A stretch of 64,000 nt of DNA, taken from Flavobacteriaceae bacterium PS02334. Lineage in GTDB: Bacteria > Bacteroidota > Bacteroidia > Flavobacteriales > Flavobacteriaceae. Location of the stretch: positions 682,001 to 746,000 of the forward strand of contig JASCOH010000001.1 in NCBI GenBank assembly GCA_029959295.1, written 5' to 3'. Shown here piece by piece: positions 1-64,000 of the stretch; position 1 is the first letter of the stretch, and each line of letters begins with the position of its first letter. The notes under the pieces are model-generated. The model was not told the origin of the DNA, ran no database searches, and saw only the letters and a list, made by a program, of their open reading frames with translations. Position numbers and translations under genes: made by a program.

Positions 1-634
1 TTTTTTCTTGCAAAACATCTCGGTAATCTTTCAAAACATCTTTGGCTTTCAGCGATTTTGCACGATTTGGATTCTTGCTTTCTGGTAAATATAAAAACAC
101 CGAAACGATCAAAATAAAACTAAATGCTGTCAGGAAATAAAAAATTGTTCTCCATGTAGAAACCGTCAAAACCCAGCCACCGATTGTTGGTGCCAAAATG
201 GGTGCCACACCCACAATCAGCATCAAAATCGAGAATATTTTTGCGATTTCAGAAACCGGAAATAAGTCGCGAACGACTGCCCTGCTAACCACCATCCCAA
301 CGCAACCGCCTAAAGCCAAGACAACTCGCATGGCAATCAGCCAATTAATCGAAGGTGATAAAGCACAACCAATGGAAGCCAAAAGAAATACCGAAAGTCC
401 AAAAATCAACGGTTTTTTTCTTCCGAATTTATCGGTAATTGGGCCATAAAATAATTGTCCGATGCTGATTCCGATGAAGTAGCTTGTTAATGATAAAGCC
501 ACTTGGGAAATATCAGTATTTAATGATTTTGCAATCGAAGGAAATGCGGGAAGATACATATCGATGCTGAATGGCGCCAATGCAGATAAGCCTCCAAGGA
601 TGAAAAGTATGGAGTATTTTTGTTTTGTGGTCAT
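1..634 (-). CDS. Bcr/CflA-type MFS multidrug efflux transporter (3' part cut by window edge)
   Basis: Inner-membrane proton-driven drug exporter of the major facilitator superfamily, DHA1 Bcr/CflA branch. About 211 N-terminal residues are visible, starting at the ATG complementary to 632-634. The reading frame is open to base 1. Translation shows helix 1 with the family signature (LGGLSALAPFSIDMYLPAFP), then helix 2 and the MFS loop motif GPITDKFGRKKPL, followed by several more hydrophobic helices. The full family length is about 400 residues, so roughly half is missing. It is divergent from the Rrf2 regulator at 771, with a 136-bp gap. The substrate cannot be told from sequence. Confidence 0.9.
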   Translation of the reverse strand, partial: MTTKQKYSILFILGGLSALAPFSIDMYLPAFPSIAKSLNTDISQVALSLTSYFIGISIGQLFYGPITDKFGRKKPLIFGLSVFLLASIGCALSPSINWLIAMRVVLALGGCVGMVVSRAVVRDLFPVSEIAKIFSILMLIVGVAPILAPTIGGWVLTVSTWRTIFYFLTAFSFILIVSVFLYLPESKNPNRAKSLKAKDVLKDYRDVLQEK

Positions 635-743
635 AAAATTTAGGGAATAATTTGAAGGCGCAAAATTAAGGCTTGGATATTTGTTTGAGTCGCTTTAAAT
701 CTTAAATAATTCTTAATAAAATTTCCATTTAAAATAAACCAAC

Positions 744-768
744 TAAATTTGTAATATAATTTATTACA
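744..768 (+). promoter_or_regulatory. Promoter -7 box and palindromic operator of the Rrf2 regulator gene
   Basis: TAAATTTG at 744-751 fits the flavobacterial -7 consensus TAnnTTTG. It runs directly into an inverted repeat TGTAATA-N5-TATTACA (750-768) that ends 2 bp before the ATG of the Rrf2 gene. The position, overlapping the start of transcription, suits autorepression by a dimeric Rrf2 protein. That regulatory role is inferred. Confidence 0.55.
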
Positions 769-770
769 GT

Positions 771-1178
771 ATGATTTCAGGTAAATTCGCCATAACGCTT
801 CACATTCTCACTTTGCTGTCAAAATTTCCAGATGAATATTTGTCTTCTGAATTTATTGCAGGAAGTATGAATCTGCATCCGGTTTTGGTTCGGAAGGAAA
901 TTGCAAATCTGAAGAAAAATCATATTGTGGAAAGCAAAGAAGGAAAAAATGGCGGCACGAAATTGCTGAAACCCGCTTCTCAAATCAATCTTGACGATAT
1001 TTTTAAGATGACTTTTGAAACCGTTTCTTTGGGTTATTCAAAAAATGATCCGAATCCGGATTGCCCTGTCGGGAAACAGATTAACCAAAAACTTGATGAA
1101 TTATACTTAGATATCAATCAAAAAATCAGCACGCAATTGAGCGGGATTTCCTTGACGGAATTCTCAGATAAATTCTAG
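771..1178 (+). CDS. Rrf2-family transcriptional regulator (YwnA-like)
   Basis: A 135-residue winged-helix DNA-binding protein. The N-terminal half reads as the Rrf2 fold: helix ITLHILTLLSKFPDEYLSSEFIA, then the recognition part SMNLHPVLVRKEIANLKK and a wing rich in Gly (EGKNGGTKLLKPAS). The three-Cys iron-sulfur cluster of IscR/NsrR is absent, since only one Cys (DCPVG) is seen near residue 100. It therefore belongs to the YwnA-like branch, which senses by other means. The next gene encodes an NAD(P)-binding protein of the YwnB type, the same pairing known in Bacillus, so this regulator probably controls that gene. A palindrome overlaps its promoter. Confidence 0.85.
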   Translation: MISGKFAITLHILTLLSKFPDEYLSSEFIAGSMNLHPVLVRKEIANLKKNHIVESKEGKNGGTKLLKPASQINLDDIFKMTFETVSLGYSKNDPNPDCPVGKQINQKLDELYLDINQKISTQLSGISLTEFSDKF

Positions 1179-1231
1179 CTTTTTTTTAATTTAAACTGTA
1201 ACTTTTTTTATTACTTATAAATATATCTCTT

Positions 1232-1876
1232 ATGAAAATCGCACTTATCGGAGCCACTGGCTTCCTTGGCACCAGCCTTACAAATGAATTGGTAAACCGC
1301 AAACATGACGTTACCGCAATTTCTAGAACTGCAAAAGAATCTGACAAAGACAACTTAAAATATGTTACCGCTGACGTTTACAATGTGGAAGAATTAGCTC
1401 AAATCTTGAAAGGACATGATGCAGTTATCAGCGCTTTTAATCCGGGTTGGACGAATCCTAACATTTATGCAGACTTTTTAAAGGGAGCAAAGGCAATTCA
1501 AGAAGCCGTAAAACTTTCTGGCGTGAAAAGATTGATTACCGTTGGCGGTGCTGGCAGTTTATACATAGACGGAAAGCAATTAGTGGACGGCCCTGATTTC
1601 CCGAAAGAATATTATGATGGCGCCTCTGCTGCTCGTGATTATTTGAATTTTATCAAAGAAGAAAAAGAATTGGATTGGGCGTTTTTCAGTCCGGCGATTG
1701 AAATGCATCAAGGCATCACGACGGGAAGAACTGGAAAATATCGCTTAGGTTCTGACAATCCTGTTTTTAATGAAGAAGGAAGAAGCATTCTTTCGGGCGA
1801 AGATGTGGCGGTTGTTTTGGCTGATGAAGTGGAAAATCCTAAGCACCACCAAGTTCGTTTTACGGCAGCATATTAA
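1232..1876 (+). CDS. NAD(P)H-binding atypical SDR / epimerase-like protein (YwnB-like)
   Basis: A 214-residue cytoplasmic Rossmann-fold protein. The nucleotide-binding glycine motif GATGFLG is at residues 8-14, followed by beta-strand/helix repeats typical of the NAD(P)H-binding family (NmrA/YwnB type). A conserved motif VKRLITVGGAGSLY lies near residue 105. It lacks the classical YxxxK catalytic pair of true dehydrogenases in an obvious position, so it may act as a redox sensor or a flavin/quinone-type reductase. It is 53 bp downstream of the Rrf2 gene on the same strand. The substrate is unknown. Confidence 0.8.
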   Translation: MKIALIGATGFLGTSLTNELVNRKHDVTAISRTAKESDKDNLKYVTADVYNVEELAQILKGHDAVISAFNPGWTNPNIYADFLKGAKAIQEAVKLSGVKRLITVGGAGSLYIDGKQLVDGPDFPKEYYDGASAARDYLNFIKEEKELDWAFFSPAIEMHQGITTGRTGKYRLGSDNPVFNEEGRSILSGEDVAVVLADEVENPKHHQVRFTAAY

Positions 1877-1933
1877 TTGGTCAAAGGTTTTGGGTTTTAG
1901 GCTCAGGGCCTTTGTATTGAACTTAAACTTTTT

Positions 1934-1999
1934 CTCGCAAAGGCACAAGTTCACAAAGTTTAGAATTTAAAAAGCTTTGCAACCTTGTGCCTTTGTGAG
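1934..1999. repeat. Intergenic palindromic repeat (CAAAGGCACAAG type)
   Basis: The arms CTCGCAAAGGCACAAG (1934-1949) and CTTGTGCCTTTGTGAG (1984-1999) are inverted copies with one mismatch. The centre holds a second, weaker CAAAG/CTTTG pairing. More CAACTTTGC-like fragments follow up to 2057. The element fills most of the 220-bp gap between the YwnB-like gene and meaB. It looks like a dispersed REP-type repeat rather than a simple terminator, because no U-run of useful length follows the stem directly. Confidence 0.6.
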
Positions 2000-2096
2000 A
2001 TTTTATTTTTCTGCTTTCAAAACTTAGCAACTTTACACCTCAGCAACTTTGCAACTTACTCCCTTTTCCCTACTTTTACTTTTCTAAATCTAGAAA

Positions 2097-3182
2097 GTGT
2101 CCAAACCTGTTCCACATAAATCGGCTTTGCAAGAAAAAGACGGAATCCCGCAACCGGAAAGCATCGGCGCGGCATCTGTTGCGCAAATTATTCAATCCAG
2201 AAAACGCCAGCCTTCAGCCGAAGAATTAATTTCTGGAATCTTAAAAGGCGACAAAACAGCCTTATCCCGAGCGATTACTTTAGTTGAAAGCACTAATCCG
2301 AAGCATTTGGAGAAAGCCAATCTGGTAATCCAAGCGTGTCTGCCTTATGCTAATAATTCCATACGGCTTGGAATTACAGGCGTTCCAGGTGTTGGGAAAA
2401 GTACTTTTATTGAAGCTTTTGGAAAATTCTTGACTTCTAACGGAAAGAAAGTCGCCGTTTTGGCGGTTGATCCCAGCAGTACGATTTCGCACGGAAGCAT
2501 TCTGGGCGACAAAACCCGAATGGAGGAATTGGTCAAAGATGAAAACGCTTACATCCGGCCTTCTGCTTCTGGCGAAACTTTAGGCGGCGTTGCCCGAAAA
2601 ACTCGTGAGACGATTATTTTATGTGAAGCTTGCGGTTTTGATACGATTGTCATTGAAACTGTTGGCGTTGGCCAAAGCGAAACTGCCGTTCACAGCATGG
2701 TGGATTTCTTTTTGCTTTTGAAAATTTCTGGCGCTGGCGATGAATTGCAAGGAATAAAACGCGGGATTATGGAAATGGCGGATGCCATCGTCATCAACAA
2801 AGCCGACGGAGACAATATCAAAAAGGCAAATCTAGCGAAAACAGAATTCAATCGCGCCCTGCATTTATTTCCTGCAAAAAGTTCAGGCTGGCAGCCCAAA
2901 GTGATAACGGCAAGTGCAATTACTCACGACGGAATTGCAAATGTCTGGGAGATGATTTCGGAGTATTTACAACTTACGAAAGAAAACAATTATTTCAGCG
3001 AAAGACGCCAAGATCAAAACCAGCATTGGCTTTTGGAAACCATAAACGAGCAATTGAAAACCAATTTCTTCAACCATCCGGAGATTAAAAATCTATTGGA
3101 AGAAAATAAAAAAGCGGTGCAAAACAATGAAATTTCACCGTTTGCCGCCGCTTCTGTTTTGCTTGAGAAATATTTTAAGTAA
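2097..3182 (+). CDS. meaB: Methylmalonyl-CoA mutase-associated GTPase MeaB
   Basis: A 361-residue G3E-family P-loop GTPase that chaperones adenosylcobalamin loading and protection of methylmalonyl-CoA mutase. Walker A GVPGVGKST lies at residues 95-103, a Mg-binding segment AVDPSSTISHGSILGDKTRM at about 123-142, the Walker B/switch segment ETVGVGQSE near 187-195, and the guanine motif NKAD at 234-237. The length fits the family. The start is GTG: an in-frame TAG sits at 2091-2093, two codons upstream, and no ATG precedes the conserved N-terminus. The mutase genes are not next to it, so it is expressed apart from its partner. The gap upstream is filled by repeats. Confidence 0.95.
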   Translation: MSKPVPHKSALQEKDGIPQPESIGAASVAQIIQSRKRQPSAEELISGILKGDKTALSRAITLVESTNPKHLEKANLVIQACLPYANNSIRLGITGVPGVGKSTFIEAFGKFLTSNGKKVAVLAVDPSSTISHGSILGDKTRMEELVKDENAYIRPSASGETLGGVARKTRETIILCEACGFDTIVIETVGVGQSETAVHSMVDFFLLLKISGAGDELQGIKRGIMEMADAIVINKADGDNIKKANLAKTEFNRALHLFPAKSSGWQPKVITASAITHDGIANVWEMISEYLQLTKENNYFSERRQDQNQHWLLETINEQLKTNFFNHPEIKNLLEENKKAVQNNEISPFAAASVLLEKYFK

Positions 3183-3233
3183 GAAGCTATTGCAACTTAT
3201 CTGATTTCTTCTTAATCAACTAAAACTTATAGT

Positions 3234-3779
3234 CTATTGCTGTACTTCCAGCAAATTTATGCTTATTGCTTTCTCTTTTCCGAATTCATTTTGATAGGCT
3301 TCCAAAACTTCATCGCGCTTGTCTGAAACCTTGATGGGCAGTTTTTTTTCTTTTAAATCTTTGGCCTGCACGTCGCGAACAATACCGCTGAATTTCTTCT
3401 GCAACAAACCGCTTCCGTCAATTTCTATGTTTCCTATATAATATGCCTTGCCACTTTCAGGCACTGAAATGCTCGCATATCCGTCAGGGAGGTTTGCAGA
3501 ACCGTAAGGCGTGTAAACCAGCTTCAAAAAATGATTTCCTTTTGGCAATTTCATGACCATCATTCCGCTTTCGTCTAAACGATAAGCCAAAACGCCCTTG
3601 CTGTTTTCGTCAAAATAAATTTTAGAATTCTTCGTCACGTCTTTTCCACTGTTCAAGATCGAAAACTTTGCGATAATTACAGTTTCTGCTTCTGAAATCG
3701 TGTCTGTTTTAGAAAGCCTGTTTGAACCGCAGGAAGCTATTACGAATAAAACCAGACACATTGCTCCTATCTTTTTCAT
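3234..3779 (-). CDS. Lipoprotein of unknown function
   Basis: A 181-residue protein with a lipoprotein signal peptide: charged start, hydrophobic core and lipobox IASC with Cys17. It is probably anchored in the outer or inner membrane facing the periplasm. The mature part is beta-rich and contains a segment of the kind seen in DUF2846/PEGA-like proteins (AYRLDESGMMVMKLPKGNHFLKL), in which a short loop is followed by a strand ending in G-x-H. That resemblance is only suggestive. It is convergent with meaB (51-bp gap) and opens a long minus-strand run of accessory genes. Confidence 0.6.
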   Translation of the reverse strand: MKKIGAMCLVLFVIASCGSNRLSKTDTISEAETVIIAKFSILNSGKDVTKNSKIYFDENSKGVLAYRLDESGMMVMKLPKGNHFLKLVYTPYGSANLPDGYASISVPESGKAYYIGNIEIDGSGLLQKKFSGIVRDVQAKDLKEKKLPIKVSDKRDEVLEAYQNEFGKEKAISINLLEVQQ

Positions 3780-3860
3780 TGCACTCTATTTGATAGGCTA
3801 ATTTACCATTTTTATTTCACTGCGCCCCTATCTTCTTGTTTTACAGAAGCAATTCTTTTT

Positions 3861-4073
3861 TTATTGCTTCTCAAAATCACAAAGTGTATACCCCAGCTTC
3901 TGCGCTTCTTCCATCGTGACGTGGCTTACTTCATGCTTGCAGTTGTTTAAGCCGTCGCACGTTTCAGAATAATGATATTTAGCCGCAATCTGGCTTTTGC
4001 AGATGTAGACCCGGTTTTCTTTTACCGACGCACAGGAAACAAAAAGGGCAAGCAAAATGTATTTTTTAATCAT
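3861..4073 (-). CDS. Small secreted Cys/His-rich protein, copy B
   Basis: A 70-residue protein with an N-terminal hydrophobic signal. VSC at residues 12-14 could serve as a lipobox. The mature domain has the pattern Y-I-C, then KYHYSETCDGLNNCKH, then E-A-x-x-x-G-x-x-x-C. The Cys and His spacing (C-x(5)-C-x-H) suggests disulfides or metal binding. It is paralogous to the protein at 4088-4291, whose stop is 14 bp upstream of this start, so the two are probably a tandem duplication in one transcript. Similar YH..C.GL..C patterns occur as tails on secreted nucleases and other exported proteins. The function is unknown. Confidence 0.65.
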   Translation of the reverse strand: MIKKYILLALFVSCASVKENRVYICKSQIAAKYHYSETCDGLNNCKHEVSHVTMEEAQKLGYTLCDFEKQ

Positions 4074-4087
4074 AAGCTGTTTTTAAA

Positions 4088-4291
4088 TCAATCTTCCCAA
4101 CCGCAAAGTCCCAACCCTAATCCCTTAGCTTCTCTTAGCGAGGTTTTAACTATTTTGTGCTTGCAATTCGAAAGCCCGCGACAGGTTTCTGAATAATGAT
4201 ATTTCTTTGCGCCTTTGTTGCCACAGATGTAGACTTTGCTTTCTGTAAAGGAGGTTAGGGAAATTAGGAGGAATAATAGAAAGTATTTCAT
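4088..4291 (-). CDS. Small secreted Cys/His-rich protein, copy A
   Basis: A 67-residue paralogue of the protein at 3861-4073. After a signal peptide (about residues 1-18) it shows VYIC, KYHYSETCRGLSNCKH, then SLREAKGLGLGLCGWE. The core YHYSETC.GL.NCKH is the same in both copies. Its start codon is 1 bp downstream of the stop of the TPR protein at 4293-5243, so translation is likely coupled. The function is unknown. The conserved Cys and His argue for a small disulfide-bonded or zinc-binding fold in the periplasm. Confidence 0.65.
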   Translation of the reverse strand: MKYFLLFLLISLTSFTESKVYICGNKGAKKYHYSETCRGLSNCKHKIVKTSLREAKGLGLGLCGWED

Positions 4292-4292
4292 A

Positions 4293-5243
4293 TTATTTAA
4301 TTTCTAATACAATCAATTCTCTAATATTTGATGCTCCTGCAAGATTAGGAATTATTCTTATGAGATTATCTAAATCTTTTACCACTTCGCTAAAAACATA
4401 AGAAGGATTAGGTTGTTTTTTTATTAATGTAATTGCGTCAATATAGACATCCATAGCTTCAGATTGTTTTCCACTTACTAATAATGATAATGCTTTGTTT
4501 GCATTTACCCATCCCCATTTATAAAATTCATTTGCCTTATCACTATATTCTATACACTTTGCATAATTCCCATTTTCATATTCTTTCCATCCTAGCCCTC
4601 CATATAATTCTGCTTTCTTTTGTTCATCTGACTTCTCAACTAGTGATGTGTTTTTTACAATTGCAACAACTTCAATTGAAATATTTACTCCTTCAAAAGA
4701 ACTAGGATTTCTTAATCCCAAATATACTGTTCCTTTGGTAATATCGTCAATCCTCACTGTTGCCTGTTTAGTGTTATTAGCAGATCCTTCCAAAGCATAA
4801 CTAAAAGTACCTCCTAGCAAATTAAGATCTGCTTTATTTATAAATTTATCGATATTGTTTCTATCACATAAAAAAATATCTATTCCACTAGAACCGCTTG
4901 GTATATTAATTGTTTTTATAGCCTGTTGTGCTAATGCAGAGCTACCTGCTGAATAAGTTTGGCTTGAGTAGAGAACCACAAGCTGTGTAGCCAACATTAA
5001 TGTTTTAATGCCACTTTTACCTAAACTTGTTGAAAAACTATAATACCATTCAATAGTATTTGGTGGTAAATCAATTTTAATAATTTCTCTAGACTTACCT
5101 CCAAATGATGCGTTTGAACCACTATTGAGATAAATTTGCCTGTTTTCAATTATTGTTTTTGGTTCATATTTCACAACAGTTTCTTGAGCTATTATCTGTG
5201 AGGCAACTAAAAACAATAATAGTAAAGTAAATATCCTTTTCAT
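4293..5243 (-). CDS. Secreted protein with C-terminal TPR-like repeats
   Basis: A 316-residue exported protein with a clear signal peptide (about 1-19, ending SQIIAQ). Residues 20-200 are beta-rich and of no recognised family. Residues about 205-275 read as two tetratricopeptide-like helix pairs (LYGGLGWKEYENGNYAKCIEYSDKAN and ANKALSLLVSGKQSEAMDVY), a protein-binding scaffold. It is probably periplasmic. It lies in the A+T-rich block and heads the short run with the two mini-proteins downstream. The name rests only on the TPR-like helices. Confidence 0.6.
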   Translation of the reverse strand: MKRIFTLLLLFLVASQIIAQETVVKYEPKTIIENRQIYLNSGSNASFGGKSREIIKIDLPPNTIEWYYSFSTSLGKSGIKTLMLATQLVVLYSSQTYSAGSSALAQQAIKTINIPSGSSGIDIFLCDRNNIDKFINKADLNLLGGTFSYALEGSANNTKQATVRIDDITKGTVYLGLRNPSSFEGVNISIEVVAIVKNTSLVEKSDEQKKAELYGGLGWKEYENGNYAKCIEYSDKANEFYKWGWVNANKALSLLVSGKQSEAMDVYIDAITLIKKQPNPSYVFSEVVKDLDNLIRIIPNLAGASNIRELIVLEIK

Positions 5244-5323
5244 TATTTTTATATTTATTGTAAATCTTTTAATAACATCTAAGCAACTATTATCAATACA
5301 AGTTTATTTCATTTTCTTTTTTA

Positions 5324-5404
5324 CTATGATAATTTTGTTACAGTATTTATACTCATAACTTCTGCTATGATTTCTTCAGCACAATATGGACAGGTTCTTG
5401 TCAT
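5324..5404 (-). pseudogene. Fragment or micro-ORF with half a zinc ribbon
   Basis: A 26-codon minus-strand ORF begins MTRTCPYCAEEI, the usual first half of a CxxC...CxxC zinc ribbon, then runs out without the second CxxC and stops. It sits alone in the 179-bp gap between two secreted-protein genes. The simplest reading is the remnant of a truncated gene. A functional micropeptide cannot be excluded. Confidence 0.35.
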
Positions 5405-5422
5405 ATTAATCTTTTTAAATTA

Positions 5423-5989
5423 TTATCTTTTTGCCTGCAGATATTTTAAAGCTGTCACTACCTTAGGAATATCTTTAACCCTCGCCTCAGTCCAAAAATA
5501 TTTATCAGGAAAATTAGAGTAATTTAAAATCACAGAGAATACCTGTGTGTTATTATATATCTCGAATTTAAGTGTCAGTTCTTCACAATTAAAAATATAT
5601 TTTAAAGTTTTCTTTTTCCCTGCGGATGATTCAAGATTTGGTATTACATAATTTTCAAACCAAATTACTAAATCATCTATTTCTTCCATACCTACCCAAG
5701 CAACTTCTTTTGTTGAAACGCTAGCCATTCCTTGTTGTCCAATAATATAAACAGATTCTACTTGAAGTCCAAGCATTTTAGTATTCATTTTTAGATCTGT
5801 AATTTCTGATGGATAAAAACTAACTGTCTCTCCAAATCCTGATTTAAAAATTGCTTTCTCATTTTCATCCATGTTAATTTGGACATAAGAAGAACGGTTT
5901 ATAAATTCTGAAGCTGTAGAGAGTTTATGCTCTTGGGAGCTAACACATAATGTCATACACAATAAAACAACAGTTAAAATCTTTTTCAT
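5423..5989 (-). CDS. Secreted protein of unknown function
   Basis: A 188-residue protein with a signal peptide of about 18 residues ending in VSSQ. The rest alternates short strands with charged turns and shows no motif that I recognise. The start is 23 bp after the stop of the PIN-domain gene, so it could be the third gene of that transcript. Its exported nature, however, makes it an unlikely direct partner of the cytoplasmic ATPase and nuclease. Codon and base use are A+T-rich like the genes upstream. Confidence 0.55.
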   Translation of the reverse strand: MKKILTVVLLCMTLCVSSQEHKLSTASEFINRSSYVQINMDENEKAIFKSGFGETVSFYPSEITDLKMNTKMLGLQVESVYIIGQQGMASVSTKEVAWVGMEEIDDLVIWFENYVIPNLESSAGKKKTLKYIFNCEELTLKFEIYNNTQVFSVILNYSNFPDKYFWTEARVKDIPKVVTALKYLQAKR

Positions 5990-6012
5990 AGTATATTAAA
6001 TTTATATTTCAA

Positions 6013-7050
6013 TTATATCAATCCTAAATCTTTAACAATTGATACTAATTGTACAACATTTTCAGCTTTAAAATATATTTTAAGTTTATTTATTTGTTTT
6101 TCAATATGTGAGAGACTTGAGTAATGACCAACTTTTTCAAACTCTTTTCTAATATCCTCTATGTTAAGCCCTTTCGATAATAATTTTAATAACTCTAAAT
6201 CATATACATCAAAGTCCATAGATTTATTTAATGAAAAGTAATTATAATCCATTTTTGAATAAAAAAGACCTTTCTTATAGGAAAAATCTAAAGATTCATT
6301 TAAAGATATTTTATTAAGCTCTTTATTGCTAGGTATTGAAATGACTTTTTCTTCTTTATTAAAACTTTTCAATGCATCTGATAGCTTATTATAAACCTTA
6401 ATTTCAAGCTTTGGATTTCTTTTTAACAAATCATTATTCAAGATAGGGTTAAGATATAGATTATCCTTATGTACTGTAAAATAATCTCGATCTGCAGAAA
6501 TTATCCATAATTTATTAACTTTTGAAATTCTATTTAAAAGCATCTCCCAAGAAAGTTGATCACCTAAAGTATCAGCTCTTTTTCCTGGCGGATTACCAAT
6601 TTCTTTTCTAAATCTAGCTGCATTAATTTCTATTTCAGTTGGTAAATGAGCATTATTATATAATTTGAGTAAAGTTTTTGATATTACATCTTTTGAATAT
6701 GAAATATCAGAAAGGAGTTCTTCAAAAATATGAAATAGTTCTTCATTTGAATTAAGTATTTGGTTTTCAAATCCTTTCCTTTTAATATTCCATTCTGATA
6801 ATTTTATAAAACTATCATCGCCAAAATGTTCTGGTAATAATGTTTTAATCAATGAAACTTGTTTAATGTAATTATCAATAGATTGTTGAAAAACACTTAA
6901 TTTATTTCTATCTATTTCATTTTTAAATTGCTCAGTAAAAAATATTTTATCTTTTAATTCAATAATTGATTTTAATAGCTTTTTAAATTCTGGTCTATTA
7001 GAATTATAAAAAACTAGATAAATATTTGCATCGATGTATAATAAATTCAT
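6013..7050 (-). CDS. PIN-domain nuclease fused to a LuxR-type helix-turn-helix
   Basis: A 345-residue cytoplasmic protein of two parts. Residues 1-200 form a PIN-like RNase domain: D7 in LLYIDAN, E45 in FKNEIDRN, D164 in LGDQLSWEM and D187/D189 in ISADRDYF give the expected acidic metal-binding set. This resembles the large DUF4935-type PIN branch rather than small VapC toxins. Residues about 283-343 match a LuxR/NarL C-terminal DNA-binding domain (ELLKLLSKGLNIEDI, then SSLSHIEKQINKLK). It lies 24 bp downstream of the ATPase-TOPRIM gene and is surely co-transcribed. A probable role is RNA or DNA cleavage and self-regulation inside a defence or stress module. That role is inference. Confidence 0.7.
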   Translation of the reverse strand: MNLLYIDANIYLVFYNSNRPEFKKLLKSIIELKDKIFFTEQFKNEIDRNKLSVFQQSIDNYIKQVSLIKTLLPEHFGDDSFIKLSEWNIKRKGFENQILNSNEELFHIFEELLSDISYSKDVISKTLLKLYNNAHLPTEIEINAARFRKEIGNPPGKRADTLGDQLSWEMLLNRISKVNKLWIISADRDYFTVHKDNLYLNPILNNDLLKRNPKLEIKVYNKLSDALKSFNKEEKVISIPSNKELNKISLNESLDFSYKKGLFYSKMDYNYFSLNKSMDFDVYDLELLKLLSKGLNIEDIRKEFEKVGHYSSLSHIEKQINKLKIYFKAENVVQLVSIVKDLGLI

Positions 7051-7074
7051 TTTTAAATAAATGGTAAGTAAATA

Positions 7075-8913
7075 TTATCTATTCTTTTTTATTCTATTAA
7101 TATTAACCTCAATAAAATTCAGGAGTTTATCTATATTTTTATTTGTCTGTTCATTAAATTCATAACTGATTTTACTCATTAAATTTTCTTGTATTGCTCT
7201 ATTAAATTGTTTTTTCAAATATTTATCAGAGTTTGGAAATTTACTTTTTTGAAAAGACAACAAATCTTCATTAAAAAAAATCTTTTCTAATTCAAAACCA
7301 TCCCATACTAAATCTACATCTGACAAGACAAAAGTTTTATCTTCTAAAAAGATTCCAAACTTTTCAATATATCTTTCTTTTTGCGTATTGCCAGCTTTAT
7401 CTGAATCTAATAATATAATAAAAGGTTTACCCCATCCCATATATAAACTAATCAAACTGTCAAGATTTCCTGAGCCAGTACTGGGAGCTAAATTAAGATC
7501 ATATTTTTTATCAAAAATTATTTCATTAAAATATGTTAAAGCATAAAAATCATTTTTACCTTCAATAAATATACAATTTGGAATCATTTCAAGATTACTT
7601 GGAGTATAATCTAATACATCTAGAATAGGTTGGAAATAAGCAGTATTATGCGGATGATTTGTAGCAAAATCCCTATAAGTAGAAATAGATATTTTAGTAG
7701 CATCACTATTATATATTTCGGGTTTGTCAAGATTCAGTCCTTCGTTTTTTACTACGTATGTGCTTTCAAGCCAATTTGAATTTATTAAATGATGACTATG
7801 TGTAGTATATATAATTTTACAATTTGTCATTAAATTTTCAAAGCTTTTAAGTAATTGTTTCTGTGCTGTAGAATGTAAATTAGATGCCGGCTCATCAAAT
7901 AGAAAAATTACATTTTTGGGAGAATCTTTTCTAAATGGTCTAAACTGAGTAAATAATAAAAAAGTAAAAAACCATCTAAAACCTAGGGAACGTTCATTAA
8001 TTTGGTAAATACCATCCGTTGACTCTATTTCAAACTCTAAATAGATACCCTTTTCATCTTTATCACATTTTATTAGAACTTCTGTATCTTTTATTTCTCT
8101 TTTAAAAATTTCGTTCCATGCATTAAATACTGTATCAGTAACTTTTTTATTCATTTTTTTCAAAAGAATATCTAAATTCCTAGAATCATTTTTATCTAAA
8201 GCTGATCCTTCATATCTATCAATTATATGAGTTTTAATATTTGTATCATTATCCAATGAAAATAAAATATCTTGTATCAATTCACAATAAAATTCTTGCT
8301 TTAAATCTTTTTCCTTTTCTAAAGCTTCACTTTTTAAATAAATTTTTGATGGAAAATCAAATAGAAAATTTGGAAAATACAATATACTTGGAATTAGAGA
8401 TTTACAAAAATTACTAATTAAAGTATTTGGTTCGCCAGATATTCTTACAAAATCAGTATCAGTAAGTAATAATTTTCCAGATAGACCTGTCCAAGTTGAT
8501 TTTAAATTTACAAACTTTGAATCTTTAAAATTATAGTTTTTATAATAAGTTAGTTTATTTACTTTTTTTAAACTTTTATAGATAGTTCGCCTTTTTGCAA
8601 AATTATTTATGCTTTTAAAATCATCATCATCTACACTTATATCAACCTCAAGTGATACTGTTCCATTAAAATTATCCCTCTTACTTATAGGAATCAAATT
8701 ATTATAATCTTCTATAGTTGCGCCTGGCAAATCTAATGCATTTAAACCCTCATTTTTTGGTGTAAAAAGATTCATAGCTTCTAATATTGTAGTTTTTCCA
8801 CTTTCATTCAAACCTATTAAACTATATATATTAGCTTCAGGACTTCTATTAAGATTAATTTCTATATGCTCAATTCCTTTAAAATTTTTTATAATAAATT
8901 TTTCGTATTTCAT
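7075..8913 (-). CDS. OLD-like ATP-dependent nuclease: ABC/SMC-type ATPase plus TOPRIM domain
   Basis: A 612-residue protein built like OLD-family nucleases. At the N-terminus FKGIEHIEINL leads to Walker A GLNESGKT (34-41). The ABC-like signature region NERSLGFRW is at 306-314, Walker B VIFLFDEP at 335-342 and the switch histidine in TTHS at 370-373. The C-terminal half has TOPRIM features: the acidic FIEGKNDFYAL (E451) and the metal-binding LLDSDKAG (501-508). Relatives (OLD, GajA, AriA-type ATPases) act in phage defence. It is the first gene of a unit with the PIN-HTH gene. The base composition is markedly A+T-rich, in keeping with transfer. Confidence 0.85.
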   Translation of the reverse strand: MKYEKFIIKNFKGIEHIEINLNRSPEANIYSLIGLNESGKTTILEAMNLFTPKNEGLNALDLPGATIEDYNNLIPISKRDNFNGTVSLEVDISVDDDDFKSINNFAKRRTIYKSLKKVNKLTYYKNYNFKDSKFVNLKSTWTGLSGKLLLTDTDFVRISGEPNTLISNFCKSLIPSILYFPNFLFDFPSKIYLKSEALEKEKDLKQEFYCELIQDILFSLDNDTNIKTHIIDRYEGSALDKNDSRNLDILLKKMNKKVTDTVFNAWNEIFKREIKDTEVLIKCDKDEKGIYLEFEIESTDGIYQINERSLGFRWFFTFLLFTQFRPFRKDSPKNVIFLFDEPASNLHSTAQKQLLKSFENLMTNCKIIYTTHSHHLINSNWLESTYVVKNEGLNLDKPEIYNSDATKISISTYRDFATNHPHNTAYFQPILDVLDYTPSNLEMIPNCIFIEGKNDFYALTYFNEIIFDKKYDLNLAPSTGSGNLDSLISLYMGWGKPFIILLDSDKAGNTQKERYIEKFGIFLEDKTFVLSDVDLVWDGFELEKIFFNEDLLSFQKSKFPNSDKYLKKQFNRAIQENLMSKISYEFNEQTNKNIDKLLNFIEVNINRIKKNR

Positions 8914-8972
8914 TTTTTAATTTTAATAATAAACAATCAAAAATTTTTTCTTATATTAAAAATATTATTTTC

Positions 8973-9004
8973 CAAACATACTCTTTATTCCAACACCTTA
9001 ACAA
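8973..9004 (-). promoter_or_regulatory. Promoter of the ATPase-TOPRIM / PIN unit
   Basis: Read on the minus strand, TTG (complement of 9002-9004) is followed after 21 bp by TATGTTTG (complement of 8973-8980). This matches the flavobacterial TTG-N17-23-TAnnTTTG promoter. Transcription would start near 8966, leaving a leader of about 53 nt before the ATG at 8913. Confidence 0.6.
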
Positions 9005-9050
9005 AAAATTCACATTTCAACTGCAAGATTAGGTATAATTACCTACTCCA

Positions 9051-9070
9051 TTTTACGGTTTTCCGTAAAA
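9051..9070. promoter_or_regulatory. Perfect palindrome upstream of the ATPase/PIN promoter
   Basis: TTTTACGG-TTTT-CCGTAAAA is a perfect 8-bp inverted repeat with a 4-bp spacer. It lies about 47 bp upstream of the -33 element of the ATPase/PIN unit. No gene covers it and no U-run follows on the minus strand. It is a plausible dimer binding site, for example for the LuxR-type domain carried by the PIN protein. That link is inferred. Confidence 0.5.
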
Positions 9071-9187
9071 ACCTGTAAAAATTTTACAAATTCATCATTC
9101 TTTAAACATTTTAGAAAATCTATTTATAATAGTTTTCAATCTAGTAAAAGCTAACCTCAACTTAATTACCTTAAATTCAACAAAAAC

Positions 9188-9224
9188 AAAAAACCACGCT
9201 ATCCATAAATTACAGATAGCGTGG
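9188..9224 (-). terminator. Intrinsic terminator of the helical carboxypeptidase-regulatory protein gene
   Basis: CCACGCTATC (9194-9203) pairs with GATAGCGTGG (9215-9224). The A-rich stretch to the left becomes a U-run on the minus strand, so it ends transcription of the gene at 9262-10164. Confidence 0.8.
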
Positions 9225-9261
9225 CTATAAAAAGAATATTTTATTTTAAAGAACGGCGTGC

Positions 9262-10164
9262 TTACACCTTCTCCGGCTTTAAAGCAATAGCAAAAACATT
9301 AATCTTCCCCTGCTTTATCAAAACGCTGGCTTGCGGGGCCTGTTCAAATCCATCAGCCATGACTTCAAGATTGTAAGTTCCAAGGCGCATGTTGCCGATT
9401 TGAAATTTTCCGTTGGCATCGGTCATTGCCGTGAAAGTGTCAATGGCAACGGTTGCCCCTTCGATTGGCATTTTGTCCATGATGTTGACAATTTTGCCCT
9501 TCAGCTGTGTCTGCCCTTTTGGCGGATCGATTATCACACGGTTCGCCAGGTAAGTACTCACAAAGTCTGGGTTGGTTGCTTTTAAAATGACGATGCTTTT
9601 GTCCATCTGGTTTTTTAAGATGGCGTTGGTGTCTTTCATCATCACCTTGATATTTTCGCGGATGGTCTTTTTGACCGCCGCCGCATTTTTAGGGTTCGGC
9701 ACTTTGAGGCTGTAGGCTTCAATTTTTCCTAAAAACTGGTCGAGCATTTCGCTGGTGATGCCATAGCCTGCCAGACTGGCTAAATTTTCTACGCCCGAAG
9801 CGTGGATGTTTCTTACCCTTGGCGCCAGCCCGTCGTCTTTGGTCTGCACGAGCTTTGAATAAGAGAAATTGACTTCGTTTTTCAGCTGGCTGTTGCCTGT
9901 CGTTTCTGCATAGGCAAAAATAGGCGACGCAATTTGTGAGGCAAATTGGCAAAGGTCTTTTTTAGCTTCGCTTTTGCCCACCGTGATTCCCTTGGTGACC
10001 AAATCTTCTTTCTGCATCGCTTCGATGAGGTTGGTGATTTGAGTTTTGAAAAGAACAAATGAGGCTTGAAATGCGGGAACGAGTGCCACGATTTGTGGGT
10101 TGGCATCTCCGTGGCTTTCAACTGCTCTAAACATACTTAATTGAGCTTCTTGCATGGCATTCAT
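9262..10164 (-). CDS. Helical protein with C-terminal carboxypeptidase-regulatory-like domain
   Basis: A 300-residue protein with no signal peptide or membrane segment. Residues 1-210 are almost wholly alpha-helical and contain a segment GYGITSEMLDQFLGKIEAY followed by a long helix pair ending KATNPDFVSTYLANRVI. Residues about 213-297 are a carboxypeptidase-regulatory-like beta-sandwich (LKGKIVNIMDKMPIEGATVA, then a TDANGKF turn, then GTYNLEVMADGFE). The helical part resembles the protein at 55687-56373, so the two look like distant paralogues. The likely promoter is TATGTTTG (complement of 10202-10209). The function is unknown. A beta-sandwich of this type without an export signal is unusual. 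Confidence 0.65.
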   Translation of the reverse strand: MNAMQEAQLSMFRAVESHGDANPQIVALVPAFQASFVLFKTQITNLIEAMQKEDLVTKGITVGKSEAKKDLCQFASQIASPIFAYAETTGNSQLKNEVNFSYSKLVQTKDDGLAPRVRNIHASGVENLASLAGYGITSEMLDQFLGKIEAYSLKVPNPKNAAAVKKTIRENIKVMMKDTNAILKNQMDKSIVILKATNPDFVSTYLANRVIIDPPKGQTQLKGKIVNIMDKMPIEGATVAIDTFTAMTDANGKFQIGNMRLGTYNLEVMADGFEQAPQASVLIKQGKINVFAIALKPEKV

Positions 10165-10402
10165 AGTGTTTGGTTTTTAATGATTTATACTGTTTTTTGA
10201 CCAAACATATACTTTAAAGAAATACATTGTTAGAAATTTTGGCAGAAATGTGCCCCAATACATCAAAATTAATGTATTATCGGCCTATTTTTTGAGGAAA
10301 TAACTTACGTTTTCAATTTCTGTTTTTATCTTTTTCTTCGAAGTTTTCATTTTTCAATCCCAACTTTTTATTTGGCGATTTGAAGTGCTTATTTATAAAA
10401 AT

Positions 10403-10674
10403 GAAAAATCAATTTAGGCATCCGAAATGTCAATTAATTGACCCGAAATTTTCATTTAGGCTATCGAAAAATCAATTTAGAGGGTCGGAATTTTCATTTA
10501 GAGGGTCAGAAATTTCATTTAGGGCATCGAAAAATCGATTTAGGGGGTCGAAAAATCAATTTAGGCTATCGAAATATCGATTTAGGGGGTCAGAAATTTC
10601 ATTTAGGGCATCGAAAAATCGATTTAGAGGGTCTGAAATTTCATTTATAGGGTCGAAATTTTCATACATACTTG
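10403..10674. repeat. Tandem array of 13 units of 21 bp
   Basis: Units follow one another with no spacer. A typical unit is GAAAAATCAATTTAGAGGGT plus C, at 10466-10486. Most units end in GGGTC, GCATC or CTATC. The cores are themselves palindromic, for example GAAATTTC or AAATCGATTT. A two-unit block (10508-10549) recurs almost unchanged at 10592-10633, showing higher-order duplication. The period is a multiple of three, so ORFs stay open through it, but they code only a 7-residue repeat and are not believed to be genes. The rest of the 700-bp gap between 10164 and 10868 holds nothing else I can name. Confidence 0.85.
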
Positions 10675-10867
10675 ATTTTCAGTAATTAATGAAATTGAAA
10701 AAGAATTTTGCTCAAAAAGACAATGGCAACAATGGTAGCATTTCGCATAAAAAGCAATCAAAAAATGAAGTGTTTTATACTCCAAGCATGGGATTATTTT
10801 TGAATACTTAAAAATGCGCCACATGCCAGCGAAAGCTTTTATCTTTGCTTTTCTAAAATGTCGCATC

Positions 10868-11770
10868 ATGAAATTTTTATTCCTGCTTATCTCCTTTCTT
10901 AGTTTTACCTATGCCGATGCACAGCAGACTTATCCGCTGTATGAAAATACAATTCCGAACAGCAAGCCGACAGTTGATAAAGAAAAGTCAGTGAATAACG
11001 GAATCCTTATCATCAGCGAAGTTTCTGTTCCGACAATGACAGTTTACCAGCCTAAAAAGCAAAATAAGTCGAAAAGTGCCGTGATTATCTGCCCGGGCGG
11101 CGGTTATGGCATTTTGGCTTCAGGACATGAGGGTTCCGATGTTGCCTTGGCTTTGAATAAGATGGGCATAACAGCTTTCGTCTTGAAATACAGGCTTCCG
11201 AACGATGAAATAATGCAAGACAAAACCATAGGACCGCTTCAAGATGCACAGCGTGCGCTTCAAATGGTTCGTGAAAGAGCTAAAGAATGGAAAATTGACG
11301 TGGCAAAAGTCGGAATAATGGGCTTTTCAGCAGGAGGCCATTTGGCGGCATCCGCTTCTACGCTGTTCGACCATCCGTTGATTGACAACAAATTAGAGAC
11401 TTCGCTTCGCCCCGATTTCTCTATCCTGATCTATCCCGTGATCAGCTTTTCTGACAGCCTTACCCACTTGGGAAGCAGGGAAAATCTGGCTGGCAAAAAT
11501 CCTTCTGAAGAAATCAAAAAGCTATATTCTTGTGAATTGCAGGTGACTTCGAATACGCCAAAAGCATTTATAGTCCACGCTTCTGATGATGCCGATGTTT
11601 CTGCCAAAAATAGCCTTGCCTATTATGAAGCCTTGCTGTCAAATAAGATTTATGGCGAAATGCTGCTCTATCCTCACGGCGGGCATGGCTTTGGCATGAA
11701 CAACAAAACGACTTCAGACAAATGGATGGACAATCTTAAAAGCTGGATGGATGCAAATGGGTGGCTCTAA
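10868..11770 (+). CDS. Secreted alpha/beta-hydrolase (esterase, acetyl-xylan-esterase-like)
   Basis: A 300-residue exported serine esterase. The start at 10868 gives a classic signal peptide (MKFLFLLISFLSFTYADAQ). An in-frame ATG 54 bp upstream would only add a non-signal extension. The oxyanion motif PGGGYG precedes the nucleophile motif GFSAGGH. The acid DDADV and the histidine HGGHGFGM follow at the expected spacing near the C-terminus. This matches the BD-FAE/Axe2-like family that deacetylates plant polysaccharides or small esters. No polysaccharide utilisation locus lies next to it, so the natural substrate is open. Confidence 0.85.
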   Translation: MKFLFLLISFLSFTYADAQQTYPLYENTIPNSKPTVDKEKSVNNGILIISEVSVPTMTVYQPKKQNKSKSAVIICPGGGYGILASGHEGSDVALALNKMGITAFVLKYRLPNDEIMQDKTIGPLQDAQRALQMVRERAKEWKIDVAKVGIMGFSAGGHLAASASTLFDHPLIDNKLETSLRPDFSILIYPVISFSDSLTHLGSRENLAGKNPSEEIKKLYSCELQVTSNTPKAFIVHASDDADVSAKNSLAYYEALLSNKIYGEMLLYPHGGHGFGMNNKTTSDKWMDNLKSWMDANGWL

Positions 11771-11835
11771 TTTGATAACCGTATTCAAAGTCTCAAAAAA
11801 GACAGCTGAACTTTAAATACAACAAGGCAACTGCC

Positions 11836-11883
11836 TTGCAAAAGAGTTTGAAATCTTCTTTTAGAAGCAATAACTCTTTGCAA
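11836..11883. repeat. Imperfect inverted repeat between esterase and response regulator genes
   Basis: TTGCAAAAGAGTT (11836-11848) and AACTCTTTGCAA (11872-11883) are inverted copies with one extra base. The loop holds a smaller CTTCT/AGAAG pairing. It could end transcription of the convergent genes on either side, but it lacks a strong U-run. Confidence 0.4.
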
Positions 11884-11935
11884 AACAATTGAAAGTCATA
11901 AAATGCAGGCTGTAAATTCTTTTTTTCAAGAAGCG

Positions 11936-12358
11936 CTACCCTCTTATCGGCGTATCAGCAATCTGCCAATATTCGATAATTTTCTGTAGCGCTTCCTTAA
12001 ACATCTTGTAGTCGTTTATCTTTTGGAAAAAGCCATGAACAGACAGCTTGTAAGCCGATGAAACCGTTTCAGGACTTCCAGAAGTTGTGAAAAAGAGATA
12101 AGGAATACATTTTTCGGCAAGCTCAGGGTCTTCAAGCACCTTGTCTCGAAGCTGATAGCCGTCCATTTTTGGCATGTTGATATCTGAAATCACCATAAAT
12201 GGTTTTACATTTGCGTTTTTAAGATAATCAAGCGCCGTTTCACTGTCAGAAAGTAGTACAATTTTGTTGGTATAGCCAAGACTGCCCAGCAATTCGCCCA
12301 TTATCTCTCTGTCATCTGCGTCATCGTCGATGACAATAATCTCCCCGTTCCTATTCAT
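11936..12358 (-). CDS. Single-domain response regulator (CheY/Rcp1-like)
   Basis: A stand-alone receiver domain of 140 residues when started at the ATG complementary to 12356-12358. Upstream in-frame starts add a non-conserved extension. The acidic pocket IDDDADD, phospho-acceptor D59 in VISDINMPKMDG, the Thr in FFTTSG and the lysine in FFQKIND are all in place. There is no output domain, so it passes phosphate or binds a partner directly. The Rcp1-type insert (LEDPELAEKCIPYLFFT) is typical of regulators working with bacteriophytochrome-like or hybrid kinases. No cognate kinase is adjacent. The two-component system at 15.2 kb has its own regulator. Confidence 0.85.
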   Translation of the reverse strand: MNRNGEIIVIDDDADDREIMGELLGSLGYTNKIVLLSDSETALDYLKNANVKPFMVISDINMPKMDGYQLRDKVLEDPELAEKCIPYLFFTTSGSPETVSSAYKLSVHGFFQKINDYKMFKEALQKIIEYWQIADTPIRG

Positions 12359-12578
12359 ATACATAAGTGCCTTGTACTCTTGCAAAACTATTAATAGCGC
12401 CAGGAAGGGGGTGGCATAGAATTCTCACATGAACAGAAGCTAGACCAAATATACGCCTTTTTTTTGAATCAGCCTATTCTGTTGATTATGAAACAGATAA
12501 AAGTGTGGCCTTTATATGTTGTTACTAACAAGAAAGGACTGCCAAAGTTAAATTTAGGCAGCCCCGCCTTGCATCTGG

Positions 12579-14975
12579 CTAAAGCCGCTGCTGTTCTTCT
12601 GTCTTTACTTCCTGCCTGTTGTTTTTCAAAGTCTGGTTTCCGAAATTATAGCGGAAGCCTATTCGAAAGCTCTGGCTGTCGCCATAAGAATCAAAATAAT
12701 TATACTGGTTGGCATAGTCGGTTTTGACTGTTTCTTTCTGTCCGCGATAAATGTCTGAGAAGATGGCATATACTTCGCCCTTGTCTTTCAATACTTTCTT
12801 GCGGATGGAGGCTGACAGGTTCGAGGTCTGTGTAAAGACAAAAGTCCCCTGCACTGACGAAGAATTGTATTGGAAGTTCAATTCTGCATTCAGGTCTTTC
12901 TTTTTGTTCAATGCAAAGCGATTGCTGACGCTTGCATTGTAGGTAGGCTTTCCGTTTTTATAGAAATTGCCGTCAATGCCTTGGAAGCGGTCTTCTACAT
13001 AACTCATTGTTGCCTGCAGGCCTGTTTCCCAAAAATCAAAGAAGGTAAGATTCGTATTAAAGTCTAAGCCGAAAGCAAAATCTTTCCTGATATTCGTAAA
13101 ATGGTAAACGAGCATATTGGTTTCATAATCTTGATAAGAGATTTCCATCGACGGATTTTTCTCGAGGCGGTAGAAAAGATCAAAATTATACTTGCTTTTC
13201 AAGGTATACAGCAGGCTGATGTTGTGCGTGATGGTCGGAAGCAGTTTTGGGTCTCCCGTAAAATAAGAATAGGAATTGTAATACGAACGAAACGGATTCA
13301 ATCGGCTGTATTGCGGTCTTGTAATTCTTTTTCCGTAAGAAAAGCCAATTTCATGGTTGTCCATTGGCTTGTAGAGCGCGTAAAATGTGGGAAACACCTT
13401 GAAATAATTCTGTTCATTGATTTCAGAAGTCGTTACCGAGTTTCCTGTAAGCGCTGTATATTCACCTCGTAGCCCTGCCTTGAGGCTCCATTTTCCTAAT
13501 TCTTTTCCATAGCTCACATAACCTGCCCAGATGGACTCGTCATATAAAAAACGGCTTGTTCTGTCTGCATTATTGACCGGGATGCCTTCGATTACATCTT
13601 TATAATCTAGATTGCTGTCGGCTTTCACGTTCCCAAATTTCATTCCGGCTTCCAGCGTTCCGTTGCTTTCATTAGTATAATCGGCTTGGGCTGAGAAAAG
13701 CTCGATATCTTGGGTATTGTCGCTGATAAAGCGCCCTGTCCGATACAGATTTTCATTAGGAAGCGAGAATTCCGAAGCTATATCTTGGCGTTCCTGCTGT
13801 TTGTAATCAGTGTAATCTGCCGCCAAAGCCAATTTTGACTTGTCTTTAAAGAGATGTTCGAAAGAAGCATTGTAGGCACTGTTTCTAACCGGATTTTTTC
13901 GGCTATTTCTGGTCACATATAAGGAATCAATAATGCCGTCGCTTCCATAAATAAGCGTTGGGACTGCAAAATTACCGCTCTGCTTCGGTGCTAAAAATCC
14001 GGTACCGCCCACTGCTACCGTATTTAAGGAATCAATTTCATAGGAAGCTTCCAGACGGTAAGAATGCTGTGCCGGCGATTCTGATTTTCGCCTCATAATG
14101 CTCTCCCATCGAGAATCAATCGAGCCATCTTCTTTTAAATAATGCGCTACATCCCTGCCTTCATTGACATACACGCCCGAACCAAAGCTGTATCGGCCAG
14201 CCAGAGACAGTTTTTTGCCTTTATAATAGTGGCTGGTGGAAGTTACTCCCTTTGGGTACATTGACTGTACGTAAGCGGCATTGAAACTGCCCTTGTATCC
14301 TAATGAAAAATTCTTTTTCAGCTTGATATTCAAGACGGCGCTTCCCTGGGCTTCATATTTTGCCGGCGGATTGGTAATTACCTCAACCGATTTCACGTCT
14401 TCGCCATTTGTATTTTCTAAAAACTGCTTCAATTCGTCGCCGGTAAGGTAGATTTTCTTGTCATTGATGGTCACGAGAATACTTTGGCTTCCGCGGATGG
14501 TTATTCCTCCTGAAGCACTTGTGATTACGCCCGGAGTCTTGCTTAAAATGTCCCAGGCATTGCTTGACGACAGGGATGAATTTTCTACTGAAAACTCCAG
14601 CCTGTCGATTAATCTTTTGACAATAGGTCTTTTTGAAGTAATAGTTACACTATCTAGTTTGTTTTCTATTTCATGCAAGGCTATTGATGCCATTAATGAA
14701 TCTTTTTGGACGTTTAGCGCCTTATAAAAATTTCCAAAGCCTACTGCTGAAACCTTAAGGATGTAGTTTCCTTTTTCTATTTCTTTAAAAATAAAAATTC
14801 CCGATTCGTCAGTCTGCGAATTCTTATACTTTAAAGAATCTTTTGCCTGCAAAAGAAGCGCATCTGCGAAAGGTACGGCTTGATGAGAGCCGTCGATTAC
14901 CTTTCCAGACAAGGAAATCTCTTGCGAGTAAGACGCAAAATTTCCTAACAACAGTAACATGATTAATTTTTTCAT
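12579..14975 (-). CDS. Outer-membrane beta-barrel protein of TonB-receptor type
   Basis: A 798-residue outer-membrane protein with a signal peptide (1-18, ending SYSQ). Residues about 20-105 are a carboxypeptidase-regulatory-like domain (GKVIDGSHQAVPFADALLL). About 110-220 is a plug-like domain (AWDILSKTPGVITSASGGITIRG). The rest is a long beta-barrel with alternating aromatic and charged strands. This architecture is the Bacteroidetes outer membrane beta-barrel family, often of unknown ligand. It is divergent from a histidine kinase/response regulator pair. The shared 260-bp region contains regularly spaced GGTTAA(C/A) sites, so it is the prime candidate target of that system. Confidence 0.88.
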   Translation of the reverse strand: MKKLIMLLLLGNFASYSQEISLSGKVIDGSHQAVPFADALLLQAKDSLKYKNSQTDESGIFIFKEIEKGNYILKVSAVGFGNFYKALNVQKDSLMASIALHEIENKLDSVTITSKRPIVKRLIDRLEFSVENSSLSSSNAWDILSKTPGVITSASGGITIRGSQSILVTINDKKIYLTGDELKQFLENTNGEDVKSVEVITNPPAKYEAQGSAVLNIKLKKNFSLGYKGSFNAAYVQSMYPKGVTSTSHYYKGKKLSLAGRYSFGSGVYVNEGRDVAHYLKEDGSIDSRWESIMRRKSESPAQHSYRLEASYEIDSLNTVAVGGTGFLAPKQSGNFAVPTLIYGSDGIIDSLYVTRNSRKNPVRNSAYNASFEHLFKDKSKLALAADYTDYKQQERQDIASEFSLPNENLYRTGRFISDNTQDIELFSAQADYTNESNGTLEAGMKFGNVKADSNLDYKDVIEGIPVNNADRTSRFLYDESIWAGYVSYGKELGKWSLKAGLRGEYTALTGNSVTTSEINEQNYFKVFPTFYALYKPMDNHEIGFSYGKRITRPQYSRLNPFRSYYNSYSYFTGDPKLLPTITHNISLLYTLKSKYNFDLFYRLEKNPSMEISYQDYETNMLVYHFTNIRKDFAFGLDFNTNLTFFDFWETGLQATMSYVEDRFQGIDGNFYKNGKPTYNASVSNRFALNKKKDLNAELNFQYNSSSVQGTFVFTQTSNLSASIRKKVLKDKGEVYAIFSDIYRGQKETVKTDYANQYNYFDSYGDSQSFRIGFRYNFGNQTLKNNRQEVKTEEQQRL

Positions 14976-15021
14976 TGATGATTTATTTGATGCAAATCTC
15001 TGTAAAGCTTTTTCAGAAAAT

Positions 15022-15168
15022 GGTTAACAGAGGGTTAACGAAGGGTTAAACACGGATAGCGCTTTCCTTTCTAACTAATAGAAAACAAGGGCTTTTCAAT
15101 GCAATTTTCGATAAAGCAAGGGCATTAACGGTTGGAGAGAAACTGCATTTGGTTAAAGAAGGGTTAAC
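15022..15168. promoter_or_regulatory. Two groups of GGTTAA(C/A) direct repeats spaced 11 bp
   Basis: GGTTAAC at 15022 and 15033 and GGTTAAA at 15044 form one group. GGTTAAA at 15151 and GGTTAAC at 15162 form a second. The start-to-start distance within each group is exactly 11 bp, one helical turn, the usual layout for OmpR/PhoB-type regulators. One group lies nearer each divergent gene (outer-membrane barrel and histidine kinase). The likely binder is the response regulator at 16564-17259. Confidence 0.65.
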
Positions 15169-15235
15169 GGTCATTTTTCTAAACTAACGAACCTAAGAAT
15201 CGAGTAGATTTGCCTTAGAAACGAATGCCTTTCTT

Positions 15236-16567
15236 ATGAAAAGAAAAATAAGACTCTTGATTGGTGCCTGCATATTTACCGTAGTGGCTTTGGCTACTAT
15301 CCAAGGCTATTTTATATACAATACCTACCAGCTGATTGAAAAAGAAGTTCATGCCGGAATCAAAAAACAGGTTACTGATTTAGAAGACACCGAAGAATGG
15401 TTCAGCATTTATAATGTGTGGATGGAAAATGTACAGGATTTTGTAGACGATCATGTGGATGGAAAAGCAAAAAGCGACGATCTGCAGCAATATCTTGGAC
15501 GAAATAGCGATTCGCTCACCAGTGCCATGAAAAAATACATGCACAAGATGAAAAAGCCTGGCGATTACGACATTGACTATTCTATTTATATTTCTTCGAT
15601 CACGCTGACAAACGATAAAGTGATTGACAGCATCTTTAAAGGCAACGCACTGGCGCTTGCAAACGGCATGGAAGAGAAAACAAAGATAAAATCTGCCGAC
15701 GGGCGCTGGGAACATGAGCAGGAACACGACGGAATAAAGTCGTCAATCGTTGTAAAAAGCCAGCGGTATTATGGCTTCGGCGATTGGAAGCGCACCATTA
15801 TCAAAAAGATGGGCGGACTGCTCGTTTTTTCAGTATTGCTGATGGCTTTTGTGGTCTATTTGTATTATCAGTCGCTAAAAAACCTCGTTACCCAAAAGCG
15901 GATTGCCGATATCAAGACAGACTTTGTGAATAATATCACGCATGAATTCCAAACGCCATTAGCTACGATGGATATTGCTGTAAAAACCCTCAAACGGAAA
16001 GAAGAGCAGATGTCTCCTGAACATTACCAGCACACTATTTCAATGATCGAGCGCCAAAATGAAAGGCTTCAGAAATTATTCAGGCAAGTAACGGAAGCTT
16101 CTGTAACGCCAGTGGCGAGCGATGATTCGATTTCTATCACCTGTGCTGAAATAAAGGAGATGATTGACGATTTTAAGCTGTCAAAACCTGACGTAAGTAT
16201 TACCTGCCATCAAGAACAGCCAGCCTTGACCGTGAAAATGGATCCTTTTCACTTGAATACTATCGTTGTGAACTTGCTGGACAATGCGGTGAAATATGGC
16301 GGAAACATAATTGATGTTGATCTTAAGATTGAAGGTGGCAACTTTCTCCTTTCGGTAAAAGACAATGGCAAAGGGATTCCGATTCAAGAGCAGGATTCAA
16401 TTTTTGACAAGTTTTATAGAGCTGAAAAAGGAAATATCCACAACACAAAAGGCTTGGGACTGGGACTATTTTACATCAAGCAACTGGTGGAAACCTATAA
16501 AGGAAAAATAAAAGTGGAAAGTGAAAAAGGCAAAGGCGCCTTGTTTTTAATAACAATTCCGGTATGA
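15236..16567 (+). CDS. Two-component sensor histidine kinase
   Basis: A 443-residue inner-membrane kinase. Transmembrane helices lie at about 7-29 and 194-212 and flank a periplasmic sensor of about 165 residues with no family I can name. No HAMP domain follows. A short coiled linker leads to the HisKA box NNITHEFQTPLATMD with phospho-accepting H236. The ATP-binding domain has N-box NLLDNAVKYGG, G1 box DNGKGIP and G2 box KGLGLGLF. The gene overlaps the response regulator by 4 bp (ATGA), a standard translationally coupled pair. It is divergent from the outer-membrane barrel gene. Confidence 0.93.
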   Translation: MKRKIRLLIGACIFTVVALATIQGYFIYNTYQLIEKEVHAGIKKQVTDLEDTEEWFSIYNVWMENVQDFVDDHVDGKAKSDDLQQYLGRNSDSLTSAMKKYMHKMKKPGDYDIDYSIYISSITLTNDKVIDSIFKGNALALANGMEEKTKIKSADGRWEHEQEHDGIKSSIVVKSQRYYGFGDWKRTIIKKMGGLLVFSVLLMAFVVYLYYQSLKNLVTQKRIADIKTDFVNNITHEFQTPLATMDIAVKTLKRKEEQMSPEHYQHTISMIERQNERLQKLFRQVTEASVTPVASDDSISITCAEIKEMIDDFKLSKPDVSITCHQEQPALTVKMDPFHLNTIVVNLLDNAVKYGGNIIDVDLKIEGGNFLLSVKDNGKGIPIQEQDSIFDKFYRAEKGNIHNTKGLGLGLFYIKQLVETYKGKIKVESEKGKGALFLITIPV

Positions 16568-17259
16568 AACAGCATATTTTATTAGCAGAAGACGATTTTG
16601 ATTATGCTTCCATATTAAAGCAATATCTCGAATTTTCAGGCTTCAAGGTGACTTGGGCAAAGGACGGCAAGGAAGCGCTAAAGATTTTTTCAGACACTAA
16701 TCCGGATATCTGCGTATTGGATGTGATGATGCCCCACATGGACGGGTTTACGCTTGCTGAAAATATTATCGGCAACTATCCTGAAATGCCTTTTATCTTC
16801 TTGACAGCAAAAAGCCTGAAGGAAGATAAAATTAAAGGCCTGCGACTGGGCGCTGACGACTATGTGGTAAAGCCTTTTGAAGTGGAAGAATTGATTTTAA
16901 GAATTCAAAATATCTTAAAACGGACTCAAAAAGCGGTTGTGAGAAATAGCACAGAAGCAAATACCTTCCCGATTGGCGCTTATTTATTTGATGGAGAAAA
17001 TTATACGCTTTCGCATGAAAAAACTACGCATCGAATTACGGAAAAAGAAGCGCAGCTGATTCGTTTTTTGTATGCCAATAAAAATAAGCTGGTCAAAAGA
17101 GAAGATATTTTAAAAGAAATCTGGGGCAACGACGATTTCTTTTCCGGAAGAAGCATGGATGTTTTTATCAGCCGGCTTCGAAAATATTTTAGCGAAGACC
17201 AAAACATTTCAATTCCGAGCGTGAGAGGGCTTGGTTTTGAATTCAACCTCAAGGATTAA
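16564..17259 (+). CDS. OmpR/PhoB-family response regulator
   Basis: A 231-residue DNA-binding regulator. The receiver domain (about 1-120) has the acid pair ED near residue 10, phospho-acceptor D53 in VLDVMMP, the Thr in FLTAKS and the Lys in YVVKPFE. The C-terminal winged helix (about 135-230) shows LTEKEAQ-like ITEKEAQLIRFLYANKNK, the recognition helix region SMDVFISRLRKYF and the wing RGLGFEF. It is coupled to the kinase at 15236. OmpR-type proteins bind direct repeats spaced 10-11 bp, which are present upstream of the operon and of the divergent barrel gene. Confidence 0.93.
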   Translation: MKQHILLAEDDFDYASILKQYLEFSGFKVTWAKDGKEALKIFSDTNPDICVLDVMMPHMDGFTLAENIIGNYPEMPFIFLTAKSLKEDKIKGLRLGADDYVVKPFEVEELILRIQNILKRTQKAVVRNSTEANTFPIGAYLFDGENYTLSHEKTTHRITEKEAQLIRFLYANKNKLVKREDILKEIWGNDDFFSGRSMDVFISRLRKYFSEDQNISIPSVRGLGFEFNLKD

Positions 17260-17279
17260 TAACTTTAAAATTTATACTT

Positions 17280-17723
17280 ATGAAATTTATCATCTTTTTA
17301 GCTTTATTGGCTTGCAGTTCTTTAGCAAAAGCCCAAACCGCAATTGCAGTTGCGGGAAATGTCACTGCAACGGCGACAGTTAAAAATCCAAACACGAAAA
17401 CAAAAACCCAGACAAAGACGACGAAGACATCGGTTTCTGTTTCGATTTCAGACAATTCTTATTCGCTTCATGCCGTTTATGATTCTTTTAGAAGAGCAAA
17501 GCTTCAAAAATTGCTGATGGATAATTTAGACCGAAATCTGCTTTCGACTGACGATGGCAAGATGATCTGGAAAAAAGAAAACGATAACGAAACTGCTTAT
17601 ATTTTTACCTTAACAGATGAAAAGCTAAAAGTAAGCCTTGATAGAGAATTGGTTTCTGCTAGTACTTTTGAAAAATTCAAAGCCTTGGGCGAAAATATTT
17701 CCAGATTGCTGAATGACAATTAG
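17280..17723 (+). CDS. Small secreted protein of unknown function
   Basis: A 147-residue exported protein. The signal peptide of about 20 residues ends in AKAQ. The mature N-terminus is a low-complexity Lys/Thr stretch (KNPNTKTKTQTKTTKTS) that looks like a linker. The C-terminal 90 residues are mixed alpha/beta with no known motif. It starts 20 bp after the response regulator stop and may be the third gene of that operon, so it could be a periplasmic partner or target of the sensor. The function is unknown. Confidence 0.6.
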   Translation: MKFIIFLALLACSSLAKAQTAIAVAGNVTATATVKNPNTKTKTQTKTTKTSVSVSISDNSYSLHAVYDSFRRAKLQKLLMDNLDRNLLSTDDGKMIWKKENDNETAYIFTLTDEKLKVSLDRELVSASTFEKFKALGENISRLLNDN

Positions 17724-17755
17724 TTTTGTGTTATTTGAGTTAGTACAAAACAAAA

Positions 17756-17788
17756 AACGGCTTGGATAAAACCAAGCCGTTTCTTTTT
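17756..17788. terminator. Bidirectional intrinsic terminator
   Basis: AACGGCTTGG (17756-17765) pairs with CCAAGCCGTT (17772-17781). A U-run follows on the plus side and an A-run precedes it. It separates convergent genes at 17723 and 17808. Confidence 0.85.
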
Positions 17789-17807
17789 AACAACATAATT
17801 CTTCAAA

Positions 17808-18083
17808 TCAACTTGTTGCGTTTGAAGCTTTGTCGTTTAGTCCAGAAGCAGTATCTAATGCTTTTTCTGCTAAATTTTTGCCTTCACTGACTGCTGTTTC
17901 TGCATGTGACAGTGCTTGGTCTTTGATTTTTCCGATAGAATCTTTGACATTTCCAGCGATATCGCCTGCTTTGTCTAAGATGTTACCAAAATTGATATAT
18001 CCTTTTTTGTTGCAAATAATTCCTACCACTGCCAGGGCTGCAACTCCGGCTGCAATCCCTAAAATTAAATTCTTGTTTTTCAT
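17808..18083 (-). CDS. Small membrane-anchored helical protein (YtxH-like)
   Basis: A 91-residue protein. The N-terminal hydrophobic, Gly/Ala-rich helix (LILGIAAGVAALAVVGIIC, about 5-23) is a membrane anchor. The rest is a long amphipathic helix with repeated AGDIAGNVKDSIGKIKDQA-type heptads, as in YtxH/LEA-like stress proteins. No catalytic residues are seen. The next small membrane gene lies 28 bp upstream on the same strand, so the two may be co-transcribed. A role in envelope stress is a guess from family habit. Confidence 0.6.
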   Translation of the reverse strand: MKNKNLILGIAAGVAALAVVGIICNKKGYINFGNILDKAGDIAGNVKDSIGKIKDQALSHAETAVSEGKNLAEKALDTASGLNDKASNATS

Positions 18084-18111
18084 AGCGTTATATTAATTTG
18101 GTTTTGATTCG

Positions 18112-18270
18112 TTATATAAATAGAGGAAATCCGTATTCTTCTTCGTGTCCGTCAAGTTCGCGGTCTTCTTCCTCTTCGTCAAAGATTTCCATTCTGTTAA
18201 TGACCGTTTTGATGATCACTGACAATCCAAGGCTGATGATTCCGATTAGTAAAAGGCTTTTTGTATTCAT
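18112..18270 (-). CDS. 52-residue membrane protein with acidic tail
   Basis: A short ORF from ATG (complement of 18268-18270) to TAA (complement of 18112-18114). The N-terminal 24 residues form one hydrophobic helix (LLLIGIISLGLSVIIKTVI). The C-terminal half is very acidic (FDEEEEDRELDGHEEEYG). It lies just upstream of the YtxH-like gene on the same strand with a 28-bp gap, and no other gene covers it. The clear transmembrane-plus-acidic design and the operon-like spacing support a real gene. The function is unknown. Confidence 0.5.
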   Translation of the reverse strand: MNTKSLLLIGIISLGLSVIIKTVINRMEIFDEEEEDRELDGHEEEYGFPLFI

Positions 18271-18420
18271 TTCTATGCGGTTTTTGATGATTTTAATTAT
18301 TAATTCGATATGAAATTACGACTTAAAAACCAGCAATTGAAAGCCTTTAATATAACTTTAATAGTATTTGTAATGAGACGGGAATATGTTGTAATGAGTT
18401 CTTTTTAAGTGAAGTGAAAT

Positions 18421-18490
18421 TAGGCAAATGGCAAAAGTCTTCCGATTAAATGTATCTCTTTTAGAAGCTATTTTTTTTGCCTTTTGCCTA
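18421..18490. repeat. Imperfect inverted repeat of GGCAAAAG type
   Basis: TAGGCAAATGGCAAAA (18421-18436) and TTTTGCCTTTTGCCTA (18475-18490) are inverted copies with one mismatch, separated by 38 bp. Related text (TTTTGCCTCTTGGCTAA) occurs near 41656. It lies in the gene-free stretch 18271-18516. Confidence 0.45.
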
Positions 18491-18516
18491 TTGGCTCAAA
18501 AAAACAAAAATAAATC

Positions 18517-18546
18517 TTGCAGAATTGATAAATAAGCGTACTTTTG
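18517..18546 (+). promoter_or_regulatory. Promoter of the small structured RNA
   Basis: TTG at 18517-18519 is followed after 19 bp by TACTTTTG at 18539-18546, an exact fit to the flavobacterial TTG-N17-23-TAnnTTTG consensus. The predicted start of transcription is near 18551-18553. Confidence 0.65.
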
Positions 18547-18550
18547 CAGC

Positions 18551-18612
18551 AAGAGACCTGGAAACAGGGTTACGCTCTTACCGCTTAAGCCGATCGCTCC
18601 AGATCGGCTTTT
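18551..18612 (+). ncRNA. Short structured RNA of unknown class with intrinsic terminator
   Basis: Directly after a good promoter, AAGAG (18551-18555) can pair with CTCTT (18575-18579). Inside it CCTG-GAAA-CAGG (18557-18568) forms a hairpin closed by a GNRA tetraloop, leaving the bulge GTTACG. A linker ACCGCTT follows, then a strong terminator stem AAGCCGATC (18587-18595) with GATCGGCTT (18602-18610) and a short U-run. No open reading frame lies in it. The next gene starts 140 bp further on, so it is not an obvious leader. It does not match the SRP RNA, tmRNA, RNase P or riboswitch cores I know. Confidence 0.55.
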
Positions 18613-18751
18613 GCACTTTTTAGGGGTTACGGTTTTTATTCAAAAACTTTCACATTGATTCCTTACCAAAATTTCTCCTTTGGCTTTTTTGTAACAGACT
18701 TTCAATTTTTAAATCGTATTTTAGTGTAGGCAAACTCAAAACCAAACTATC

Positions 18752-19057
18752 ATGAACGATAATTTCAAAAACATAGTAGACTCCTTAATTAAAAACGGAT
18801 TTATTGAATCGGAAGAAAATGTAAAAGACCTAGGCAAAAAACTAGATTTCAAAATCACGCAATATTCTTTGAATACCGATTTGAGCTTTAAATTTTTAAA
18901 CAGTGAAGATTTTTTAAACTTCCTAAATTATTCGAGCCATGAAGAAATTACTGAGGAAAAAATCGGTTTGCTAAACGCCGCTATCTTAGAACAAGGCTTA
19001 AATCCGGATGACTTTTTTTATGTGAATTTTTATAAGAAAGAAGTAAATGAATTATAG
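18752..19057 (+). CDS. Small protein of unknown function
   Basis: A 101-residue, soluble, mostly helical and rather acidic protein. No signal, membrane helix or known motif is visible. The start ATG has good support from the A-rich upstream region, and the frame is uninterrupted. It stands alone between the structured RNA and the rdgB gene. Its stop is 58 bp from the rdgB start, but a promoter box for rdgB lies between, so it is probably a separate transcript. Confidence 0.55.
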   Translation: MNDNFKNIVDSLIKNGFIESEENVKDLGKKLDFKITQYSLNTDLSFKFLNSEDFLNFLNYSSHEEITEEKIGLLNAAILEQGLNPDDFFYVNFYKKEVNEL

Positions 19058-19072
19058 CAATAAGCTTTCGGC

Positions 19073-19080
19073 TATATTTG
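19073..19080 (+). promoter_or_regulatory. Promoter -7 box of the rdgB gene
   Basis: TATATTTG matches TAnnTTTG, 34 bp before the ATG at 19115. The leader that follows is made of repeated CATAA/ATAACT words. Confidence 0.5.
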
Positions 19081-19114
19081 CAATTCATAATTTATAACTT
19101 ATAATTCATAACTC

Positions 19115-19687
19115 ATGAAACTTGTCTTCGCATCCAATAACAAAAATAAAATCAAGGAAATTCAAAGCCTTTTGCCCGAAGATATTCAAATTTTAAGTTT
19201 GGAAGAAATTGGCTGTTTTGAAGATATTGCCGAAACCGCCGACACTATTGAGGGAAATGCGATTTTGAAAGCAGATTATGTTACTAAAAATTATGGTCAT
19301 GACTGTTTTGCAGATGATTCTGGATTGGAAGTAAATGCTTTGAATGGAGCGCCTGGCGTAATTTCTGCAAGATATGCGGGCGAACAGAAAAACGATCAGG
19401 ATAATATGAATAAATTGCTTTCTGAATTAGAAGCGCATTCTGACAGAAGCGCCAATTTCAAAACCGTTATCGCACTCAACCTTAACGGAAAACAAGAATT
19501 ATTTACAGGAAAGATCTACGGAGAAATTACTTTTGAGAAGAAAGGAACGAATGGTTTCGGCTATGATCCTATCTTTCAAGCGGATGGGTTTTCTGAAACT
19601 TTTGCGCAGCTTTCTTTCGAAGAAAAAGGCAAGATCAGCCATCGAGCGAAAGCTGTCGAACAACTAATCGCTTACTTAAAAAAGTAA
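19115..19687 (+). CDS. rdgB: Non-canonical purine NTP pyrophosphatase (RdgB/HAM1 family)
   Basis: A 190-residue cytoplasmic house-cleaning enzyme that hydrolyses dITP, ITP and XTP to monophosphates, keeping deaminated purines out of DNA. The N-terminal nucleotide-binding motif FASNNKNKIKEI (5-16), the catalytic acidic motif DDSGLEV (67-73), FGYDPIF near 147 and SHRAKA near the C-terminus are all conserved. The length is normal. It has its own promoter box and is followed after 100 bp by the helicase gene. Confidence 0.95.
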   Translation: MKLVFASNNKNKIKEIQSLLPEDIQILSLEEIGCFEDIAETADTIEGNAILKADYVTKNYGHDCFADDSGLEVNALNGAPGVISARYAGEQKNDQDNMNKLLSELEAHSDRSANFKTVIALNLNGKQELFTGKIYGEITFEKKGTNGFGYDPIFQADGFSETFAQLSFEEKGKISHRAKAVEQLIAYLKK

Positions 19688-19758
19688 CTTTCTGATTTTC
19701 AATTATTCATAAAAAAATAAACTTCAAATTTGCATTAGTTTTAATGATATATTAAACG

Positions 19759-19766
19759 TACATTTG
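19759..19766 (+). promoter_or_regulatory. Promoter -7 box deciding the start of the DEAD-box helicase
   Basis: TACATTTG matches TAnnTTTG. Transcription would begin near 19773, so the in-frame upstream start at 19764 lies inside the promoter, and the ATG at 19788 is the true start. Confidence 0.55.
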
Positions 19767-19787
19767 CAGCCTATTTTAAATACATAT

Positions 19788-21707
19788 ATGAATAAATTTG
19801 AACAATTAGGATTGAGTGAGTCGCTACTGAGGGCGATTTTAGATCTAGGATTTGAGAATCCGACCGAAGTACAGGAAAAAGCGATTCCCCTATTATTGGC
19901 ACAAGACACAGACATGGTTGCGTTGGCTCAGACAGGGACAGGGAAAACGGCAGCGTTTGGTTTTCCGCTTATCCAAAAGATTGACGCTGACAACAGAAAT
20001 ACTCAGGCGTTGATTTTATCACCGACACGCGAACTTTGTTTGCAGATTACGAATGAAATTAAAAACTACTCAAAATACGAAAAAGGTATTAATGTAGTGG
20101 CGATTTACGGCGGTGCCAGTATTACAGAACAGGCAAGGGAAATCAAAAGAGGCGCTCAAATCATTGTGGCAACTCCAGGAAGAATGCAAGACATGATCAA
20201 CAGAGGCTTGGTAAACATCAAAAATATTGATTTTTGCGTGCTAGACGAGGCTGACGAAATGTTGAACATGGGCTTTTATGAAGACATTGTATCTATTTTA
20301 TCTGATACTCCAGACGAAAAAAGCACATGGTTATTCTCGGCTACAATGCCGCAAGAAGTTGCTAGAATTGCAAAACAATTCATGAGCGAACCATTAGAAA
20401 TTACTGTTGGAACTAAAAATTCAGGTTCTGCTACGGTTTCTCACGAATTTTACTTAGTAAATGCTCGTGACCGTTATGAAGCTTTGAAAAGATTAGCGGA
20501 TGCAAATCCAGACATTTTCTCTGTAGTTTTCTGTCGTACAAAAAGAGACACACAGGCAGTTGCTGAAAAATTAATCGAAGACGGTTATAGCGCTGCTGCT
20601 TTGCACGGAGATTTATCTCAAGCGCAAAGAGACGGCGTAATGAAATCTTTTAGAGGAAGACAAATCCAAATGCTTGTTGCGACTGACGTTGCAGCGCGTG
20701 GAATTGACGTTGATAATATTACACACGTTGTAAATTACCAACTTCCAGATGAAATTGAAACCTACAATCACCGTTCTGGAAGAACTGGTCGTGCTGGAAA
20801 ACTAGGAACTTCTATCGTAATCGTGACTAAAAGCGAATTGCGCAAGATTTCTTCTATCGAAAGAATCATCAAGCAAAAATTTGAAGAGAAAACAATCCCA
20901 TCTGGAATTGAAATCTGTGAAATCCAATTATTGCACTTAGCTACTAAGATTAAAGATACTGAAGTTGATCACGAAATTGACAGCTACTTACCGGCAATCA
21001 CAAACGTTCTTGAAGATTTAACGAAAGAAGAATTAATCAAGAAAATGGTTTCTGTAGAATTCAACAGATTCATCAACTATTACAAGAAAAACAGAGATAT
21101 TTCTTCTCAATCTTCTGGAAACGAAAGACGCGACAGCGACAGCGCTCCAAGAGAAAACAATAGTGGTGCGACTCGTTATTTCGTGAACATCGGTTCTCGT
21201 GATAATTTTGACTGGATGTCTTTGAAAGATTTCTTGAAAGAAACATTAGACCTTGGCCGTGATGACGTTTTCAAAGTTGACGTGAAAGAAGGATTCTCAT
21301 TCTTCAATACTGATCCTGAGCATACTGACAAAGTTATGGATATCCTTAACGGAGTTGAATTAGAAGGAAGAAAAATCAACGTTGAAATTTCTAAAAACGA
21401 CGGTGGCGGAAGAAGCAACTCAAGAAGAGACCATAACGGAAGAAGTGGTGGCGGATTTGGCGGTGGAAGACCTGGTGGCGAAAGAAGCGGTGGTTTCAGA
21501 AGCGACAGAGGTGCCGCTCCAAGAAGAGAAGGCGGATTCAGAAGCGATCGCGGAAGCGCTGCTCCATCTGACAGACCTGCAAGAAGAGAAGGTGGTTTTT
21601 CATCTGATCGTCCAAAAAGAGAAGGCGGATTTTCTGAAAGAGCGCCAAGACGTTCTGATTCACCAAGATCTGAAGCTCCAAGAGCTAGAAGACCAAGAAA
21701 AGACTAA
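19788..21707 (+). CDS. DEAD-box ATP-dependent RNA helicase (DeaD/CsdA type)
   Basis: A 639-residue RNA helicase for cold adaptation, ribosome assembly and RNA decay. Q-motif region FENPTEVQEKAIP, motif I AQTGTGKT, motif Ib TPGR, motif II DEAD, motif III SAT, and in domain two ARGIDV and HRSGRTGRAG are all present. A DbpA/CsdA-type RNA-binding domain follows (RYFVNIGSRDNFDW to GRKINVEIS). The last 95 residues form a disordered Arg/Gly/Ser tail with repeated REGGFRSDR-like units, fit for RNA or condensate binding. The start at 19788 is set by the promoter. Repetitive DNA in the tail makes shadow ORFs. Confidence 0.95.
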   Translation: MNKFEQLGLSESLLRAILDLGFENPTEVQEKAIPLLLAQDTDMVALAQTGTGKTAAFGFPLIQKIDADNRNTQALILSPTRELCLQITNEIKNYSKYEKGINVVAIYGGASITEQAREIKRGAQIIVATPGRMQDMINRGLVNIKNIDFCVLDEADEMLNMGFYEDIVSILSDTPDEKSTWLFSATMPQEVARIAKQFMSEPLEITVGTKNSGSATVSHEFYLVNARDRYEALKRLADANPDIFSVVFCRTKRDTQAVAEKLIEDGYSAAALHGDLSQAQRDGVMKSFRGRQIQMLVATDVAARGIDVDNITHVVNYQLPDEIETYNHRSGRTGRAGKLGTSIVIVTKSELRKISSIERIIKQKFEEKTIPSGIEICEIQLLHLATKIKDTEVDHEIDSYLPAITNVLEDLTKEELIKKMVSVEFNRFINYYKKNRDISSQSSGNERRDSDSAPRENNSGATRYFVNIGSRDNFDWMSLKDFLKETLDLGRDDVFKVDVKEGFSFFNTDPEHTDKVMDILNGVELEGRKINVEISKNDGGGRSNSRRDHNGRSGGGFGGGRPGGERSGGFRSDRGAAPRREGGFRSDRGSAAPSDRPARREGGFSSDRPKREGGFSERAPRRSDSPRSEAPRARRPRKD

Positions 21708-21794
21708 ATTATTTAGTTAATTTTCTTATAATTATACTGAGACTGCAAAATATCTTAAAGAGTTTTATTACTTTTAACGCCATTCAACAAGGCT

Positions 21795-22553
21795 ATGAGA
21801 TATTTTGCAGTTTTCTTTTTTTTCCTCCTCTCCAGCGCAGCAATTGCACAGGATTCAAAAATTTCAGCAACCGTAATTAACGACCTTACTTTACTGCCAA
21901 TGGCTGACGTAAGCATCATTAATATCAACAAGGTAAAAGGTACGACAAGTAACGCAAGCGGTTATTTTGAAATCCCTGCAGAAGTCAATGACACGTTGCA
22001 CATTTCTACTTTGGGATACAAATCCATCAAGGTAAGGGTAACTAATGACTGGGTTAAGACAAAAAGTACCAAAATCAGAATGACTGAAAAAGCGTATGCG
22101 CTTGAAGAAGTCGTTATCAATCAATATAATTTGACTGGTTATTTGGAAATCGACTACAAAATCATTCCTATAAAAGAAAATTATCGTTATAGTATTTCCG
22201 GACTTACTTCTGGATATGAAGCTGGCGAATATTCTCCAAACGCTTTCTCAAGAGTCATGGGCTCTATTTTCAATCCGGCAGATATGCTTTATAATTTCTT
22301 TGGAAAAAAACCTACAGAATTAAAGCGCTTGAAGGAAATGAAAAAAGACGATGCCGTAAAAAATCTTTTGGCTTCAAAATTTGACCGAGAAACTTTAGGA
22401 GCACTCTTAGGCGTTACTTCTACTGAAATTTCTGAGATTTTAGAGCGTTGCAATTATTCTGAATCTTTCATTAAAACCGCAAACGACCTTCAGATCATGG
22501 ATGCGATTAATGACTGTTATGAAGAATATAAAATCTTGAAAGGAAAAAAATAA
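21795..22553 (+). CDS. Secreted protein with carboxypeptidase-regulatory-like domain
   Basis: A 252-residue exported protein. The signal peptide (1-18) ends AIAQ. Residues about 20-105 are the Bacteroidetes carboxypeptidase-D regulatory-like beta-sandwich (TVINDLTLLPMADVSII, GYFEIPAEVNDTLHISTLGYKSIKV, ending ALEEVVI). The C-terminal 145 residues are helical and lack a barrel, so this is not a truncated receptor in the usual sense but a member of the stand-alone periplasmic family. Its stop codon abuts the stop of the convergent methyltransferase gene with no base between. Confidence 0.75.
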   Translation: MRYFAVFFFFLLSSAAIAQDSKISATVINDLTLLPMADVSIININKVKGTTSNASGYFEIPAEVNDTLHISTLGYKSIKVRVTNDWVKTKSTKIRMTEKAYALEEVVINQYNLTGYLEIDYKIIPIKENYRYSISGLTSGYEAGEYSPNAFSRVMGSIFNPADMLYNFFGKKPTELKRLKEMKKDDAVKNLLASKFDRETLGALLGVTSTEISEILERCNYSESFIKTANDLQIMDAINDCYEEYKILKGKK

Positions 22554-23231
22554 TTACACCAAATTATTGATTTCTTTATAGCGCTGTTCAATTCGCTTGA
22601 TATCTTTTATGGAGTTTTTCGTCCAGTCTAATCGTCTGGAAATCATTTCTTCATCGGAAAGTTTCCAGTCTAAATCTGACTTTCTCAATCGACTCATGAT
22701 ATTTTGGATTATAATTGCCGCTGAAACAGAAATATTCAGGCTTTCGGTAAAACCAGCCATCGGAATTTTTAAAAATCCGTCGGCTTCCTTCATAATTTCT
22801 TCAGACAATCCGTCTCTTTCTGTTCCAAAAAAGATAGCGGAAGGTTTTGAGATATCAAAGTCATCCAACAAGCAGTCATTTTCATGAGGCGTTGTTGCTA
22901 TAATTTGGTAGCCTTTTTCTTTTAAAGCTCTAACACATTCTAGATTAGAACCATACCGATTGACGTCAACCCATTTTTGAGCACCCATCGCAATTTCCTT
23001 ATCAATGCTTTTTCCGTATTTTTCTTCTACAACATGCAGATTCTGAATTCCAAAAACTTCACAGCTTCGCATTACGGCACTTGTATTGTGCAATTGAAAA
23101 ACATCCTCAATGGCAATCGTAAAATGATTTGTTCGCTGTTCGAGTACTTTTAAAAACTTTTCTTTTCTGTTTTCGGTAATAAATTCCTCTAAATAAGCCA
23201 GATATTCTCTTTTTGCGATATTTTCTTTCAT
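22554..23231 (-). CDS. SpoU/TrmH-family tRNA 2'-O-methyltransferase
   Basis: A 225-residue SPOUT methyltransferase, probably modifying the ribose of G18 in tRNA with S-adenosylmethionine. Conserved motif 1 is DVFQLHNTSAVMRSCEVFG (N and R), motif 2 is AIFFGTERDGLSEE, and motif 3 is IPMAGFTESLNISVSAAI. The last two form the trefoil-knot cofactor site. The helical N-terminal and C-terminal extensions agree with TrmH. It is convergent with the preceding gene, sharing a zero-gap boundary. The exact tRNA position is inferred from family resemblance. Confidence 0.9.
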   Translation of the reverse strand: MKENIAKREYLAYLEEFITENRKEKFLKVLEQRTNHFTIAIEDVFQLHNTSAVMRSCEVFGIQNLHVVEEKYGKSIDKEIAMGAQKWVDVNRYGSNLECVRALKEKGYQIIATTPHENDCLLDDFDISKPSAIFFGTERDGLSEEIMKEADGFLKIPMAGFTESLNISVSAAIIIQNIMSRLRKSDLDWKLSDEEMISRRLDWTKNSIKDIKRIEQRYKEINNLV

Positions 23232-23287
23232 ATAATTATTGATATTGTAAAATAGAATTCTTAAATTGGCTACACCAAAAAACTGTT

Positions 23288-23818
23288 ATGACACAAGAAG
23301 AATTGCTACCACAAATTTACAAAAAAGACGACAGAGCATTCACCCTTTTATATGATATGTACTCAAAAAGTCTTTTTAGCGTCATTCACAACCTCATTCG
23401 CGATACTGAAGAAGCCGAAGATGTGCTTCAGGAAACGTTTGTGAAAATATGGAAAAACATCGACAGCTATAATGAAAGCAAGGGAAGATTTTATACTTGG
23501 ATATTGAATATCGCCCGAAATACATCTATCGACAAGCTTCGTTCAAAAGGATATAACAACAGCCAAAAAAACCTTTCGTCTGATAATTTCGTACATCTGC
23601 TAGATGACAGCAACAAATTGACAAATCGAATTGACACGATCGGCATTCGAGAATTTGTGAAGAAATTAAAACCAAAATGCATCCAAATCATTGATTTGTT
23701 ATTTTTTAAAGGCTACACGCAACAGGAAGCATCAGAAGAATTAGGAATTCCGCTCGGAACCGTAAAAACGCAAAATAGAAATTGCATTAACGACTTAAGA
23801 AACTTTTTAAAAGTATAA
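23288..23818 (+). CDS. ECF-type RNA polymerase sigma factor
   Basis: A 176-residue group IV sigma factor. Region 2 (FTLLYDMYSKSLFSVIHNLIRDTEEAEDVLQETFVKIWKN in overlapping stretches, about 17-56) carries the -10 recognition helix. Region 4 (about 115-170) shows LLFFKGYTQQEASEELGIPLGTVKTQNR, a standard helix-turn-helix for the -35 element. Its stop overlaps the start of the anti-sigma gene by one base (TAATG). This is the usual sigma/anti-sigma pairing, so activity is likely set by release from the membrane-bound partner. Confidence 0.93.
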   Translation: MTQEELLPQIYKKDDRAFTLLYDMYSKSLFSVIHNLIRDTEEAEDVLQETFVKIWKNIDSYNESKGRFYTWILNIARNTSIDKLRSKGYNNSQKNLSSDNFVHLLDDSNKLTNRIDTIGIREFVKKLKPKCIQIIDLLFFKGYTQQEASEELGIPLGTVKTQNRNCINDLRNFLKV

Positions 23819-24600
23819 TGGACAAGCAAGAATATATAGACTCAGGAATTTTAGAACTTTATGTTTTCGGGCGTTTAGACGAAGCCGAATTCAATGAAGT
23901 CACTAAAATGGCCGAAAATGACGAAGACATCAAAAACGAAATTATTTCAATAGAAAAAGCGATTATCAATTTTTCAGAAAGCGTTTCGCCATTTTTATCT
24001 TCAGAAAATTATGAAAAGATAAGACAGGCCTTGATGCTGAAGCATGGCGTTGTCGAGATGAAACCAAAATCAAATATTTTCCTCTATTTGGGCTGGGCGG
24101 CTTCCATTTTATTATTGATCGGAATTGGATACCAATACAAGCAATTGGATGATAAAGAAACACAAATTGGCAACGTTCAAGCTGAAAAAAGCAAATTGCA
24201 GGAATCAGTGGTTGACTTGCAATTGAAAAATAAAGAAAGTGAAGAAGCGCTTGCCCTAGTTCGTGATAATAACAATACCGTGATTGCTTTGGCGGGACAA
24301 GAAGTTTCACCAGAATCTTTTGCAAAAGCGTATTGGAATAAAAACACGAAAACCGTTCACATCGATGCTTCAGGCTTGCCAGAACCTCCTGAAGGAATGG
24401 TTTATCAAGTTTGGGCTTTGAAATTAAATCCGTTGACTCCGACAAGCATTGGTCTTTTGGAAAATTTCAAAGGAAATGCTAAGAAAATTTTTGCAGTTGA
24501 AAATGCTAATGAAGCTGAGGCATTCGGAATTACTTTAGAACCTGCCGGAGGAAGCGCATCGCCAACTTTGGAACAACTTTATACTTTAGGAAAAGCGTAA
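23818..24600 (+). CDS. RskA-type membrane anti-sigma factor
   Basis: A 260-residue protein that binds the ECF sigma factor encoded just upstream. The N-terminal cytoplasmic anti-sigma part (about 1-85) begins YIDSGILELYVFGRL. One transmembrane helix (IFLYLGWAASILLLIGIGY) lies at about 88-106. It is followed by a coiled coil (about 110-150) and a periplasmic RskA domain with WNKNTKTVHIDASGLPEPPEG and VYQVWALKLNP. The pairing and layout are the standard transmembrane signalling arrangement. The trigger is unknown. A zinc-binding HxxxCxxC motif is absent, as in RskA. Confidence 0.88.
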   Translation: MDKQEYIDSGILELYVFGRLDEAEFNEVTKMAENDEDIKNEIISIEKAIINFSESVSPFLSSENYEKIRQALMLKHGVVEMKPKSNIFLYLGWAASILLLIGIGYQYKQLDDKETQIGNVQAEKSKLQESVVDLQLKNKESEEALALVRDNNNTVIALAGQEVSPESFAKAYWNKNTKTVHIDASGLPEPPEGMVYQVWALKLNPLTPTSIGLLENFKGNAKKIFAVENANEAEAFGITLEPAGGSASPTLEQLYTLGKA

Positions 24601-24626
24601 ACAGCATACCGAATTTACTTATATGT

Positions 24627-24653
24627 CTTATATGGTTCCATTTACCATATAAG
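24627..24653. repeat. Perfect inverted repeat after the anti-sigma gene
   Basis: CTTATATGGT (24627-24636) and ACCATATAAG (24644-24653) pair perfectly around a 7-base loop. There is no U-run, so it may be an operator or an mRNA 3' stabiliser rather than a terminator. It lies 26 bp before the sirtuin gene. Confidence 0.5.
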
Positions 24654-24678
24654 GCATTTAAGTTTAATATAATAAAAG

Positions 24679-25368
24679 ATGAAAAAGAAACTAGTCATTT
24701 TATCAGGAGCCGGAATCAGCGCAGAAAGCGGTATCAAAACATTCAGAGATTCTGACGGACTTTGGGAAGGCCACGATGTCATGGAAGTAGCTTCCCCGGA
24801 AGGCTGGCATAAAAACACAGAACTAGTTTTAGATTTTTATAATAAAAGAAGACAGCAACTAAAAGATGTAAAACCAAACAGAGCACACGAAATTTTAGCA
24901 GAATTAGAAGCAGATTTCGATGTTCATGTCATAACTCAAAATGTAGACGATTTGCACGAACGCGCTGGAAGCACAAAAGTCCTGCATCTTCACGGCGAAT
25001 TATTGAAAGCAAGAAGCACGAAAAACGAAAACTATGTTTTAGATTGGACAGATGACTTAAATCTTGGTCATTTTGATGATAATGAAAACCAGCTTCGACC
25101 GCATATTGTTTGGTTTGGCGAAGCCGTTCCTGCTTTGGAGAAAGCAGTTGCAATCACATTGCAAGCTGATTATTTAGTCGTAATCGGAACATCGTTGCAA
25201 GTTTATCCTGCTGCGGGATTGATTGATTTTGCAAAACCGGAAGCTAAATTATTTTACATAGATTTGAATCCTGCAAAAATTTCGAACTTAAAAAATCCTG
25301 TGAAAATTATTTCCGAAACGGCATCCAAAGGAATGGAAATCTTAAAAGGAATATTGACACAAAAATAA
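24679..25368 (+). CDS. NAD-dependent protein deacylase (sirtuin, CobB/SIRT5-like)
   Basis: A 229-residue class III-like sirtuin that removes acyl groups from lysine using NAD. The Rossmann motif GAGISAESGIKTFRD (10-24), QNVDDLHERAG (87-97) with catalytic H105 in LHLHGEL, and VVIGTSLQVYPA are present. Y54 and R57 (YNKR) match the YxxR pair that reads succinyl or malonyl groups in SIRT5/CobB, so desuccinylase activity is likely. The four zinc-binding cysteines are absent: the zinc module region reads KARSTKNENYVLDW with no CxxC. It probably stands as a single gene upstream of purB. Confidence 0.9.
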   Translation: MKKKLVILSGAGISAESGIKTFRDSDGLWEGHDVMEVASPEGWHKNTELVLDFYNKRRQQLKDVKPNRAHEILAELEADFDVHVITQNVDDLHERAGSTKVLHLHGELLKARSTKNENYVLDWTDDLNLGHFDDNENQLRPHIVWFGEAVPALEKAVAITLQADYLVVIGTSLQVYPAAGLIDFAKPEAKLFYIDLNPAKISNLKNPVKIISETASKGMEILKGILTQK

Positions 25369-25433
25369 AGTGATTTTTAAAAATTTATCCTAATCCAATT
25401 TGCAAAAATCTTTTATACTTCGTTCATATAAAG

Positions 25434-25441
25434 TATATTTG
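25434..25441 (+). promoter_or_regulatory. Promoter -7 box deciding the purB start
   Basis: TATATTTG matches TAnnTTTG. The start of transcription would be near 25448, so the longer in-frame ORF from TTG at 25400 is excluded and ATG 25466 is used. Confidence 0.55.
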
Positions 25442-25465
25442 CGCTTACTTGAACAACAACACAAA

Positions 25466-26812
25466 ATGACAACTTTAACTGAATTAAACGCTATATCGCC
25501 AATCGACGGAAGATATAGAAGCAAAACACAATCACTTTCAAATTATTTTTCGGAAGAAGCACTGATTAAATATCGTGTTTTGGTGGAAATTGAATATTTT
25601 ATCTCGTTGTGCGAAATTCCTTTGCCACAATTGAAAAACGTAGATTCTTCGCTATTTGAAAGCTTGAGAAATATTTACAAAAATTTCTCAACTGCTGATG
25701 CTCAAGCTATTAAAGACATTGAAAAAACGACAAACCACGATGTAAAAGCAGTAGAATATTTCATCAAAACTGCTTTTGATAATTTAGGTTTATCAGAATA
25801 TAAAGAATTTATCCACTTCGGATTAACTTCTCAGGATATCAATAATACCGCGATTCCGTTATCGACAAAAGAAGCTTTTCAGGAAGTATATTTGAAGTCG
25901 TTAATTGAATTGACTTCAAAATTAAAAGAGTTAGGCGTGGAATGGAAGGATATTCCAATGTTGGCAAGAACGCACGGACAGCCAGCCTCTCCTACTCGTT
26001 TGGGAAAAGAAATTGCTGTTTTTGTGGAACGTTTGGAAGAACAAATGCGCTTGCTTTTCAATATTCCTTTTGCAGCTAAATTTGGCGGTGCGACTGGAAA
26101 TTTCAACGCACATCACGTCGCTTACAAAAACATTGATTGGAAAGAATTCGGGAAAAATTTTGTAGAAGGAAATTTAGGTTTACAGCATTCTTTTCCAACA
26201 ACGCAAATTGAGCATTATGACCATTTCGCAGCATTTTTTGATGCTTTAAAAAGAATAAACACAATTATAATTGACTTGGACAGAGATATTTGGACGTATG
26301 TTTCCATGGATTATTTCAAGCAAAAAATTAAAGAAGGAGAAGTTGGTTCTTCTGCAATGCCACACAAAGTAAACCCAATTGATTTTGAAAATTCTGAAGG
26401 AAATTTGGGAATTGCCAATGCTATTTTTGAGCATCTTTCAGCAAAATTGCCTTTATCAAGATTGCAACGCGATTTGACCGATTCAACTGTTTTGAGAAAT
26501 GTTGGCGTGCCGATTGGCCACACGATCATTGGTTTTGAAGCAACGCTTAAAGGTTTGAATAAATTGCTTTTAAATGCTCCAAAATTTGCTGAGGATTTAG
26601 AGAAAAACTGGGCAGTCGTTGCCGAAGCGATCCAAACAATTTTAAGAAGAGAAGGTTATCCAAATCCCTATGAAGCTTTGAAAGGCTTGACGCGAACGAA
26701 TTCTGTGATGAACAAAGAATCAATTCACGAATTCATTGGAACTTTAGATGTTTCTGATGAAATTAAAAATGAATTACTGGTTATAACTCCAAGTAATTAT
26801 TTGGGAGTTTAA
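25466..26812 (+). CDS. purB: Adenylosuccinate lyase
   Basis: A 448-residue cytoplasmic enzyme of the fumarase/aspartase superfamily. It cleaves SAICAR to AICAR and adenylosuccinate to AMP in purine synthesis. Family signatures are SPIDGRY near the N-terminus, TNHDVKAVEYF, HFGLTSQDINNTA, ARTHGQPASPT and the mobile signature loop GSSAMPHKVNPIDFEN with the catalytic Ser. The length is normal for the bacterial long form. The start at ATG 25466 follows a promoter box, and an upstream TTG in frame is ignored. A strong terminator follows. Confidence 0.96.
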   Translation: MTTLTELNAISPIDGRYRSKTQSLSNYFSEEALIKYRVLVEIEYFISLCEIPLPQLKNVDSSLFESLRNIYKNFSTADAQAIKDIEKTTNHDVKAVEYFIKTAFDNLGLSEYKEFIHFGLTSQDINNTAIPLSTKEAFQEVYLKSLIELTSKLKELGVEWKDIPMLARTHGQPASPTRLGKEIAVFVERLEEQMRLLFNIPFAAKFGGATGNFNAHHVAYKNIDWKEFGKNFVEGNLGLQHSFPTTQIEHYDHFAAFFDALKRINTIIIDLDRDIWTYVSMDYFKQKIKEGEVGSSAMPHKVNPIDFENSEGNLGIANAIFEHLSAKLPLSRLQRDLTDSTVLRNVGVPIGHTIIGFEATLKGLNKLLLNAPKFAEDLEKNWAVVAEAIQTILRREGYPNPYEALKGLTRTNSVMNKESIHEFIGTLDVSDEIKNELLVITPSNYLGV

Positions 26813-26833
26813 GACTTCAAAAAATATAGTATC

Positions 26834-26878
26834 AAATCCCGAGATTGGAATGTTTCATTTCATCTCGGGATTTTTTTT
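26834..26878 (+). terminator. Intrinsic terminator of purB
   Basis: AAATCCCGAGAT (26834-26845) pairs with ATCTCGGGATTT (26862-26873), followed by a run of T to 26878. Confidence 0.9.
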
Positions 26879-26947
26879 GAAATTGTTAATTTTTTTTCGG
26901 ATATTTAACTACCGTGTTGCCACAAACGGAATCGACAAAGTGAGTCA

Positions 26948-27081
26948 ATAGCCCCGATTGTAGCGGAAATCCTTTTTTATAAAGCGCTATTTTTTTCAAA
27001 TTTAAAACAGCGACCAGCGGAAGCTCGTTTTAAATTTAGAAAAAAAAGCGCTTTTGAAAAAAGATTGAAGCGGAAAGCGGG
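26948..27081. repeat. Dispersed repeat with long hairpin, copy 1
   Basis: The left end ATAGCCCCGATTGTAGCGG (26948-26966) continues into AAATCCTTTTTT. The right end is ATTGAAGCGGAAAGCGGG. Between them a near-perfect stem of about 28 bp forms from AAAGCGCT...AAATTTAAAAC and GTTTTAAATTT...AGCGCTTTT, with the loop AGCGACCAGCGGAAGCTC. The same end sequences occur around a different hairpin at 47339-47416. It occupies most of the gap between purB and the KefF-like gene. Confidence 0.75.
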
Positions 27082-27104
27082 AAATAGCTTCAAAAAAATA
27101 AAAA

Positions 27105-27716
27105 ATGTCAAACAAAATCCTGATCATATTTGCGCATCCATTGTATGAAAAGTCATCGGCTAACAAGGCTTTGGTGGAACATATTCCTGATTCAGAAAAC
27201 ATTACATTTCATGATTTGTATGAGACTTATCCTGAATTTGACATTGACGTAAAGAAAGAGCAGCAATTATTGAACTTGCATGATGTGGTAATTTGGCATC
27301 ATCCGATGTACTGGTACAGCTGTCCGCCGTTGCTGAAGCAGTGGATTGACATGGTTTTGGAATATGGCTGGGCGTATGGAAAATATGGTTTGGCGTTGCA
27401 AGACAAGTTGATTTTTCAGGTAATTACGACAGGTGGAAATCAGGAAAATTATTGTGAAACTGGGCGGGAAACGCATACGATTGTTGAACTTTTAGAGCCA
27501 TTTAAATTGACTGCAAAAGTTTGCCGGATGGAATATTTGCCTCCGTTTGTGGTTCATGGAACGCATAATATGGATGATAAAACTTATGAAGAAAAAGGAA
27601 TTGAGTATGGAAAACTCTTGAACTATTTCGAGAATAATGAAGTGAATATCCATAAAATTCGTGAGTTTAACTACTTGAATGACTGGATGAAAAACTTGGA
27701 AAATAATGGAAAATAA
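27105..27716 (+). CDS. KefF-like NAD(P)H-dependent flavodoxin-fold oxidoreductase
   Basis: A 203-residue FMN-binding quinone reductase-like protein. The flavodoxin-2 motif ILIIFAHPLYEKSSANKALV (5-24), HHPMYWYSCPPLLKQWIDMVL near 65-85 and TTGGNQENYC near 105 are standard for the KefF/MdaB/YheR family. It overlaps the potassium antiporter gene by 11 bp, the same arrangement as KefF-KefC of enterobacteria, where the flavoprotein binds and activates the antiporter. A cytoplasmic ancillary subunit role is therefore likely. Confidence 0.9.
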   Translation: MSNKILIIFAHPLYEKSSANKALVEHIPDSENITFHDLYETYPEFDIDVKKEQQLLNLHDVVIWHHPMYWYSCPPLLKQWIDMVLEYGWAYGKYGLALQDKLIFQVITTGGNQENYCETGRETHTIVELLEPFKLTAKVCRMEYLPPFVVHGTHNMDDKTYEEKGIEYGKLLNYFENNEVNIHKIREFNYLNDWMKNLENNGK

Positions 27717-29580
27717 CTTTTTTCTTCAGGCGATAATTTATTTGGCAGCGGCCGTAGTTTGCGTTCCGATTGCGAAGAAAATCGGCTTGAGTTCTATTTT
27801 GGGGTATTTATTTTCAGGAATAATTATCGGGCCGTTTGTCTTGGGATTTATTGGTTCTGAAGGGGAAGATTTGATGCATTTTGCAGAATTTGGCGTGGTA
27901 ATGATGCTGTTTTTAATTGGATTGGAATTGGATCCTTATAAATTTTGGAAAATGCGACGGTTCATTTTAGGAATGGGTTCGCTCCAAGTTGTAATTACTT
28001 CGCTTGTCATTTTTATCTGCTGTTCTATAATTTTTGATTGGAATTGGCAGACTGCTTTGACTATTTCACTGGCTTTGGCGTTGTCTTCTACGGCAATCGT
28101 TTTGCAGACTTTGAAGGAAAAAGGCTTGTCGCAAACGTCTGTTGGGCGTTCTTCTTTTGCGGTTTTGTTGTTTCAGGATATTGCTGTGATTCCGATTTTG
28201 GCGATAATTCCGTTGCTGGTTTCTGGTTCAAATGTAATTCCGGATGATGATTTGCATCATTCTTTGATTTCAAATTTAGACGGCTGGTTGCAGACCTTGA
28301 TTGTGATTGGGACGATTGTTGCGATTTACTTTGGCGGCAGATTTTTAATTGTTCCGTTGCTTCATGTGATTGCGAAAACTAGGCTGCAGGAATTGTTTAC
28401 GGCTTCAGCTTTGTTGCTGGTTTTGTCAGTTTCTTATTTGATGCAATTGGTAGGTTTGAGTCCGGCTTTAGGCGCTTTTATGGCGGGAGTCGTTTTGGCA
28501 AATTCTGAATTCAGGCACGAATTGGAAGGCGATATTGCTCCGTTTAAAGGATTGCTTTTGGGTTTGTTTTTCATCGGTGTTGGCGCTTCGATCAACTTCC
28601 AATTGATTATTGACAATCCTGTATTCATATTGGTTTTTGGATTTATTCTGACGATGATTAAGTTTTTTGTTTTCCTTGGAATTGGAAAATTATACAAAAA
28701 ACGAATTGACCAGAATTTTCTTTTTGCGATTGGATTGAGCCAAGCGGGAGAATTTGGATTTGTCATCATGAGCTTTTCGATGGAATTGAATATTATTCCG
28801 AATATGCTGGCAAATCAGATTATGGCGATTATTGCGATCAGCATGATTTCTACGCCTTTTTTGCTTTTGATTAATGAGCGACTGATTGATCCCTACTTTG
28901 GCGTAAAAGAAAAACAATCAAACAATTATGACGAAATAAACGAGCATAATGATATTATAATTGCCGGTTTTGGAAACTTTGGAAGCACGATAGGACGCCT
29001 TTTAAAAAACAACGGAATTCCTGCTACAATTCTTGATATGGATTCTGATCGGGTAGATTTATTGCGAAAAATGGGCTTCAAAGTGTATTATGGAGATGCG
29101 ACCCGCTTGGAATTATTAAAAGCAGCTGGCTGTGAAAATGCCAAATTATTTATTGCGGCGATTGATAATCCGACGGCGAATTTAATCGTAATTGAATTGT
29201 TGAAAAAGCATTTTCCGCATTTGAAAATTTTAGCGAGAGCCCGAAATAGAAATGATGCTTTTGAATTGGTGGATATGGGATTGGAAAGTATTTACCGAGA
29301 AAATTTATACAGTGCCGTTCATCTTGGCGTTGACGCTCTGGTTTTCATGGGACATCGCCGCTATTCCGCCACGCGTCAAGGACAGCATTTTATAAAACAT
29401 GATGAGGAAGCGATTTTCAGATTGGCCAAAAAACGCCATGATAAAAAAGCGTTTATGATTTCAGCTATGGAGGAAATTGAAATGCAGGAACAATTGTTCA
29501 AAACCGATTTGTTCAATCCAGTTGGGCCGGGCGATCATGCTTGGGAAAGTGATAATTTGAGAAAAGACAATTTGGAATAA
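27706..29580 (+). CDS. Monovalent cation:proton antiporter, CPA2 family (KefB/KefC-like)
   Basis: A 624-residue inner-membrane protein exchanging K+ for H+. About twelve hydrophobic helices (1-395) include the CPA2 motif FLIGLELDPYKFWKMRR and the ALALSSTAIVLQ segment with GRSSFAVLLFQDIAVIPIL. A cytoplasmic TrkA-N/RCK Rossmann domain follows (IIAGFGNFGSTIGRLL, ILDMDSDRV, YYGDATRLELL; about 420-540), then a charged tail. The start overlaps the KefF-like gene. KefC proteins release potassium under electrophile stress, gated by glutathione adducts. Which thiol serves here is not known. Confidence 0.92.
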   Translation: MENNFFLQAIIYLAAAVVCVPIAKKIGLSSILGYLFSGIIIGPFVLGFIGSEGEDLMHFAEFGVVMMLFLIGLELDPYKFWKMRRFILGMGSLQVVITSLVIFICCSIIFDWNWQTALTISLALALSSTAIVLQTLKEKGLSQTSVGRSSFAVLLFQDIAVIPILAIIPLLVSGSNVIPDDDLHHSLISNLDGWLQTLIVIGTIVAIYFGGRFLIVPLLHVIAKTRLQELFTASALLLVLSVSYLMQLVGLSPALGAFMAGVVLANSEFRHELEGDIAPFKGLLLGLFFIGVGASINFQLIIDNPVFILVFGFILTMIKFFVFLGIGKLYKKRIDQNFLFAIGLSQAGEFGFVIMSFSMELNIIPNMLANQIMAIIAISMISTPFLLLINERLIDPYFGVKEKQSNNYDEINEHNDIIIAGFGNFGSTIGRLLKNNGIPATILDMDSDRVDLLRKMGFKVYYGDATRLELLKAAGCENAKLFIAAIDNPTANLIVIELLKKHFPHLKILARARNRNDAFELVDMGLESIYRENLYSAVHLGVDALVFMGHRRYSATRQGQHFIKHDEEAIFRLAKKRHDKKAFMISAMEEIEMQEQLFKTDLFNPVGPGDHAWESDNLRKDNLE

Positions 29581-29616
29581 AAAAAGCCGAAATCTAAAAT
29601 TAGACTTCGGCTTTTT
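29581..29616. terminator. Bidirectional intrinsic terminator
   Basis: AAAAAGCCGAA (29581-29591) pairs with TTCGGCTTTTT (29606-29616), with inner TCTA/TAGA pairs. It separates the convergent antiporter and guaB genes. Confidence 0.9.
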
Positions 29617-29633
29617 ATATAAATTGAAAAATA

Positions 29634-31106
29634 TTATCTCGAATAATTCGGAGCCTCTTTTGTAATCGTCACATTATGAGGATGGCTTTCACCGATGCCG
29701 CTAGCGGTAATTCTCACAAAACGTCCTGTTTCTTGCAACGTTTCGATGTTTTTTGAACCGCAATAGCCCATTCCAGCTCTTAAGCCGCCGATGAATTGAA
29801 GCATACTTTCGAAAAGTTCTCCTTTATACGGAACTCTTCCCACGATTCCTTCTGGAACCAATTTCTTGATATCGTCTTCCACATCTTGGAAATAACGGTC
29901 TTTTGAACCTTCCTGCATCGCTTCCACAGAACCCATTCCTCTGTAAGATTTGAATTTTCTTCCTTCGAAAATGATTGTTTCGCCTGGAGATTCTTTAGTT
30001 CCTGCTAAAAGCGAGCCTAACATCACGCAGTCAGCTCCCGCAGCAATCGCCTTTGGAATATCTCCTGTGTAACGAATTCCACCGTCAGCAATAACTGGAA
30101 CACCTGAACCTTTAATTGCAGCAGCAACTTCAAGAACAGCTGAAAATTGAGGAAAACCAACACCTGCCACAACTCTCGTCGTACAGATGGAACCTGGTCC
30201 GATTCCAACTTTTACACCGTCGGCTCCGTTTTCAACTAAATATTTAGCAGCTTCTGGAGTAGCGATATTTCCAACAATTACATCTAAATCTGGAAAACTT
30301 TTCTTTACTAATTTTAAAACATCAACTACTCCTTTCGTATGTCCGTGAGCGGTATCTATAATTACAGCATCAACTCCTGCAGCAACCAAAGCGGCAGCGC
30401 GATCAACAGCGTCAGCAGTAACCCCTAAAGCAGCGGCAACACGAAGACGGCCAAATCTGTCTTTGTTTGCAATTGGTTTTTGGGTCAATTTTGTAATATC
30501 TCTGAAAGTAATCAATCCGACCAATTTATAGTCAGCATTTACCACAGGAAGTTTTTCGATTTTATTTTTCTGTAGAATTCCTTCAGCTACTTCAAGCGTT
30601 GTTCCTTCTCCAGCAGTCACCAGATTTTCGGTTGTCATCACTTCTAAAATAGAACGGGAATTGTTTTTTTCGAAGCGCAAATCACGGTTTGTTACGATTC
30701 CTTTTAAAGTTTGATTTTCATCCACAACCGGAATTCCACCAATGCTATATTCTCTCATCACTTGTTTTGCGTCGCCAACCGTTGCTGTCAGAGGCAAAGT
30801 CACAGGATCGATAATCATTCCTGATTCTGCTCTTTTTACTTTTCTGACTTCAGCAGCTTGCTGTTCGATAGTCATATTTTTATGCAAAACGCCTATTCCT
30901 CCTTCTTGCGCCATAGCAATTGCCATTGCACTTTCAGTAACCGTGTCCATCGCTGCAGAAACAATTGGAACATTTAAGGTAATATTTCGAGAAAATTTAG
31001 ATTGGATGCTTACTTCGCGCGGTAAAATTTCAGAATAGTTGGGGATTAGCAGAACGTCATCGTAAGTAAGACCTTCTCCGATAACTTTAGTTGAGTGTGC
31101 TTTCAT
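29634..31106 (-). CDS. guaB: Inosine-5'-monophosphate dehydrogenase
   Basis: A 490-residue enzyme oxidising IMP to XMP with NAD, the committed step of GMP synthesis. The TIM-barrel parts [16 protein letters not shown] and AMDTVTE, then two CBS domains (about 95-215), then [21 protein letters not shown] and the catalytic loop [13 protein letters not shown] are all present, as is the flap region [10 protein letters not shown]. The start at ATG (complement of 31104-31106) is favoured because a promoter box lies at 31133-31140, which an upstream in-frame start would overlap. The terminator is shared with the antiporter gene. Confidence 0.96.
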
Positions 31107-31132
31107 GTTGCAATTTGTAGTTAAATTGCGTG

Positions 31133-31140
31133 CAAATATA
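31133..31140 (-). promoter_or_regulatory. Promoter -7 box of guaB
   Basis: The minus strand reads TATATTTG, matching TAnnTTTG, 27 bp before the chosen ATG. It rules out the longer in-frame start at 31145. Confidence 0.55.
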
Positions 31141-31173
31141 GTCATTTCTTAACAGAAAAGAAAATGTTAAGAT

Positions 31174-33054
31174 TTATTTAGCTTTCTCAAATGAAACTAT
31201 AAATTCTGTACCGCCTTCTGGATGATTTATCACTTGGAGTTTTCCCTTATTTTCTGAAAGAAATTGCTTTACTAAAAGCAGTCCCAAGCCAGTGCCTTCT
31301 TCTAATACAGTCCCTTTTTCAGAATCCATTCTTTTTTCAAAATTTAGAATTTCGTTAATTTTAGCCTGCGAAATTTTTGAGCCTGAATTGGTTATATGAA
31401 GATTATAAAAAGGAGCGTCTTCAGAATATTTAATCTCAATTCTTCCTCTTTTTGGCGTAAACTTAATCGCATTTGACAATAAATTATTCAAAATCACATG
31501 AACATGACCTTTATCTGCCCTAATTTTTTCATCATTTTTGGAATATAAGCGAACAATTTCAATCTCCTTATTTTCGATCATTAAAAGCATTGCCCCCATT
31601 GAATCTTGAAGAATATCTTCTAAAACTAAATCTTCCCTATTTGTCCTTGCGCCGTCAAGCTGTGTCATTGACCAATGCAAAAGATTATTCAGCAACCTTG
31701 ACGTGCCCTCTACCTGAATCATAAGATGTTCAGTGATAATTTTCATCTCTTCATCTGTAATATTTCCAAATTCTAAAAGTTCTAAAACCTGGCGAATCGA
31801 CGCAATTGGCGATTTCAAATCATGAGAAAGTATCGAGAAAAGCCTATTTTTTGTATGGTTTAAATCACTTAAAGTTCGATTTTGGCTTGTAATTAAAGCT
31901 TTCCTATTTTTAATATCAATATTTTTTCGCTCTAATTCTTCGTATAATTTCTGCTTAAATTTTGTATTTCTATAATACTGATATAAAATTATGAGCAAAA
32001 ATAAAAGCAGTAAGACCATTGAAATGACAGCGATCCTTCCATATTTCAGCTTTTGTTCTGAGACTTCATTTAGGGTAGATAACTTTTCATTTTGCGACTC
32101 CGTAGTTTTTAATTGCAAGAGATTAATCTGCTGGAGTTTGGTTTCATCAAAAAGAGAATCATTGTAAATCTTATTGATTTTCAAATACTTGTATGCTTCC
32201 TCAAATTTCCCTTCTGCATTTAGAACTTCTGCCAAAACTCCCGAAGCTTTGGCAATATCCCACTTGGCCTCCACTTTTTCAGCCATATTAAATCCTTGAA
32301 ATCCATATTTTTCAGCTGATTTATAATCTCCTTTTTTCAAAAAAGCTTCTGAAAGCCCTGTATAAGCAAATGATAATTCCCAATTATTCGGTTTATTTAT
32401 ATCCGAAATTAGTTTTTTATAATAGTAAATAGAAGAGTCTAAATTATTTCTGAGGTAATGAATACTTCCCAATTTATTCAAGGCAAAATGTTGCATTTCA
32501 AAATCTTTATTGGAAATCGCCATCTTATAAGAAAGCATAAAATTTTTATAAGCACTTTCCTTCTTATTAAGTTCTATTTCAGAAATGCCAATATTTAGCA
32601 GGTTTTTGCTTAATAAAACTTGATTTCTAGTTTGTTTGTTCAAAACTATTGCGCGCCTGAAGAGCTTAATGGCTTCCTCATTTCGATCAATTCCTTGCTG
32701 TACCAACCCTTGGCCCATTAGACATTTTGAAATTCCGAGCTTATTATTTGTCGATTCATAAATTGATAAGGCCTGCATAAATTTTTTCATGGCAATATCA
32801 TATGAGCCTAAATTATAATAAGTGCCTCCATAATTATGGGCAACATCAGCAATCAAGTCTTTATTTTTAGATTGGTGGGCAAAAAAATCTGCTTTTTCCA
32901 AGTATAATTTTGCCTTCGGAAAATCTGTATAGATATTCTTTTTTGATTCCTCGAGATAGTATTTTACAGAATCATTTGCAGGCGAAGAATAGCCTTTGGA
33001 AATAACCAAGAGGGATAAAAACAGTAAAAAGCGTGTTGCAGAAAATTGAAACAA
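31174..33054 (-). CDS. TPR-containing sensor histidine kinase
   Basis: A 626-residue kinase of the Bacteroidetes type. A signal sequence or first helix (1-22) is followed by six or so tetratricopeptide repeats in the periplasm (about 45-310, e.g. HNYGGTYYNLGSYDIAMKKF, NIGISEIELNKKESAYKNF). One transmembrane helix (IAVISMVLLLLFLLIILYQYY) then precedes a coiled coil, the HisKA box FSILSHDLKSPIASIRQ and an HATPase domain (NNLLSNAIKFTP, GTGLGLLLVKQFL). No response regulator is adjacent, so it is an orphan kinase. The ligand of the TPR sensor is unknown. Confidence 0.9.
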   Translation of the reverse strand: MFQFSATRFLLFLSLLVISKGYSSPANDSVKYYLEESKKNIYTDFPKAKLYLEKADFFAHQSKNKDLIADVAHNYGGTYYNLGSYDIAMKKFMQALSIYESTNNKLGISKCLMGQGLVQQGIDRNEEAIKLFRRAIVLNKQTRNQVLLSKNLLNIGISEIELNKKESAYKNFMLSYKMAISNKDFEMQHFALNKLGSIHYLRNNLDSSIYYYKKLISDINKPNNWELSFAYTGLSEAFLKKGDYKSAEKYGFQGFNMAEKVEAKWDIAKASGVLAEVLNAEGKFEEAYKYLKINKIYNDSLFDETKLQQINLLQLKTTESQNEKLSTLNEVSEQKLKYGRIAVISMVLLLLFLLIILYQYYRNTKFKQKLYEELERKNIDIKNRKALITSQNRTLSDLNHTKNRLFSILSHDLKSPIASIRQVLELLEFGNITDEEMKIITEHLMIQVEGTSRLLNNLLHWSMTQLDGARTNREDLVLEDILQDSMGAMLLMIENKEIEIVRLYSKNDEKIRADKGHVHVILNNLLSNAIKFTPKRGRIEIKYSEDAPFYNLHITNSGSKISQAKINEILNFEKRMDSEKGTVLEEGTGLGLLLVKQFLSENKGKLQVINHPEGGTEFIVSFEKAK

Positions 33055-33085
33055 ACTGAAAAATTTAAAATGCTAAAATAGAAAA

Positions 33086-33949
33086 TTAATGGTAAACCGT
33101 AAAAATTTTAGTAGCTTCATTATAAGCGCTTTCGAAACTCATGGGGCTGGTTTCAGTAGGCGCTTTTTGGGCTGTAAAATAAGACAGCATCTTCTCTGTA
33201 GGCATATTGCCCGTCAAATCATCTTTTGCCATCGGACAGCCTCCAAAACCTTGGATAGCGCCGTCAAATCTGCGGCATCCTGATTTGTAAGCCGCGTCCA
33301 CTTTTTCAAACCACTTATCTGGAGTCGTATGTAGGTGCGCTCCAAATTCAATATGCTGGTATTTCGGAATCAAATTTGAAAATAAATATTCAATAACTTC
33401 GGGAGTTGAGGAACCGACAGTATCTGAAAGCGACAATATTTTCACTCCCATATTTGACAGTCTTTCTGTCCATTCGCCCACTATTTCCACATTCCACGGA
33501 TCTCCGTATGGATTTCCAAAACCCATGGAAAGATAAGCAACTACTTCTTTATCAGTCGCATTGGCAATATCTAGAATCTCTTGCAAAGTCACCAAAGATT
33601 CGGCAATAGTTTTGTGCGTATTTCGCATCTGAAAGTTTTCAGAAATCGAAAATGGATAGCCCAAATATTGAATTTCTTTATGTTTTGAAGCAGTTTCAGC
33701 ACCTTGCGTATTTGCAATAATCGCCAAAAGCTTGCTTTTTGTCTGTGATAAATCTAATTTTGAAAGTACTTCAGCCGTGTCAACCATCTGCGGAATCGCT
33801 TTTGGCGACACAAAACTTCCAAAATCTATGGTATCAAAACCCACGCGCAAAAGCGATTGGATATAGTCCACTTTTTTTTCAGTCGGGATAAATGCCTTGA
33901 TTCCTTGCATTGCATCCCTCGGACATTCGATGATTTTCACTTTTTCCAT
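33086..33949 (-). CDS. Hydroxymethylglutaryl-CoA lyase-like enzyme
   Basis: A 287-residue HMGL-like TIM-barrel protein, predicted to split HMG-CoA into acetoacetate and acetyl-CoA in leucine breakdown. N-terminal VKIIECPRDAMQG carries the catalytic Arg-Asp, and VGFDTIDFGSFVSPKAIPQM, LSLSDTVGSSTPE, HLHTTPD and the signature GFGGCPMAKDDLTGNMPTE with the active-site Cys follow. The motif reads ECPRD where most family members have EVGPRD, with Cys at a usual Val/Gly place. The length is normal. There is no leucine-pathway neighbour. Its place next to pyrD appears fortuitous. Confidence 0.88.
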   Translation of the reverse strand: MEKVKIIECPRDAMQGIKAFIPTEKKVDYIQSLLRVGFDTIDFGSFVSPKAIPQMVDTAEVLSKLDLSQTKSKLLAIIANTQGAETASKHKEIQYLGYPFSISENFQMRNTHKTIAESLVTLQEILDIANATDKEVVAYLSMGFGNPYGDPWNVEIVGEWTERLSNMGVKILSLSDTVGSSTPEVIEYLFSNLIPKYQHIEFGAHLHTTPDKWFEKVDAAYKSGCRRFDGAIQGFGGCPMAKDDLTGNMPTEKMLSYFTAQKAPTETSPMSFESAYNEATKIFTVYH

Positions 33950-33997
33950 AGAACTTCAAAGATATGGAAAGTAATATGTTTTACGAAATCGATTTTT

Positions 33998-35029
33998 TTA
34001 TTTTGGGAAAATATTTTTTTCTAAAATTTTTCTATTGATTTGCTTGATTAAATTAGGGCCTTCATAAATAAATCCAGTATATAATTGAATGAGACTTGCA
34101 CCAGCTTCCAATTTTTCAATCGCATCTTCAGCAGAATGAATTCCTCCTACTCCAACAATCGGAAATGATTTATTGCTTTTTTCTGATAAAAATCGAATTA
34201 CTTCAGTCGAACGTTTTGTCAAGGGTTTTCCTGATAATCCGCCCATTTCAATCTTATTTACAGATTGCAAACCTTCTCTTGAAATTGTCGTATTTGTAGC
34301 AATTACGCCCGCAATTTTAGTTTCATTTACAATATCAATAATATCCAAAAGCTGTTCGTTTGTCAAATCAGGAGCAATTTTTAATAAGATTGGCTTCTGT
34401 TTTGGCTTCGCTAAATTCTTGTTTTGCAAAGTCTGAAGCAATTGGGTCAAAGGCTCTTTATCCTGCAAAGCGCGAAGATTTGGCGTGTTTGGAGAACTTA
34501 CATTCACTACAAAATAATCTACATAATCATACAAAGCATCAAAACAAATTTCATAATCTGACGTCGCTTCTTCGTTCGAAGTCAGCTTATTTTTGCCAAT
34601 ATTTCCGCCAATTAAAACGCCATTGTTTTTCTTTAATCTTTCAACAGCTTCTAAAACACCGCCGTTGTTAAAACCCATTCTGTTTATAATTCCAGAATCT
34701 TCTTTTAAGCGAAAAAGTCTTTTCTTCGGATTTCCTTCTTGACCTTTTGGCGTAAGTGTTCCGATTTCGATAAAACCGAAACCAAGATTAGAAAGTTCTT
34801 TGTAAAGCTTTGCATCCTTGTCAAAACCTGCAGCCAAACCAACAGGATTTTTGAATTTGAGACCAAAAATTTCTGTTTCTAATCTAGCATCTTTTACTTC
34901 ATAAAGCGATCTGAAAATTGCAGGAAATCCTGGAATCTTATTTAGAAATCGAAGCGCTGAAAAAGTAAAATAGTGGATTTTTTCTGGATCATACCAAAAA
35001 AGAATGGGACGAATAATTGATTTATACAT
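33998..35029 (-). CDS. pyrD: Quinone-dependent dihydroorotate dehydrogenase (class 2)
   Basis: A 343-residue FMN enzyme oxidising dihydroorotate to orotate and passing electrons to menaquinone in pyrimidine synthesis. The N-terminal amphipathic helix region ([23 protein letters not shown], as in class 2) docks to the membrane. [50 protein letters not shown] with the catalytic Ser, NTTISRE and [11 protein letters not shown] with the FMN-phosphate site are present. The length is right. It may be co-transcribed with the lyase gene 48 bp downstream. Confidence 0.96.
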
Positions 35030-35096
35030 TGCAGTTTAGTTGTGTTTTGCAAAAATAGAAATTTGGTTTGATAAATCTTGAAATTATTATTTACAA

Positions 35097-35126
35097 AAAA
35101 AATCCTTAATTGCTTAAGGATTTTTT
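35097..35126 (-). terminator. Intrinsic terminator overlapping a stop codon
   Basis: AAAAATCCTTAA and TTAAGGATTTTTT form a stem around the loop TTGC. The TAA of the EF-hand lipoprotein gene (complement of 35114-35116) lies within the stem. Confidence 0.75.
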
Positions 35127-35872
35127 GTTTCTGCTTTTGGCGTACTTTCATTTTCTATCGGATTGTATTTTTGCGTTTTCCAATCTGGAGAAAGCAACTC
35201 TACATAATAATAATGAACTAAATCATTTTTATCGAAAGCGCCATTTTTATTGATATCTTCAATTGTTCTGTAGTACAATCTATTTTGTGCTTCAACGATA
35301 TTCCAATCAATCAATTCTTGAAAATCCTGCGAAATCTTGGTAAATTTTGTTCCGTTAAATTCGCTTATGTATAACGATTTTATATCATTCGCATCTAACT
35401 TTCCGTCTTTGTTTGTATCCATGTCTACGAGCGTATAAACCAGAATTTGCTTCTTAGATTTATCTGCAATCGTATTCAAGAAAGTTGCCGTTTGAATCTG
35501 AACTTTTTTATCTGTCAAAGGTCTCAAGGCAGTTGAATCAATATGCTGGAATTTCAGATTTTCAAAATAGCCTGTCAATTCAAAACGGTTGTAATTTGAA
35601 ATGGCGTAGCTTACCGAATTCGTTTTGCTCGTGCCATAAGTTCGGCTTGTTCCTTCATAAATACGAACGTCGCCAATCGCATGAATCAGATATTTTGTAC
35701 CTTCCATATGAATTGGAAGATCGGCAATTTTAATTTGCGAAGAATCAGATTTTACTGGAGCTTTGACCGTTTTTGTATCTTCATAGATGACTTTCGGAGT
35801 TTCCGTTTTTTCTTTGCACGAAGCCAAAAGCGCCAATGCAATCAGTAAGGAATATTTTGAAAAATTTTTCAT
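35114..35872 (-). CDS. Lipoprotein with two EF-hand-like calcium loops
   Basis: A 252-residue lipoprotein: signal with lipobox LASC (Cys19) and an exposed mature chain beginning KEKTETPK. Two loops have the D-x-D/N-x-D-G spacing of EF-hand/dockerin calcium sites: DTNKDGKLDANDI and DINKNGAFDKNDL near residues 155-170 and 213-226. The region between is beta-rich. It is encoded just downstream of the TonB-dependent receptor (57-bp gap) in the same orientation, so it could be a surface partner of that receptor. Calcium binding is inferred only from the loops. Confidence 0.65.
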   Translation of the reverse strand: MKNFSKYSLLIALALLASCKEKTETPKVIYEDTKTVKAPVKSDSSQIKIADLPIHMEGTKYLIHAIGDVRIYEGTSRTYGTSKTNSVSYAISNYNRFELTGYFENLKFQHIDSTALRPLTDKKVQIQTATFLNTIADKSKKQILVYTLVDMDTNKDGKLDANDIKSLYISEFNGTKFTKISQDFQELIDWNIVEAQNRLYYRTIEDINKNGAFDKNDLVHYYYVELLSPDWKTQKYNPIENESTPKAETKNP

Positions 35873-35929
35873 TTTTTGCTCTTATAAATAGTAATTCAAA
35901 TATAAAGATAAAATTGCGAAAGTTTAAAT

Positions 35930-38395
35930 TTATAATCTTGCCGTCAGCTTAACATTGAAAACACGCGTCGTCATATAATTCGGAATTCCGTATTGTGCTT
36001 TTGAGTAGACGTCTCTTACCCAAGTATTTGTTATCGCATTTTGGTTGTTGAAAAGGTTGAAAATTTCAAGTCCCAATGACAAATCTTTGAAACGTTTTAA
36101 CCAATGTCCGTCAGGTCTTGAAGCATTTTTTTCTGTAAAAACATAAGAAAAACCAACATCTGCACGACGATAATCGCGAAGTCTGCTTTGGTACACATAA
36201 GGATCTGCATAAGAAGGTGAACCTCCCGGAAGTCCCGTATTGTAAACCAAATTCAAATACAATTTCAAGTTAGGGATTTTTTCGATATAATCTTGAAACA
36301 AAATTCCGAATTTCAATCTTTGGTCTGTCGGTCTTGCGATGTAACCGCGATCATTGATATTTTCCTCGGTTTTCATGTAGCCAAAACTAAACCAAGATTC
36401 TGTTCCTGGCACAAATTCTCCGTTCAAACGCGCGTCAAAACCAGTCGCATAAGCTTTTGCATCATTGTTTGCGCTGTAGCGAATTCTGACATTATCTAAA
36501 GTATAAGTATTTACGTCGGACATTGATTTATAGTAAGCTTCCGTAACCAATTTAAACGGCCTTGTCCACATCTGGAAACTATAGTCATTGCTTAAAACCA
36601 CATGAATCGACTGCTGTGCTTTTACATTTGGCCTCACAGTTCCCGAAGAATCACGGAGTTCGCGGTAAAATGGCGGTTGGTGATACAAACCTCCTGAAAG
36701 CCTGAAAACCATATCTTTATCCCAATCTGGCTTGATTGCAAATTGCGCTCTTGGACTAAAAGTGGTTTGGCTTTTTCCGCTTTCGCCGTCAGCTTCCACT
36801 TGCCAATTGTGTGCTCTGACTCCAGCATTATACCAAACGTCATGTCGCCCGATTGTACTTTTTTTGCTCCATTGAACATATCCTGAAAGCCTGTCAATTT
36901 TAGTATAATTCATAGCTCTGACATTCTTAAACGGAACCAACGGACCAACATAAGGATTATAAGGTTGGTCATTTTTAGGAAGATTTATTATTGGTGGATT
37001 TAAAGAAAACCCAGCAGAATCGATTACTTCCCATTCTACAACTCTATCACGAATATCTTCTCTTGTATATTTAAAGCCCCATTCGATTTTATTATCTTTT
37101 ATATCATGGAAACCTTTCACTTCAGCATTGAAAATTAAGGCATCCAAATCATTTCTGGCGTGGCTCAATTGCGATCCGATTTCTTCAGAATAAACAATAT
37201 CGCCAAGGCTTCCCGAACCAATATTGGTATCTAATTCACCAAAACTATAATTCGCCAAAATATCAAAATGCTCTTGCTCTAAAGTATGATAAGCAGAAGT
37301 AATGAACTTCAAAGTAAATTTTTCATTGACTTTATAAGAAGATTTTATGGCTCCGAAATAAGTTTCATATTTGTCTTTTTCTTGACCTTGATAAAAAACC
37401 AAAAGTGCTTTTGGATCATCAATTGTTCCAAAATTTGTCTGGCGGCTTAAAGGCTGGTAATTGTATTTATTTTGGGAAATATTGCCTAAAAAACTCCACT
37501 CCCATTTATTCGACGGATTGTAAGTAATGTAAGTCTGTATGTCGGCGAAAGTTGGCTTGAAATTCGTTTCTGTCTCTTGACTATTTACCAAAAGGCTATT
37601 ATCGCGGTAACGAGCTCCGACGATTGCGGCCCATTTTTGGTTTTTCGAAGCCGATTCAACAGTCAAGCTTCCTCCCAAAAGACTCGCATCAAGTGCAGCA
37701 GCAAAATCTTTCGGACGACGGTAAGTAATATCTAAAACGGAAGATAATTTGTCACCATATTTTGCTTGGAAACCTCCTGCTGAGAAATCCACATTTTGGA
37801 TCATTTCACTATTTGTAAAACTCAAACCTTCCTGCTGGCCAGAACGAATCAAAAACGGACGATAAACTTCAATTTCGTTTACATAAACTAAATTTTCGTC
37901 ATAATTCCCTCCTCTTACGTTGTAACCACTACTCAATTCACTATTGGAATTTACGCCAGGAAGCGTTTTTATAATATTTTCAACTCCCGCATTTGCACCA
38001 GGAATTCTTCTGATAGTTGCGGGTTCTAAATTTACAATTCCTTCAACTCTTTTGCGATTATCAACGATGACAACTGTCCCAATCTGCTCGATTTTTTGGC
38101 TCAAAACTGGATTAAATTCATAATCTTCGTTAGGCTTCAATTCTATATCGACAGAAGAACTTTTGTTTGACAAATGCGCAAAAACCACAGTGATTTTTCT
38201 ATTTGCAGGAACTGACAAAATATAAAATCCGGTTTTGTCAGAAGTCGTTGCATTTTTGCCTTGGCTGACTTCAACATCTTCAATAGGTTGATTTTTTTCG
38301 TCTAAGATTACACCTTTGATTCTTGCCGTTTGGGCAGATAATGAAAATCCTAAAAAGAGGAAAAGTATTGCAAAAAAAGTATATTTTGTTTTCAA
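35930..38395 (-). CDS. TonB-dependent outer-membrane receptor
   Basis: An 821-residue receptor with a signal peptide (1-21, ending SLSAQ). A carboxypeptidase-regulatory-like domain (about 22-110: GVILDEKNQPIEDVEVSQG) is followed by the plug (about 115-225: VENIIKTLPGVNSNSELSSG and YNVRGGNYDENLVYVNEIEV) and a 22-strand-type barrel ending in the C-terminal aromatic/charged strand NVKLTARL. It imports an unknown ligand energised by TonB-ExbBD. No SusD partner is next to it, so it is not a typical glycan SusCD pair. It is 11 bp downstream of the M23 peptidase gene and likely shares its transcript. Confidence 0.92.
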   Translation of the reverse strand: MKTKYTFFAILFLFLGFSLSAQTARIKGVILDEKNQPIEDVEVSQGKNATTSDKTGFYILSVPANRKITVVFAHLSNKSSSVDIELKPNEDYEFNPVLSQKIEQIGTVVIVDNRKRVEGIVNLEPATIRRIPGANAGVENIIKTLPGVNSNSELSSGYNVRGGNYDENLVYVNEIEVYRPFLIRSGQQEGLSFTNSEMIQNVDFSAGGFQAKYGDKLSSVLDITYRRPKDFAAALDASLLGGSLTVESASKNQKWAAIVGARYRDNSLLVNSQETETNFKPTFADIQTYITYNPSNKWEWSFLGNISQNKYNYQPLSRQTNFGTIDDPKALLVFYQGQEKDKYETYFGAIKSSYKVNEKFTLKFITSAYHTLEQEHFDILANYSFGELDTNIGSGSLGDIVYSEEIGSQLSHARNDLDALIFNAEVKGFHDIKDNKIEWGFKYTREDIRDRVVEWEVIDSAGFSLNPPIINLPKNDQPYNPYVGPLVPFKNVRAMNYTKIDRLSGYVQWSKKSTIGRHDVWYNAGVRAHNWQVEADGESGKSQTTFSPRAQFAIKPDWDKDMVFRLSGGLYHQPPFYRELRDSSGTVRPNVKAQQSIHVVLSNDYSFQMWTRPFKLVTEAYYKSMSDVNTYTLDNVRIRYSANNDAKAYATGFDARLNGEFVPGTESWFSFGYMKTEENINDRGYIARPTDQRLKFGILFQDYIEKIPNLKLYLNLVYNTGLPGGSPSYADPYVYQSRLRDYRRADVGFSYVFTEKNASRPDGHWLKRFKDLSLGLEIFNLFNNQNAITNTWVRDVYSKAQYGIPNYMTTRVFNVKLTARL

Positions 38396-38406
38396 ATGCT
38401 GTTTAT

Positions 38407-40104
38407 TTATTGTTGCTGACTTCTAAAAAAATGCGACTCAAAGGTAGTGGAATTTCCTATATTATCTGAAACAACTATTTTTAAATCGTTTCTTCCTTCC
38501 ACAGAAATATTATCATTAAAATCGTAAGAGAGTTTTTTGGTCTTGTAATCATATTCCATCAAAATCCATTTTCCGTTCAAAAAAGCGTTGTAAGCACCAA
38601 TTCCAGAAATGCTATCTGAAATATCAACTTCTAAACTACGCTGTTTGCTGAGCCATTTTCCCTGCACAAAATTTGGATTCGTAATTCTTGGCGTTGTCGT
38701 ATCTTTTGCAAGCTTAAATTCGCCTAGATCTTTAGTATAGATTGTAAATGTATTTCCTTTTTTATAGGTTTTATTATATCGAATTCTGTTTCCTTCAACC
38801 GAAGCGATGAACGTTTTTTCACGATCAGCTTCTGGAACTTTTACATTATCAAACGCAATCGTAATATTATTATGAACCGGAACGCTTTCATTATGAAGAT
38901 AAAGCACGCTGTCTTTTACGTCAAAATCAATATAAAAATTGTCATAAAAAGTACCCGCCGGAATAAATACAGACACATCATTTTTTGCATAACTGTTATC
39001 TTTTCTAGCCTTCAAGAAAAAATCTGTTTTTTTCACAGGTAAAGAAGCGGTTGCATTTTCTGGTGAATATTGAATCGGAATATTGATAACGCTCTTATTA
39101 TTATGAAAATCAGAGACTTCAATGCGGAAATTTTCAGTAAGATTTGCAGGCACTTCTACCATTCCATAAGTGTTATTTGAATTTATAATGCTCAAAAGAT
39201 ATGGCTCGGTCATGAAAAGTCGCTGCACTCGCTGTCCTGTTCTTTTAAATCTTCCATAATCAATCAATGCGTTTACATAACGGCCTTCGTCGAAACCAAA
39301 TGTATTGAAGGTGTAGCCAAAAAATGATTTACCGTTGCAAAAAGCTTCTACCTTGAAAACGCCATTTTTGTTATAACTATTGTCAAAGAGGTCATAAGTA
39401 TTTACGCCAAAGGCAATTTTTCCTTTCGCCGTAATTTTTCCGGTGATATAACTGCCGTCTTTTTGCTGGGAAAGGCTTACTTCAATCGGACTATTGCTTT
39501 GATTTACAGCTGAACTGTCGCCAATCGGATAAACGACGACATTATTTATAATTGGTGTCCTAGTATCTTTTATCTGCACGTCAAAACCAAAAAACATCGG
39601 ATTGATTATTTTTTCAGTTTTAGTATCTCTAAATTCAAAATGCAAGTGCGGACCGCCAGAACCGCCAGTATTTCCTGACAAGGCTATAATATCTCCTTTT
39701 TTAACTAAAAGCTCATTTTCACCCGGAAACATCTCAACTTCGTAAGATTGCTGCGCATATTGGATTTTTTTGATGTAAGCTTCAATTACAGGAGATGCCT
39801 TTTGGAGGTGCCCATAAACAGTAGTAAATCCGTTTGGATGCGTAATATAAATTGCTTTGCCATATCCCCAAGTCGAAATTTTAATTCGGGAAATATAGCC
39901 GTCGGCTGCAGCATAAACATTCAAGCCTTCTTTTTGTTGTGTCTTGAAATCCAGGCCAGTATGAAAATGATTTCCTCTTAATTCGCCAAATGTTCCTGAC
40001 AGATATAAAGGAATATCAAGCGGTGACCTGAAATAATCTTTTGGATAATCATTTTGAGCAATGGAAGCAATTGAAATCAGTAAGAAAAAAAGGCGCAATA
40101 TCAT
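38407..40104 (-). CDS. M23-family metallopeptidase
   Basis: A 565-residue secreted protein starting at the ATG complementary to 40102-40104, which gives a signal peptide MILRLFFLLISIASIAQ. Residues about 30-180 are a LytM/M23 endopeptidase domain with the zinc ligands in NHFHTGLDF (H and D) and GGPHLHFEF (H-x-H). The remainder (about 190-565) is a chain of beta-sandwich domains unlike the enzyme. M23 peptidases cut peptidoglycan cross-bridges or work as inactive scaffolds. The ligands here look intact. It heads the operon with the TonB receptor and the EF-hand lipoprotein. Confidence 0.88.
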   Translation of the reverse strand: MILRLFFLLISIASIAQNDYPKDYFRSPLDIPLYLSGTFGELRGNHFHTGLDFKTQQKEGLNVYAAADGYISRIKISTWGYGKAIYITHPNGFTTVYGHLQKASPVIEAYIKKIQYAQQSYEVEMFPGENELLVKKGDIIALSGNTGGSGGPHLHFEFRDTKTEKIINPMFFGFDVQIKDTRTPIINNVVVYPIGDSSAVNQSNSPIEVSLSQQKDGSYITGKITAKGKIAFGVNTYDLFDNSYNKNGVFKVEAFCNGKSFFGYTFNTFGFDEGRYVNALIDYGRFKRTGQRVQRLFMTEPYLLSIINSNNTYGMVEVPANLTENFRIEVSDFHNNKSVINIPIQYSPENATASLPVKKTDFFLKARKDNSYAKNDVSVFIPAGTFYDNFYIDFDVKDSVLYLHNESVPVHNNITIAFDNVKVPEADREKTFIASVEGNRIRYNKTYKKGNTFTIYTKDLGEFKLAKDTTTPRITNPNFVQGKWLSKQRSLEVDISDSISGIGAYNAFLNGKWILMEYDYKTKKLSYDFNDNISVEGRNDLKIVVSDNIGNSTTFESHFFRSQQQ

Positions 40105-40184
40105 CGTTTTGGTTTTTTTGCTAATATAAAAAAAACATAGATTGAATTGAACCAAAACGCAATTAAAATGTGCTTATTGCCAAA

Positions 40185-40709
40185 CTATTTATTTGGATTT
40201 TTAATTTCATACCAAACCTCTTCCACTCCGTCGTATTCAAAAGAATTCACAAATTGCATTCCGACTTTTTCGAGAACTTTTCGAGAGCCTAAGTTGTCAA
40301 AATCGGCATACGCATTAATTACTGGAAGATTCATTTCATTGAAACCAAAATCGACAAAAGCTTTTGCGGTTTCAAAAGCATAGCCTTTTCCCCAATGTTT
40401 CTGGATAAATCGATAGCCTAAATCATAGAAAGTTTCATGTCCGTTGACATTTTTTTCTAATTTCAATCCAGACCAACCGATGAATTCGCCAGTTTCTTTT
40501 AAGATTACAGCCCAGCGCCCGATTCCGTTTTCAAGATATTGCTGGCGAATATTGGCAATTGCTTCGCGACTTTCTTCAATAGATTTCACAGGATTATTTC
40601 CCAAATAAATGTGCACTTCAGGATTTGAATCAAGCTCAAACATTCCGGCATCGTCTGTCGGAAGCAATTCTCTCAGCAATAATCTTTCTGTTTCTATTGA
40701 AGTTTTCAT
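40185..40709 (-). CDS. GNAT-family N-acetyltransferase (RimJ/RimL-like)
   Basis: A 174-residue acetyl-CoA-dependent acetyltransferase. It starts TERLLLRELLPTDDAGMFEL, the RimJ/L/Acetyltransf_3 opening. Motif A appears as DLGYRFIQKHWGKGYAFETAKAFV, where the usual Q/RxxGxG/A pyrophosphate loop is KHWGKGYA. AYADFDNLGSRKVLEKVGM follows near the C-terminus. The target may be a ribosomal protein N-terminus or a small amine. It is encoded 11 bp downstream of the DUF2007 gene. Confidence 0.9.
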   Translation of the reverse strand: MKTSIETERLLLRELLPTDDAGMFELDSNPEVHIYLGNNPVKSIEESREAIANIRQQYLENGIGRWAVILKETGEFIGWSGLKLEKNVNGHETFYDLGYRFIQKHWGKGYAFETAKAFVDFGFNEMNLPVINAYADFDNLGSRKVLEKVGMQFVNSFEYDGVEEVWYEIKNPNK

Positions 40710-40720
40710 CGTTTTATTTT

Positions 40721-40939
40721 TTATTGAATACTCACTTTAAAGTCGGTAATCACGCCGTCGGCTTTGCCATATTTTGATTCATCAATAAATAGTTCAACCG
40801 CCAAGCTTGTCGCCGAACCCAAAACAATATTTGATTGGTTATTGTTTTTCATAATCACGTCAATTCCCGCTTCTTCTAATTTTGTTTTCAACGCCGTTGC
40901 CAAAATCTCGCTTCCAGAAAACACTTTCATTAATCCCAT
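40721..40939 (-). CDS. DUF2007-type putative signal-transducing protein
   Basis: A 72-residue ferredoxin-like small protein. It reads MKVFSGSEILATALKTKLEEAGIDVIMKNN, then a strand-turn with VELFIDESKYGKADGVI, as in the DUF2007 family whose members resemble the PII/YfiR-like alpha-beta fold. It sits between a helicase-like gene and the acetyltransferase, 20 bp and 11 bp away. The biochemical role is unknown in the whole family. Confidence 0.8.
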   Translation of the reverse strand: MGLMKVFSGSEILATALKTKLEEAGIDVIMKNNNQSNIVLGSATSLAVELFIDESKYGKADGVITDFKVSIQ

Positions 40940-40959
40940 TGTAATTTATTTTTAGTTAT

Positions 40960-41610
40960 TTAGTTTTCATTTTCTTCGTCTTCCTCCTCAATATCCTCAT
41001 CATCCATTTCAAAGAAAACCGGTTCAATCATAATTCTGTCGGCAAAACTGTCGATTCTTTCCGTAATATTTTCAGAGAATAAAATACGCTGGGTTTTCCC
41101 CATGGCTTCTGACATTCTTGCTAGTTTGGTGTCAAAACGAAGACGCAAAAGTTCATCTGCATCTTCAATAATGTACATTTTCAAGCGATTTACGTCAAAA
41201 CCAGCCGAAGCAAACATTTCGCTGATTCGATTCGGAGTTCCGATTAAAACGTCGATTCCAAGGGAAATATGGTTTTTGTCAAAGTCAATATCTCCTTTGT
41301 CGTGAACACCATAAACTCTTAAATCAGTATAATTTCCAAGTTCTTCAAAGAGAATTTTCATCTCAATCAGCTTCTCTTTATTTGGAACTATAATCAAAGC
41401 TCTCGGCGATTCTTCAAATTCTTTTTCCAATCTTTGGATGACATTCAGAACCAAAGTCGTCGTTTTTCCTGATTTTGCAGGAGCGATAATTACGCAATCC
41501 GCGCCACTTTTAATGGTTGAAAAAGTTTCTCGTTGCATTTCATTGGCTTCGGTCAAACCTTTTTCAATTAATGCTTTTTGAAGATTTTCGTTTATTTTTT
41601 TTAGTATCAT
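40960..41610 (-). CDS. Half-length, degenerate DEAD-box helicase-like protein
   Basis: A 216-residue protein equal to only the first RecA domain of a DEAD-box helicase, ending in an acidic tail (MDDEDIEEEDEENEN). Motif I is APAKSGKT (43-50, usually AxTGxGKT), motif Ib GTPNR, motif II EDAD (149-152) instead of DEAD, and motif III SEN (179-181) instead of SAT. The helicase C-terminal domain is missing. Only 74 bp separate it from the next gene, with no remnant seen, so it is not a simple frameshift. It may bind RNA or ATP without unwinding, perhaps as a regulator of a true helicase. Confidence 0.8.
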   Translation of the reverse strand: MILKKINENLQKALIEKGLTEANEMQRETFSTIKSGADCVIIAPAKSGKTTTLVLNVIQRLEKEFEESPRALIIVPNKEKLIEMKILFEELGNYTDLRVYGVHDKGDIDFDKNHISLGIDVLIGTPNRISEMFASAGFDVNRLKMYIIEDADELLRLRFDTKLARMSEAMGKTQRILFSENITERIDSFADRIMIEPVFFEMDDEDIEEEDEENEN

Positions 41611-41684
41611 TTTTTTAATTAATTAGGAAAAAGCCAATAGCCAATAGTTCTCTCTCTTTTGCCTCTTGGCTAATTTCTCTTGCT

Positions 41685-42848
41685 TTATTTACTTGCAAAA
41701 AGCTTCACATCCGTTTCAGATATTTCGCTTCCGCCCAGGATTATCAGTCTTTCGATTACGTTTCTTAATTCACGGATATTTCCCGTCCAGTCATATTCTT
41801 TTAGCAAGGCAATGGCATCATCAGAAAACTTCTTTTGCGTATTTCCTTGTTCCAAAGCGATTTTTTCAGTAAAATGATTTATCAATAACGGAATATCGTC
41901 TCGTCTGTCATTCAAGGCCGGAACTTTGATTAAAATTACCGCCAAACGATGGTATAAATCTTCTCTGAAACGCCCTTCTTCGATTTCTTTTTTCAAGTCT
42001 TTGTTGGTTGCCGCGACAACTCGAACATTGACTTTAATGTCTTTATCAGCACCAACTCTGGTGATCATACTTTCTTGCAAAGCGCGTAAAACCTTAGCTT
42101 GGGCCGACAAACTCATGTCCCCGATTTCATCTAAGAAAATGGTGCCACCGTCTGCTGCTTCAAATTTTCCAGCTCTGTCTTTTACTGCGGAAGTAAAGGC
42201 TCCTTTCACGTGACCGAACAATTCGCTTTCAATCAATTCTGATGGAATTGCAGCACAATTCACTTCAATTAAAGGCGCATTTGAACGTTCGCTTTTTTCA
42301 TGCAATTGATGCGCAACCAATTCTTTTCCAGTTCCGTTTGGACCTGTGATTAAAACTCTGGCATCAGTTTGGGCTACTTTTTCGATGATTTCTTTGATGT
42401 GGTTTATCGCATCGCTTTGGCCAATCATTTCGTAGTTTTTGCTGACTTTTTTCTTCAGAATTTTATTTTCAACGACCAATTGTTTTTTGTCCAATGCATT
42501 TCTGACCGTATTTAAAAGACGGTTCAGATCTGGCGGTTTTGAGATATAATCAAAAGCGCCGAGACGCATCGTGTTGATGGCGGTTTCCAAATCTCCGTGA
42601 CCGGAAATCATCACCATCGGGATTTCTGGCTTTATTTTTTTAACGGCTTCGAGCACTTCTACTCCGTCCATTTTTGGCATTTTTATGTCGCAAAGAACCA
42701 AGTCATAATCGTCGTTCTTGATTTTTTCAAGTCCTTGCTGGCCGTCTTCTGCTTCTTCAACTTTGTAAGTATCGTTTTCTTCAGAAAGAATTTTTGTCAA
42801 AACTCTTCTGATGGCTGCTTCGTCTTCTATGATTAATATTTTGGGCAT
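41685..42848 (-). CDS. Sigma-54-type AAA+ response regulator without a DNA-binding domain
   Basis: A 387-residue NtrC-like protein. The receiver (1-120) has phospho-acceptor D54 in VLCDIKMPKMDG. The AAA+ domain (about 140-375) has Walker A GPNGTGKE (169-176), GAFTSA (216-221) in place of the sigma-54-contacting GAFTGA, Walker B TIFLDE, and sensor/arginine motifs ending NIRELRNVIERL. The protein stops about ten residues later (SETDVKLFASK), so the Fis-type helix-turn-helix is absent. It would activate from solution or work on another process. No cognate kinase is adjacent. It ends 74 bp upstream of the half helicase gene. Confidence 0.88.
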   Translation of the reverse strand: MPKILIIEDEAAIRRVLTKILSEENDTYKVEEAEDGQQGLEKIKNDDYDLVLCDIKMPKMDGVEVLEAVKKIKPEIPMVMISGHGDLETAINTMRLGAFDYISKPPDLNRLLNTVRNALDKKQLVVENKILKKKVSKNYEMIGQSDAINHIKEIIEKVAQTDARVLITGPNGTGKELVAHQLHEKSERSNAPLIEVNCAAIPSELIESELFGHVKGAFTSAVKDRAGKFEAADGGTIFLDEIGDMSLSAQAKVLRALQESMITRVGADKDIKVNVRVVAATNKDLKKEIEEGRFREDLYHRLAVILIKVPALNDRRDDIPLLINHFTEKIALEQGNTQKKFSDDAIALLKEYDWTGNIRELRNVIERLIILGGSEISETDVKLFASK

Positions 42849-42922
42849 TCTTTTTGGGTTTAAGGTTTTAGGTTCAGGGTTTTAGGATTGTTTTTAAAAT
42901 AAATTCAAGATGTTCGACTAAT

Positions 42923-43026
42923 CCTGCAAGGTCTTTTTTTGACCTTGTAGGTATAATATGTTTTTTAAAATCATTAAAAACTTTCCAATCCTGAAAAAAC
43001 CTACAAGGTTTTAAAAACCTTGCAGG
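42923..43026. repeat. Two hairpins of the CCTGCAAGG/CCTTGTAGG repeat
   Basis: Hairpin 1 has CCTGCAAGGTC (42923-42933), a T7 loop and GACCTTGTAGG (42941-42951). Hairpin 2 has CCTACAAGGTTTT (43000-43012) and AAAAACCTTGCAGG (43013-43026). The second is largely the reverse complement of the first, so the whole element is a large nested palindrome. It lies just after the ABC permease stop and could also terminate that operon. Confidence 0.7.
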
Positions 43027-43035
43027 ATTGAGAAC

Positions 43036-44331
43036 TTAATATTTAAGCCACTTATATAATTCTTTCCACGTTGGTTTTTTGCCGTACATCAAGATTCCGA
43101 TTCGGTAAATTTTTGAGGCAAACCAGACTACCAAAAAGAACGTTCCGAACAAAATAGCTAATGAAATCAATATCTGCCACCAAGGCACGCCAAATGGAAT
43201 TCGCATCAGCATCACGATTGGAGACGTTAATGGAATCATTGAAAATGTGGTAGCGACGGTTCCGTGCGGGTCGTTTAATACGCTGAAAAATCCAACATAA
43301 ACGCCTAACATTAATGGTAAAATTATCGGCAATAAAAATTGCTGTGAATCGGTTTCATTGTCTACCGCGGCACCGATTGCAGCGTAAATGGAACTGTATA
43401 AAAAGTAGCCTCCGACAAAATAAACTAAGAATGAAATGACCAAAGTGATTAATGGAAGTTTGGTAATTTCATTGACGTAGAGCTGTAAATTGCCCAATGA
43501 ACCTTCTGCTGCGGTTGTCGCCATTCCTGCTGCTGGCGGTGTAATATTGATGCCTAATAATAAGGATGCGACGAAAAATAATGTACCTGCCAGGATTGCC
43601 CAAATGACGAATTGCAAGACTCCGGCCATTGATGTACCGATGATTTTTCCCATCATTAATTGAAACGGTTTCACTGAAGAAATGATGATTTCGATAATTC
43701 GATTCGTTTTTTCTTCGATGACGCTTCGCATAACCATATTGCCGTAAATAATGATGAACATCATAATTAAATATCCGAAACCTGCGCCAATAAAGACTTT
43801 TATGTAATTCAATCCTTTGACATTTTCTTCTCCAGAAGCTTTTGAAAGCGAAATGCTGACTTTTGCTTCGGCATTTTTAATGGCTAAAGTATCTAGTTTT
43901 GCAATTTCAAAGTTTGATTTTGTAAGGCGTTTTGCAATGATTTCTTCTAACTCGGCAACAAAATCTGGATCTGGACTTTCATTTGAAATGTATTTGATTT
44001 CATTTGCCAGTTTCTTATTGTCTAAATCTTTTGGAATTACCAGCAACGCTTCAAACTTTTCAGCATTGATGCTGTCTTTCAGCGAAGCCAAACTTTCTTT
44101 GCTTCTGTCAACGTAATTGTAATCTTCAGAATTTTTGAAATCATTGCGAAAAAGTCCAGATTCGTCATGGATGGCGATGGCTTTTACGTCTGATTTCATC
44201 GTACTCAAATATCCGACAAATGCGGCCAAACCTACCATCAATAACGGACTCAAAAAGGTCATTACGATGAAAGATTTATTGCGGACTTTGGCAATGAATT
44301 CTCTTTTTATGATTAGTGTTAATATGCTCAT
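43036..44331 (-). CDS. ABC-2 type transporter permease (NatB-like)
   Basis: A 431-residue inner-membrane permease. The first helix (KSFIVMTFLSPLLMVGLAAFVGYL, about 18-42) precedes a large extracytoplasmic domain (about 45-165). Five or six further helices in the C-terminal half follow, the pattern of ABC2_membrane_3/NatB proteins. A conserved VIEEKTNRIIEIIISSVKPFQLMMGKIIG segment marks the cytoplasmic coupling helix. It is partnered with the ATPase gene at 44409, 77 bp upstream. NatAB exports sodium in Bacillus. Here the substrate is open, and a drug or stress role is possible. Confidence 0.88.
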   Translation of the reverse strand: MSILTLIIKREFIAKVRNKSFIVMTFLSPLLMVGLAAFVGYLSTMKSDVKAIAIHDESGLFRNDFKNSEDYNYVDRSKESLASLKDSINAEKFEALLVIPKDLDNKKLANEIKYISNESPDPDFVAELEEIIAKRLTKSNFEIAKLDTLAIKNAEAKVSISLSKASGEENVKGLNYIKVFIGAGFGYLIMMFIIIYGNMVMRSVIEEKTNRIIEIIISSVKPFQLMMGKIIGTSMAGVLQFVIWAILAGTLFFVASLLLGINITPPAAGMATTAAEGSLGNLQLYVNEITKLPLITLVISFLVYFVGGYFLYSSIYAAIGAAVDNETDSQQFLLPIILPLMLGVYVGFFSVLNDPHGTVATTFSMIPLTSPIVMLMRIPFGVPWWQILISLAILFGTFFLVVWFASKIYRIGILMYGKKPTWKELYKWLKY

Positions 44332-44408
44332 TTGTAGATTTTTGATTTATGATTTTAGATTTATGAATAGCCTGAGATGACTCATAACTTATAATTCACA
44401 ACTCATAA

Positions 44409-45329
44409 CTATTTGCTAACAGTTTGGATAAAAATATCGTTTACGCTTGGAATTTTTTCTACGAAATGCGTTACTTGTCCATTTTGTGTCAAGATATTCA
44501 GCAATTCGTTTGGCGTTGAATTTCCGATTTGGATTTCAAGTTTTAAATCGTCGTTTAATGATTTAAAATTAGCTTGACCAACTGTAAATTTCTGAGTCAA
44601 TTGATACATCAATCCTTCGACATTTGAAGACATGATTCCGATTTCAAATGTATTTGAACGGTATTCTTTCTTTACGTCGATTAATTTTCCCTCGATTAAT
44701 TTGTTTGATTTGTGGATCAGGGCGATATCGTCGCAAAGTTCTTCCACGCTTTCCATTCTGTGCGTTGAGAAGATGATTGTCGAACCTTGTTTTTTCAATT
44801 CTAAGATTTCGTCTTTGATCAAATTTGCGTTAACCGGATCGAAGCCACTGAAAGGTTCGTCAAAAATCAGCAATTTTGGCTTGTGCAAAACGGTGACTAC
44901 AAATTGAATTTTCTGCGCCATTCCTTTTGAAAGCTCTTGGATTTTTTTATTCCACCAACCTTGAATTTCCAAACGGTCGAACCAATAATCCAACTGTTTT
45001 TTGGCTTCCGCTTTTGAAAGCCCTTTTAATTGGGCAAGATAAAGTGCCTGTTCGCCGACTTTCATGGTTTTATACAAGCCGCGTTCTTCTGGCATGTAGC
45101 CGATATCTTTTACGTGGGCTAAATTCAAAGGTTCTCCATCAAGCAAAACTTCGCCTTTGTCAGGCATCGTAATTTGGTTGATAATTCTAATTAATGAGGT
45201 TTTCCCGGCGCCGTTAGGACCAAGAAGTCCGTATATGCTTCCTTTTGGAACCTGCAGTGAAACATTGTTTAAAGCAGTATAATCGCCATATTGCTTGACT
45301 ACATTTTTAACTTCAAGTATGTTATTCAT
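44409..45329 (-). CDS. ABC transporter ATP-binding subunit (NatA/CcmA-like)
   Basis: A 306-residue ATPase starting at ATG (complement of 45327-45329). The longer ORF adds an unlike N-terminal stretch. Walker A is GPNGAGKT, the Q-loop lies near NQITMPDKGE, the signature is LSKGMAQKIQ (LSxGxxQ), Walker B is KLLIFDEPFSGFDP and the switch histidine is in IIFSTHRMESVE. A C-terminal extension (about 215-306) carries the usual DUF4162-like fold. It energises the permease at 43036. Confidence 0.92.
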   Translation of the reverse strand: MNNILEVKNVVKQYGDYTALNNVSLQVPKGSIYGLLGPNGAGKTSLIRIINQITMPDKGEVLLDGEPLNLAHVKDIGYMPEERGLYKTMKVGEQALYLAQLKGLSKAEAKKQLDYWFDRLEIQGWWNKKIQELSKGMAQKIQFVVTVLHKPKLLIFDEPFSGFDPVNANLIKDEILELKKQGSTIIFSTHRMESVEELCDDIALIHKSNKLIEGKLIDVKKEYRSNTFEIGIMSSNVEGLMYQLTQKFTVGQANFKSLNDDLKLEIQIGNSTPNELLNILTQNGQVTHFVEKIPSVNDIFIQTVSK

Positions 45330-45387
45330 TATGCTTTTTGATTTGTGTAAAAGTAAGGAAATTGGAGGTGAAATTTGATACGATTTC

Positions 45388-45421
45388 AAAAAAAACCCAC
45401 CCTTATTTGCACAAGGATGGG
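45388..45421 (-). terminator. Intrinsic terminator of the grpE-dnaJ operon
   Basis: On the minus strand CCCATCCTT pairs with AAGGGTGGG around TGTGCAAAT, followed by eight U. It lies about 70 bp after the dnaJ stop. Confidence 0.8.
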
Positions 45422-45490
45422 AAAAATTGCTATGAAAAAGAAAATTACTAGCTAACTAGTAATTTTCAAATATATAAAAAATTTGAATCA

Positions 45491-46609
45491 CTATGAAAAC
45501 ATATCCTTAACTTTTTCAAAAAAAGATTTTTCACTCTTTTCAGGATTTGGGATAAAATTTTCGTCTGTAAGTGATTTCTCAAAGAATTGTTTTTGCTCTT
45601 TGTTGAGCGTTTTTGGCGTCCAAACATTAACATGAACCAGCAAATCGCCGTTTCCATAACCGTTTATGCTCGGAATTCCTTTGCCTTTCAAGCGAAGAAT
45701 CTTACCAGATTGGATTCCTTCTTCTAACTTGATTCTCACTTTTCCATTAACCGCTTCGATGTCTTTTGAGATACCTAAAACTGCTTCCGGATAACTGATA
45801 TACAAATCTAAATGTAAGTTTTCCCCTTCTCTTTTTAAGAATTCATGCTCAATTTCTTCAATGGCAACGATCAAATCACCTGGAATACTGTTGTTTCCTG
45901 GTGCGTCATTTCCTTTGTTTGAAACTTTCAATTGCATTCCGTCAGTTACACCAGCTGGAATTTTGATCGAAACCGTTTCATCCTCCAAAAGCATTCCTTG
46001 CGCATCGGCATCTTTTGGTTTTGAGTCTAAAATTTGACCTGAACCACCGCAAGTTGGGCATGTTGAAGCCGATTGCATTCTGCCCAAAATCGTATTGGTA
46101 ACGCGCATTACTTGACCTTGACCGTTACAAGTCGAGCACGTTTTATAAGAAACGCCTTTCGCTTGAATTTTTCTCTTAACTTTTACTTTTTTCTCAACGC
46201 CATTTGCAATTTCTTCCAAAGTCAATTTCACTTTGATGCGAAGATTGCTTCCTTTTACTCTGCGAGGTCCAGAATTGCCGCCGCCGCCGAATCCGCCGCC
46301 AAAACCGCCGAAAATATCACCAAATTGGCTGAAAATGTCGTCCATGTTCATGCCTCCACCGTGGAATCCGCCTCCGCCTGCACCGCCGTCAAAAGCTTGG
46401 TGACCAAATTGATCATACTTCGCTTTCTTCTGAGGATCGCTTAAGACTTCATAAGCTTCAGCCGCTTTTTTGAAATTCTCTTCCGCTTCTTTATTTCCTG
46501 GATTTTTGTCAGGATGGAATTCTATCGCTTTTTTTCTGTAAGCTTTTTTAATTTCAGAAGCATCCGCAGATTTTGAAATGCCTAATATTTCGTAAAAATC
46601 TTTCTTCAT
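45491..46609 (-). CDS. dnaJ: Molecular chaperone DnaJ
   Basis: A 372-residue Hsp40 that delivers unfolded clients to DnaK and stimulates its ATPase. The J-domain (1-70) has the HPD motif in EFHPDKNPG. A Gly/Phe-rich linker (about 72-115) is followed by the zinc region with only two CxxCxGxG repeats (CSTCNGQG and CPTCGGSG), where classical DnaJ has four. Client-binding beta-sandwiches follow (IKIPAGVTDGMQLKVSNKG, GDLIVAIEEIEHEFLKREG). Reduced zinc repeats appear typical of flavobacterial DnaJ. It is 19 bp downstream of grpE, with the terminator after it. Confidence 0.95.
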   Translation of the reverse strand: MKKDFYEILGISKSADASEIKKAYRKKAIEFHPDKNPGNKEAEENFKKAAEAYEVLSDPQKKAKYDQFGHQAFDGGAGGGGFHGGGMNMDDIFSQFGDIFGGFGGGFGGGGNSGPRRVKGSNLRIKVKLTLEEIANGVEKKVKVKRKIQAKGVSYKTCSTCNGQGQVMRVTNTILGRMQSASTCPTCGGSGQILDSKPKDADAQGMLLEDETVSIKIPAGVTDGMQLKVSNKGNDAPGNNSIPGDLIVAIEEIEHEFLKREGENLHLDLYISYPEAVLGISKDIEAVNGKVRIKLEEGIQSGKILRLKGKGIPSINGYGNGDLLVHVNVWTPKTLNKEQKQFFEKSLTDENFIPNPEKSEKSFFEKVKDMFS

Positions 46610-46628
46610 TTGTATACTTATTACGGAA

Positions 46629-47207
46629 TTATTGTCCGATAACTACTTTTGGAAAACGGATGATTTTGTCCCCCAATTTGTATCCTTTTTCTAATACATC
46701 AACAATCTTGCCTTTCATTTTGTCAGACGGAGCTGGAATTTGCGTGATTGCTTCAGCAAAATCAGCATTGAAAGTATCGCCGGCTCTTACCTCAACTTCT
46801 TCAAGGCCTTTTGATGTCAGCGTGTTTTTTAATTTTTCATGAATTAATGTCACTCCTTTCAAAAGATTTTCATCTTCTGATTTAGAAATTTCGATCAAAG
46901 CTCTGTCAAAATCGTCTAAAACTGGCAAAATTGCCTGCAACACTTCTTGGTTTGCCGTTTTGAAAAGCTCCATGCGTTCTTTTGAAGTTCTTCTTTTATA
47001 GTTTTCGAATTCTGCAAAAAGACGAAGATGCTTGTCTTTTTCGGATGCCAAATCTTGAGTCAATTGTTCTTCAACGCTTAATTCTTCTACTACAATTTGT
47101 TCTGCATTTGCATTTGCTTCAATTGTTGCGTCATCGATTTCCTGCTCTTTTTCTGGGTTTTCAGCATTCATAGTGTTCTTATTTTTAAAAATATTCTTAA
47201 ATTTCAT
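46629..47207 (-). CDS. grpE: Nucleotide exchange factor GrpE
   Basis: A 192-residue co-chaperone releasing ADP from DnaK. After an acidic, disordered N-terminus, the long coiled coil (DLASEKDKHLRLFAEFENYKRR) and C-terminal beta-wing ITQIPAPSDKMKGKIVDVLEKGYKLGDKIIRFPKVVIG are typical. A start at ATG 47207 (MKFKNIF) is chosen; ATG 47171 (MNAENPE) is also possible. The ORF start at 47243 is rejected, since the promoter -7 box lies inside its first codons. dnaJ follows in the same operon. No dnaK, hrcA or CIRCE element is present here. Confidence 0.93.
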   Translation of the reverse strand: MKFKNIFKNKNTMNAENPEKEQEIDDATIEANANAEQIVVEELSVEEQLTQDLASEKDKHLRLFAEFENYKRRTSKERMELFKTANQEVLQAILPVLDDFDRALIEISKSEDENLLKGVTLIHEKLKNTLTSKGLEEVEVRAGDTFNADFAEAITQIPAPSDKMKGKIVDVLEKGYKLGDKIIRFPKVVIGQ

Positions 47208-47228
47208 TTTCTGCTTTTCGAGGGATTG

Positions 47229-47260
47229 CAAAAGTACTGCCATTTGTGTATAAATGTCAA
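47229..47260 (-). promoter_or_regulatory. Promoter of grpE-dnaJ
   Basis: On the minus strand TTG (complement of 47258-47260) precedes TACTTTTG (complement of 47229-47236) with a 21-bp spacer, a full match to the flavobacterial consensus. The start of transcription is near 47222. Confidence 0.65.
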
Positions 47261-47338
47261 ATTGTCACATTTTTTTTTACAGCCGCAATGTTAAGCGCAA
47301 TTTATGGGGAAGTTGAAAAAGGGAAATGGCGATTGATT

Positions 47339-47416
47339 ATAGCCCCGATTGCAGTGGAAATCTTTTTGTGCTCCCGAAGCTTCGGGAGGCACAAAAAATT
47401 GTAACGGAAAGCGGGA
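47339..47416. repeat. Dispersed repeat with hairpin, copy 2
   Basis: The left end ATAGCCCCGATTGCAGTGG continues into AAATCTTTTT. The right end is ATTGTAACGGAAAGCGGG (47399-47416). The inner stem is TTTTTGTGC-TCCCGAAG against CTTCGGGAGGCACAAAAA. The ends match copy 1 at 26948-27081 but the hairpin differs. The remaining part of the 47.24-47.65 kb gap shows no gene. Confidence 0.75.
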
Positions 47417-47613
47417 CGAAATTTAAAAAACGCCTAAAGCTTATGCTTCAAAAATTTCTTTTAATAAAACTTTATGACGTTTATTAAATTGCTTTTGATA
47501 TGTTTGCGTTGATTATAATTCGTTTTAAGTAAAATAATTACTGATTTATAACATAAAAAATAAGGACAGAAGGTTAGCGAAACGCTGCGAAATAATTGTT
47601 AATTCACCCCCAA

Positions 47614-47650
47614 AAAGAGCTCCATTTGAAGAAAGTGGAGCTCTTTTTAT
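47614..47650. terminator. Intrinsic terminator at the end of the epimerase gene
   Basis: AAAAAGAGCTCCA pairs with TGGAGCTCTTTTT around a short loop. It overlaps the final codon of the minus-strand epimerase gene and terminates it. Confidence 0.8.
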
Positions 47651-48555
47651 TTTTGAAGAATTGCTTTGAGCGCTTTTTCTAGAGTTCTATATTTAAAGAT
47701 AAATCCGTTGTCTTGGGCTTTTTGTGAACTCACATTTTGGCTTGCAATCAAGAGAATGTGCATTTCGCCAAGCATTAATTTGAGTAGAAATTCAGGAATA
47801 TTTGGCATGAAATAAGGCTTTTCTAAAACTTTTGCTACGGTTTTTGTAAGCTCTTCATTGTCTACCGGATTTGGTGCCGTGGCATTGTAAACTCCTTCCC
47901 AATTATTTTGGATTGCAAAGTAATAAAGGTGCGTCAAATCATCGATGTGAATCCAAGATTGCCATTGTTTTCCTGAACCGTAAGCGGAGCCGGCGCCGAG
48001 TTTTATAGGTTTCAAAAGCTCTTTGAGCATTCCTCCTTTTTTTGCCAAAACCAAACCCGTTCTGATTTCGCAGACTTTTATGTCTAATCTTTTAAATTGA
48101 TCTGCGGCTTGTTCCCATTTCACGACAACTTGCCCTAAAAAAGAATCGTCTATTGATTTGTTGTCTTCTGTATAAACGTTTTCCAAACTATCTGGATAAA
48201 TACCGATTGCCGATGCTGAAACCAGCTGTTTCACTTGATTTGGATGTGATTTTAAAGTGCGGTAAAGCAAATTTGTGGAAAGAATTCTGCTTTCTATAAT
48301 TTCCTGCTTATTTTTTTGCGTCCAACGCATAGAAATAGGCGCTCCGGCGAGATGAACTATCGCATCGACTCCCAAAAGGCAGTTTTCATCGATTTTTCCC
48401 TGTTCTGGATTCCATAAAAACCCTTGATAATTGGGCTCGTTTTTAACTTCCTTTTTGCTCCTTGCTAAATAATGAATCGAAACTCCGTTTTGCAAAAGCA
48501 GTGAAACTAGCTCTGTGCCTATCAAACCTGTTGCTCCTGTAATTAGTATTTTCAT
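47647..48555 (-). CDS. TIGR01777-family NAD(P)-dependent epimerase-like protein
   Basis: A 302-residue atypical SDR. The nucleotide motif GATGLIGTEL (7-16) opens the Rossmann fold. WNPEQGKID, VHLAGAPISMRWTQKNKQEI, SASAIGIYPD, RTGLVLAKKGGML and QSWIHIDDL follow as in the TIGR01777 (YfcH/SulA-like) family. A DUF1731 C-terminal segment (PYFMPNIPEFLLKLMLGEM) completes it. The length is normal. The physiological substrate of the family is not known. The gene stands alone with its own terminator. Confidence 0.9.
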   Translation of the reverse strand: MKILITGATGLIGTELVSLLLQNGVSIHYLARSKKEVKNEPNYQGFLWNPEQGKIDENCLLGVDAIVHLAGAPISMRWTQKNKQEIIESRILSTNLLYRTLKSHPNQVKQLVSASAIGIYPDSLENVYTEDNKSIDDSFLGQVVVKWEQAADQFKRLDIKVCEIRTGLVLAKKGGMLKELLKPIKLGAGSAYGSGKQWQSWIHIDDLTHLYYFAIQNNWEGVYNATAPNPVDNEELTKTVAKVLEKPYFMPNIPEFLLKLMLGEMHILLIASQNVSSQKAQDNGFIFKYRTLEKALKAILQK

Positions 48556-48694
48556 GGCATATTTCTTTCTCTCAAATTTACGTTTGAAAGAGTGTAATTA
48601 AATGTTAATTAACCCGAAGTTAAGAGGTGTTTGCAGTTGTGAAATTACAAAGTTGCCAGGTTTTGTATTGAAAATAATTGTTTTTGAAGCAAAA

Positions 48695-49147
48695 CTACTT
48701 CACGCGAATACTCCATTCAAAATCCATTTCAGAAACCTGCTCCCCTTTTTCGTTCACTCCGATAGATTTCATCCAGAAAGTCTGGCCTTCGCCAGTCGCA
48801 ATGGTTTGCTTGATGGCTTCTTCAATAAGATGTCCGTCTTTGCAGGTGAAAAAGATTCTTCCCGTAGCTTTTTTAGTAAAATTGCCTTTATTATTAGCAA
48901 CAAGCATGGAAATTTTGCGTCCGCTCTTCTTTATATGGTACATAACCAAAGCTCCTGTAGCCAATTCTGCCGCCATTGCCTGCACTGCAAAATACATTGA
49001 ATTAAACGGATTTTGGTTAATCCAGCGGTGTTTTACTGAAACCAAACAAGTAACTGCGTCGATTTCCTTGACTCTAACGCCACTGATATATGCGGAAGGA
49101 AGTTTAAAAAATAGAAATGAATTTAGTTTTCCTGCTGTGAATTCCAT
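48695..49147 (-). CDS. DUF4442 hotdog-fold protein, thioesterase-like
   Basis: A 150-residue protein of the DUF4442 family, a hotdog fold related to acyl-CoA thioesterases such as PaaI. Recognisable parts are the N-terminal AGKLNSFLFFKLPSAYISGVRV, VSVKHRWINQNPFNSMYFAVQAMAAELATGALV (the substrate-facing helix) and the closing strand EKGEQVSEMDFEWSIRVK. It lacks the Asp/Glu catalytic pair of well-studied thioesterases in an obvious position, so activity is unproven. It is a single gene. Confidence 0.8.
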   Translation of the reverse strand: MEFTAGKLNSFLFFKLPSAYISGVRVKEIDAVTCLVSVKHRWINQNPFNSMYFAVQAMAAELATGALVMYHIKKSGRKISMLVANNKGNFTKKATGRIFFTCKDGHLIEEAIKQTIATGEGQTFWMKSIGVNEKGEQVSEMDFEWSIRVK

Positions 49148-49353
49148 GTGTTTATATTTTATCGAAATATAGTAAATAAGATCTAATCATTAAAATTTAG
49201 AAGATTTAATTGTGAAAGTTAATTTTTCATAAATTATAAAAAAGCAAAATAAACACTGATAAACAAAGGATTAGGTAAAATAAAGCTATTCACATTTGTT
49301 AATTTTATGTTAAATATAGGTACTATGCAAAACAAGATACTGTTTTTTAGCCA

Positions 49354-49361
49354 TATATTTG
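49354..49361 (+). promoter_or_regulatory. Promoter -7 box of the DUF4870 gene
   Basis: TATATTTG matches TAnnTTTG, 28 bp before the ATG at 49390. It probably also drives part of the GIN/PspC cluster. Confidence 0.5.
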
Positions 49362-49389
49362 CATAGGATATTATTATATACTTTTAATC

Positions 49390-49902
49390 ATGGAAACAAC
49401 AAATCAAAAAACCACCGCCGCATTATTACACTTTAGTGCAATGACGCAATACTTTTTCCCTTTAGGAAATTTTATTTTTCCAATCATTATTTGGGCAATT
49501 GCAAAAAAAGATGCCGCTTATGTTGATCATCACGGAAGACAAGCCGTAAATTTTCAATTGAGCCTTCTTTTGTACACTTTAATATTATGTTTTATCTCAA
49601 TTCCGATTTTCATTTTTACGATTTTTAAAAATGTTCCGGTAAATGCAATTATCAACGACGAGAATTTTGTTTTCAACGGACATAATTTCAATATCGAAAA
49701 CATCACAGGAATTGTAGTCGTAGGATTGACCGCCGTTTTTATTTTCATAATGCTGAAAGCCGCAGAATTCTTCCTAGTTATATATGCTACAATTAAAGCA
49801 GCAAACGGAGAACTTTATAAATATCCGCTGACAATCAATTTTATCAAAGCCGAAAACAAAAACACCTTAAAAAATGAAATGCCAGAACCATCGCAAGCTT
49901 AA
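49390..49902 (+). CDS. DUF4870 membrane protein
   Basis: A 170-residue inner-membrane protein with about four hydrophobic helices. It shows the family opening ALLHFSAMTQYFFPLGNFIFPIIIWAIAKK and YVDHHGRQAVNFQLSLLLY, in which the HGRQAxNFQ signature is diagnostic. Members often sit with phage-shock (PspC) and GIN-domain genes, as here, and are suspected of envelope homeostasis. The precise role is unknown. It is followed by a 101-bp gap to the first GIN gene. Confidence 0.85.
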   Translation: METTNQKTTAALLHFSAMTQYFFPLGNFIFPIIIWAIAKKDAAYVDHHGRQAVNFQLSLLLYTLILCFISIPIFIFTIFKNVPVNAIINDENFVFNGHNFNIENITGIVVVGLTAVFIFIMLKAAEFFLVIYATIKAANGELYKYPLTINFIKAENKNTLKNEMPEPSQA

Positions 49903-50003
49903 AACCCGAGTTTCAATCATCATCAAAAATCAAACAGTTAAAAATTAAACAGGAGTAATCAACCTAAAATCATCATCAATCATCAATCAAAAAAACGAAC
50001 ATT

Positions 50004-50777
50004 ATGACAAAAATTATCATCACAGCAGTAATGGCACTGGTCTCATTTTTGGCCCAGGCCCAAGTTTCAGAATTCAGAAAAACAGGAAGTTTTTCAAAAA
50101 TTGAAGTAGAATCTGGAATCGAGTTAATTTATTCTGAGAACAGCAATGTCTCTATAAAAGCAGAAGCGGAAAATGAAAAAGATTTGAGAAACTTAGTTAC
50201 AGAAGTAAAAGGAAAAACACTGAGAATTTATTATGCAACTGAAAAGAAAACCACGATATCGAATCCGTTAAAGATTTATGTAAATGCCAATACCGTAGAT
50301 TCTTTCAAGGCAGTTGCAAATGCAAAAATTATTTTTAAGAATTCAGTAAAATCCGAAGAAATTCAAATCGATGTCGCATCAGGCGCAAGTTTTACCGGAA
50401 TTCTTGCACAAAATGCAAAAGTCACAGTAAATGCAAGCACGGGAGCCCTATTTTGCGGGCAAGTTGAAACAGACTATTTAAGTGGCAATTTTAAAACCGG
50501 CGCAACCGTCAGCCTTTCTGGAAAAGCAAAAAAAGCAGTTTTAAATACAAGTTCAGGTTCTTTTTGCATCGCTAAAAATCTAGCTTCAGGAAATGTAACG
50601 ATTAATGCAAAAGAACTTTCGTCGGTGCTGATAAATGGAAGGGGAAAGATAAATGCAAATGCCGAATCAGGTTCTTCTATTACCTATTTTGGCAAACCAA
50701 AAGCGGTAAATATAGCAGAAAATTCTATCGCAATAAATAATAGAAAACACAGCCAATTGCTAATAGCAATGGATTGA
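50004..50777 (+). CDS. Secreted GIN-domain protein 1 (DUF2807)
   Basis: A 257-residue exported protein, signal peptide 1-20 (ending AQAQ). The mature part is a right-handed beta-helix-like repeat of short strands with periodic turns: FSKIEVESGIELIYSENSNVSIKAEAE opens the head GIN domain, then repeated xGASFxGIL, STGALFCGQ and SGSFCIAK turns. The fold is shared with bactofilin-like proteins and is probably a periplasmic or surface structural or adhesive element. It is the first of three GIN paralogues in the cluster. Confidence 0.85.
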   Translation: MTKIIITAVMALVSFLAQAQVSEFRKTGSFSKIEVESGIELIYSENSNVSIKAEAENEKDLRNLVTEVKGKTLRIYYATEKKTTISNPLKIYVNANTVDSFKAVANAKIIFKNSVKSEEIQIDVASGASFTGILAQNAKVTVNASTGALFCGQVETDYLSGNFKTGATVSLSGKAKKAVLNTSSGSFCIAKNLASGNVTINAKELSSVLINGRGKINANAESGSSITYFGKPKAVNIAENSIAINNRKHSQLLIAMD

Positions 50778-50828
50778 TCAAGGCATCAACAACAAAACAT
50801 AAAGTTTAAAAAAATTTAAAAGCACATT

Positions 50829-51158
50829 ATGAATATTGAAAACACAAAAGCCCAGATGCGCAAAGGAGTGCTGGAGTTTTGTATCTTATCAGTCTTAAAA
50901 GAAAAAGATGCATATACTTCTGAAATATTAGACACCTTGAAAAACGCAAAATTACTCGTGGTTGAGGGAACAGTTTACCCTCTTCTAACAAGATTGAAAA
51001 ATGACGGTTTGCTCGGCTATCGCTGGGAAGAATCTACTTCAGGACCACCTAGAAAATATTATGGACTCACTGAATTAGGAAAACAATTTTTAAAAGAATT
51101 AAATGGCACTTGGACTGAATTATCTGATGCCGTAAACATAATAACCAGCCAAAAATAA
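50829..51158 (+). CDS. PadR-family transcriptional regulator
   Basis: A 109-residue winged-helix repressor. The PadR core is clear: MRKGVLEFCILSVLKEKDAYTSEILDTL, VVEGTVYPLLTRLKNDGLLGYRWEES and GPPRKYYGLTELGKQFL, with the wing GPPRKYY. It is translated 5 bp before the PspC gene and likely autoregulates this operon. PadR next to PspC and GIN genes is a recurrent layout in Bacteroidetes. The effector is unknown. Confidence 0.92.
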   Translation: MNIENTKAQMRKGVLEFCILSVLKEKDAYTSEILDTLKNAKLLVVEGTVYPLLTRLKNDGLLGYRWEESTSGPPRKYYGLTELGKQFLKELNGTWTELSDAVNIITSQK

Positions 51159-51163
51159 AAGTC

Positions 51164-52945
51164 ATGAACAAAACAGTAAATATCAACTTAGGAGGAATGT
51201 TTTTTCACATCGATGAAGATGCGTTTCAAAAATTAAACCGCTACTTTGAAGCTGTAAAACGCTCTCTTTCAAACTCTACCGGAAAGGATGAGATTATGAA
51301 AGATATCGAAATGCGTATCGCTGAATTGCTTACAGAAAAAAACAAAGGCGAAAAACAAGTCGTTGGCATCAAAGATGTGGAAGAGCTGATTACCGTAATG
51401 GGACAGCCTGAAGATTATCGAATTGACGATGAAGATGCCGATGCAATTTATCCAACAAATTCTTCTAAAAAAATAAAGAAAAAGCTGTATCGCGATAAAG
51501 ATAAAGGAATGCTTGGTGGTGTTGCTGCTGGTTTTGGGCATTACTTTGGCATCAATCCGCTTTGGATTAGAATTCTTTTTATCATTTCTCCATTCATGAC
51601 TTTTGGAACAAGCCTTGTTATCTATATTTTACTTTGGGTTTTAATGCCATCGGCTGAAACTACAACTGAAAAATTAGAAATGACGGGGGAACCGGTAACG
51701 ATTTCTAATATCGAGAAAAAAGTAAGAGAAGAATTCGAAAATATTTCAGACAAATTCAAAAGCGTAGATTATGACAAATTTGGAAAACATGCCAAAACGG
51801 GAGCTGAAAAGTTCGGAAATAATTTAAGCGAAATAATCCTGAGAATTTTTTCGATTCTCGGCAAAGTCATAGGAGCTTTTCTTGTTGTCACTGCGGCTTC
51901 TACGCTAGTTTCGCTTATTTTATTCGTAATTACTACAGGATCAATTTCTTTTACAGATTTTCCTTGGCAGAATTATGTAGAAAATTATGTAGAATTTCCA
52001 CTTTGGGCTGTTGGATTATTGGCGCTTGGCGCTGTTGGAATTCCGTTTTTCTTCTTATTGATCTTAGGCTTGAAATTGCTGATTGCCAATATGAAATCAA
52101 TCGGGAATATGGCAAAATACACGTTGCTTGCCCTTTGGGTAATTTCTGTTGGAGCCTTGATTGCCCTTGGATTAAAACAGGCTACGCAAATTGCTTTTGA
52201 TGCAAAAACAGTTCAAAAACAAAAGATCGAATTGGCTGCAAACGACACGCTTTACATCAAGTTCAGGCACAATGATTATTATGCAAAAAACATCGATGAC
52301 AACCATGCTTTCTTGATCGCTCAAGATTCTACCGGAAAAGAAATTATCTATTCAAATAATATCAGGTTCCAAGTAGTTAGAACAGATGCTAAAACGCCTT
52401 ACATACAAATTGAAAAAGAAGCACAAGGAAGATCTTTTCAGGAAGCAAAACAGCGCGCTGAGCAAATTAAGTATGACTTTAAGATTGAAGGCAACCAATT
52501 GATTTTAGACAATTATTTGACAACAGAAGTGAAAAACAAATTCCGCGACCAAGAAGTAGAAATCTTCTTATATCTTCCGGATGGTGTTTTCTTCAAGCCA
52601 GATACTAAAACTGTTAGAAATTATGACAATACAGATAATTCTTTCTTCGATTTATGGTATGATTCTGATGATCACATTTATAAAATGGAAAGTTCTCAAG
52701 TAAAATGTTTAAATTGCCCTGCCGGAAATGTAGATAAATATGGCAATGAATATCCCGACGGATACGGCTATGATACTGAAGAAGGAAAAACGCAAACCAT
52801 TATCACAACAGATAGCACGCAGACTACGATTACGGTAGACGAAAAAGGCGTAAAAATTAAAAATGAAGTCCCTTTAAAAGAATCTAACCAAAAACCAAAA
52901 GGGCTTCACAGAGATATAAACGGTGTAATTATTAAAAACAATTAG
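51164..52945 (+). CDS. PspC-domain envelope stress protein
   Basis: A 593-residue membrane protein. Residues 1-100 are a soluble N-terminal domain with the pattern NINLGGMFFHIDEDAFQKL and IEMRIAELLTEK. The PspC domain follows (about 107-165: LYRDKDKGMLGGVAAGFGHY then FGINPLWIRILFII and the second helix). Two more helices (about 225-320) and a long C-terminal extracytoplasmic part close the protein, with a conserved NDYYAKNIDDNHAF region and a CLNCPAG motif. PspC proteins sense membrane stress. The fusion partner is specific to Bacteroidetes. It starts 5 bp after padR and ends 2 bp before the next GIN gene. Confidence 0.9.
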   Translation: MNKTVNINLGGMFFHIDEDAFQKLNRYFEAVKRSLSNSTGKDEIMKDIEMRIAELLTEKNKGEKQVVGIKDVEELITVMGQPEDYRIDDEDADAIYPTNSSKKIKKKLYRDKDKGMLGGVAAGFGHYFGINPLWIRILFIISPFMTFGTSLVIYILLWVLMPSAETTTEKLEMTGEPVTISNIEKKVREEFENISDKFKSVDYDKFGKHAKTGAEKFGNNLSEIILRIFSILGKVIGAFLVVTAASTLVSLILFVITTGSISFTDFPWQNYVENYVEFPLWAVGLLALGAVGIPFFFLLILGLKLLIANMKSIGNMAKYTLLALWVISVGALIALGLKQATQIAFDAKTVQKQKIELAANDTLYIKFRHNDYYAKNIDDNHAFLIAQDSTGKEIIYSNNIRFQVVRTDAKTPYIQIEKEAQGRSFQEAKQRAEQIKYDFKIEGNQLILDNYLTTEVKNKFRDQEVEIFLYLPDGVFFKPDTKTVRNYDNTDNSFFDLWYDSDDHIYKMESSQVKCLNCPAGNVDKYGNEYPDGYGYDTEEGKTQTIITTDSTQTTITVDEKGVKIKNEVPLKESNQKPKGLHRDINGVIIKNN

Positions 52946-52947
52946 TC

Positions 52948-53688
52948 ATGGTAAAATTTATAATCTACTTAATGAAACTTTTAATCGCAATTTTGGTTTC
53001 TATTTTTTTTACTTCTTGTCACTTTAACGGCAATTTTGACGGAATCAAAGGCAGTGGCAATGTGATTACAGAAACTAGAACTATCAAAGAAAATTTCAGA
53101 AAAATAGAAGTAAATTCAGGAATCAACTTGGTTGTTGAACAGTCTGAAAATAAATCAGTGACTATTGAAGCAGATGATAATATTGTTTCGCACGTGACCA
53201 CAAGAGTCGAAAACGGAACCCTGATTATTGATACAGATTCTGGTTTTAATACTGAAAAAAGCCCAACAGTTGTTGTAAAACTTCCAATCATTTCTGGATT
53301 GACAGCTTCTAGTGGTTCAAATATCAAGACTAACAATAAGCTTGTCACAGAAAATATCGCAGTTAAATTTGACAGCGGAAGCTCGGGAGAAGTGGAAGTC
53401 GAAGCTGATTTCATCAAGATAGAATCTGAAAGCGGCAGTTCAGTAGATGTTTCAGGAATCGCATTAAAAGCCGAAGCCAATTCATCAAGCGGCAGTGAAA
53501 TTGATGCAGACAGTCTCAACGCAAACGAAATTTTTGCAGATGCCAGCAGCGGGAGCTCGATTTCTGTAGATCCGATAGTGAAACTTGATGCCCATGCTTC
53601 AAGCGGCGCATCGGTAACTTACAAAACATTGCCAAAAACATTGACCAAAGAAGAAAGTTCTGGCGGCAGCGTTTCTGCACAGAATTAA
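52948..53688 (+). CDS. GIN-domain lipoprotein 2 (DUF2807)
   Basis: A 246-residue GIN-domain protein with a lipoprotein signal ending FFTSC. ATG 52948 is 2 bp after the PspC stop, while ATG 52972 (MKLLIAIL) would also give a complete signal. The mature domain starts FRKIEVNSGINLVVEQSENKSVTIEADD. Many Ser/Gly turns (SSGSNIKTNN, DSGSSGEVEVE, ESGSSVDVSG, SSGSEIDADS, ASSGSSISVD) mark a regular beta-helix ladder. Codon repetition here yields long antisense shadow ORFs. A terminator follows directly. Confidence 0.85.
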   Translation: MVKFIIYLMKLLIAILVSIFFTSCHFNGNFDGIKGSGNVITETRTIKENFRKIEVNSGINLVVEQSENKSVTIEADDNIVSHVTTRVENGTLIIDTDSGFNTEKSPTVVVKLPIISGLTASSGSNIKTNNKLVTENIAVKFDSGSSGEVEVEADFIKIESESGSSVDVSGIALKAEANSSSGSEIDADSLNANEIFADASSGSSISVDPIVKLDAHASSGASVTYKTLPKTLTKEESSGGSVSAQN

Positions 53689-53695
53689 AAAAATA

Positions 53696-53730
53696 CAAAT
53701 CCCGATAAGCAATTGTCGGGATTTTTTTTA
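53696..53730 (+). terminator. Intrinsic terminator of the PadR-PspC-GIN unit
   Basis: AAATCCCGAT and GTCGGGATTT form a stem around AAGCAATT, followed by a T-run. It ends the transcript before the third GIN gene. Confidence 0.8.
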
Positions 53731-53776
53731 ACTTACAGAGAAATATCTAGCATCGGCTATCGTTCACATTTTTGTT

Positions 53777-53784
53777 TATATTTG
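53777..53784 (+). promoter_or_regulatory. Promoter -7 box of the third GIN-domain gene
   Basis: TATATTTG matches TAnnTTTG, 19 bp before the ATG at 53804, so the third GIN gene has its own transcript after the terminator at 53696-53730. Confidence 0.45.
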
Positions 53785-53803
53785 TCAGACAATACAAACA
53801 GAT

Positions 53804-54637
53804 ATGAAAAAATTTATACTCTTAGCCTTTATCATCAGTTCTGCAATTTCTTTTGCGCAAAGCAAAGAAAAAATCAAAGGCACAAAAACCGTTACAATCG
53901 CTCCAAGAGAAGTAAAAAGCTTTGAAAATCTGGAAGTTGAAGATAATATAGAAATATTTTTAGTAAAAGGCGAAACCAATGCCTTAGAAATTGAAGCCGA
54001 CGAAAACCTTCACGAAATAATCGCTTCTGATTTAAACGGAGGAACACTTCGCCTGACGACGACAAAAAACGTAACCAGCTATAAAAAATTAAGCGTCAAA
54101 GTGACTTACACTGACGATTTGAAAATGGTTACTGCCAAGCACGAATCGACTATCAATGCGCTTTCTGACATTGAACTTGACAATATTACTTTTAAAACTT
54201 CTGATTATACAAAATTGTTTTTGAACGTAAAATCAAGACTATTCACGATTTTCGCCAATGACAAATCAAAATTAGAATTAAACGTAAAATCAGAAACTGC
54301 CGCAGTCGAATTAAGCAAAAATGCAACGATGAAAGCATTGATTTCTTCAGAATATTTGAAATTCGACATGTACCAAAAATCAACGGCCGTAATCGAAGGC
54401 GATATCGTAGACTTAAAGCTAAGACTCGACAACAATTCAAATTTCACAGGAAAAAACCTTACTTCAAAAGTGGCTGAGATCACTACAGAAGCTTATGCAA
54501 CAGGAAGCATCTTAGTAACTACAGAAGCAAAAATTAGTGCGTCAGGCAAGTCAGAATTGCAATTGTTTGGCGAACAGAAAATTGAAATTATCAAATTTTC
54601 TGACAGCGCAATCTTAATGAAAAAGCCTACCAAATAA
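53804..54637 (+). CDS. Secreted GIN-domain protein 3 (DUF2807-like)
   Basis: A 277-residue exported protein with a signal peptide of about 18 residues (ending SFAQ). The opening FENLEVEDNIEIFLVKGETNALEIEADENL aligns with the start of the other two GIN proteins. The later repeats are less Ser-rich and more charged (KSRLFTIFANDKSKLELNVKSE). It has its own promoter box and lies after a terminator, so it is a diverged paralogue expressed separately from the PspC operon. Confidence 0.8.
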   Translation: MKKFILLAFIISSAISFAQSKEKIKGTKTVTIAPREVKSFENLEVEDNIEIFLVKGETNALEIEADENLHEIIASDLNGGTLRLTTTKNVTSYKKLSVKVTYTDDLKMVTAKHESTINALSDIELDNITFKTSDYTKLFLNVKSRLFTIFANDKSKLELNVKSETAAVELSKNATMKALISSEYLKFDMYQKSTAVIEGDIVDLKLRLDNNSNFTGKNLTSKVAEITTEAYATGSILVTTEAKISASGKSELQLFGEQKIEIIKFSDSAILMKKPTK

Positions 54638-54716
54638 ACATTTTATTGACTTACATCAATCTTTCTTCTTTTTAGTTCGAGCATCTTTGCCACTATTAAT
54701 TACAAATAGTTTAAAA

Positions 54717-54965
54717 ATGAAAAAGAAGTATTTTAAGTATATCAATACTTTATTTGTTGTAGTGCCGATGACCTTGATCATGGCTTTTGTGGGACTTATC
54801 AGAAATTATGGCTTTGGCGAAGATTGGTTTTTTAAATTCTTAAATGCCTGGAGCGTCATGCTTCCCGTTGCCTATTTAGCCGCTTTCCTGATTATTCCAA
54901 GAGCTAGAAAACTGGCAGAAAAAGTAACTTCCGAAGACAAAAAAACACAAACAATCCGATTTTAA
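54717..54965 (+). CDS. DUF2798 small membrane protein
   Basis: An 82-residue protein starting at ATG 54717 (an upstream in-frame start at 54687 adds an unconserved leader). Two transmembrane helices are seen: TLFVVVPMTLIMAFVGLIRNYG and WSVMLPVAYLAAFLIIPRARKLAEKV. The RNYG turn between helices and the PxAxxxAFxxxPxxRKL end fit DUF2798. The function of the family is unknown. The stop codon lies in the loop of an intrinsic terminator, and the Crp-family gene is next. Confidence 0.8.
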   Translation: MKKKYFKYINTLFVVVPMTLIMAFVGLIRNYGFGEDWFFKFLNAWSVMLPVAYLAAFLIIPRARKLAEKVTSEDKKTQTIRF

Positions 54966-54982
54966 TTTGATCGGATTTTTTT
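54954..54982 (+). terminator. Intrinsic terminator overlapping the DUF2798 stop codon
   Basis: AATCCGAT (54954-54961) pairs with ATCGGATT (54970-54977), then a T-run. The stop TAA (54963-54965) is in the loop. Confidence 0.75.
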
Positions 54983-55013
54983 GTTTTAAGAAGCGCTGAA
55001 TATTCTAAATTTG
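54981..55013 (+). promoter_or_regulatory. Promoter of the Crp-family regulator
   Basis: TTG at 54981-54983, a 22-bp spacer and TAAATTTG at 55006-55013 match the flavobacterial consensus. The -33 element overlaps the U-run of the preceding terminator. Confidence 0.55.
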
Positions 55014-55030
55014 TAAAAAACCTACAGCGA

Positions 55031-55600
55031 ATGCCTGAACAGCTGACTAAATTTATCAAAGACAAAATTGCTATTTCTGAAAAAGATCTAGAAACAATAT
55101 TGCCTTATTTCAAGCCGGCATCCGTTAAGAAAAATGAATTTTTAGTAAGCCAAGGAGAATTTGGGCAACAGCTTTTCTTTGTCAAAAAAGGCTGCATCCG
55201 AATTTTCTTTATCAATGAAGAAGGCCAAGAATCCACGCGATTTTTAGCTTTCGAAAATCATTTTGCTTCGGCATTGGTTTCCTTTATTACTGAATCTTCT
55301 TCAATGGAATATGTCCAGGCGCTTGAAAATTCCGAACTGCTTTACATCAACAGAAGCGATTTCTTCGCCTTGCTGGAAACACATCCCATTTGGGAAAAAT
55401 TCTATCGCCATTATTTAGAATTCGCTTATGTAACCAACACCAACCGCCTGATGTCTTTTATCACGATGGACGCCAAGACGCGCTATGAAAACCTGCTGAA
55501 AGAAAGACCGATTGTGGTAAAAAGGCTTCCGAATAAAGTCGTGGCTTCTTTTTTAAATATTTCACAGGAAACTTTGAGCCGGCTGAAATCTAAAAAGTAA
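55031..55600 (+). CDS. Crp/Fnr-family transcriptional regulator
   Basis: A 189-residue regulator. The N-terminal cyclic-nucleotide-binding-like fold (about 5-120) has KKNEFLVSQGEFGQQLFFVKKGCIRIFFINEEG, but the phosphate cassette is not that of true cAMP binders. The helix-turn-helix is at the end: NKVVASFLNISQETLSRLKSK. The iron-sulfur Cys pattern of FNR is absent. The effector is unknown, as for many short Crp-like proteins in Bacteroidetes. It is encoded next to DUF2798, which may be its target. Confidence 0.9.
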   Translation: MPEQLTKFIKDKIAISEKDLETILPYFKPASVKKNEFLVSQGEFGQQLFFVKKGCIRIFFINEEGQESTRFLAFENHFASALVSFITESSSMEYVQALENSELLYINRSDFFALLETHPIWEKFYRHYLEFAYVTNTNRLMSFITMDAKTRYENLLKERPIVVKRLPNKVVASFLNISQETLSRLKSKK

Positions 55601-55636
55601 TTTAAAATAGTACCTTTTTGGTAAACTGACAGCCTA

Positions 55637-55668
55637 TAAAAAAACTCCCGATGCTTTCGAGAGTTTTC
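55637..55668. terminator. Bidirectional intrinsic terminator
   Basis: AAAACTC(CCGA) and (TTCGA)GAGTTTT form an imperfect stem between the convergent genes ending at 55600 and 55687. Confidence 0.7.
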
Positions 55669-55686
55669 ATTTCAAAGAAATCTTTT

Positions 55687-56373
55687 TTAAGCCGTCGGTT
55701 CAATAGGAGCCGTGCCGCTTGGCGTGTTATAAATTAGGTAATCATTATACTTCGCCACATCTGAACTGACCCAGATCGACATTCCTGTTGATGCGTAAGA
55801 AGAAAGCGTTTTGTAGATTGCGTTGCCTTCTTCCACCCTGTCTTCTTGAAGATTATCTCTTATTCCGATTTTTATTTTTTGATCGACCATCAAGTCGTCG
55901 AGTTCTTCCCTAAGCGTAATAATTTGGGTCAGCATTCCTGCATTCAGCCCATTTGCACTATAAATTGCCAAGCCTTCGGTAGCAAGTCGGTAAACTCTTT
56001 TGGCTGTCAGCAACAAATCAGAATCTGTTTGTCGCGAAAGCAGTTCAGTCCCAAACATTTTATATTCTGTACTGTCCACATTATGCTTCAAAGCGACTCT
56101 TGACATCACGCCTCTAATTCCTTCCCTCAATTGTTCTGCTTTGGCATCTTTAGCTTCTGTCGATAACACTTGCCTTCCCGCCAATTCCACGTCGCTGATG
56201 TTGTCAGTGAAAGTTTCAATAGCTGTTTCAAGGCTGTCAATGGCGGCGGTATCGATTCCATAGGTTTCAAATTCGGCAATATCTCTTCGCATGAACGCAA
56301 TCTTTGCATTTCCGATAGTAATCAATTCAGAATCAGGAAAATTGTACCCTCTTTTCGCTTCTTTCTTCTTCAT
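55687..56373 (-). CDS. Helical protein of unknown function, related to the 9262-10164 protein
   Basis: A 228-residue soluble, mainly alpha-helical protein with no signal or membrane segment. The part GLAIYSANGLNAGMLTQIITLREELDDLM and its following helices, ending SDVAKYNDYLIYNTPSG, run parallel to GYGITSEMLDQFLGKIEAY...NPDFVSTYLANRVI of the protein at 9262. The two look like paralogues, but this one lacks the C-terminal beta-sandwich. The function is unknown. The 438-bp region beyond its start holds only short 21-bp repeats. Confidence 0.6.
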   Translation of the reverse strand: MKKKEAKRGYNFPDSELITIGNAKIAFMRRDIAEFETYGIDTAAIDSLETAIETFTDNISDVELAGRQVLSTEAKDAKAEQLREGIRGVMSRVALKHNVDSTEYKMFGTELLSRQTDSDLLLTAKRVYRLATEGLAIYSANGLNAGMLTQIITLREELDDLMVDQKIKIGIRDNLQEDRVEEGNAIYKTLSSYASTGMSIWVSSDVAKYNDYLIYNTPSGTAPIEPTA

Positions 56374-56659
56374 GGCATTAAAATTTAAATTATTTATAAT
56401 GTTCTAAATAAGTGAATTAAAAATTAATCTGCAAGAAAAATAGTATATAACCGATAACAAACCAATATTGCCGACGAAATGCAATTTATCAAAAAAAATA
56501 TAGATTATTTACACCACTTTTTAGAGTTGCAAAGCTTCAAAATAATCGTGAAGGGTTTATAAGCAGCAATTTATAATTAAGAATATTGCCCGAAGATTTT
56601 TGTTATTTCTTTGAAGGATTTCGAAAACTCATTGTTGCGTTTAAAAGCTAAAGTGAATC

Positions 56660-56722
56660 ATTACGATGACCTGTTGTATGATTACGCAGACCTGTTGAAG
56701 CGTTACGCTGGCTTGTTGAAGC
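56660..56722. repeat. Three tandem 21-bp units in a gene-free gap
   Basis: The units at 56660-56680, 56681-56701 and 56702-56722 share (A/G)TTACG...CTTGTTG or CCTGTTG plus (T/A)A(T/G). No spacer lies between them. The surrounding gap 56374-56811 has no gene I can support. The period equals that of the array at 10403-10674, but the sequence is different. Confidence 0.6.
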
Positions 56723-56811
56723 AATCATTAATTCTTTAAAAGGCTTGTGAATGCTAGATAAGTTGTTTTTTGAGCTTTTTTGAATTTATAATTTGATGAA
56801 ACCTGTTTTCT

Positions 56812-57036
56812 TTAAAAGTCAAAAAGGCTTTTTGTTGGCACATCAAGAATTTTTGCCAGCAGATGCGCATTAGCAATAGTCGTATTAATCAAGCCTCTTT
56901 CAATTCTGCTGATTTGAGATATCTGCACATCAGCCTCAAAAGCCAGCTGTGCCTGGGAAATATTTTTTTCCTTTCGCACCTGCTTGAGCTTTTTTCCAAA
57001 AGCGGTTAAAAATTCTTTGTCTCTCTCTAGTCCCAT
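56812..57036 (-). CDS. XRE-family helix-turn-helix regulator
   Basis: A 74-residue stand-alone HTH_3 protein. The core reads LKQVRKEKNISQAQLAFEADVQISQISRIERGLINTTIANAHLLAKILDVP, the regular lambda-repressor/Cro fold with the Q-x-x-I-S-x-x-E/R motif. There is no second domain. It is divergent from the JAMM-like lipoprotein gene at 57182 across 145 bp containing two promoter boxes, so it may control that gene. Confidence 0.9.
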   Translation of the reverse strand: MGLERDKEFLTAFGKKLKQVRKEKNISQAQLAFEADVQISQISRIERGLINTTIANAHLLAKILDVPTKSLFDF

Positions 57037-57111
57037 ACTACAAAAATGAGCGAGGAGAATAAATTTTTATAAGCACAAATGCCTACTTAAGAAATATTTT
57101 ATATATTTGAA

Positions 57112-57130
57112 AACATATTAACTATATTTG
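57112..57130 (+). promoter_or_regulatory. Twin -7 boxes upstream of the JAMM-like lipoprotein gene
   Basis: TATATTTG occurs at 57112-57119 and again at 57123-57130, 11 bp apart and both in the plus direction. Either could serve as the -7 box. No matching -33 TTG is evident at the usual distance, so the call is tentative. Confidence 0.4.
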
Positions 57131-57181
57131 AAATAGTATTTCCCATGTCAACTGAATTATTAACTATAAACGAATGCAATT

Positions 57182-58579
57182 ATGACACAACACTTACAAA
57201 GACTCGGAAAATTCTTTTTCTTGAGCGGAGCCCTGCTCCTTTTCAACTGCCAGACTGAAGACGTGGCAGTCACTGAACACAATCATCAAGAAGCCATTAA
57301 GCTCAGCAGCAAGAGCATTGACGATCTTTTAAAAGAACAGCAATTCAATACCGCTTTCAGCAGCCTGCCCAAAGATGGAAAAACCATCAAGACTTCACTT
57401 GAAGGAAAAACCGCAATGGAAGAGGAATTTGGTTTTACTATTGTTGATCAAGACATTAAAATAGTAAATGTTGATGGCAATGTTTCTTATTCACTTTTAA
57501 TAGCACGGGAGACTGAAACACCAGGCATTGTTGAAAATCTTATTATTGAAATAGATGATACAGGCGTGCCAATGGCAAGTATTGTAAAATATATTGTTCC
57601 ATCTGCGTCCAATCCTTTTGTAGAAAACAAACCAGCTGTTGAAGGGGTTTCTGAAATTATCCCCCTTAATTATGACCCTGTTTTAGAGAACAGAATGGCT
57701 TGCGTGACAATAACTTTTCCGAACTGCCGTTCAGAGCCTTATTGTGGCGGTGCCATTTGCGGGTATGCAACAATAAGTTTTTGTGCGGGAAGTTATAATC
57801 CGTTTACGCCTATTACCGTTATTGCCGATCCTGAAGGTGGCGGTGCTAATGGTGGCGGACCAAATCATGGTGGCGGTAGCGGTGTGCCAGTCAATCCAAA
57901 CATTCCTGATCAGAATCCTCCCCTAAGCATTGCACAGCATTTAAAAAAGTTATCCTCAAGCCCAAACTATGACCAGTCCATTGCTTATTTAAAAGCAAAG
58001 GCAAATGGATCTAAAGAATATGCATGGGCTTATAAGTATTTTTCAAATTCGTCATCATTTGCGCCGCCTCAGGTGGTGGGAGACAATCAAAAAGACCCAA
58101 ATAAGGTAAATTTGTTGGCGTATACAGGAGGCGATTATATTGGTGCCATGCACAACCATCCTTTTCCATTGGCTGGAGAGATACCTATGTTTTCACCAGG
58201 AGACATCAGGTGGCTCTTCAGGTGCGCAACAAAACACACGCCAGCAGCAGGCCAACAAAAAGATTATAATGCCTACTTTGTGCTTTTGGTTGTCGGCTCC
58301 GGCACCTATGCTCTTAAAATAAAAGATTCGCAGAAGTTTATGGCTATAAGTCCAAAATATGAAAAACTTAACAAGGAATTAGTTTATAATTATACCGTGA
58401 GCGGGCATGATGCATCGGCTACAACGTTGCAGAAAGATTTGTTAAATGTTTTAAAAGCAAATGACATAGGCGTTGGCTTATACCAAGAAATAATAGTCAA
58501 CGGAGTCAAGGTATGGCACGAACTTAGCCTTAATCCTAACAACGCCAACAGTAATCCAATATTAACACCTTTAAACTAA
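57182..58579 (+). CDS. Lipoprotein with C-terminal JAMM-like metalloprotease signature
   Basis: A 465-residue surface lipoprotein with lipobox FNC (Cys23). Residues 30-165 are a domain of no known family. About 170-205 is a Cys-rich knot (ACVTITFPNCRSEPYCGGAICG). A Gly/Pro linker (GGGANGGGPNHGGGSG) leads to a separate C-terminal domain (about 250-465). That domain contains H324-N-H326-P and S338-P-G-D341, close to the JAMM/MPN pattern HxH-x(7-11)-S-x-x-D, with E279 upstream as a possible general base. Conserved N-terminus plus variable C-terminal enzyme suggests an exported toxin or processing protease. The gene is followed 6 bp later by a DUF6705-like gene. Confidence 0.6.
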   Translation: MTQHLQRLGKFFFLSGALLLFNCQTEDVAVTEHNHQEAIKLSSKSIDDLLKEQQFNTAFSSLPKDGKTIKTSLEGKTAMEEEFGFTIVDQDIKIVNVDGNVSYSLLIARETETPGIVENLIIEIDDTGVPMASIVKYIVPSASNPFVENKPAVEGVSEIIPLNYDPVLENRMACVTITFPNCRSEPYCGGAICGYATISFCAGSYNPFTPITVIADPEGGGANGGGPNHGGGSGVPVNPNIPDQNPPLSIAQHLKKLSSSPNYDQSIAYLKAKANGSKEYAWAYKYFSNSSSFAPPQVVGDNQKDPNKVNLLAYTGGDYIGAMHNHPFPLAGEIPMFSPGDIRWLFRCATKHTPAAGQQKDYNAYFVLLVVGSGTYALKIKDSQKFMAISPKYEKLNKELVYNYTVSGHDASATTLQKDLLNVLKANDIGVGLYQEIIVNGVKVWHELSLNPNNANSNPILTPLN

Positions 58580-58585
58580 ATTGAC

Positions 58586-59221
58586 ATGAAAAATATATTT
58601 TTAATAGTAATTATTATGCTAGGTCTGAAAAATTACGCCCAGTCACCTATATTAAACCTATATACACAAAGGCTTGGAGAAATTGAAAATGCCTACTATA
58701 AGGATGTCACTAATTTACATAATCAGTTCGTAGGCACATGGGTTTATATTGATGCAAACAAGACAATACGACTGCGTTTTAAAAAGAGAGAAATGGTCTA
58801 TACAAATTATTCCAAAGGTTGCTATGTTGATTATTTAGTGGGCGAGGCACAGTATATTGAAAATGGTATAGAGAAATTAAATTCATTGAATAACTTAAAT
58901 ATAAACTACGCAGATATCTTTAAATACAATATTGTCGACATCACCAAAGTTACTTATGATTATTACCCGATCTGTAATGATTGCCCGCACGATGTTGCAA
59001 GATTATTAATGAACTATGATGAAGCAACTAATGATGATGATGGTTTTTCTAGAAACTTGTTTATCGCCAGAGTAACTGAAAACGGCGTACCTAAACTAAA
59101 GATTCAATTTGCCCTCGGAACTGGCCAGAGTGGCCAAAGCAAAAGCAACAATCTTGTAGACTCAACTACGCTGGATTTTACTGTACCCTATGGCAACTAT
59201 ACTTTGACTAAGGAAGATTAA
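58586..59221 (+). CDS. Secreted DUF6705-like protein
   Basis: A 211-residue exported protein, signal peptide about 1-18 (ending NYAQ). The mature chain has FVGTWVYIDANKTIRLRFKKREM, a small beta-barrel opening as in lipocalin-like domains, then a Cys pair (CNDCPHDV), ending DSTTLDFTVPYGNYTLTKED. It resembles the DUF6705 family common in flavobacteria. It starts 6 bp after the JAMM-like lipoprotein gene, so the two are co-expressed. It may be a partner or an immunity-type protein. That is inference. Confidence 0.6.
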   Translation: MKNIFLIVIIMLGLKNYAQSPILNLYTQRLGEIENAYYKDVTNLHNQFVGTWVYIDANKTIRLRFKKREMVYTNYSKGCYVDYLVGEAQYIENGIEKLNSLNNLNINYADIFKYNIVDITKVTYDYYPICNDCPHDVARLLMNYDEATNDDDGFSRNLFIARVTENGVPKLKIQFALGTGQSGQSKSNNLVDSTTLDFTVPYGNYTLTKED

Positions 59222-59313
59222 TTTTAAAATTTAAAACCATGCTGGTTAATTTCAGGGTGGCTTTTAAATTAAACTGAAAAGATTTGTAGATTAATTTAAT
59301 AGCCATAAATTTA

Positions 59314-59346
59314 AGTCCTCAACTAATTAAGTTGGGGACTTTTTTA
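59314..59346 (+). terminator. Intrinsic terminator after the DUF6705-like gene
   Basis: AGTCCTCAACT and AGTTGGGGACT form a stem around AATTA, followed by a T-run. Confidence 0.85.
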
Positions 59347-59358
59347 TAATATCTAAAA

Positions 59359-59772
59359 ATGCCAAAACAAAAACCCACAAACCAAGAACAAGTCACAGCT
59401 TATATCCAAAAGCTCGAACAACCGCTTGCGGAAACCATCACTTTCTTGCGACAAATCATTTTAGAAACAGATGAAGAAATTGCCGAACACATCAAGTGGA
59501 ATTCGCCCAGCTTTTATTATTCAGGGGAAATGAAACCCTTTGATCCAAAGGAATACAAGCGGGATCTGCTGGTTTTAAACATCCATAGAAAGGAAAGTAT
59601 TTTGCTGGTTTTTCCAACGGGAGATAAAATTGAAGACGCTTCAGGTTTGCTGGAAGGAAATTATACTGACGGAAGAAGGCTTGCCAAAATAAAAAATCTG
59701 GAAGATGCCAAAGCGAAACAGCATGATTTGCAAAACGCAATTAAAGATTGGATTTCTAAAATTGAAAAATAA
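59359..59772 (+). CDS. DUF1801 domain protein
   Basis: A 137-residue protein of the DUF1801 (YdhG-like) fold. It shows VTAYIQKLEQPLAETITFLRQII, the helix with EEIAEHIKWNSPSFYYSGEMKPF, and GDKIEDASGLLEGNYTDGRRLAKIKN, all usual for the family, which relates to frataxin-like alpha/beta folds. The function is unknown. It lies directly after a terminator and 95 bp before the SDR gene. Confidence 0.85.
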   Translation: MPKQKPTNQEQVTAYIQKLEQPLAETITFLRQIILETDEEIAEHIKWNSPSFYYSGEMKPFDPKEYKRDLLVLNIHRKESILLVFPTGDKIEDASGLLEGNYTDGRRLAKIKNLEDAKAKQHDLQNAIKDWISKIEK

Positions 59773-59867
59773 GCTTCCGTCATTTCGGCTACTTTTATGC
59801 TCACTATGGCGAACTTGAAAGAGCAGTATCTCAAGACCTTTGCTTTGTAATCTTAAACAAAGTAAAA

Positions 59868-60692
59868 ATGAAAACAATCTTCATCACAGGCGCATCAACA
59901 GGACTAGGAAAAGCTGCTGCAAAATTATTTCAATCAAAAGGCTGGAACGTCATCGCAACAATGCGAAATCCTGAAAAAGATACCGAATTAAGCTATTTGC
60001 CTAATGTTACCTTGCTTCCTTTTGACGTGACCAATTTGAATCAAATCAACGAGACGATTAAAGAAATTACTTCCAAACAAAACATCGATGTGGTTTTTAA
60101 TAACGCTGGCTATGGCTTGGTCGGTGCTTTAGAATCGTATTCTGATGATCAAATCACGAAACAAATCGACACTAACCTGACAGGCGTTTTGCGTGTTATC
60201 AAAGCTTTTATTCCCTACTTCAAAGAAAAAAGAAGCGGATTGTTTATTACGACGACTTCTGTTTGCGGCTTTTCTTCTAATCCGCTTTCACCGGTTTACA
60301 ATGCTACAAAATGGGCTTTGGAAGGATTCAGCGAAAGCATTTCTTATGACTTGGCTTTGTTTAATATCGGAATCAAAACCGTGGCTCCGGGCGGTATCAA
60401 GAGCGATTTCATGAAAGGAATGGTGGCTGCAGTTGACCGCGATTACGACATTTTAAATGAAAGACTGGGACAGCTTTTCTCTGACGGAACTTTGATAGAA
60501 TTTACCGAAACAGAGAAAATTGCAGCTGTAGTTTTTGAGGCGGCGACTGATGAAAAAGACCAGCTTCGCTATCTAGCCGGAAATGATGCCGTCAAAATCA
60601 GCAACGAACGCGACAATAAAGGCAGGGAAAACTTTAGGAGAGACTTGACGGCGCTTTTCAATTTAGAATCGCCTTATAAAAACAAGCTTTAA
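59868..60692 (+). CDS. Short-chain dehydrogenase/reductase
   Basis: A 274-residue classical SDR oxidoreductase. The cofactor motif TGASTGLGKAAA (6-17), NNAGYG near 79, the catalytic Ser in TTTSVCGF and Y-x-x-x-K in YNATKWALEGFSES are present. VAPGGIKSDF follows. The length is normal. The substrate is unknown. It is followed 27 bp later by an AraC-type regulator, and such pairs often have the regulator controlling the dehydrogenase. Confidence 0.9.
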   Translation: MKTIFITGASTGLGKAAAKLFQSKGWNVIATMRNPEKDTELSYLPNVTLLPFDVTNLNQINETIKEITSKQNIDVVFNNAGYGLVGALESYSDDQITKQIDTNLTGVLRVIKAFIPYFKEKRSGLFITTTSVCGFSSNPLSPVYNATKWALEGFSESISYDLALFNIGIKTVAPGGIKSDFMKGMVAAVDRDYDILNERLGQLFSDGTLIEFTETEKIAAVVFEAATDEKDQLRYLAGNDAVKISNERDNKGRENFRRDLTALFNLESPYKNKL

Positions 60693-60719
60693 TTGCGCAT
60701 CAATTTGTAAATTCGTAAG

Positions 60720-61643
60720 ATGAATAAGATGGAAAAACTACCGCAGAAATTTACGTCGATATCTGATTTGCAGCGCGCTTTGGGATTGCCAAAACCGATG
60801 CATCCGCTGGTGAGTTTGGTAAATTATGCCGATATAAAAACTGCGGAAGAAGATTTGCCAAAGGCGATGATGCTTGACTTTTATAAAATTTCTTATAAAT
60901 TTAATTTGCAAGGAAAAGTAAAATATGGCCAGCATCATTATGATTTTGACGAAGGCGGGATTTCGTTTATTGCGCCAAATCAAATCATTGCTTCCAAAGA
61001 AGAGGAAAAAGATTATTCGGGCTACACATTGCTTTTCCACGCTGATTTTCTTCACGGTTCTTGCATGGCAAAAAATATTAAAAAGTATGGTTTTTTCTCT
61101 TATTCAGCGAATGAAGCTTTGTATTTATCTGCTAAGGAAAGGCAGACGATTTCTGAAGTTTTTGAGCATATTGCCCAAGAATTAAACGGAACGATTGATG
61201 ATTTCAGCCAAGATGTGATTCTGTCGCACATTGAAGTTCTGCTGAATTATAGCAATAGATTTTACAAAAGACAATTCATTACCAGAAAAGCGGTCAATCA
61301 TGATATCTTGGAAAAATTGGAAGAACTGCTTGAAAATTATTTCAATGATGAAAGTGCTTTGCTGCAAGGTTTGCCAACTGTGAATTATTTGGCCGAAAAA
61401 CTGCATCTTTCTTCGAGATATTTGAGCGATTTATTGCGTTCGCTTACGGGCCAAAATACGCAACAGCATATTCACGAAAAAGTCATTGAAAAAGCTAAAG
61501 AATATCTTTCTTCGGATAATTTGAATGTTGCTGAAGTCGCTTACCAACTAGGATTTGAACATCCGCAATCTTTTACGAAGATTTTCAAGAAGAAAACAAA
61601 ACTGACTCCGATAGAATTTAAACAAAACTTTCATAAAAACTAA
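60720..61643 (+). CDS. AraC-family transcriptional regulator
   Basis: A 307-residue regulator. The N-terminal cupin-like ligand domain (about 35-180) shows YGQHHYDFDEGGISFIAPNQI. The C-terminal double helix-turn-helix (about 205-305) contains VNYLAEKLHLSSRYLSDLLRSLTGQNTQQHIHEKVIEKA and VAEVAYQLGFEHPQSFTKIFKKKTKLTPIEFKQ, the standard AraC signature. It is probably linked with the SDR gene just upstream. Three bases separate its stop from the tag gene, so it may be part of a longer transcript. Confidence 0.93.
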   Translation: MNKMEKLPQKFTSISDLQRALGLPKPMHPLVSLVNYADIKTAEEDLPKAMMLDFYKISYKFNLQGKVKYGQHHYDFDEGGISFIAPNQIIASKEEEKDYSGYTLLFHADFLHGSCMAKNIKKYGFFSYSANEALYLSAKERQTISEVFEHIAQELNGTIDDFSQDVILSHIEVLLNYSNRFYKRQFITRKAVNHDILEKLEELLENYFNDESALLQGLPTVNYLAEKLHLSSRYLSDLLRSLTGQNTQQHIHEKVIEKAKEYLSSDNLNVAEVAYQLGFEHPQSFTKIFKKKTKLTPIEFKQNFHKN

Positions 61644-61645
61644 TT

Positions 61646-62200
61646 ATGTCTTACTGCAACGCGATTGAAAACATGCAACCTGAAGAACGAAAGGCTTTGC
61701 ATAAAAATTACCACGACAATCATTATGGTTTTCCGATTCATGACGACAATGAATTGTTTGGAAGATTGGTTATGGAAATAAATCAGGCCGGCTTGAGCTG
61801 GGAAACGATCTTGAAAAAGGAAGTTTCTTTTCGTAAAGCTTATGACAATTTTGACATCAAAAAAGTAGCTAATTATTCCGAAAAAGATAGAGAACGACTT
61901 TTAAATGATGCCGGAATTATCAGGAACAAATTAAAAGTAAATGCGGCGATCGAGAATGCAAAAACTATCATTGAACTCCAAAAAGAATTTGGCTCTTTTG
62001 AAAAATGGCTAGAACACCATCATCCAAAAACCAAGGAAGAATGGGTGAAAATTTTCAAGAAAACTTTCAAATTTACTGGTGGAGAAATCGTAAATGAATT
62101 CTTGATGAGCATTGGTTATTTAAATGGAGCGCATTCTCAAAATTGTTCAGTTCAAGAAAAAATAATGGAACAAAAGCCAATGTGGCTTACTGAAAAATAA
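61646..62200 (+). CDS. tag: DNA-3-methyladenine glycosylase I (Tag)
   Basis: A 184-residue base-excision repair enzyme removing 3-methyladenine from alkylated DNA. It shows YHDNHYGFPIHDDNELFGRLVMEINQAGLSWETIL, where the E in MEINQAGLSW is catalytic in Tag, and NEFLMSIGYLNGAHSQNC. The N-terminal Cys (MSYC) and the C-terminal His/Cys are likely zinc ligands. The length is normal. It is co-directional with its neighbours and 3 bp upstream of the MazG-like gene. Confidence 0.93.
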   Translation: MSYCNAIENMQPEERKALHKNYHDNHYGFPIHDDNELFGRLVMEINQAGLSWETILKKEVSFRKAYDNFDIKKVANYSEKDRERLLNDAGIIRNKLKVNAAIENAKTIIELQKEFGSFEKWLEHHHPKTKEEWVKIFKKTFKFTGGEIVNEFLMSIGYLNGAHSQNCSVQEKIMEQKPMWLTEK

Positions 62201-62203
62201 ACT

Positions 62204-62521
62204 ATGGATTTTAAAGAAATAGAAGAACGCTCGCTAAAAATAAGGACAAAATATCACGAATTAGAGAAGCAATACCATGGAAGCGAATGGTCAGTGGAAG
62301 AAGATGCTTTGGCATTTTTAACAGATGCAGGTTTGGTAGGAAGATATACAATGTCACAACAAGGACGCTGGCCTAAATCAGATGAAAACAATGCGGAACT
62401 GAAACATAAATTAGGAGAAAGCATTTGGTGGCTGATCGTTTTGGCAAACCGAATGGATATTAATATTGAAGAATCTTTGGATGGATTTTTAAGCAGAACT
62501 GAAACATTATTAGAAAAATAG
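62204..62521 (+). CDS. MazG-like nucleotide pyrophosphohydrolase family protein
   Basis: A 105-residue all-alpha protein of the MazG-like type (also called NTP-PPase-related). The helices WSVEEDALAFLTDAGLVGRYTM and KHKLGESIWWLIVLANRMDI give the E/E...D acid arrangement (EEDA and GESIWW) close to that of the EExxE...D metal site. The usual EELGE motif is weak. It may be a house-cleaning hydrolase or a degenerate relative. The stop is followed by a strong terminator. Confidence 0.7.
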   Translation: MDFKEIEERSLKIRTKYHELEKQYHGSEWSVEEDALAFLTDAGLVGRYTMSQQGRWPKSDENNAELKHKLGESIWWLIVLANRMDINIEESLDGFLSRTETLLEK

Positions 62522-62525
62522 AAAC

Positions 62526-62559
62526 AAAAAAAACTCCCGATCTTCATCGGGAGTTTTTT
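62526..62559. terminator. Bidirectional intrinsic terminator
   Basis: AAAACTCCCGAT and ATCGGGAGTTTT form a stem around CTTC, with A- and T-runs at the two sides. It separates the convergent MazG-like and aconitase genes. Confidence 0.9.
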
Positions 62560-62577
62560 ATATAAAGAGGAAATCAA

Positions 62578-64000
62578 TTATGCGTTTCCTGCTGCCGCAA
62601 TCAAGTTCAATGCTGAACCAGCCACGAACCAGCCAATTTGTCCTTCATTGTAAGTGTGGTTTGCCATAATGATATCTTTAGTTCCATCTGCGTGAACGAA
62701 TTCTAAAGTCAAAGGTTTTCCAACTGCAAATTCTGTCAAATCAGTGAAGTTGATAGTGTCATCTTCTTGGATCAAATCATAATCAGCTTCGTTAGCAAAA
62801 GTCAAACCTAGCAATCCTTGCTTTTTCAAGTTCGTTTCGTGGATACGAGCGAAAGATTTTACTAGAACTGCTTTCACACCCAAGTGACGTGGCTCCATTG
62901 CCGCATGCTCACGAGAAGAACCTTCTCCATAGTTATGGTCACCCACAACCACAGTTGGAACTCCTGCCGCTTTGTATTCTCTTTGAACCGCCGGAACTGC
63001 ATCATATTTGCCAGTCAATTGGTTTTTCACAGAGTTTGCTTTTTGGTTGAATGCGTTGATCGCACCAATAAGCATATTGTTTGAAATATTATCTAAATGG
63101 CCACGGAAACGCAACCAAGGTCCAGCCATAGAAATATGGTCAGTAGTACATTTTCCGAAAGCTTTGATCAATAATTTTGCACCAGTAATATTTTTTCCGT
63201 CCCAAGGTTGGAAAGGAGCCAATAATTGAAGTCTTTCAGATGTAGGGCTTACCACAACCTGAACTCCTGAACCGTCAGCAGATGGCGCTTGGAAACCTGG
63301 GTCTTCAGCATCAAATCCTTTTGGAGGCAATTCATTTCCTGTTGGTTCGTCTAGCATCACTTCTTCTCCATCCTCGTTGATCAATTTATCAGTCAATGGA
63401 TTGAAGCTCAAGTCTCCAGCGATTGCCAAAGCAGTCACCAATTCAGGAGAACCTACGAATGCTAAAGTATTTGGATTACCGTCAGCACGTTTTGAGAAGT
63501 TTCTGTTGAACGAGTGAACGATTGTATTTCTTTCTTCTTTTTCAGCACCTTCTCTGTCCCACATACCGATACATGGTCCGCAAGCATTTGCGAAAACTGT
63601 CGCTCCAATTTTATCAAAAGTATCAATAAAACCATCACGCTCAATAGTATAACGAACTACTTCAGAACCTGGAGTAATTGTAAATTGTGCTTTAGTTTTT
63701 AATTTTTTATCAGAAACTTGTTTTGCTAAAGAAGCTGCACGAGCGATATCTTCGTAAGATGAATTCGTACAAGATCCGATCAAACCAACTTGAATTTGCA
63801 ATGGCCAGTTATTTTTGATAGCTTCTTCTTTCATTTTAGAAATTGGAGTAGCTAAATCTGGAGTAAAAGGACCATTCAAATGTGGTTCTAATTCAGAAAG
63901 ATTGATTTCGATAACTTGGTCAAAATATTGTTCTGGATTTGCGTAAACTTCATCATCACCAGTCAAATAAGGAGCAATTGCATCAGCTGCATCAGCAACA
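62578..64000 (-). CDS. Aconitate hydratase, mitochondrial-type (5' end cut by window edge)
   Basis: About 474 C-terminal residues of a [4Fe-4S] aconitase, converting citrate to isocitrate in the TCA cycle. The frame is open to base 64000, and its apparent first ATG/TTG is not the true start. Iron-sulfur Cys ligands are visible in [13 protein letters not shown] and [14 protein letters not shown]. Active-site motifs [26 protein letters not shown] and [12 protein letters not shown] (domain 4) are present. The swivel domain ends normally with [19 protein letters not shown]. The type resembles the mitochondrial ACO2 form common in Bacteroidetes, not AcnB. Confidence 0.95.

Follow-up and report, generated by a model that had tools for sequence, protein, structure and literature searches.

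A two-metal TOPRIM site is the presumed centre of DNA cleavage in OLD proteins, according to the accessible portion of PMC10568477. In class 1 OLD nucleases, among them P2 Old and Thermus OLD (6p74), an ABC ATPase is fused to the TOPRIM domain. Other systems are built from two genes. PARIS (AriA/AriB) has a separate TOPRIM nuclease, AriB, and Gabija (GajA/GajB) contains a UvrD-like helicase. OLD-type ATPases paired with PIN nucleases have also been published, in BREX loci, where PIN replaces TOPRIM in the modules described in the available text (PMC12839542). Archaeal class 5 OLD proteins, in turn, appear not to act in defence, as far as the accessible part of PMC12796447 states.

The window analysed here is the whole stretch of 64,000 nucleotides from Flavobacteriaceae bacterium PS02334. 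On its minus strand, the gene of an OLD-family ATPase-TOPRIM protein (7075..8913, 612 aa) is the first of a pair. It is followed after a gap of 24 bp, on the same strand, by the gene of a PIN (DUF4935/PIN_8-like) nuclease with a response-regulator-type HTH tail (6013..7050, 345 aa), hereinafter PIN-HTH. The window OLD protein has the fused ABC ATPase and TOPRIM of class 1. Standing as a single gene is a criterion of that class, and several OLD relatives do look like single genes, whereas the window OLD gene lies 24 bp before PIN-HTH and shares an operon with it.

The likeness to the BREX modules is an OLD-type ATPase beside a PIN nuclease. Unlike in those modules, the window OLD protein keeps its TOPRIM and the window PIN carries a regulator tail, and no BREX protein was found among the six proteins scanned with Pfam (3237 to 10164). 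The same six proteins include neither the UvrD-like helicase of Gabija, whose GajA has the ATPase-TOPRIM architecture in common with the window OLD, nor the reverse transcriptase component of the OLD retron. AriA of PARIS is the best PADLOC match of the OLD protein, over residues 1-377, which form the ATPase part; a defence-profile search had been proposed by an earlier sequence-only reading of this DNA. The pair is not PARIS, because its TOPRIM is fused and its partner is a PIN protein. Flavobacterium response regulators with DUF5932-like tails share the tail and a probable binding site with PIN-HTH, but have a receiver domain where the window protein has a PIN domain. The sequence-only reading knew of no described system that joins an OLD-type protein to a PIN-HTH fusion; as far as OLD and PIN are concerned, the BREX modules make this out of date, and the pairing is of a kind already known. 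New are the PIN domain in the receiver's place and the promoter code described below.

An OLD-family nuclease gene in an A+T-rich accessory operon

The OLD protein contains an ABC-type ATPase in which Walker A, signature, Walker B and H-loop are all present, and a C-terminal TOPRIM domain with E451, D503 and D505, so that every motif named in the sequence-only reading was found. In a profile comparison the best solved match is 6p74, with the best stretch at residues 214-509; the single-sequence Pfam match to TOPRIM is below the cut-off. It adds one more member to an already known family.

OLD matches are present in 19 of the 199 genomes of the genus; apart from the own genome, only two of them (G079 and G120, 46-47%) have close ones. 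At 1e-40, matches were found in 6 of 395 genomes of the class, the own genome included. The neighbours of the relatives vary. Specifically, an AAA_21 ATPase comes after the relative that is closest (L079, 61%) and an Mrr nuclease after another (L056). A third (L080) is embedded in a type I restriction operon, with restriction genes of that type on both sides. By eye, L055 and L078 seem to be single genes, and L180 looks single as well. Scans of viral contigs with the OLD protein alone, the PIN protein alone or A1 found no relative; 29 OLD relatives were recovered from viral contigs. One of these (L180, 40%) lies between a gene without assigned family and a phage integrase gene. Another (L188) is flanked by genes that are BREX-like by eye, and thus not all OLD relatives are single. 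The clade of the window OLD protein lacks a fixed partner, and its members often seem to be on their own.

The relatives on viral contigs, together with the type I restriction and Mrr neighbours (L080 and L056), make a defence role of the OLD protein plausible. Judged from its family, its patchy spread, the low GC of its gene, the viral relatives and the restriction-gene neighbours, such a role is likely.

The OLD-PIN locus is an A+T-rich accessory operon. Its promoter is separated from the upstream gene (9262-10164) by a 16-pair terminator-like hairpin (9192-9226), so that the operon probably starts on its own. An empty-site test with the upstream gene, covering 10 relatives, gave only partial matches outside the own genome. 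At the other end, a third gene of 188 aa on the minus strand (5423..5989) begins 23 bp past the PIN gene and is perhaps co-transcribed with it. The products of its family (L208-L223) are 188 aa long and secreted-looking, and its relatives have, among their neighbours, an AAA_15 ATPase at L212 and a SIR2_2-STALD protein at L217. Two further same-strand genes (3234-5243) encode a 316-aa protein, in an A+T-rich stretch, and a 181-aa protein, at about 38% GC; neither product has a confident Pfam family.

A PIN protein with a response-regulator-type tail

The PIN domain of PIN-HTH spans about residues 1-235 (6346..7050, minus strand), and its acidic quartet D7, E45, D164 and D187 is conserved. In Pfam, PIN_8 scores 23.0 bits against a cut-off of 26.1, a cut-off that the relative L064 passes. 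Fold comparison gives a VapC-like fold with VapC matches. The tail, residues 266-345 (6016..6255, minus strand), is homologous to output domains of Flavobacterium response regulators; its model aligns to LuxR/NarL-type output domains and has the HTH fold of that class. In these fold comparisons many of the matches are unrelated long helices at similar Z, and sequence profiles of the tail and of the PIN domain gave no convincing solved structure. The description of the second gene as a PIN nuclease with a LuxR-type tail, 24 bp after the OLD gene, holds.

Many Flavobacterium proteins match the last 80 residues of PIN-HTH. The whole PIN-HTH protein is matched in 148 of 249 genomes of the genus at 1e-3, and nearly all of the matches listed span only about its last third. 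At 25 tail loci, the matching proteins are 219-223 aa long, with one exception of 116 aa, and 20 of the 25 regulators match Pfam Response_reg at 0.01 or better. The window tail is 42-60% identical to 15 response-regulator tails, its known relatives being the Flavobacterium regulators with DUF5932-like tails. No receiver domain is present in PIN-HTH; the PIN domain occupies its place.

The PIN domain itself is found in 22 of 398 genomes of the genus. Close relatives sit after a kinase-regulator pair or after a DUF4145 gene. Specifically, in F. pectinovorum (L002) and F. defluvii (L003) a TPR histidine kinase gene and a regulator gene of this kind directly precede PIN-HTH. Other relatives, namely L064 and, in Agrobacterium, L069, have a cysteine-rich tail in place of the HTH. 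In a tail tree of 69 columns, the PIN tails of L002 and L003 group with their own regulators and the window tail lies elsewhere; on these 69 columns, the split suggests two captures or a swap.

Tail-less PIN proteins of about 250 aa, followed by a protein of about 110 aa, occur at L068, L092, L116, L118, L119 and L120, the small protein of L116, the one scanned, being a DUF1508 protein. On a 92-kb E. coli plasmid (L071) and six viral contigs (L144, L146, L147, L148, L149 and L152), which we take to be P1-like, a DUF4935-type PIN gene has the same surroundings; on the plasmid it adjoins a large gene annotated as N-6 DNA methylase.

The TACGG-N4-CCGTA site and its promoter code

The palindrome TACGGTTTTCCGTA (9051-9070), upstream of the OLD gene, contains the sequence TACGG-N4-CCGTA (9054..9067, minus strand), the probable binding site of the tail's family. 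Exactly 22 nt past the site lies the −7 box TAATCTTG (9024..9031, minus strand), with one mismatch to TAnnTTTG. The predicted transcription start is near 9019 on the minus strand, as calculated from the −7 box position in the available text of PMC9723704. A second, plain sigma-A-like promoter (8973..9005, minus strand) is closer to the gene and consists of TTTG at 9005-9002, 21 nt and TATGTTTG at 8980-8973; the TTTG is presumably its upstream element. The own promoter and upstream palindrome noticed in the sequence-only reading were thus both confirmed and proved the informative part of the locus. As a terminator, the palindrome finds no support among the eight terminator-like sites predicted, from which it is absent. 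A scan for sigma-70 promoters, whose consensus was not made for this phylum, called 58 sites where shuffled sequence had 40.

The exact site occurs at 20 of the 25 regulator loci, which hold 26 sites in 80,412 bp, and is absent from the other 5. Elsewhere, 94 other loci totalling 636,384 bp gave 4 sites, two of which are one site fetched twice, leaving three distinct. Of the spacer lengths 0-8, 4 is the sole one present, and no rearrangement of the five letters is found in the regulator loci. Across genomes, site density is 1.15 per Mb in the 112 genomes with the tail family versus 0.42 per Mb in the 86 without it; a control pattern gave 0.23 and 0.34 per Mb, respectively, in the same groups. 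The regulator and site loci all belong to a single genus and do not count as independent.

The −7 box is tied to the site at a fixed distance. Among 55 distinct sites (26 from regulator loci, 8 from the own genome and 21 from three other genomes), a TAnnTTTG box lies exactly 22 nt away in 44, perfect in 33 of these and with one mismatch in the rest; no other distance between 5 and 49 nt is shared by more than 5. By group, the 22-nt box is present at 26/26 regulator-locus sites, 5/8 own-genome sites and 13/21 sites of the three other genomes. This code of site, 22 nt and TAnnTTTG is tied to the Flavobacterium response-regulator family (L006-L033, L158-L177). Activators that touch RNA polymerase classically have their site centred at −41.5. 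With the −7 box at −12 to −5, its position in F. psychrophilum in the accessible portion of PMC9723704, the site extends from −48 to −35, which puts its centre at −41.5. The window promoter has the exact site at the exact 22-nt spacing. A repressor site is less favoured, because the fixed distance to the −7 box speaks for activation. Five spelt-out forms of the site turned up nowhere in the literature searched, a search that another notation would escape, and the papers listed for Flavobacterium with TACGG, LuxR and response regulator had nothing on it.

At L002 and L003, a site with one mismatch precedes the regulator-PIN pair, and the −7 box ends 57-58 bp before the regulator ATG. Even with two mismatches allowed, no site is present at seven loci that hold an OLD relative or a tail-less PIN protein (L055, L056, L064, L066, L078, L079 and L080). 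Since all three PIN-HTH operons found carry the site and none of the seven others does, the site goes with the tail rather than with OLD or PIN.

In the own genome, a profile of 18 tails has the PIN-HTH tail as its only strong match (1.1e-30), followed by two distant response regulators (L154 and L155, at 4e-4 and 3.5e-3). Eight exact sites occur there, more than in any of the 86 genomes without the tail family (at most 6); the reversed control pattern also occurs three times, so that some of the eight may be chance. Six of the eight have a −7 box at 21-23 nt, and the relaxed full pattern gave 21 matches versus 5 for the reversed control. Because no other close tail accompanies these eight sites, PIN-HTH is the best candidate for their reader, and we infer this role for it; the two distant response regulators could read them instead. 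Apart from OLD-PIN, the genes that own-genome sites of the code precede (loci L132, L135, L136 and L224-L244) include those of a C5 DNA methyltransferase, an HSDR_N protein, an AAA_5 protein that is McrB-like by eye, a 76-aa protein and several small secreted-looking proteins. At L003, genes similar by eye to the 76-aa and HSDR_N genes are also behind one-mismatch sites. As a genus-wide rule, a defence regulon is unsupported: the genes behind the 21 sites in G006, G075 and G013 are, by eye, mostly not defence genes.

Conservation and function of the OLD-PIN pair

PIN beside OLD recurs, and the window's own pair was not found again in the loci searched. The 14 loci fetched with OLD (L055-L063 and L078-L082, of which L081 ends 96 bp past its OLD gene and is visible on one side only) have no match to the PIN protein. 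Neither do the direct neighbours of the 29 viral-contig OLD relatives, several of whose contigs end at the OLD gene. Conversely, OLD finds no match at the three PIN relatives that are closest (57%). Among 22 PIN loci of the genus that were scanned, PIN was found in 21 (L123, without PIN in either scan, was left out of the count), with OLD within 1.5 kb in 2 of these, the window and G061. All 47 loci scanned, some of them the same place fetched twice, gave PIN in 46 and an OLD-like match within 1.5 kb in 3. L091, from the class sample and outside the genus loci, has a 395-aa OLD-like ATPase within 1.5 kb of its PIN, with one gene between. A conserved OLD-PIN pair is therefore unsupported, no second copy having appeared in the genus, class or viral-contig loci searched. 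The two genes are rarely adjacent, an outcome that the sequence-only reading had itself named as counting against its proposal. What stands of its candidate two-gene defence system are the parts and a plausible defence role of OLD; the claim of a new, fixed two-gene system is weak. An OLD gene beside PIN in 2 of 21 loci nevertheless probably exceeds what random neighbours would give, in agreement with the OLD-ABC and PIN modules of BREX loci in the accessible text of PMC12839542. The G061 locus (L066:5201-9019) has in a row a distant OLD protein (AAA_15 with OLD-like TOPRIM, 16% in alignment A5), a tail-less PIN_12 protein and an Abi_C protein, and is a better candidate for an OLD-PIN cassette.

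The probable tail site in the pair's own promoter suggests that PIN-HTH may switch the pair on and need not be a fixed immune partner. The tail of PIN-HTH would most likely bind TACGG-N4-CCGTA centred at −41.5 of the operon promoter, and the bound protein would activate this promoter. PIN-HTH would thus be the regulator of its own operon, the PIN domain replacing the receiver. Once the regulator is active, the OLD protein would be made and would cut invading DNA. We give an even chance to this reading, in which PIN-HTH, as activator of the operon that encodes it, governs an OLD nuclease gene. Its observed basis comprises the domains, the site at a fixed distance from the −7 box, and the association of site and tail. 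Against activation are the mismatch in the window's −7 box and the plain promoter nearer the gene. It is also unusual for an activator to keep a nuclease active site intact. At L002 and L003, where a response regulator is also present, PIN-HTH need not be the activator.

The two genes could instead form a two-part defence of the PARIS kind, in which OLD senses infection and releases or activates PIN, PIN cuts RNA and stops the cell, and the tail only sets the dose. The single operon with its 24-bp gap, the intact active sites of both proteins and the VapC-like PIN fold fit such a system, as do the distant OLD beside PIN_12 and Abi_C genes in G061 and the published BREX modules (PMC12839542). 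Yet the OLD protein retains its own TOPRIM, its close relatives look alone (L055, L078) or stand beside Mrr (L056), AAA_21 (L079) or type I restriction genes (L080), and what precedes the close PIN relatives is a kinase-regulator pair or a DUF4145 gene, which leaves this arrangement rather improbable. The two genes could also be together by accident, PIN-HTH belonging to a genus-wide general stress regulon with the OLD gene merely upstream of it. The kinase and regulator before PIN-HTH at L002 and L003 point that way, as do the many genes behind the site that look, by eye, like small secreted proteins. The third gene likewise has the site in some other species (within 400 bp upstream in 6 of 16 relatives, 4 exact and 2 with one mismatch); its two closest relatives (64-66%) are without a site within that distance. 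However, in the window the site immediately precedes the OLD gene, and a gap of 24 bp on the same strand separates OLD from PIN, so we consider an accident unlikely.

PIN domains are common toxins, and an addiction pair, with a PIN toxin regulating its own operon and OLD as an accessory, would suit the VapC matches, the fused HTH and self-regulation. But the neighbours of the PIN gene, 24 and 23 bp off, leave no room for a small same-strand antitoxin gene (the ORFs listed being of at least 80 aa), nuclease and DNA-binding part are a single protein and the site is at an activator position; this makes an addiction pair very improbable.

An extension of the reading with PIN-HTH as activator would make it a one-component immune regulator, whose PIN domain senses or cuts RNA of the infection and which switches on, from the shared −41.5 site, not only OLD but also the C5 DNA methyltransferase, McrB-like AAA_5 and HSDR_N genes. 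We regard this extension as speculative and doubtful.

If PIN-HTH does activate its own operon, an immune-type nuclease would have come under inducible control through the capture of a fused nuclease and regulator. The locus would then also provide a testable promoter code (site, 22 bp and −7 box) from which a response-regulator regulon may be read in Flavobacterium genomes.
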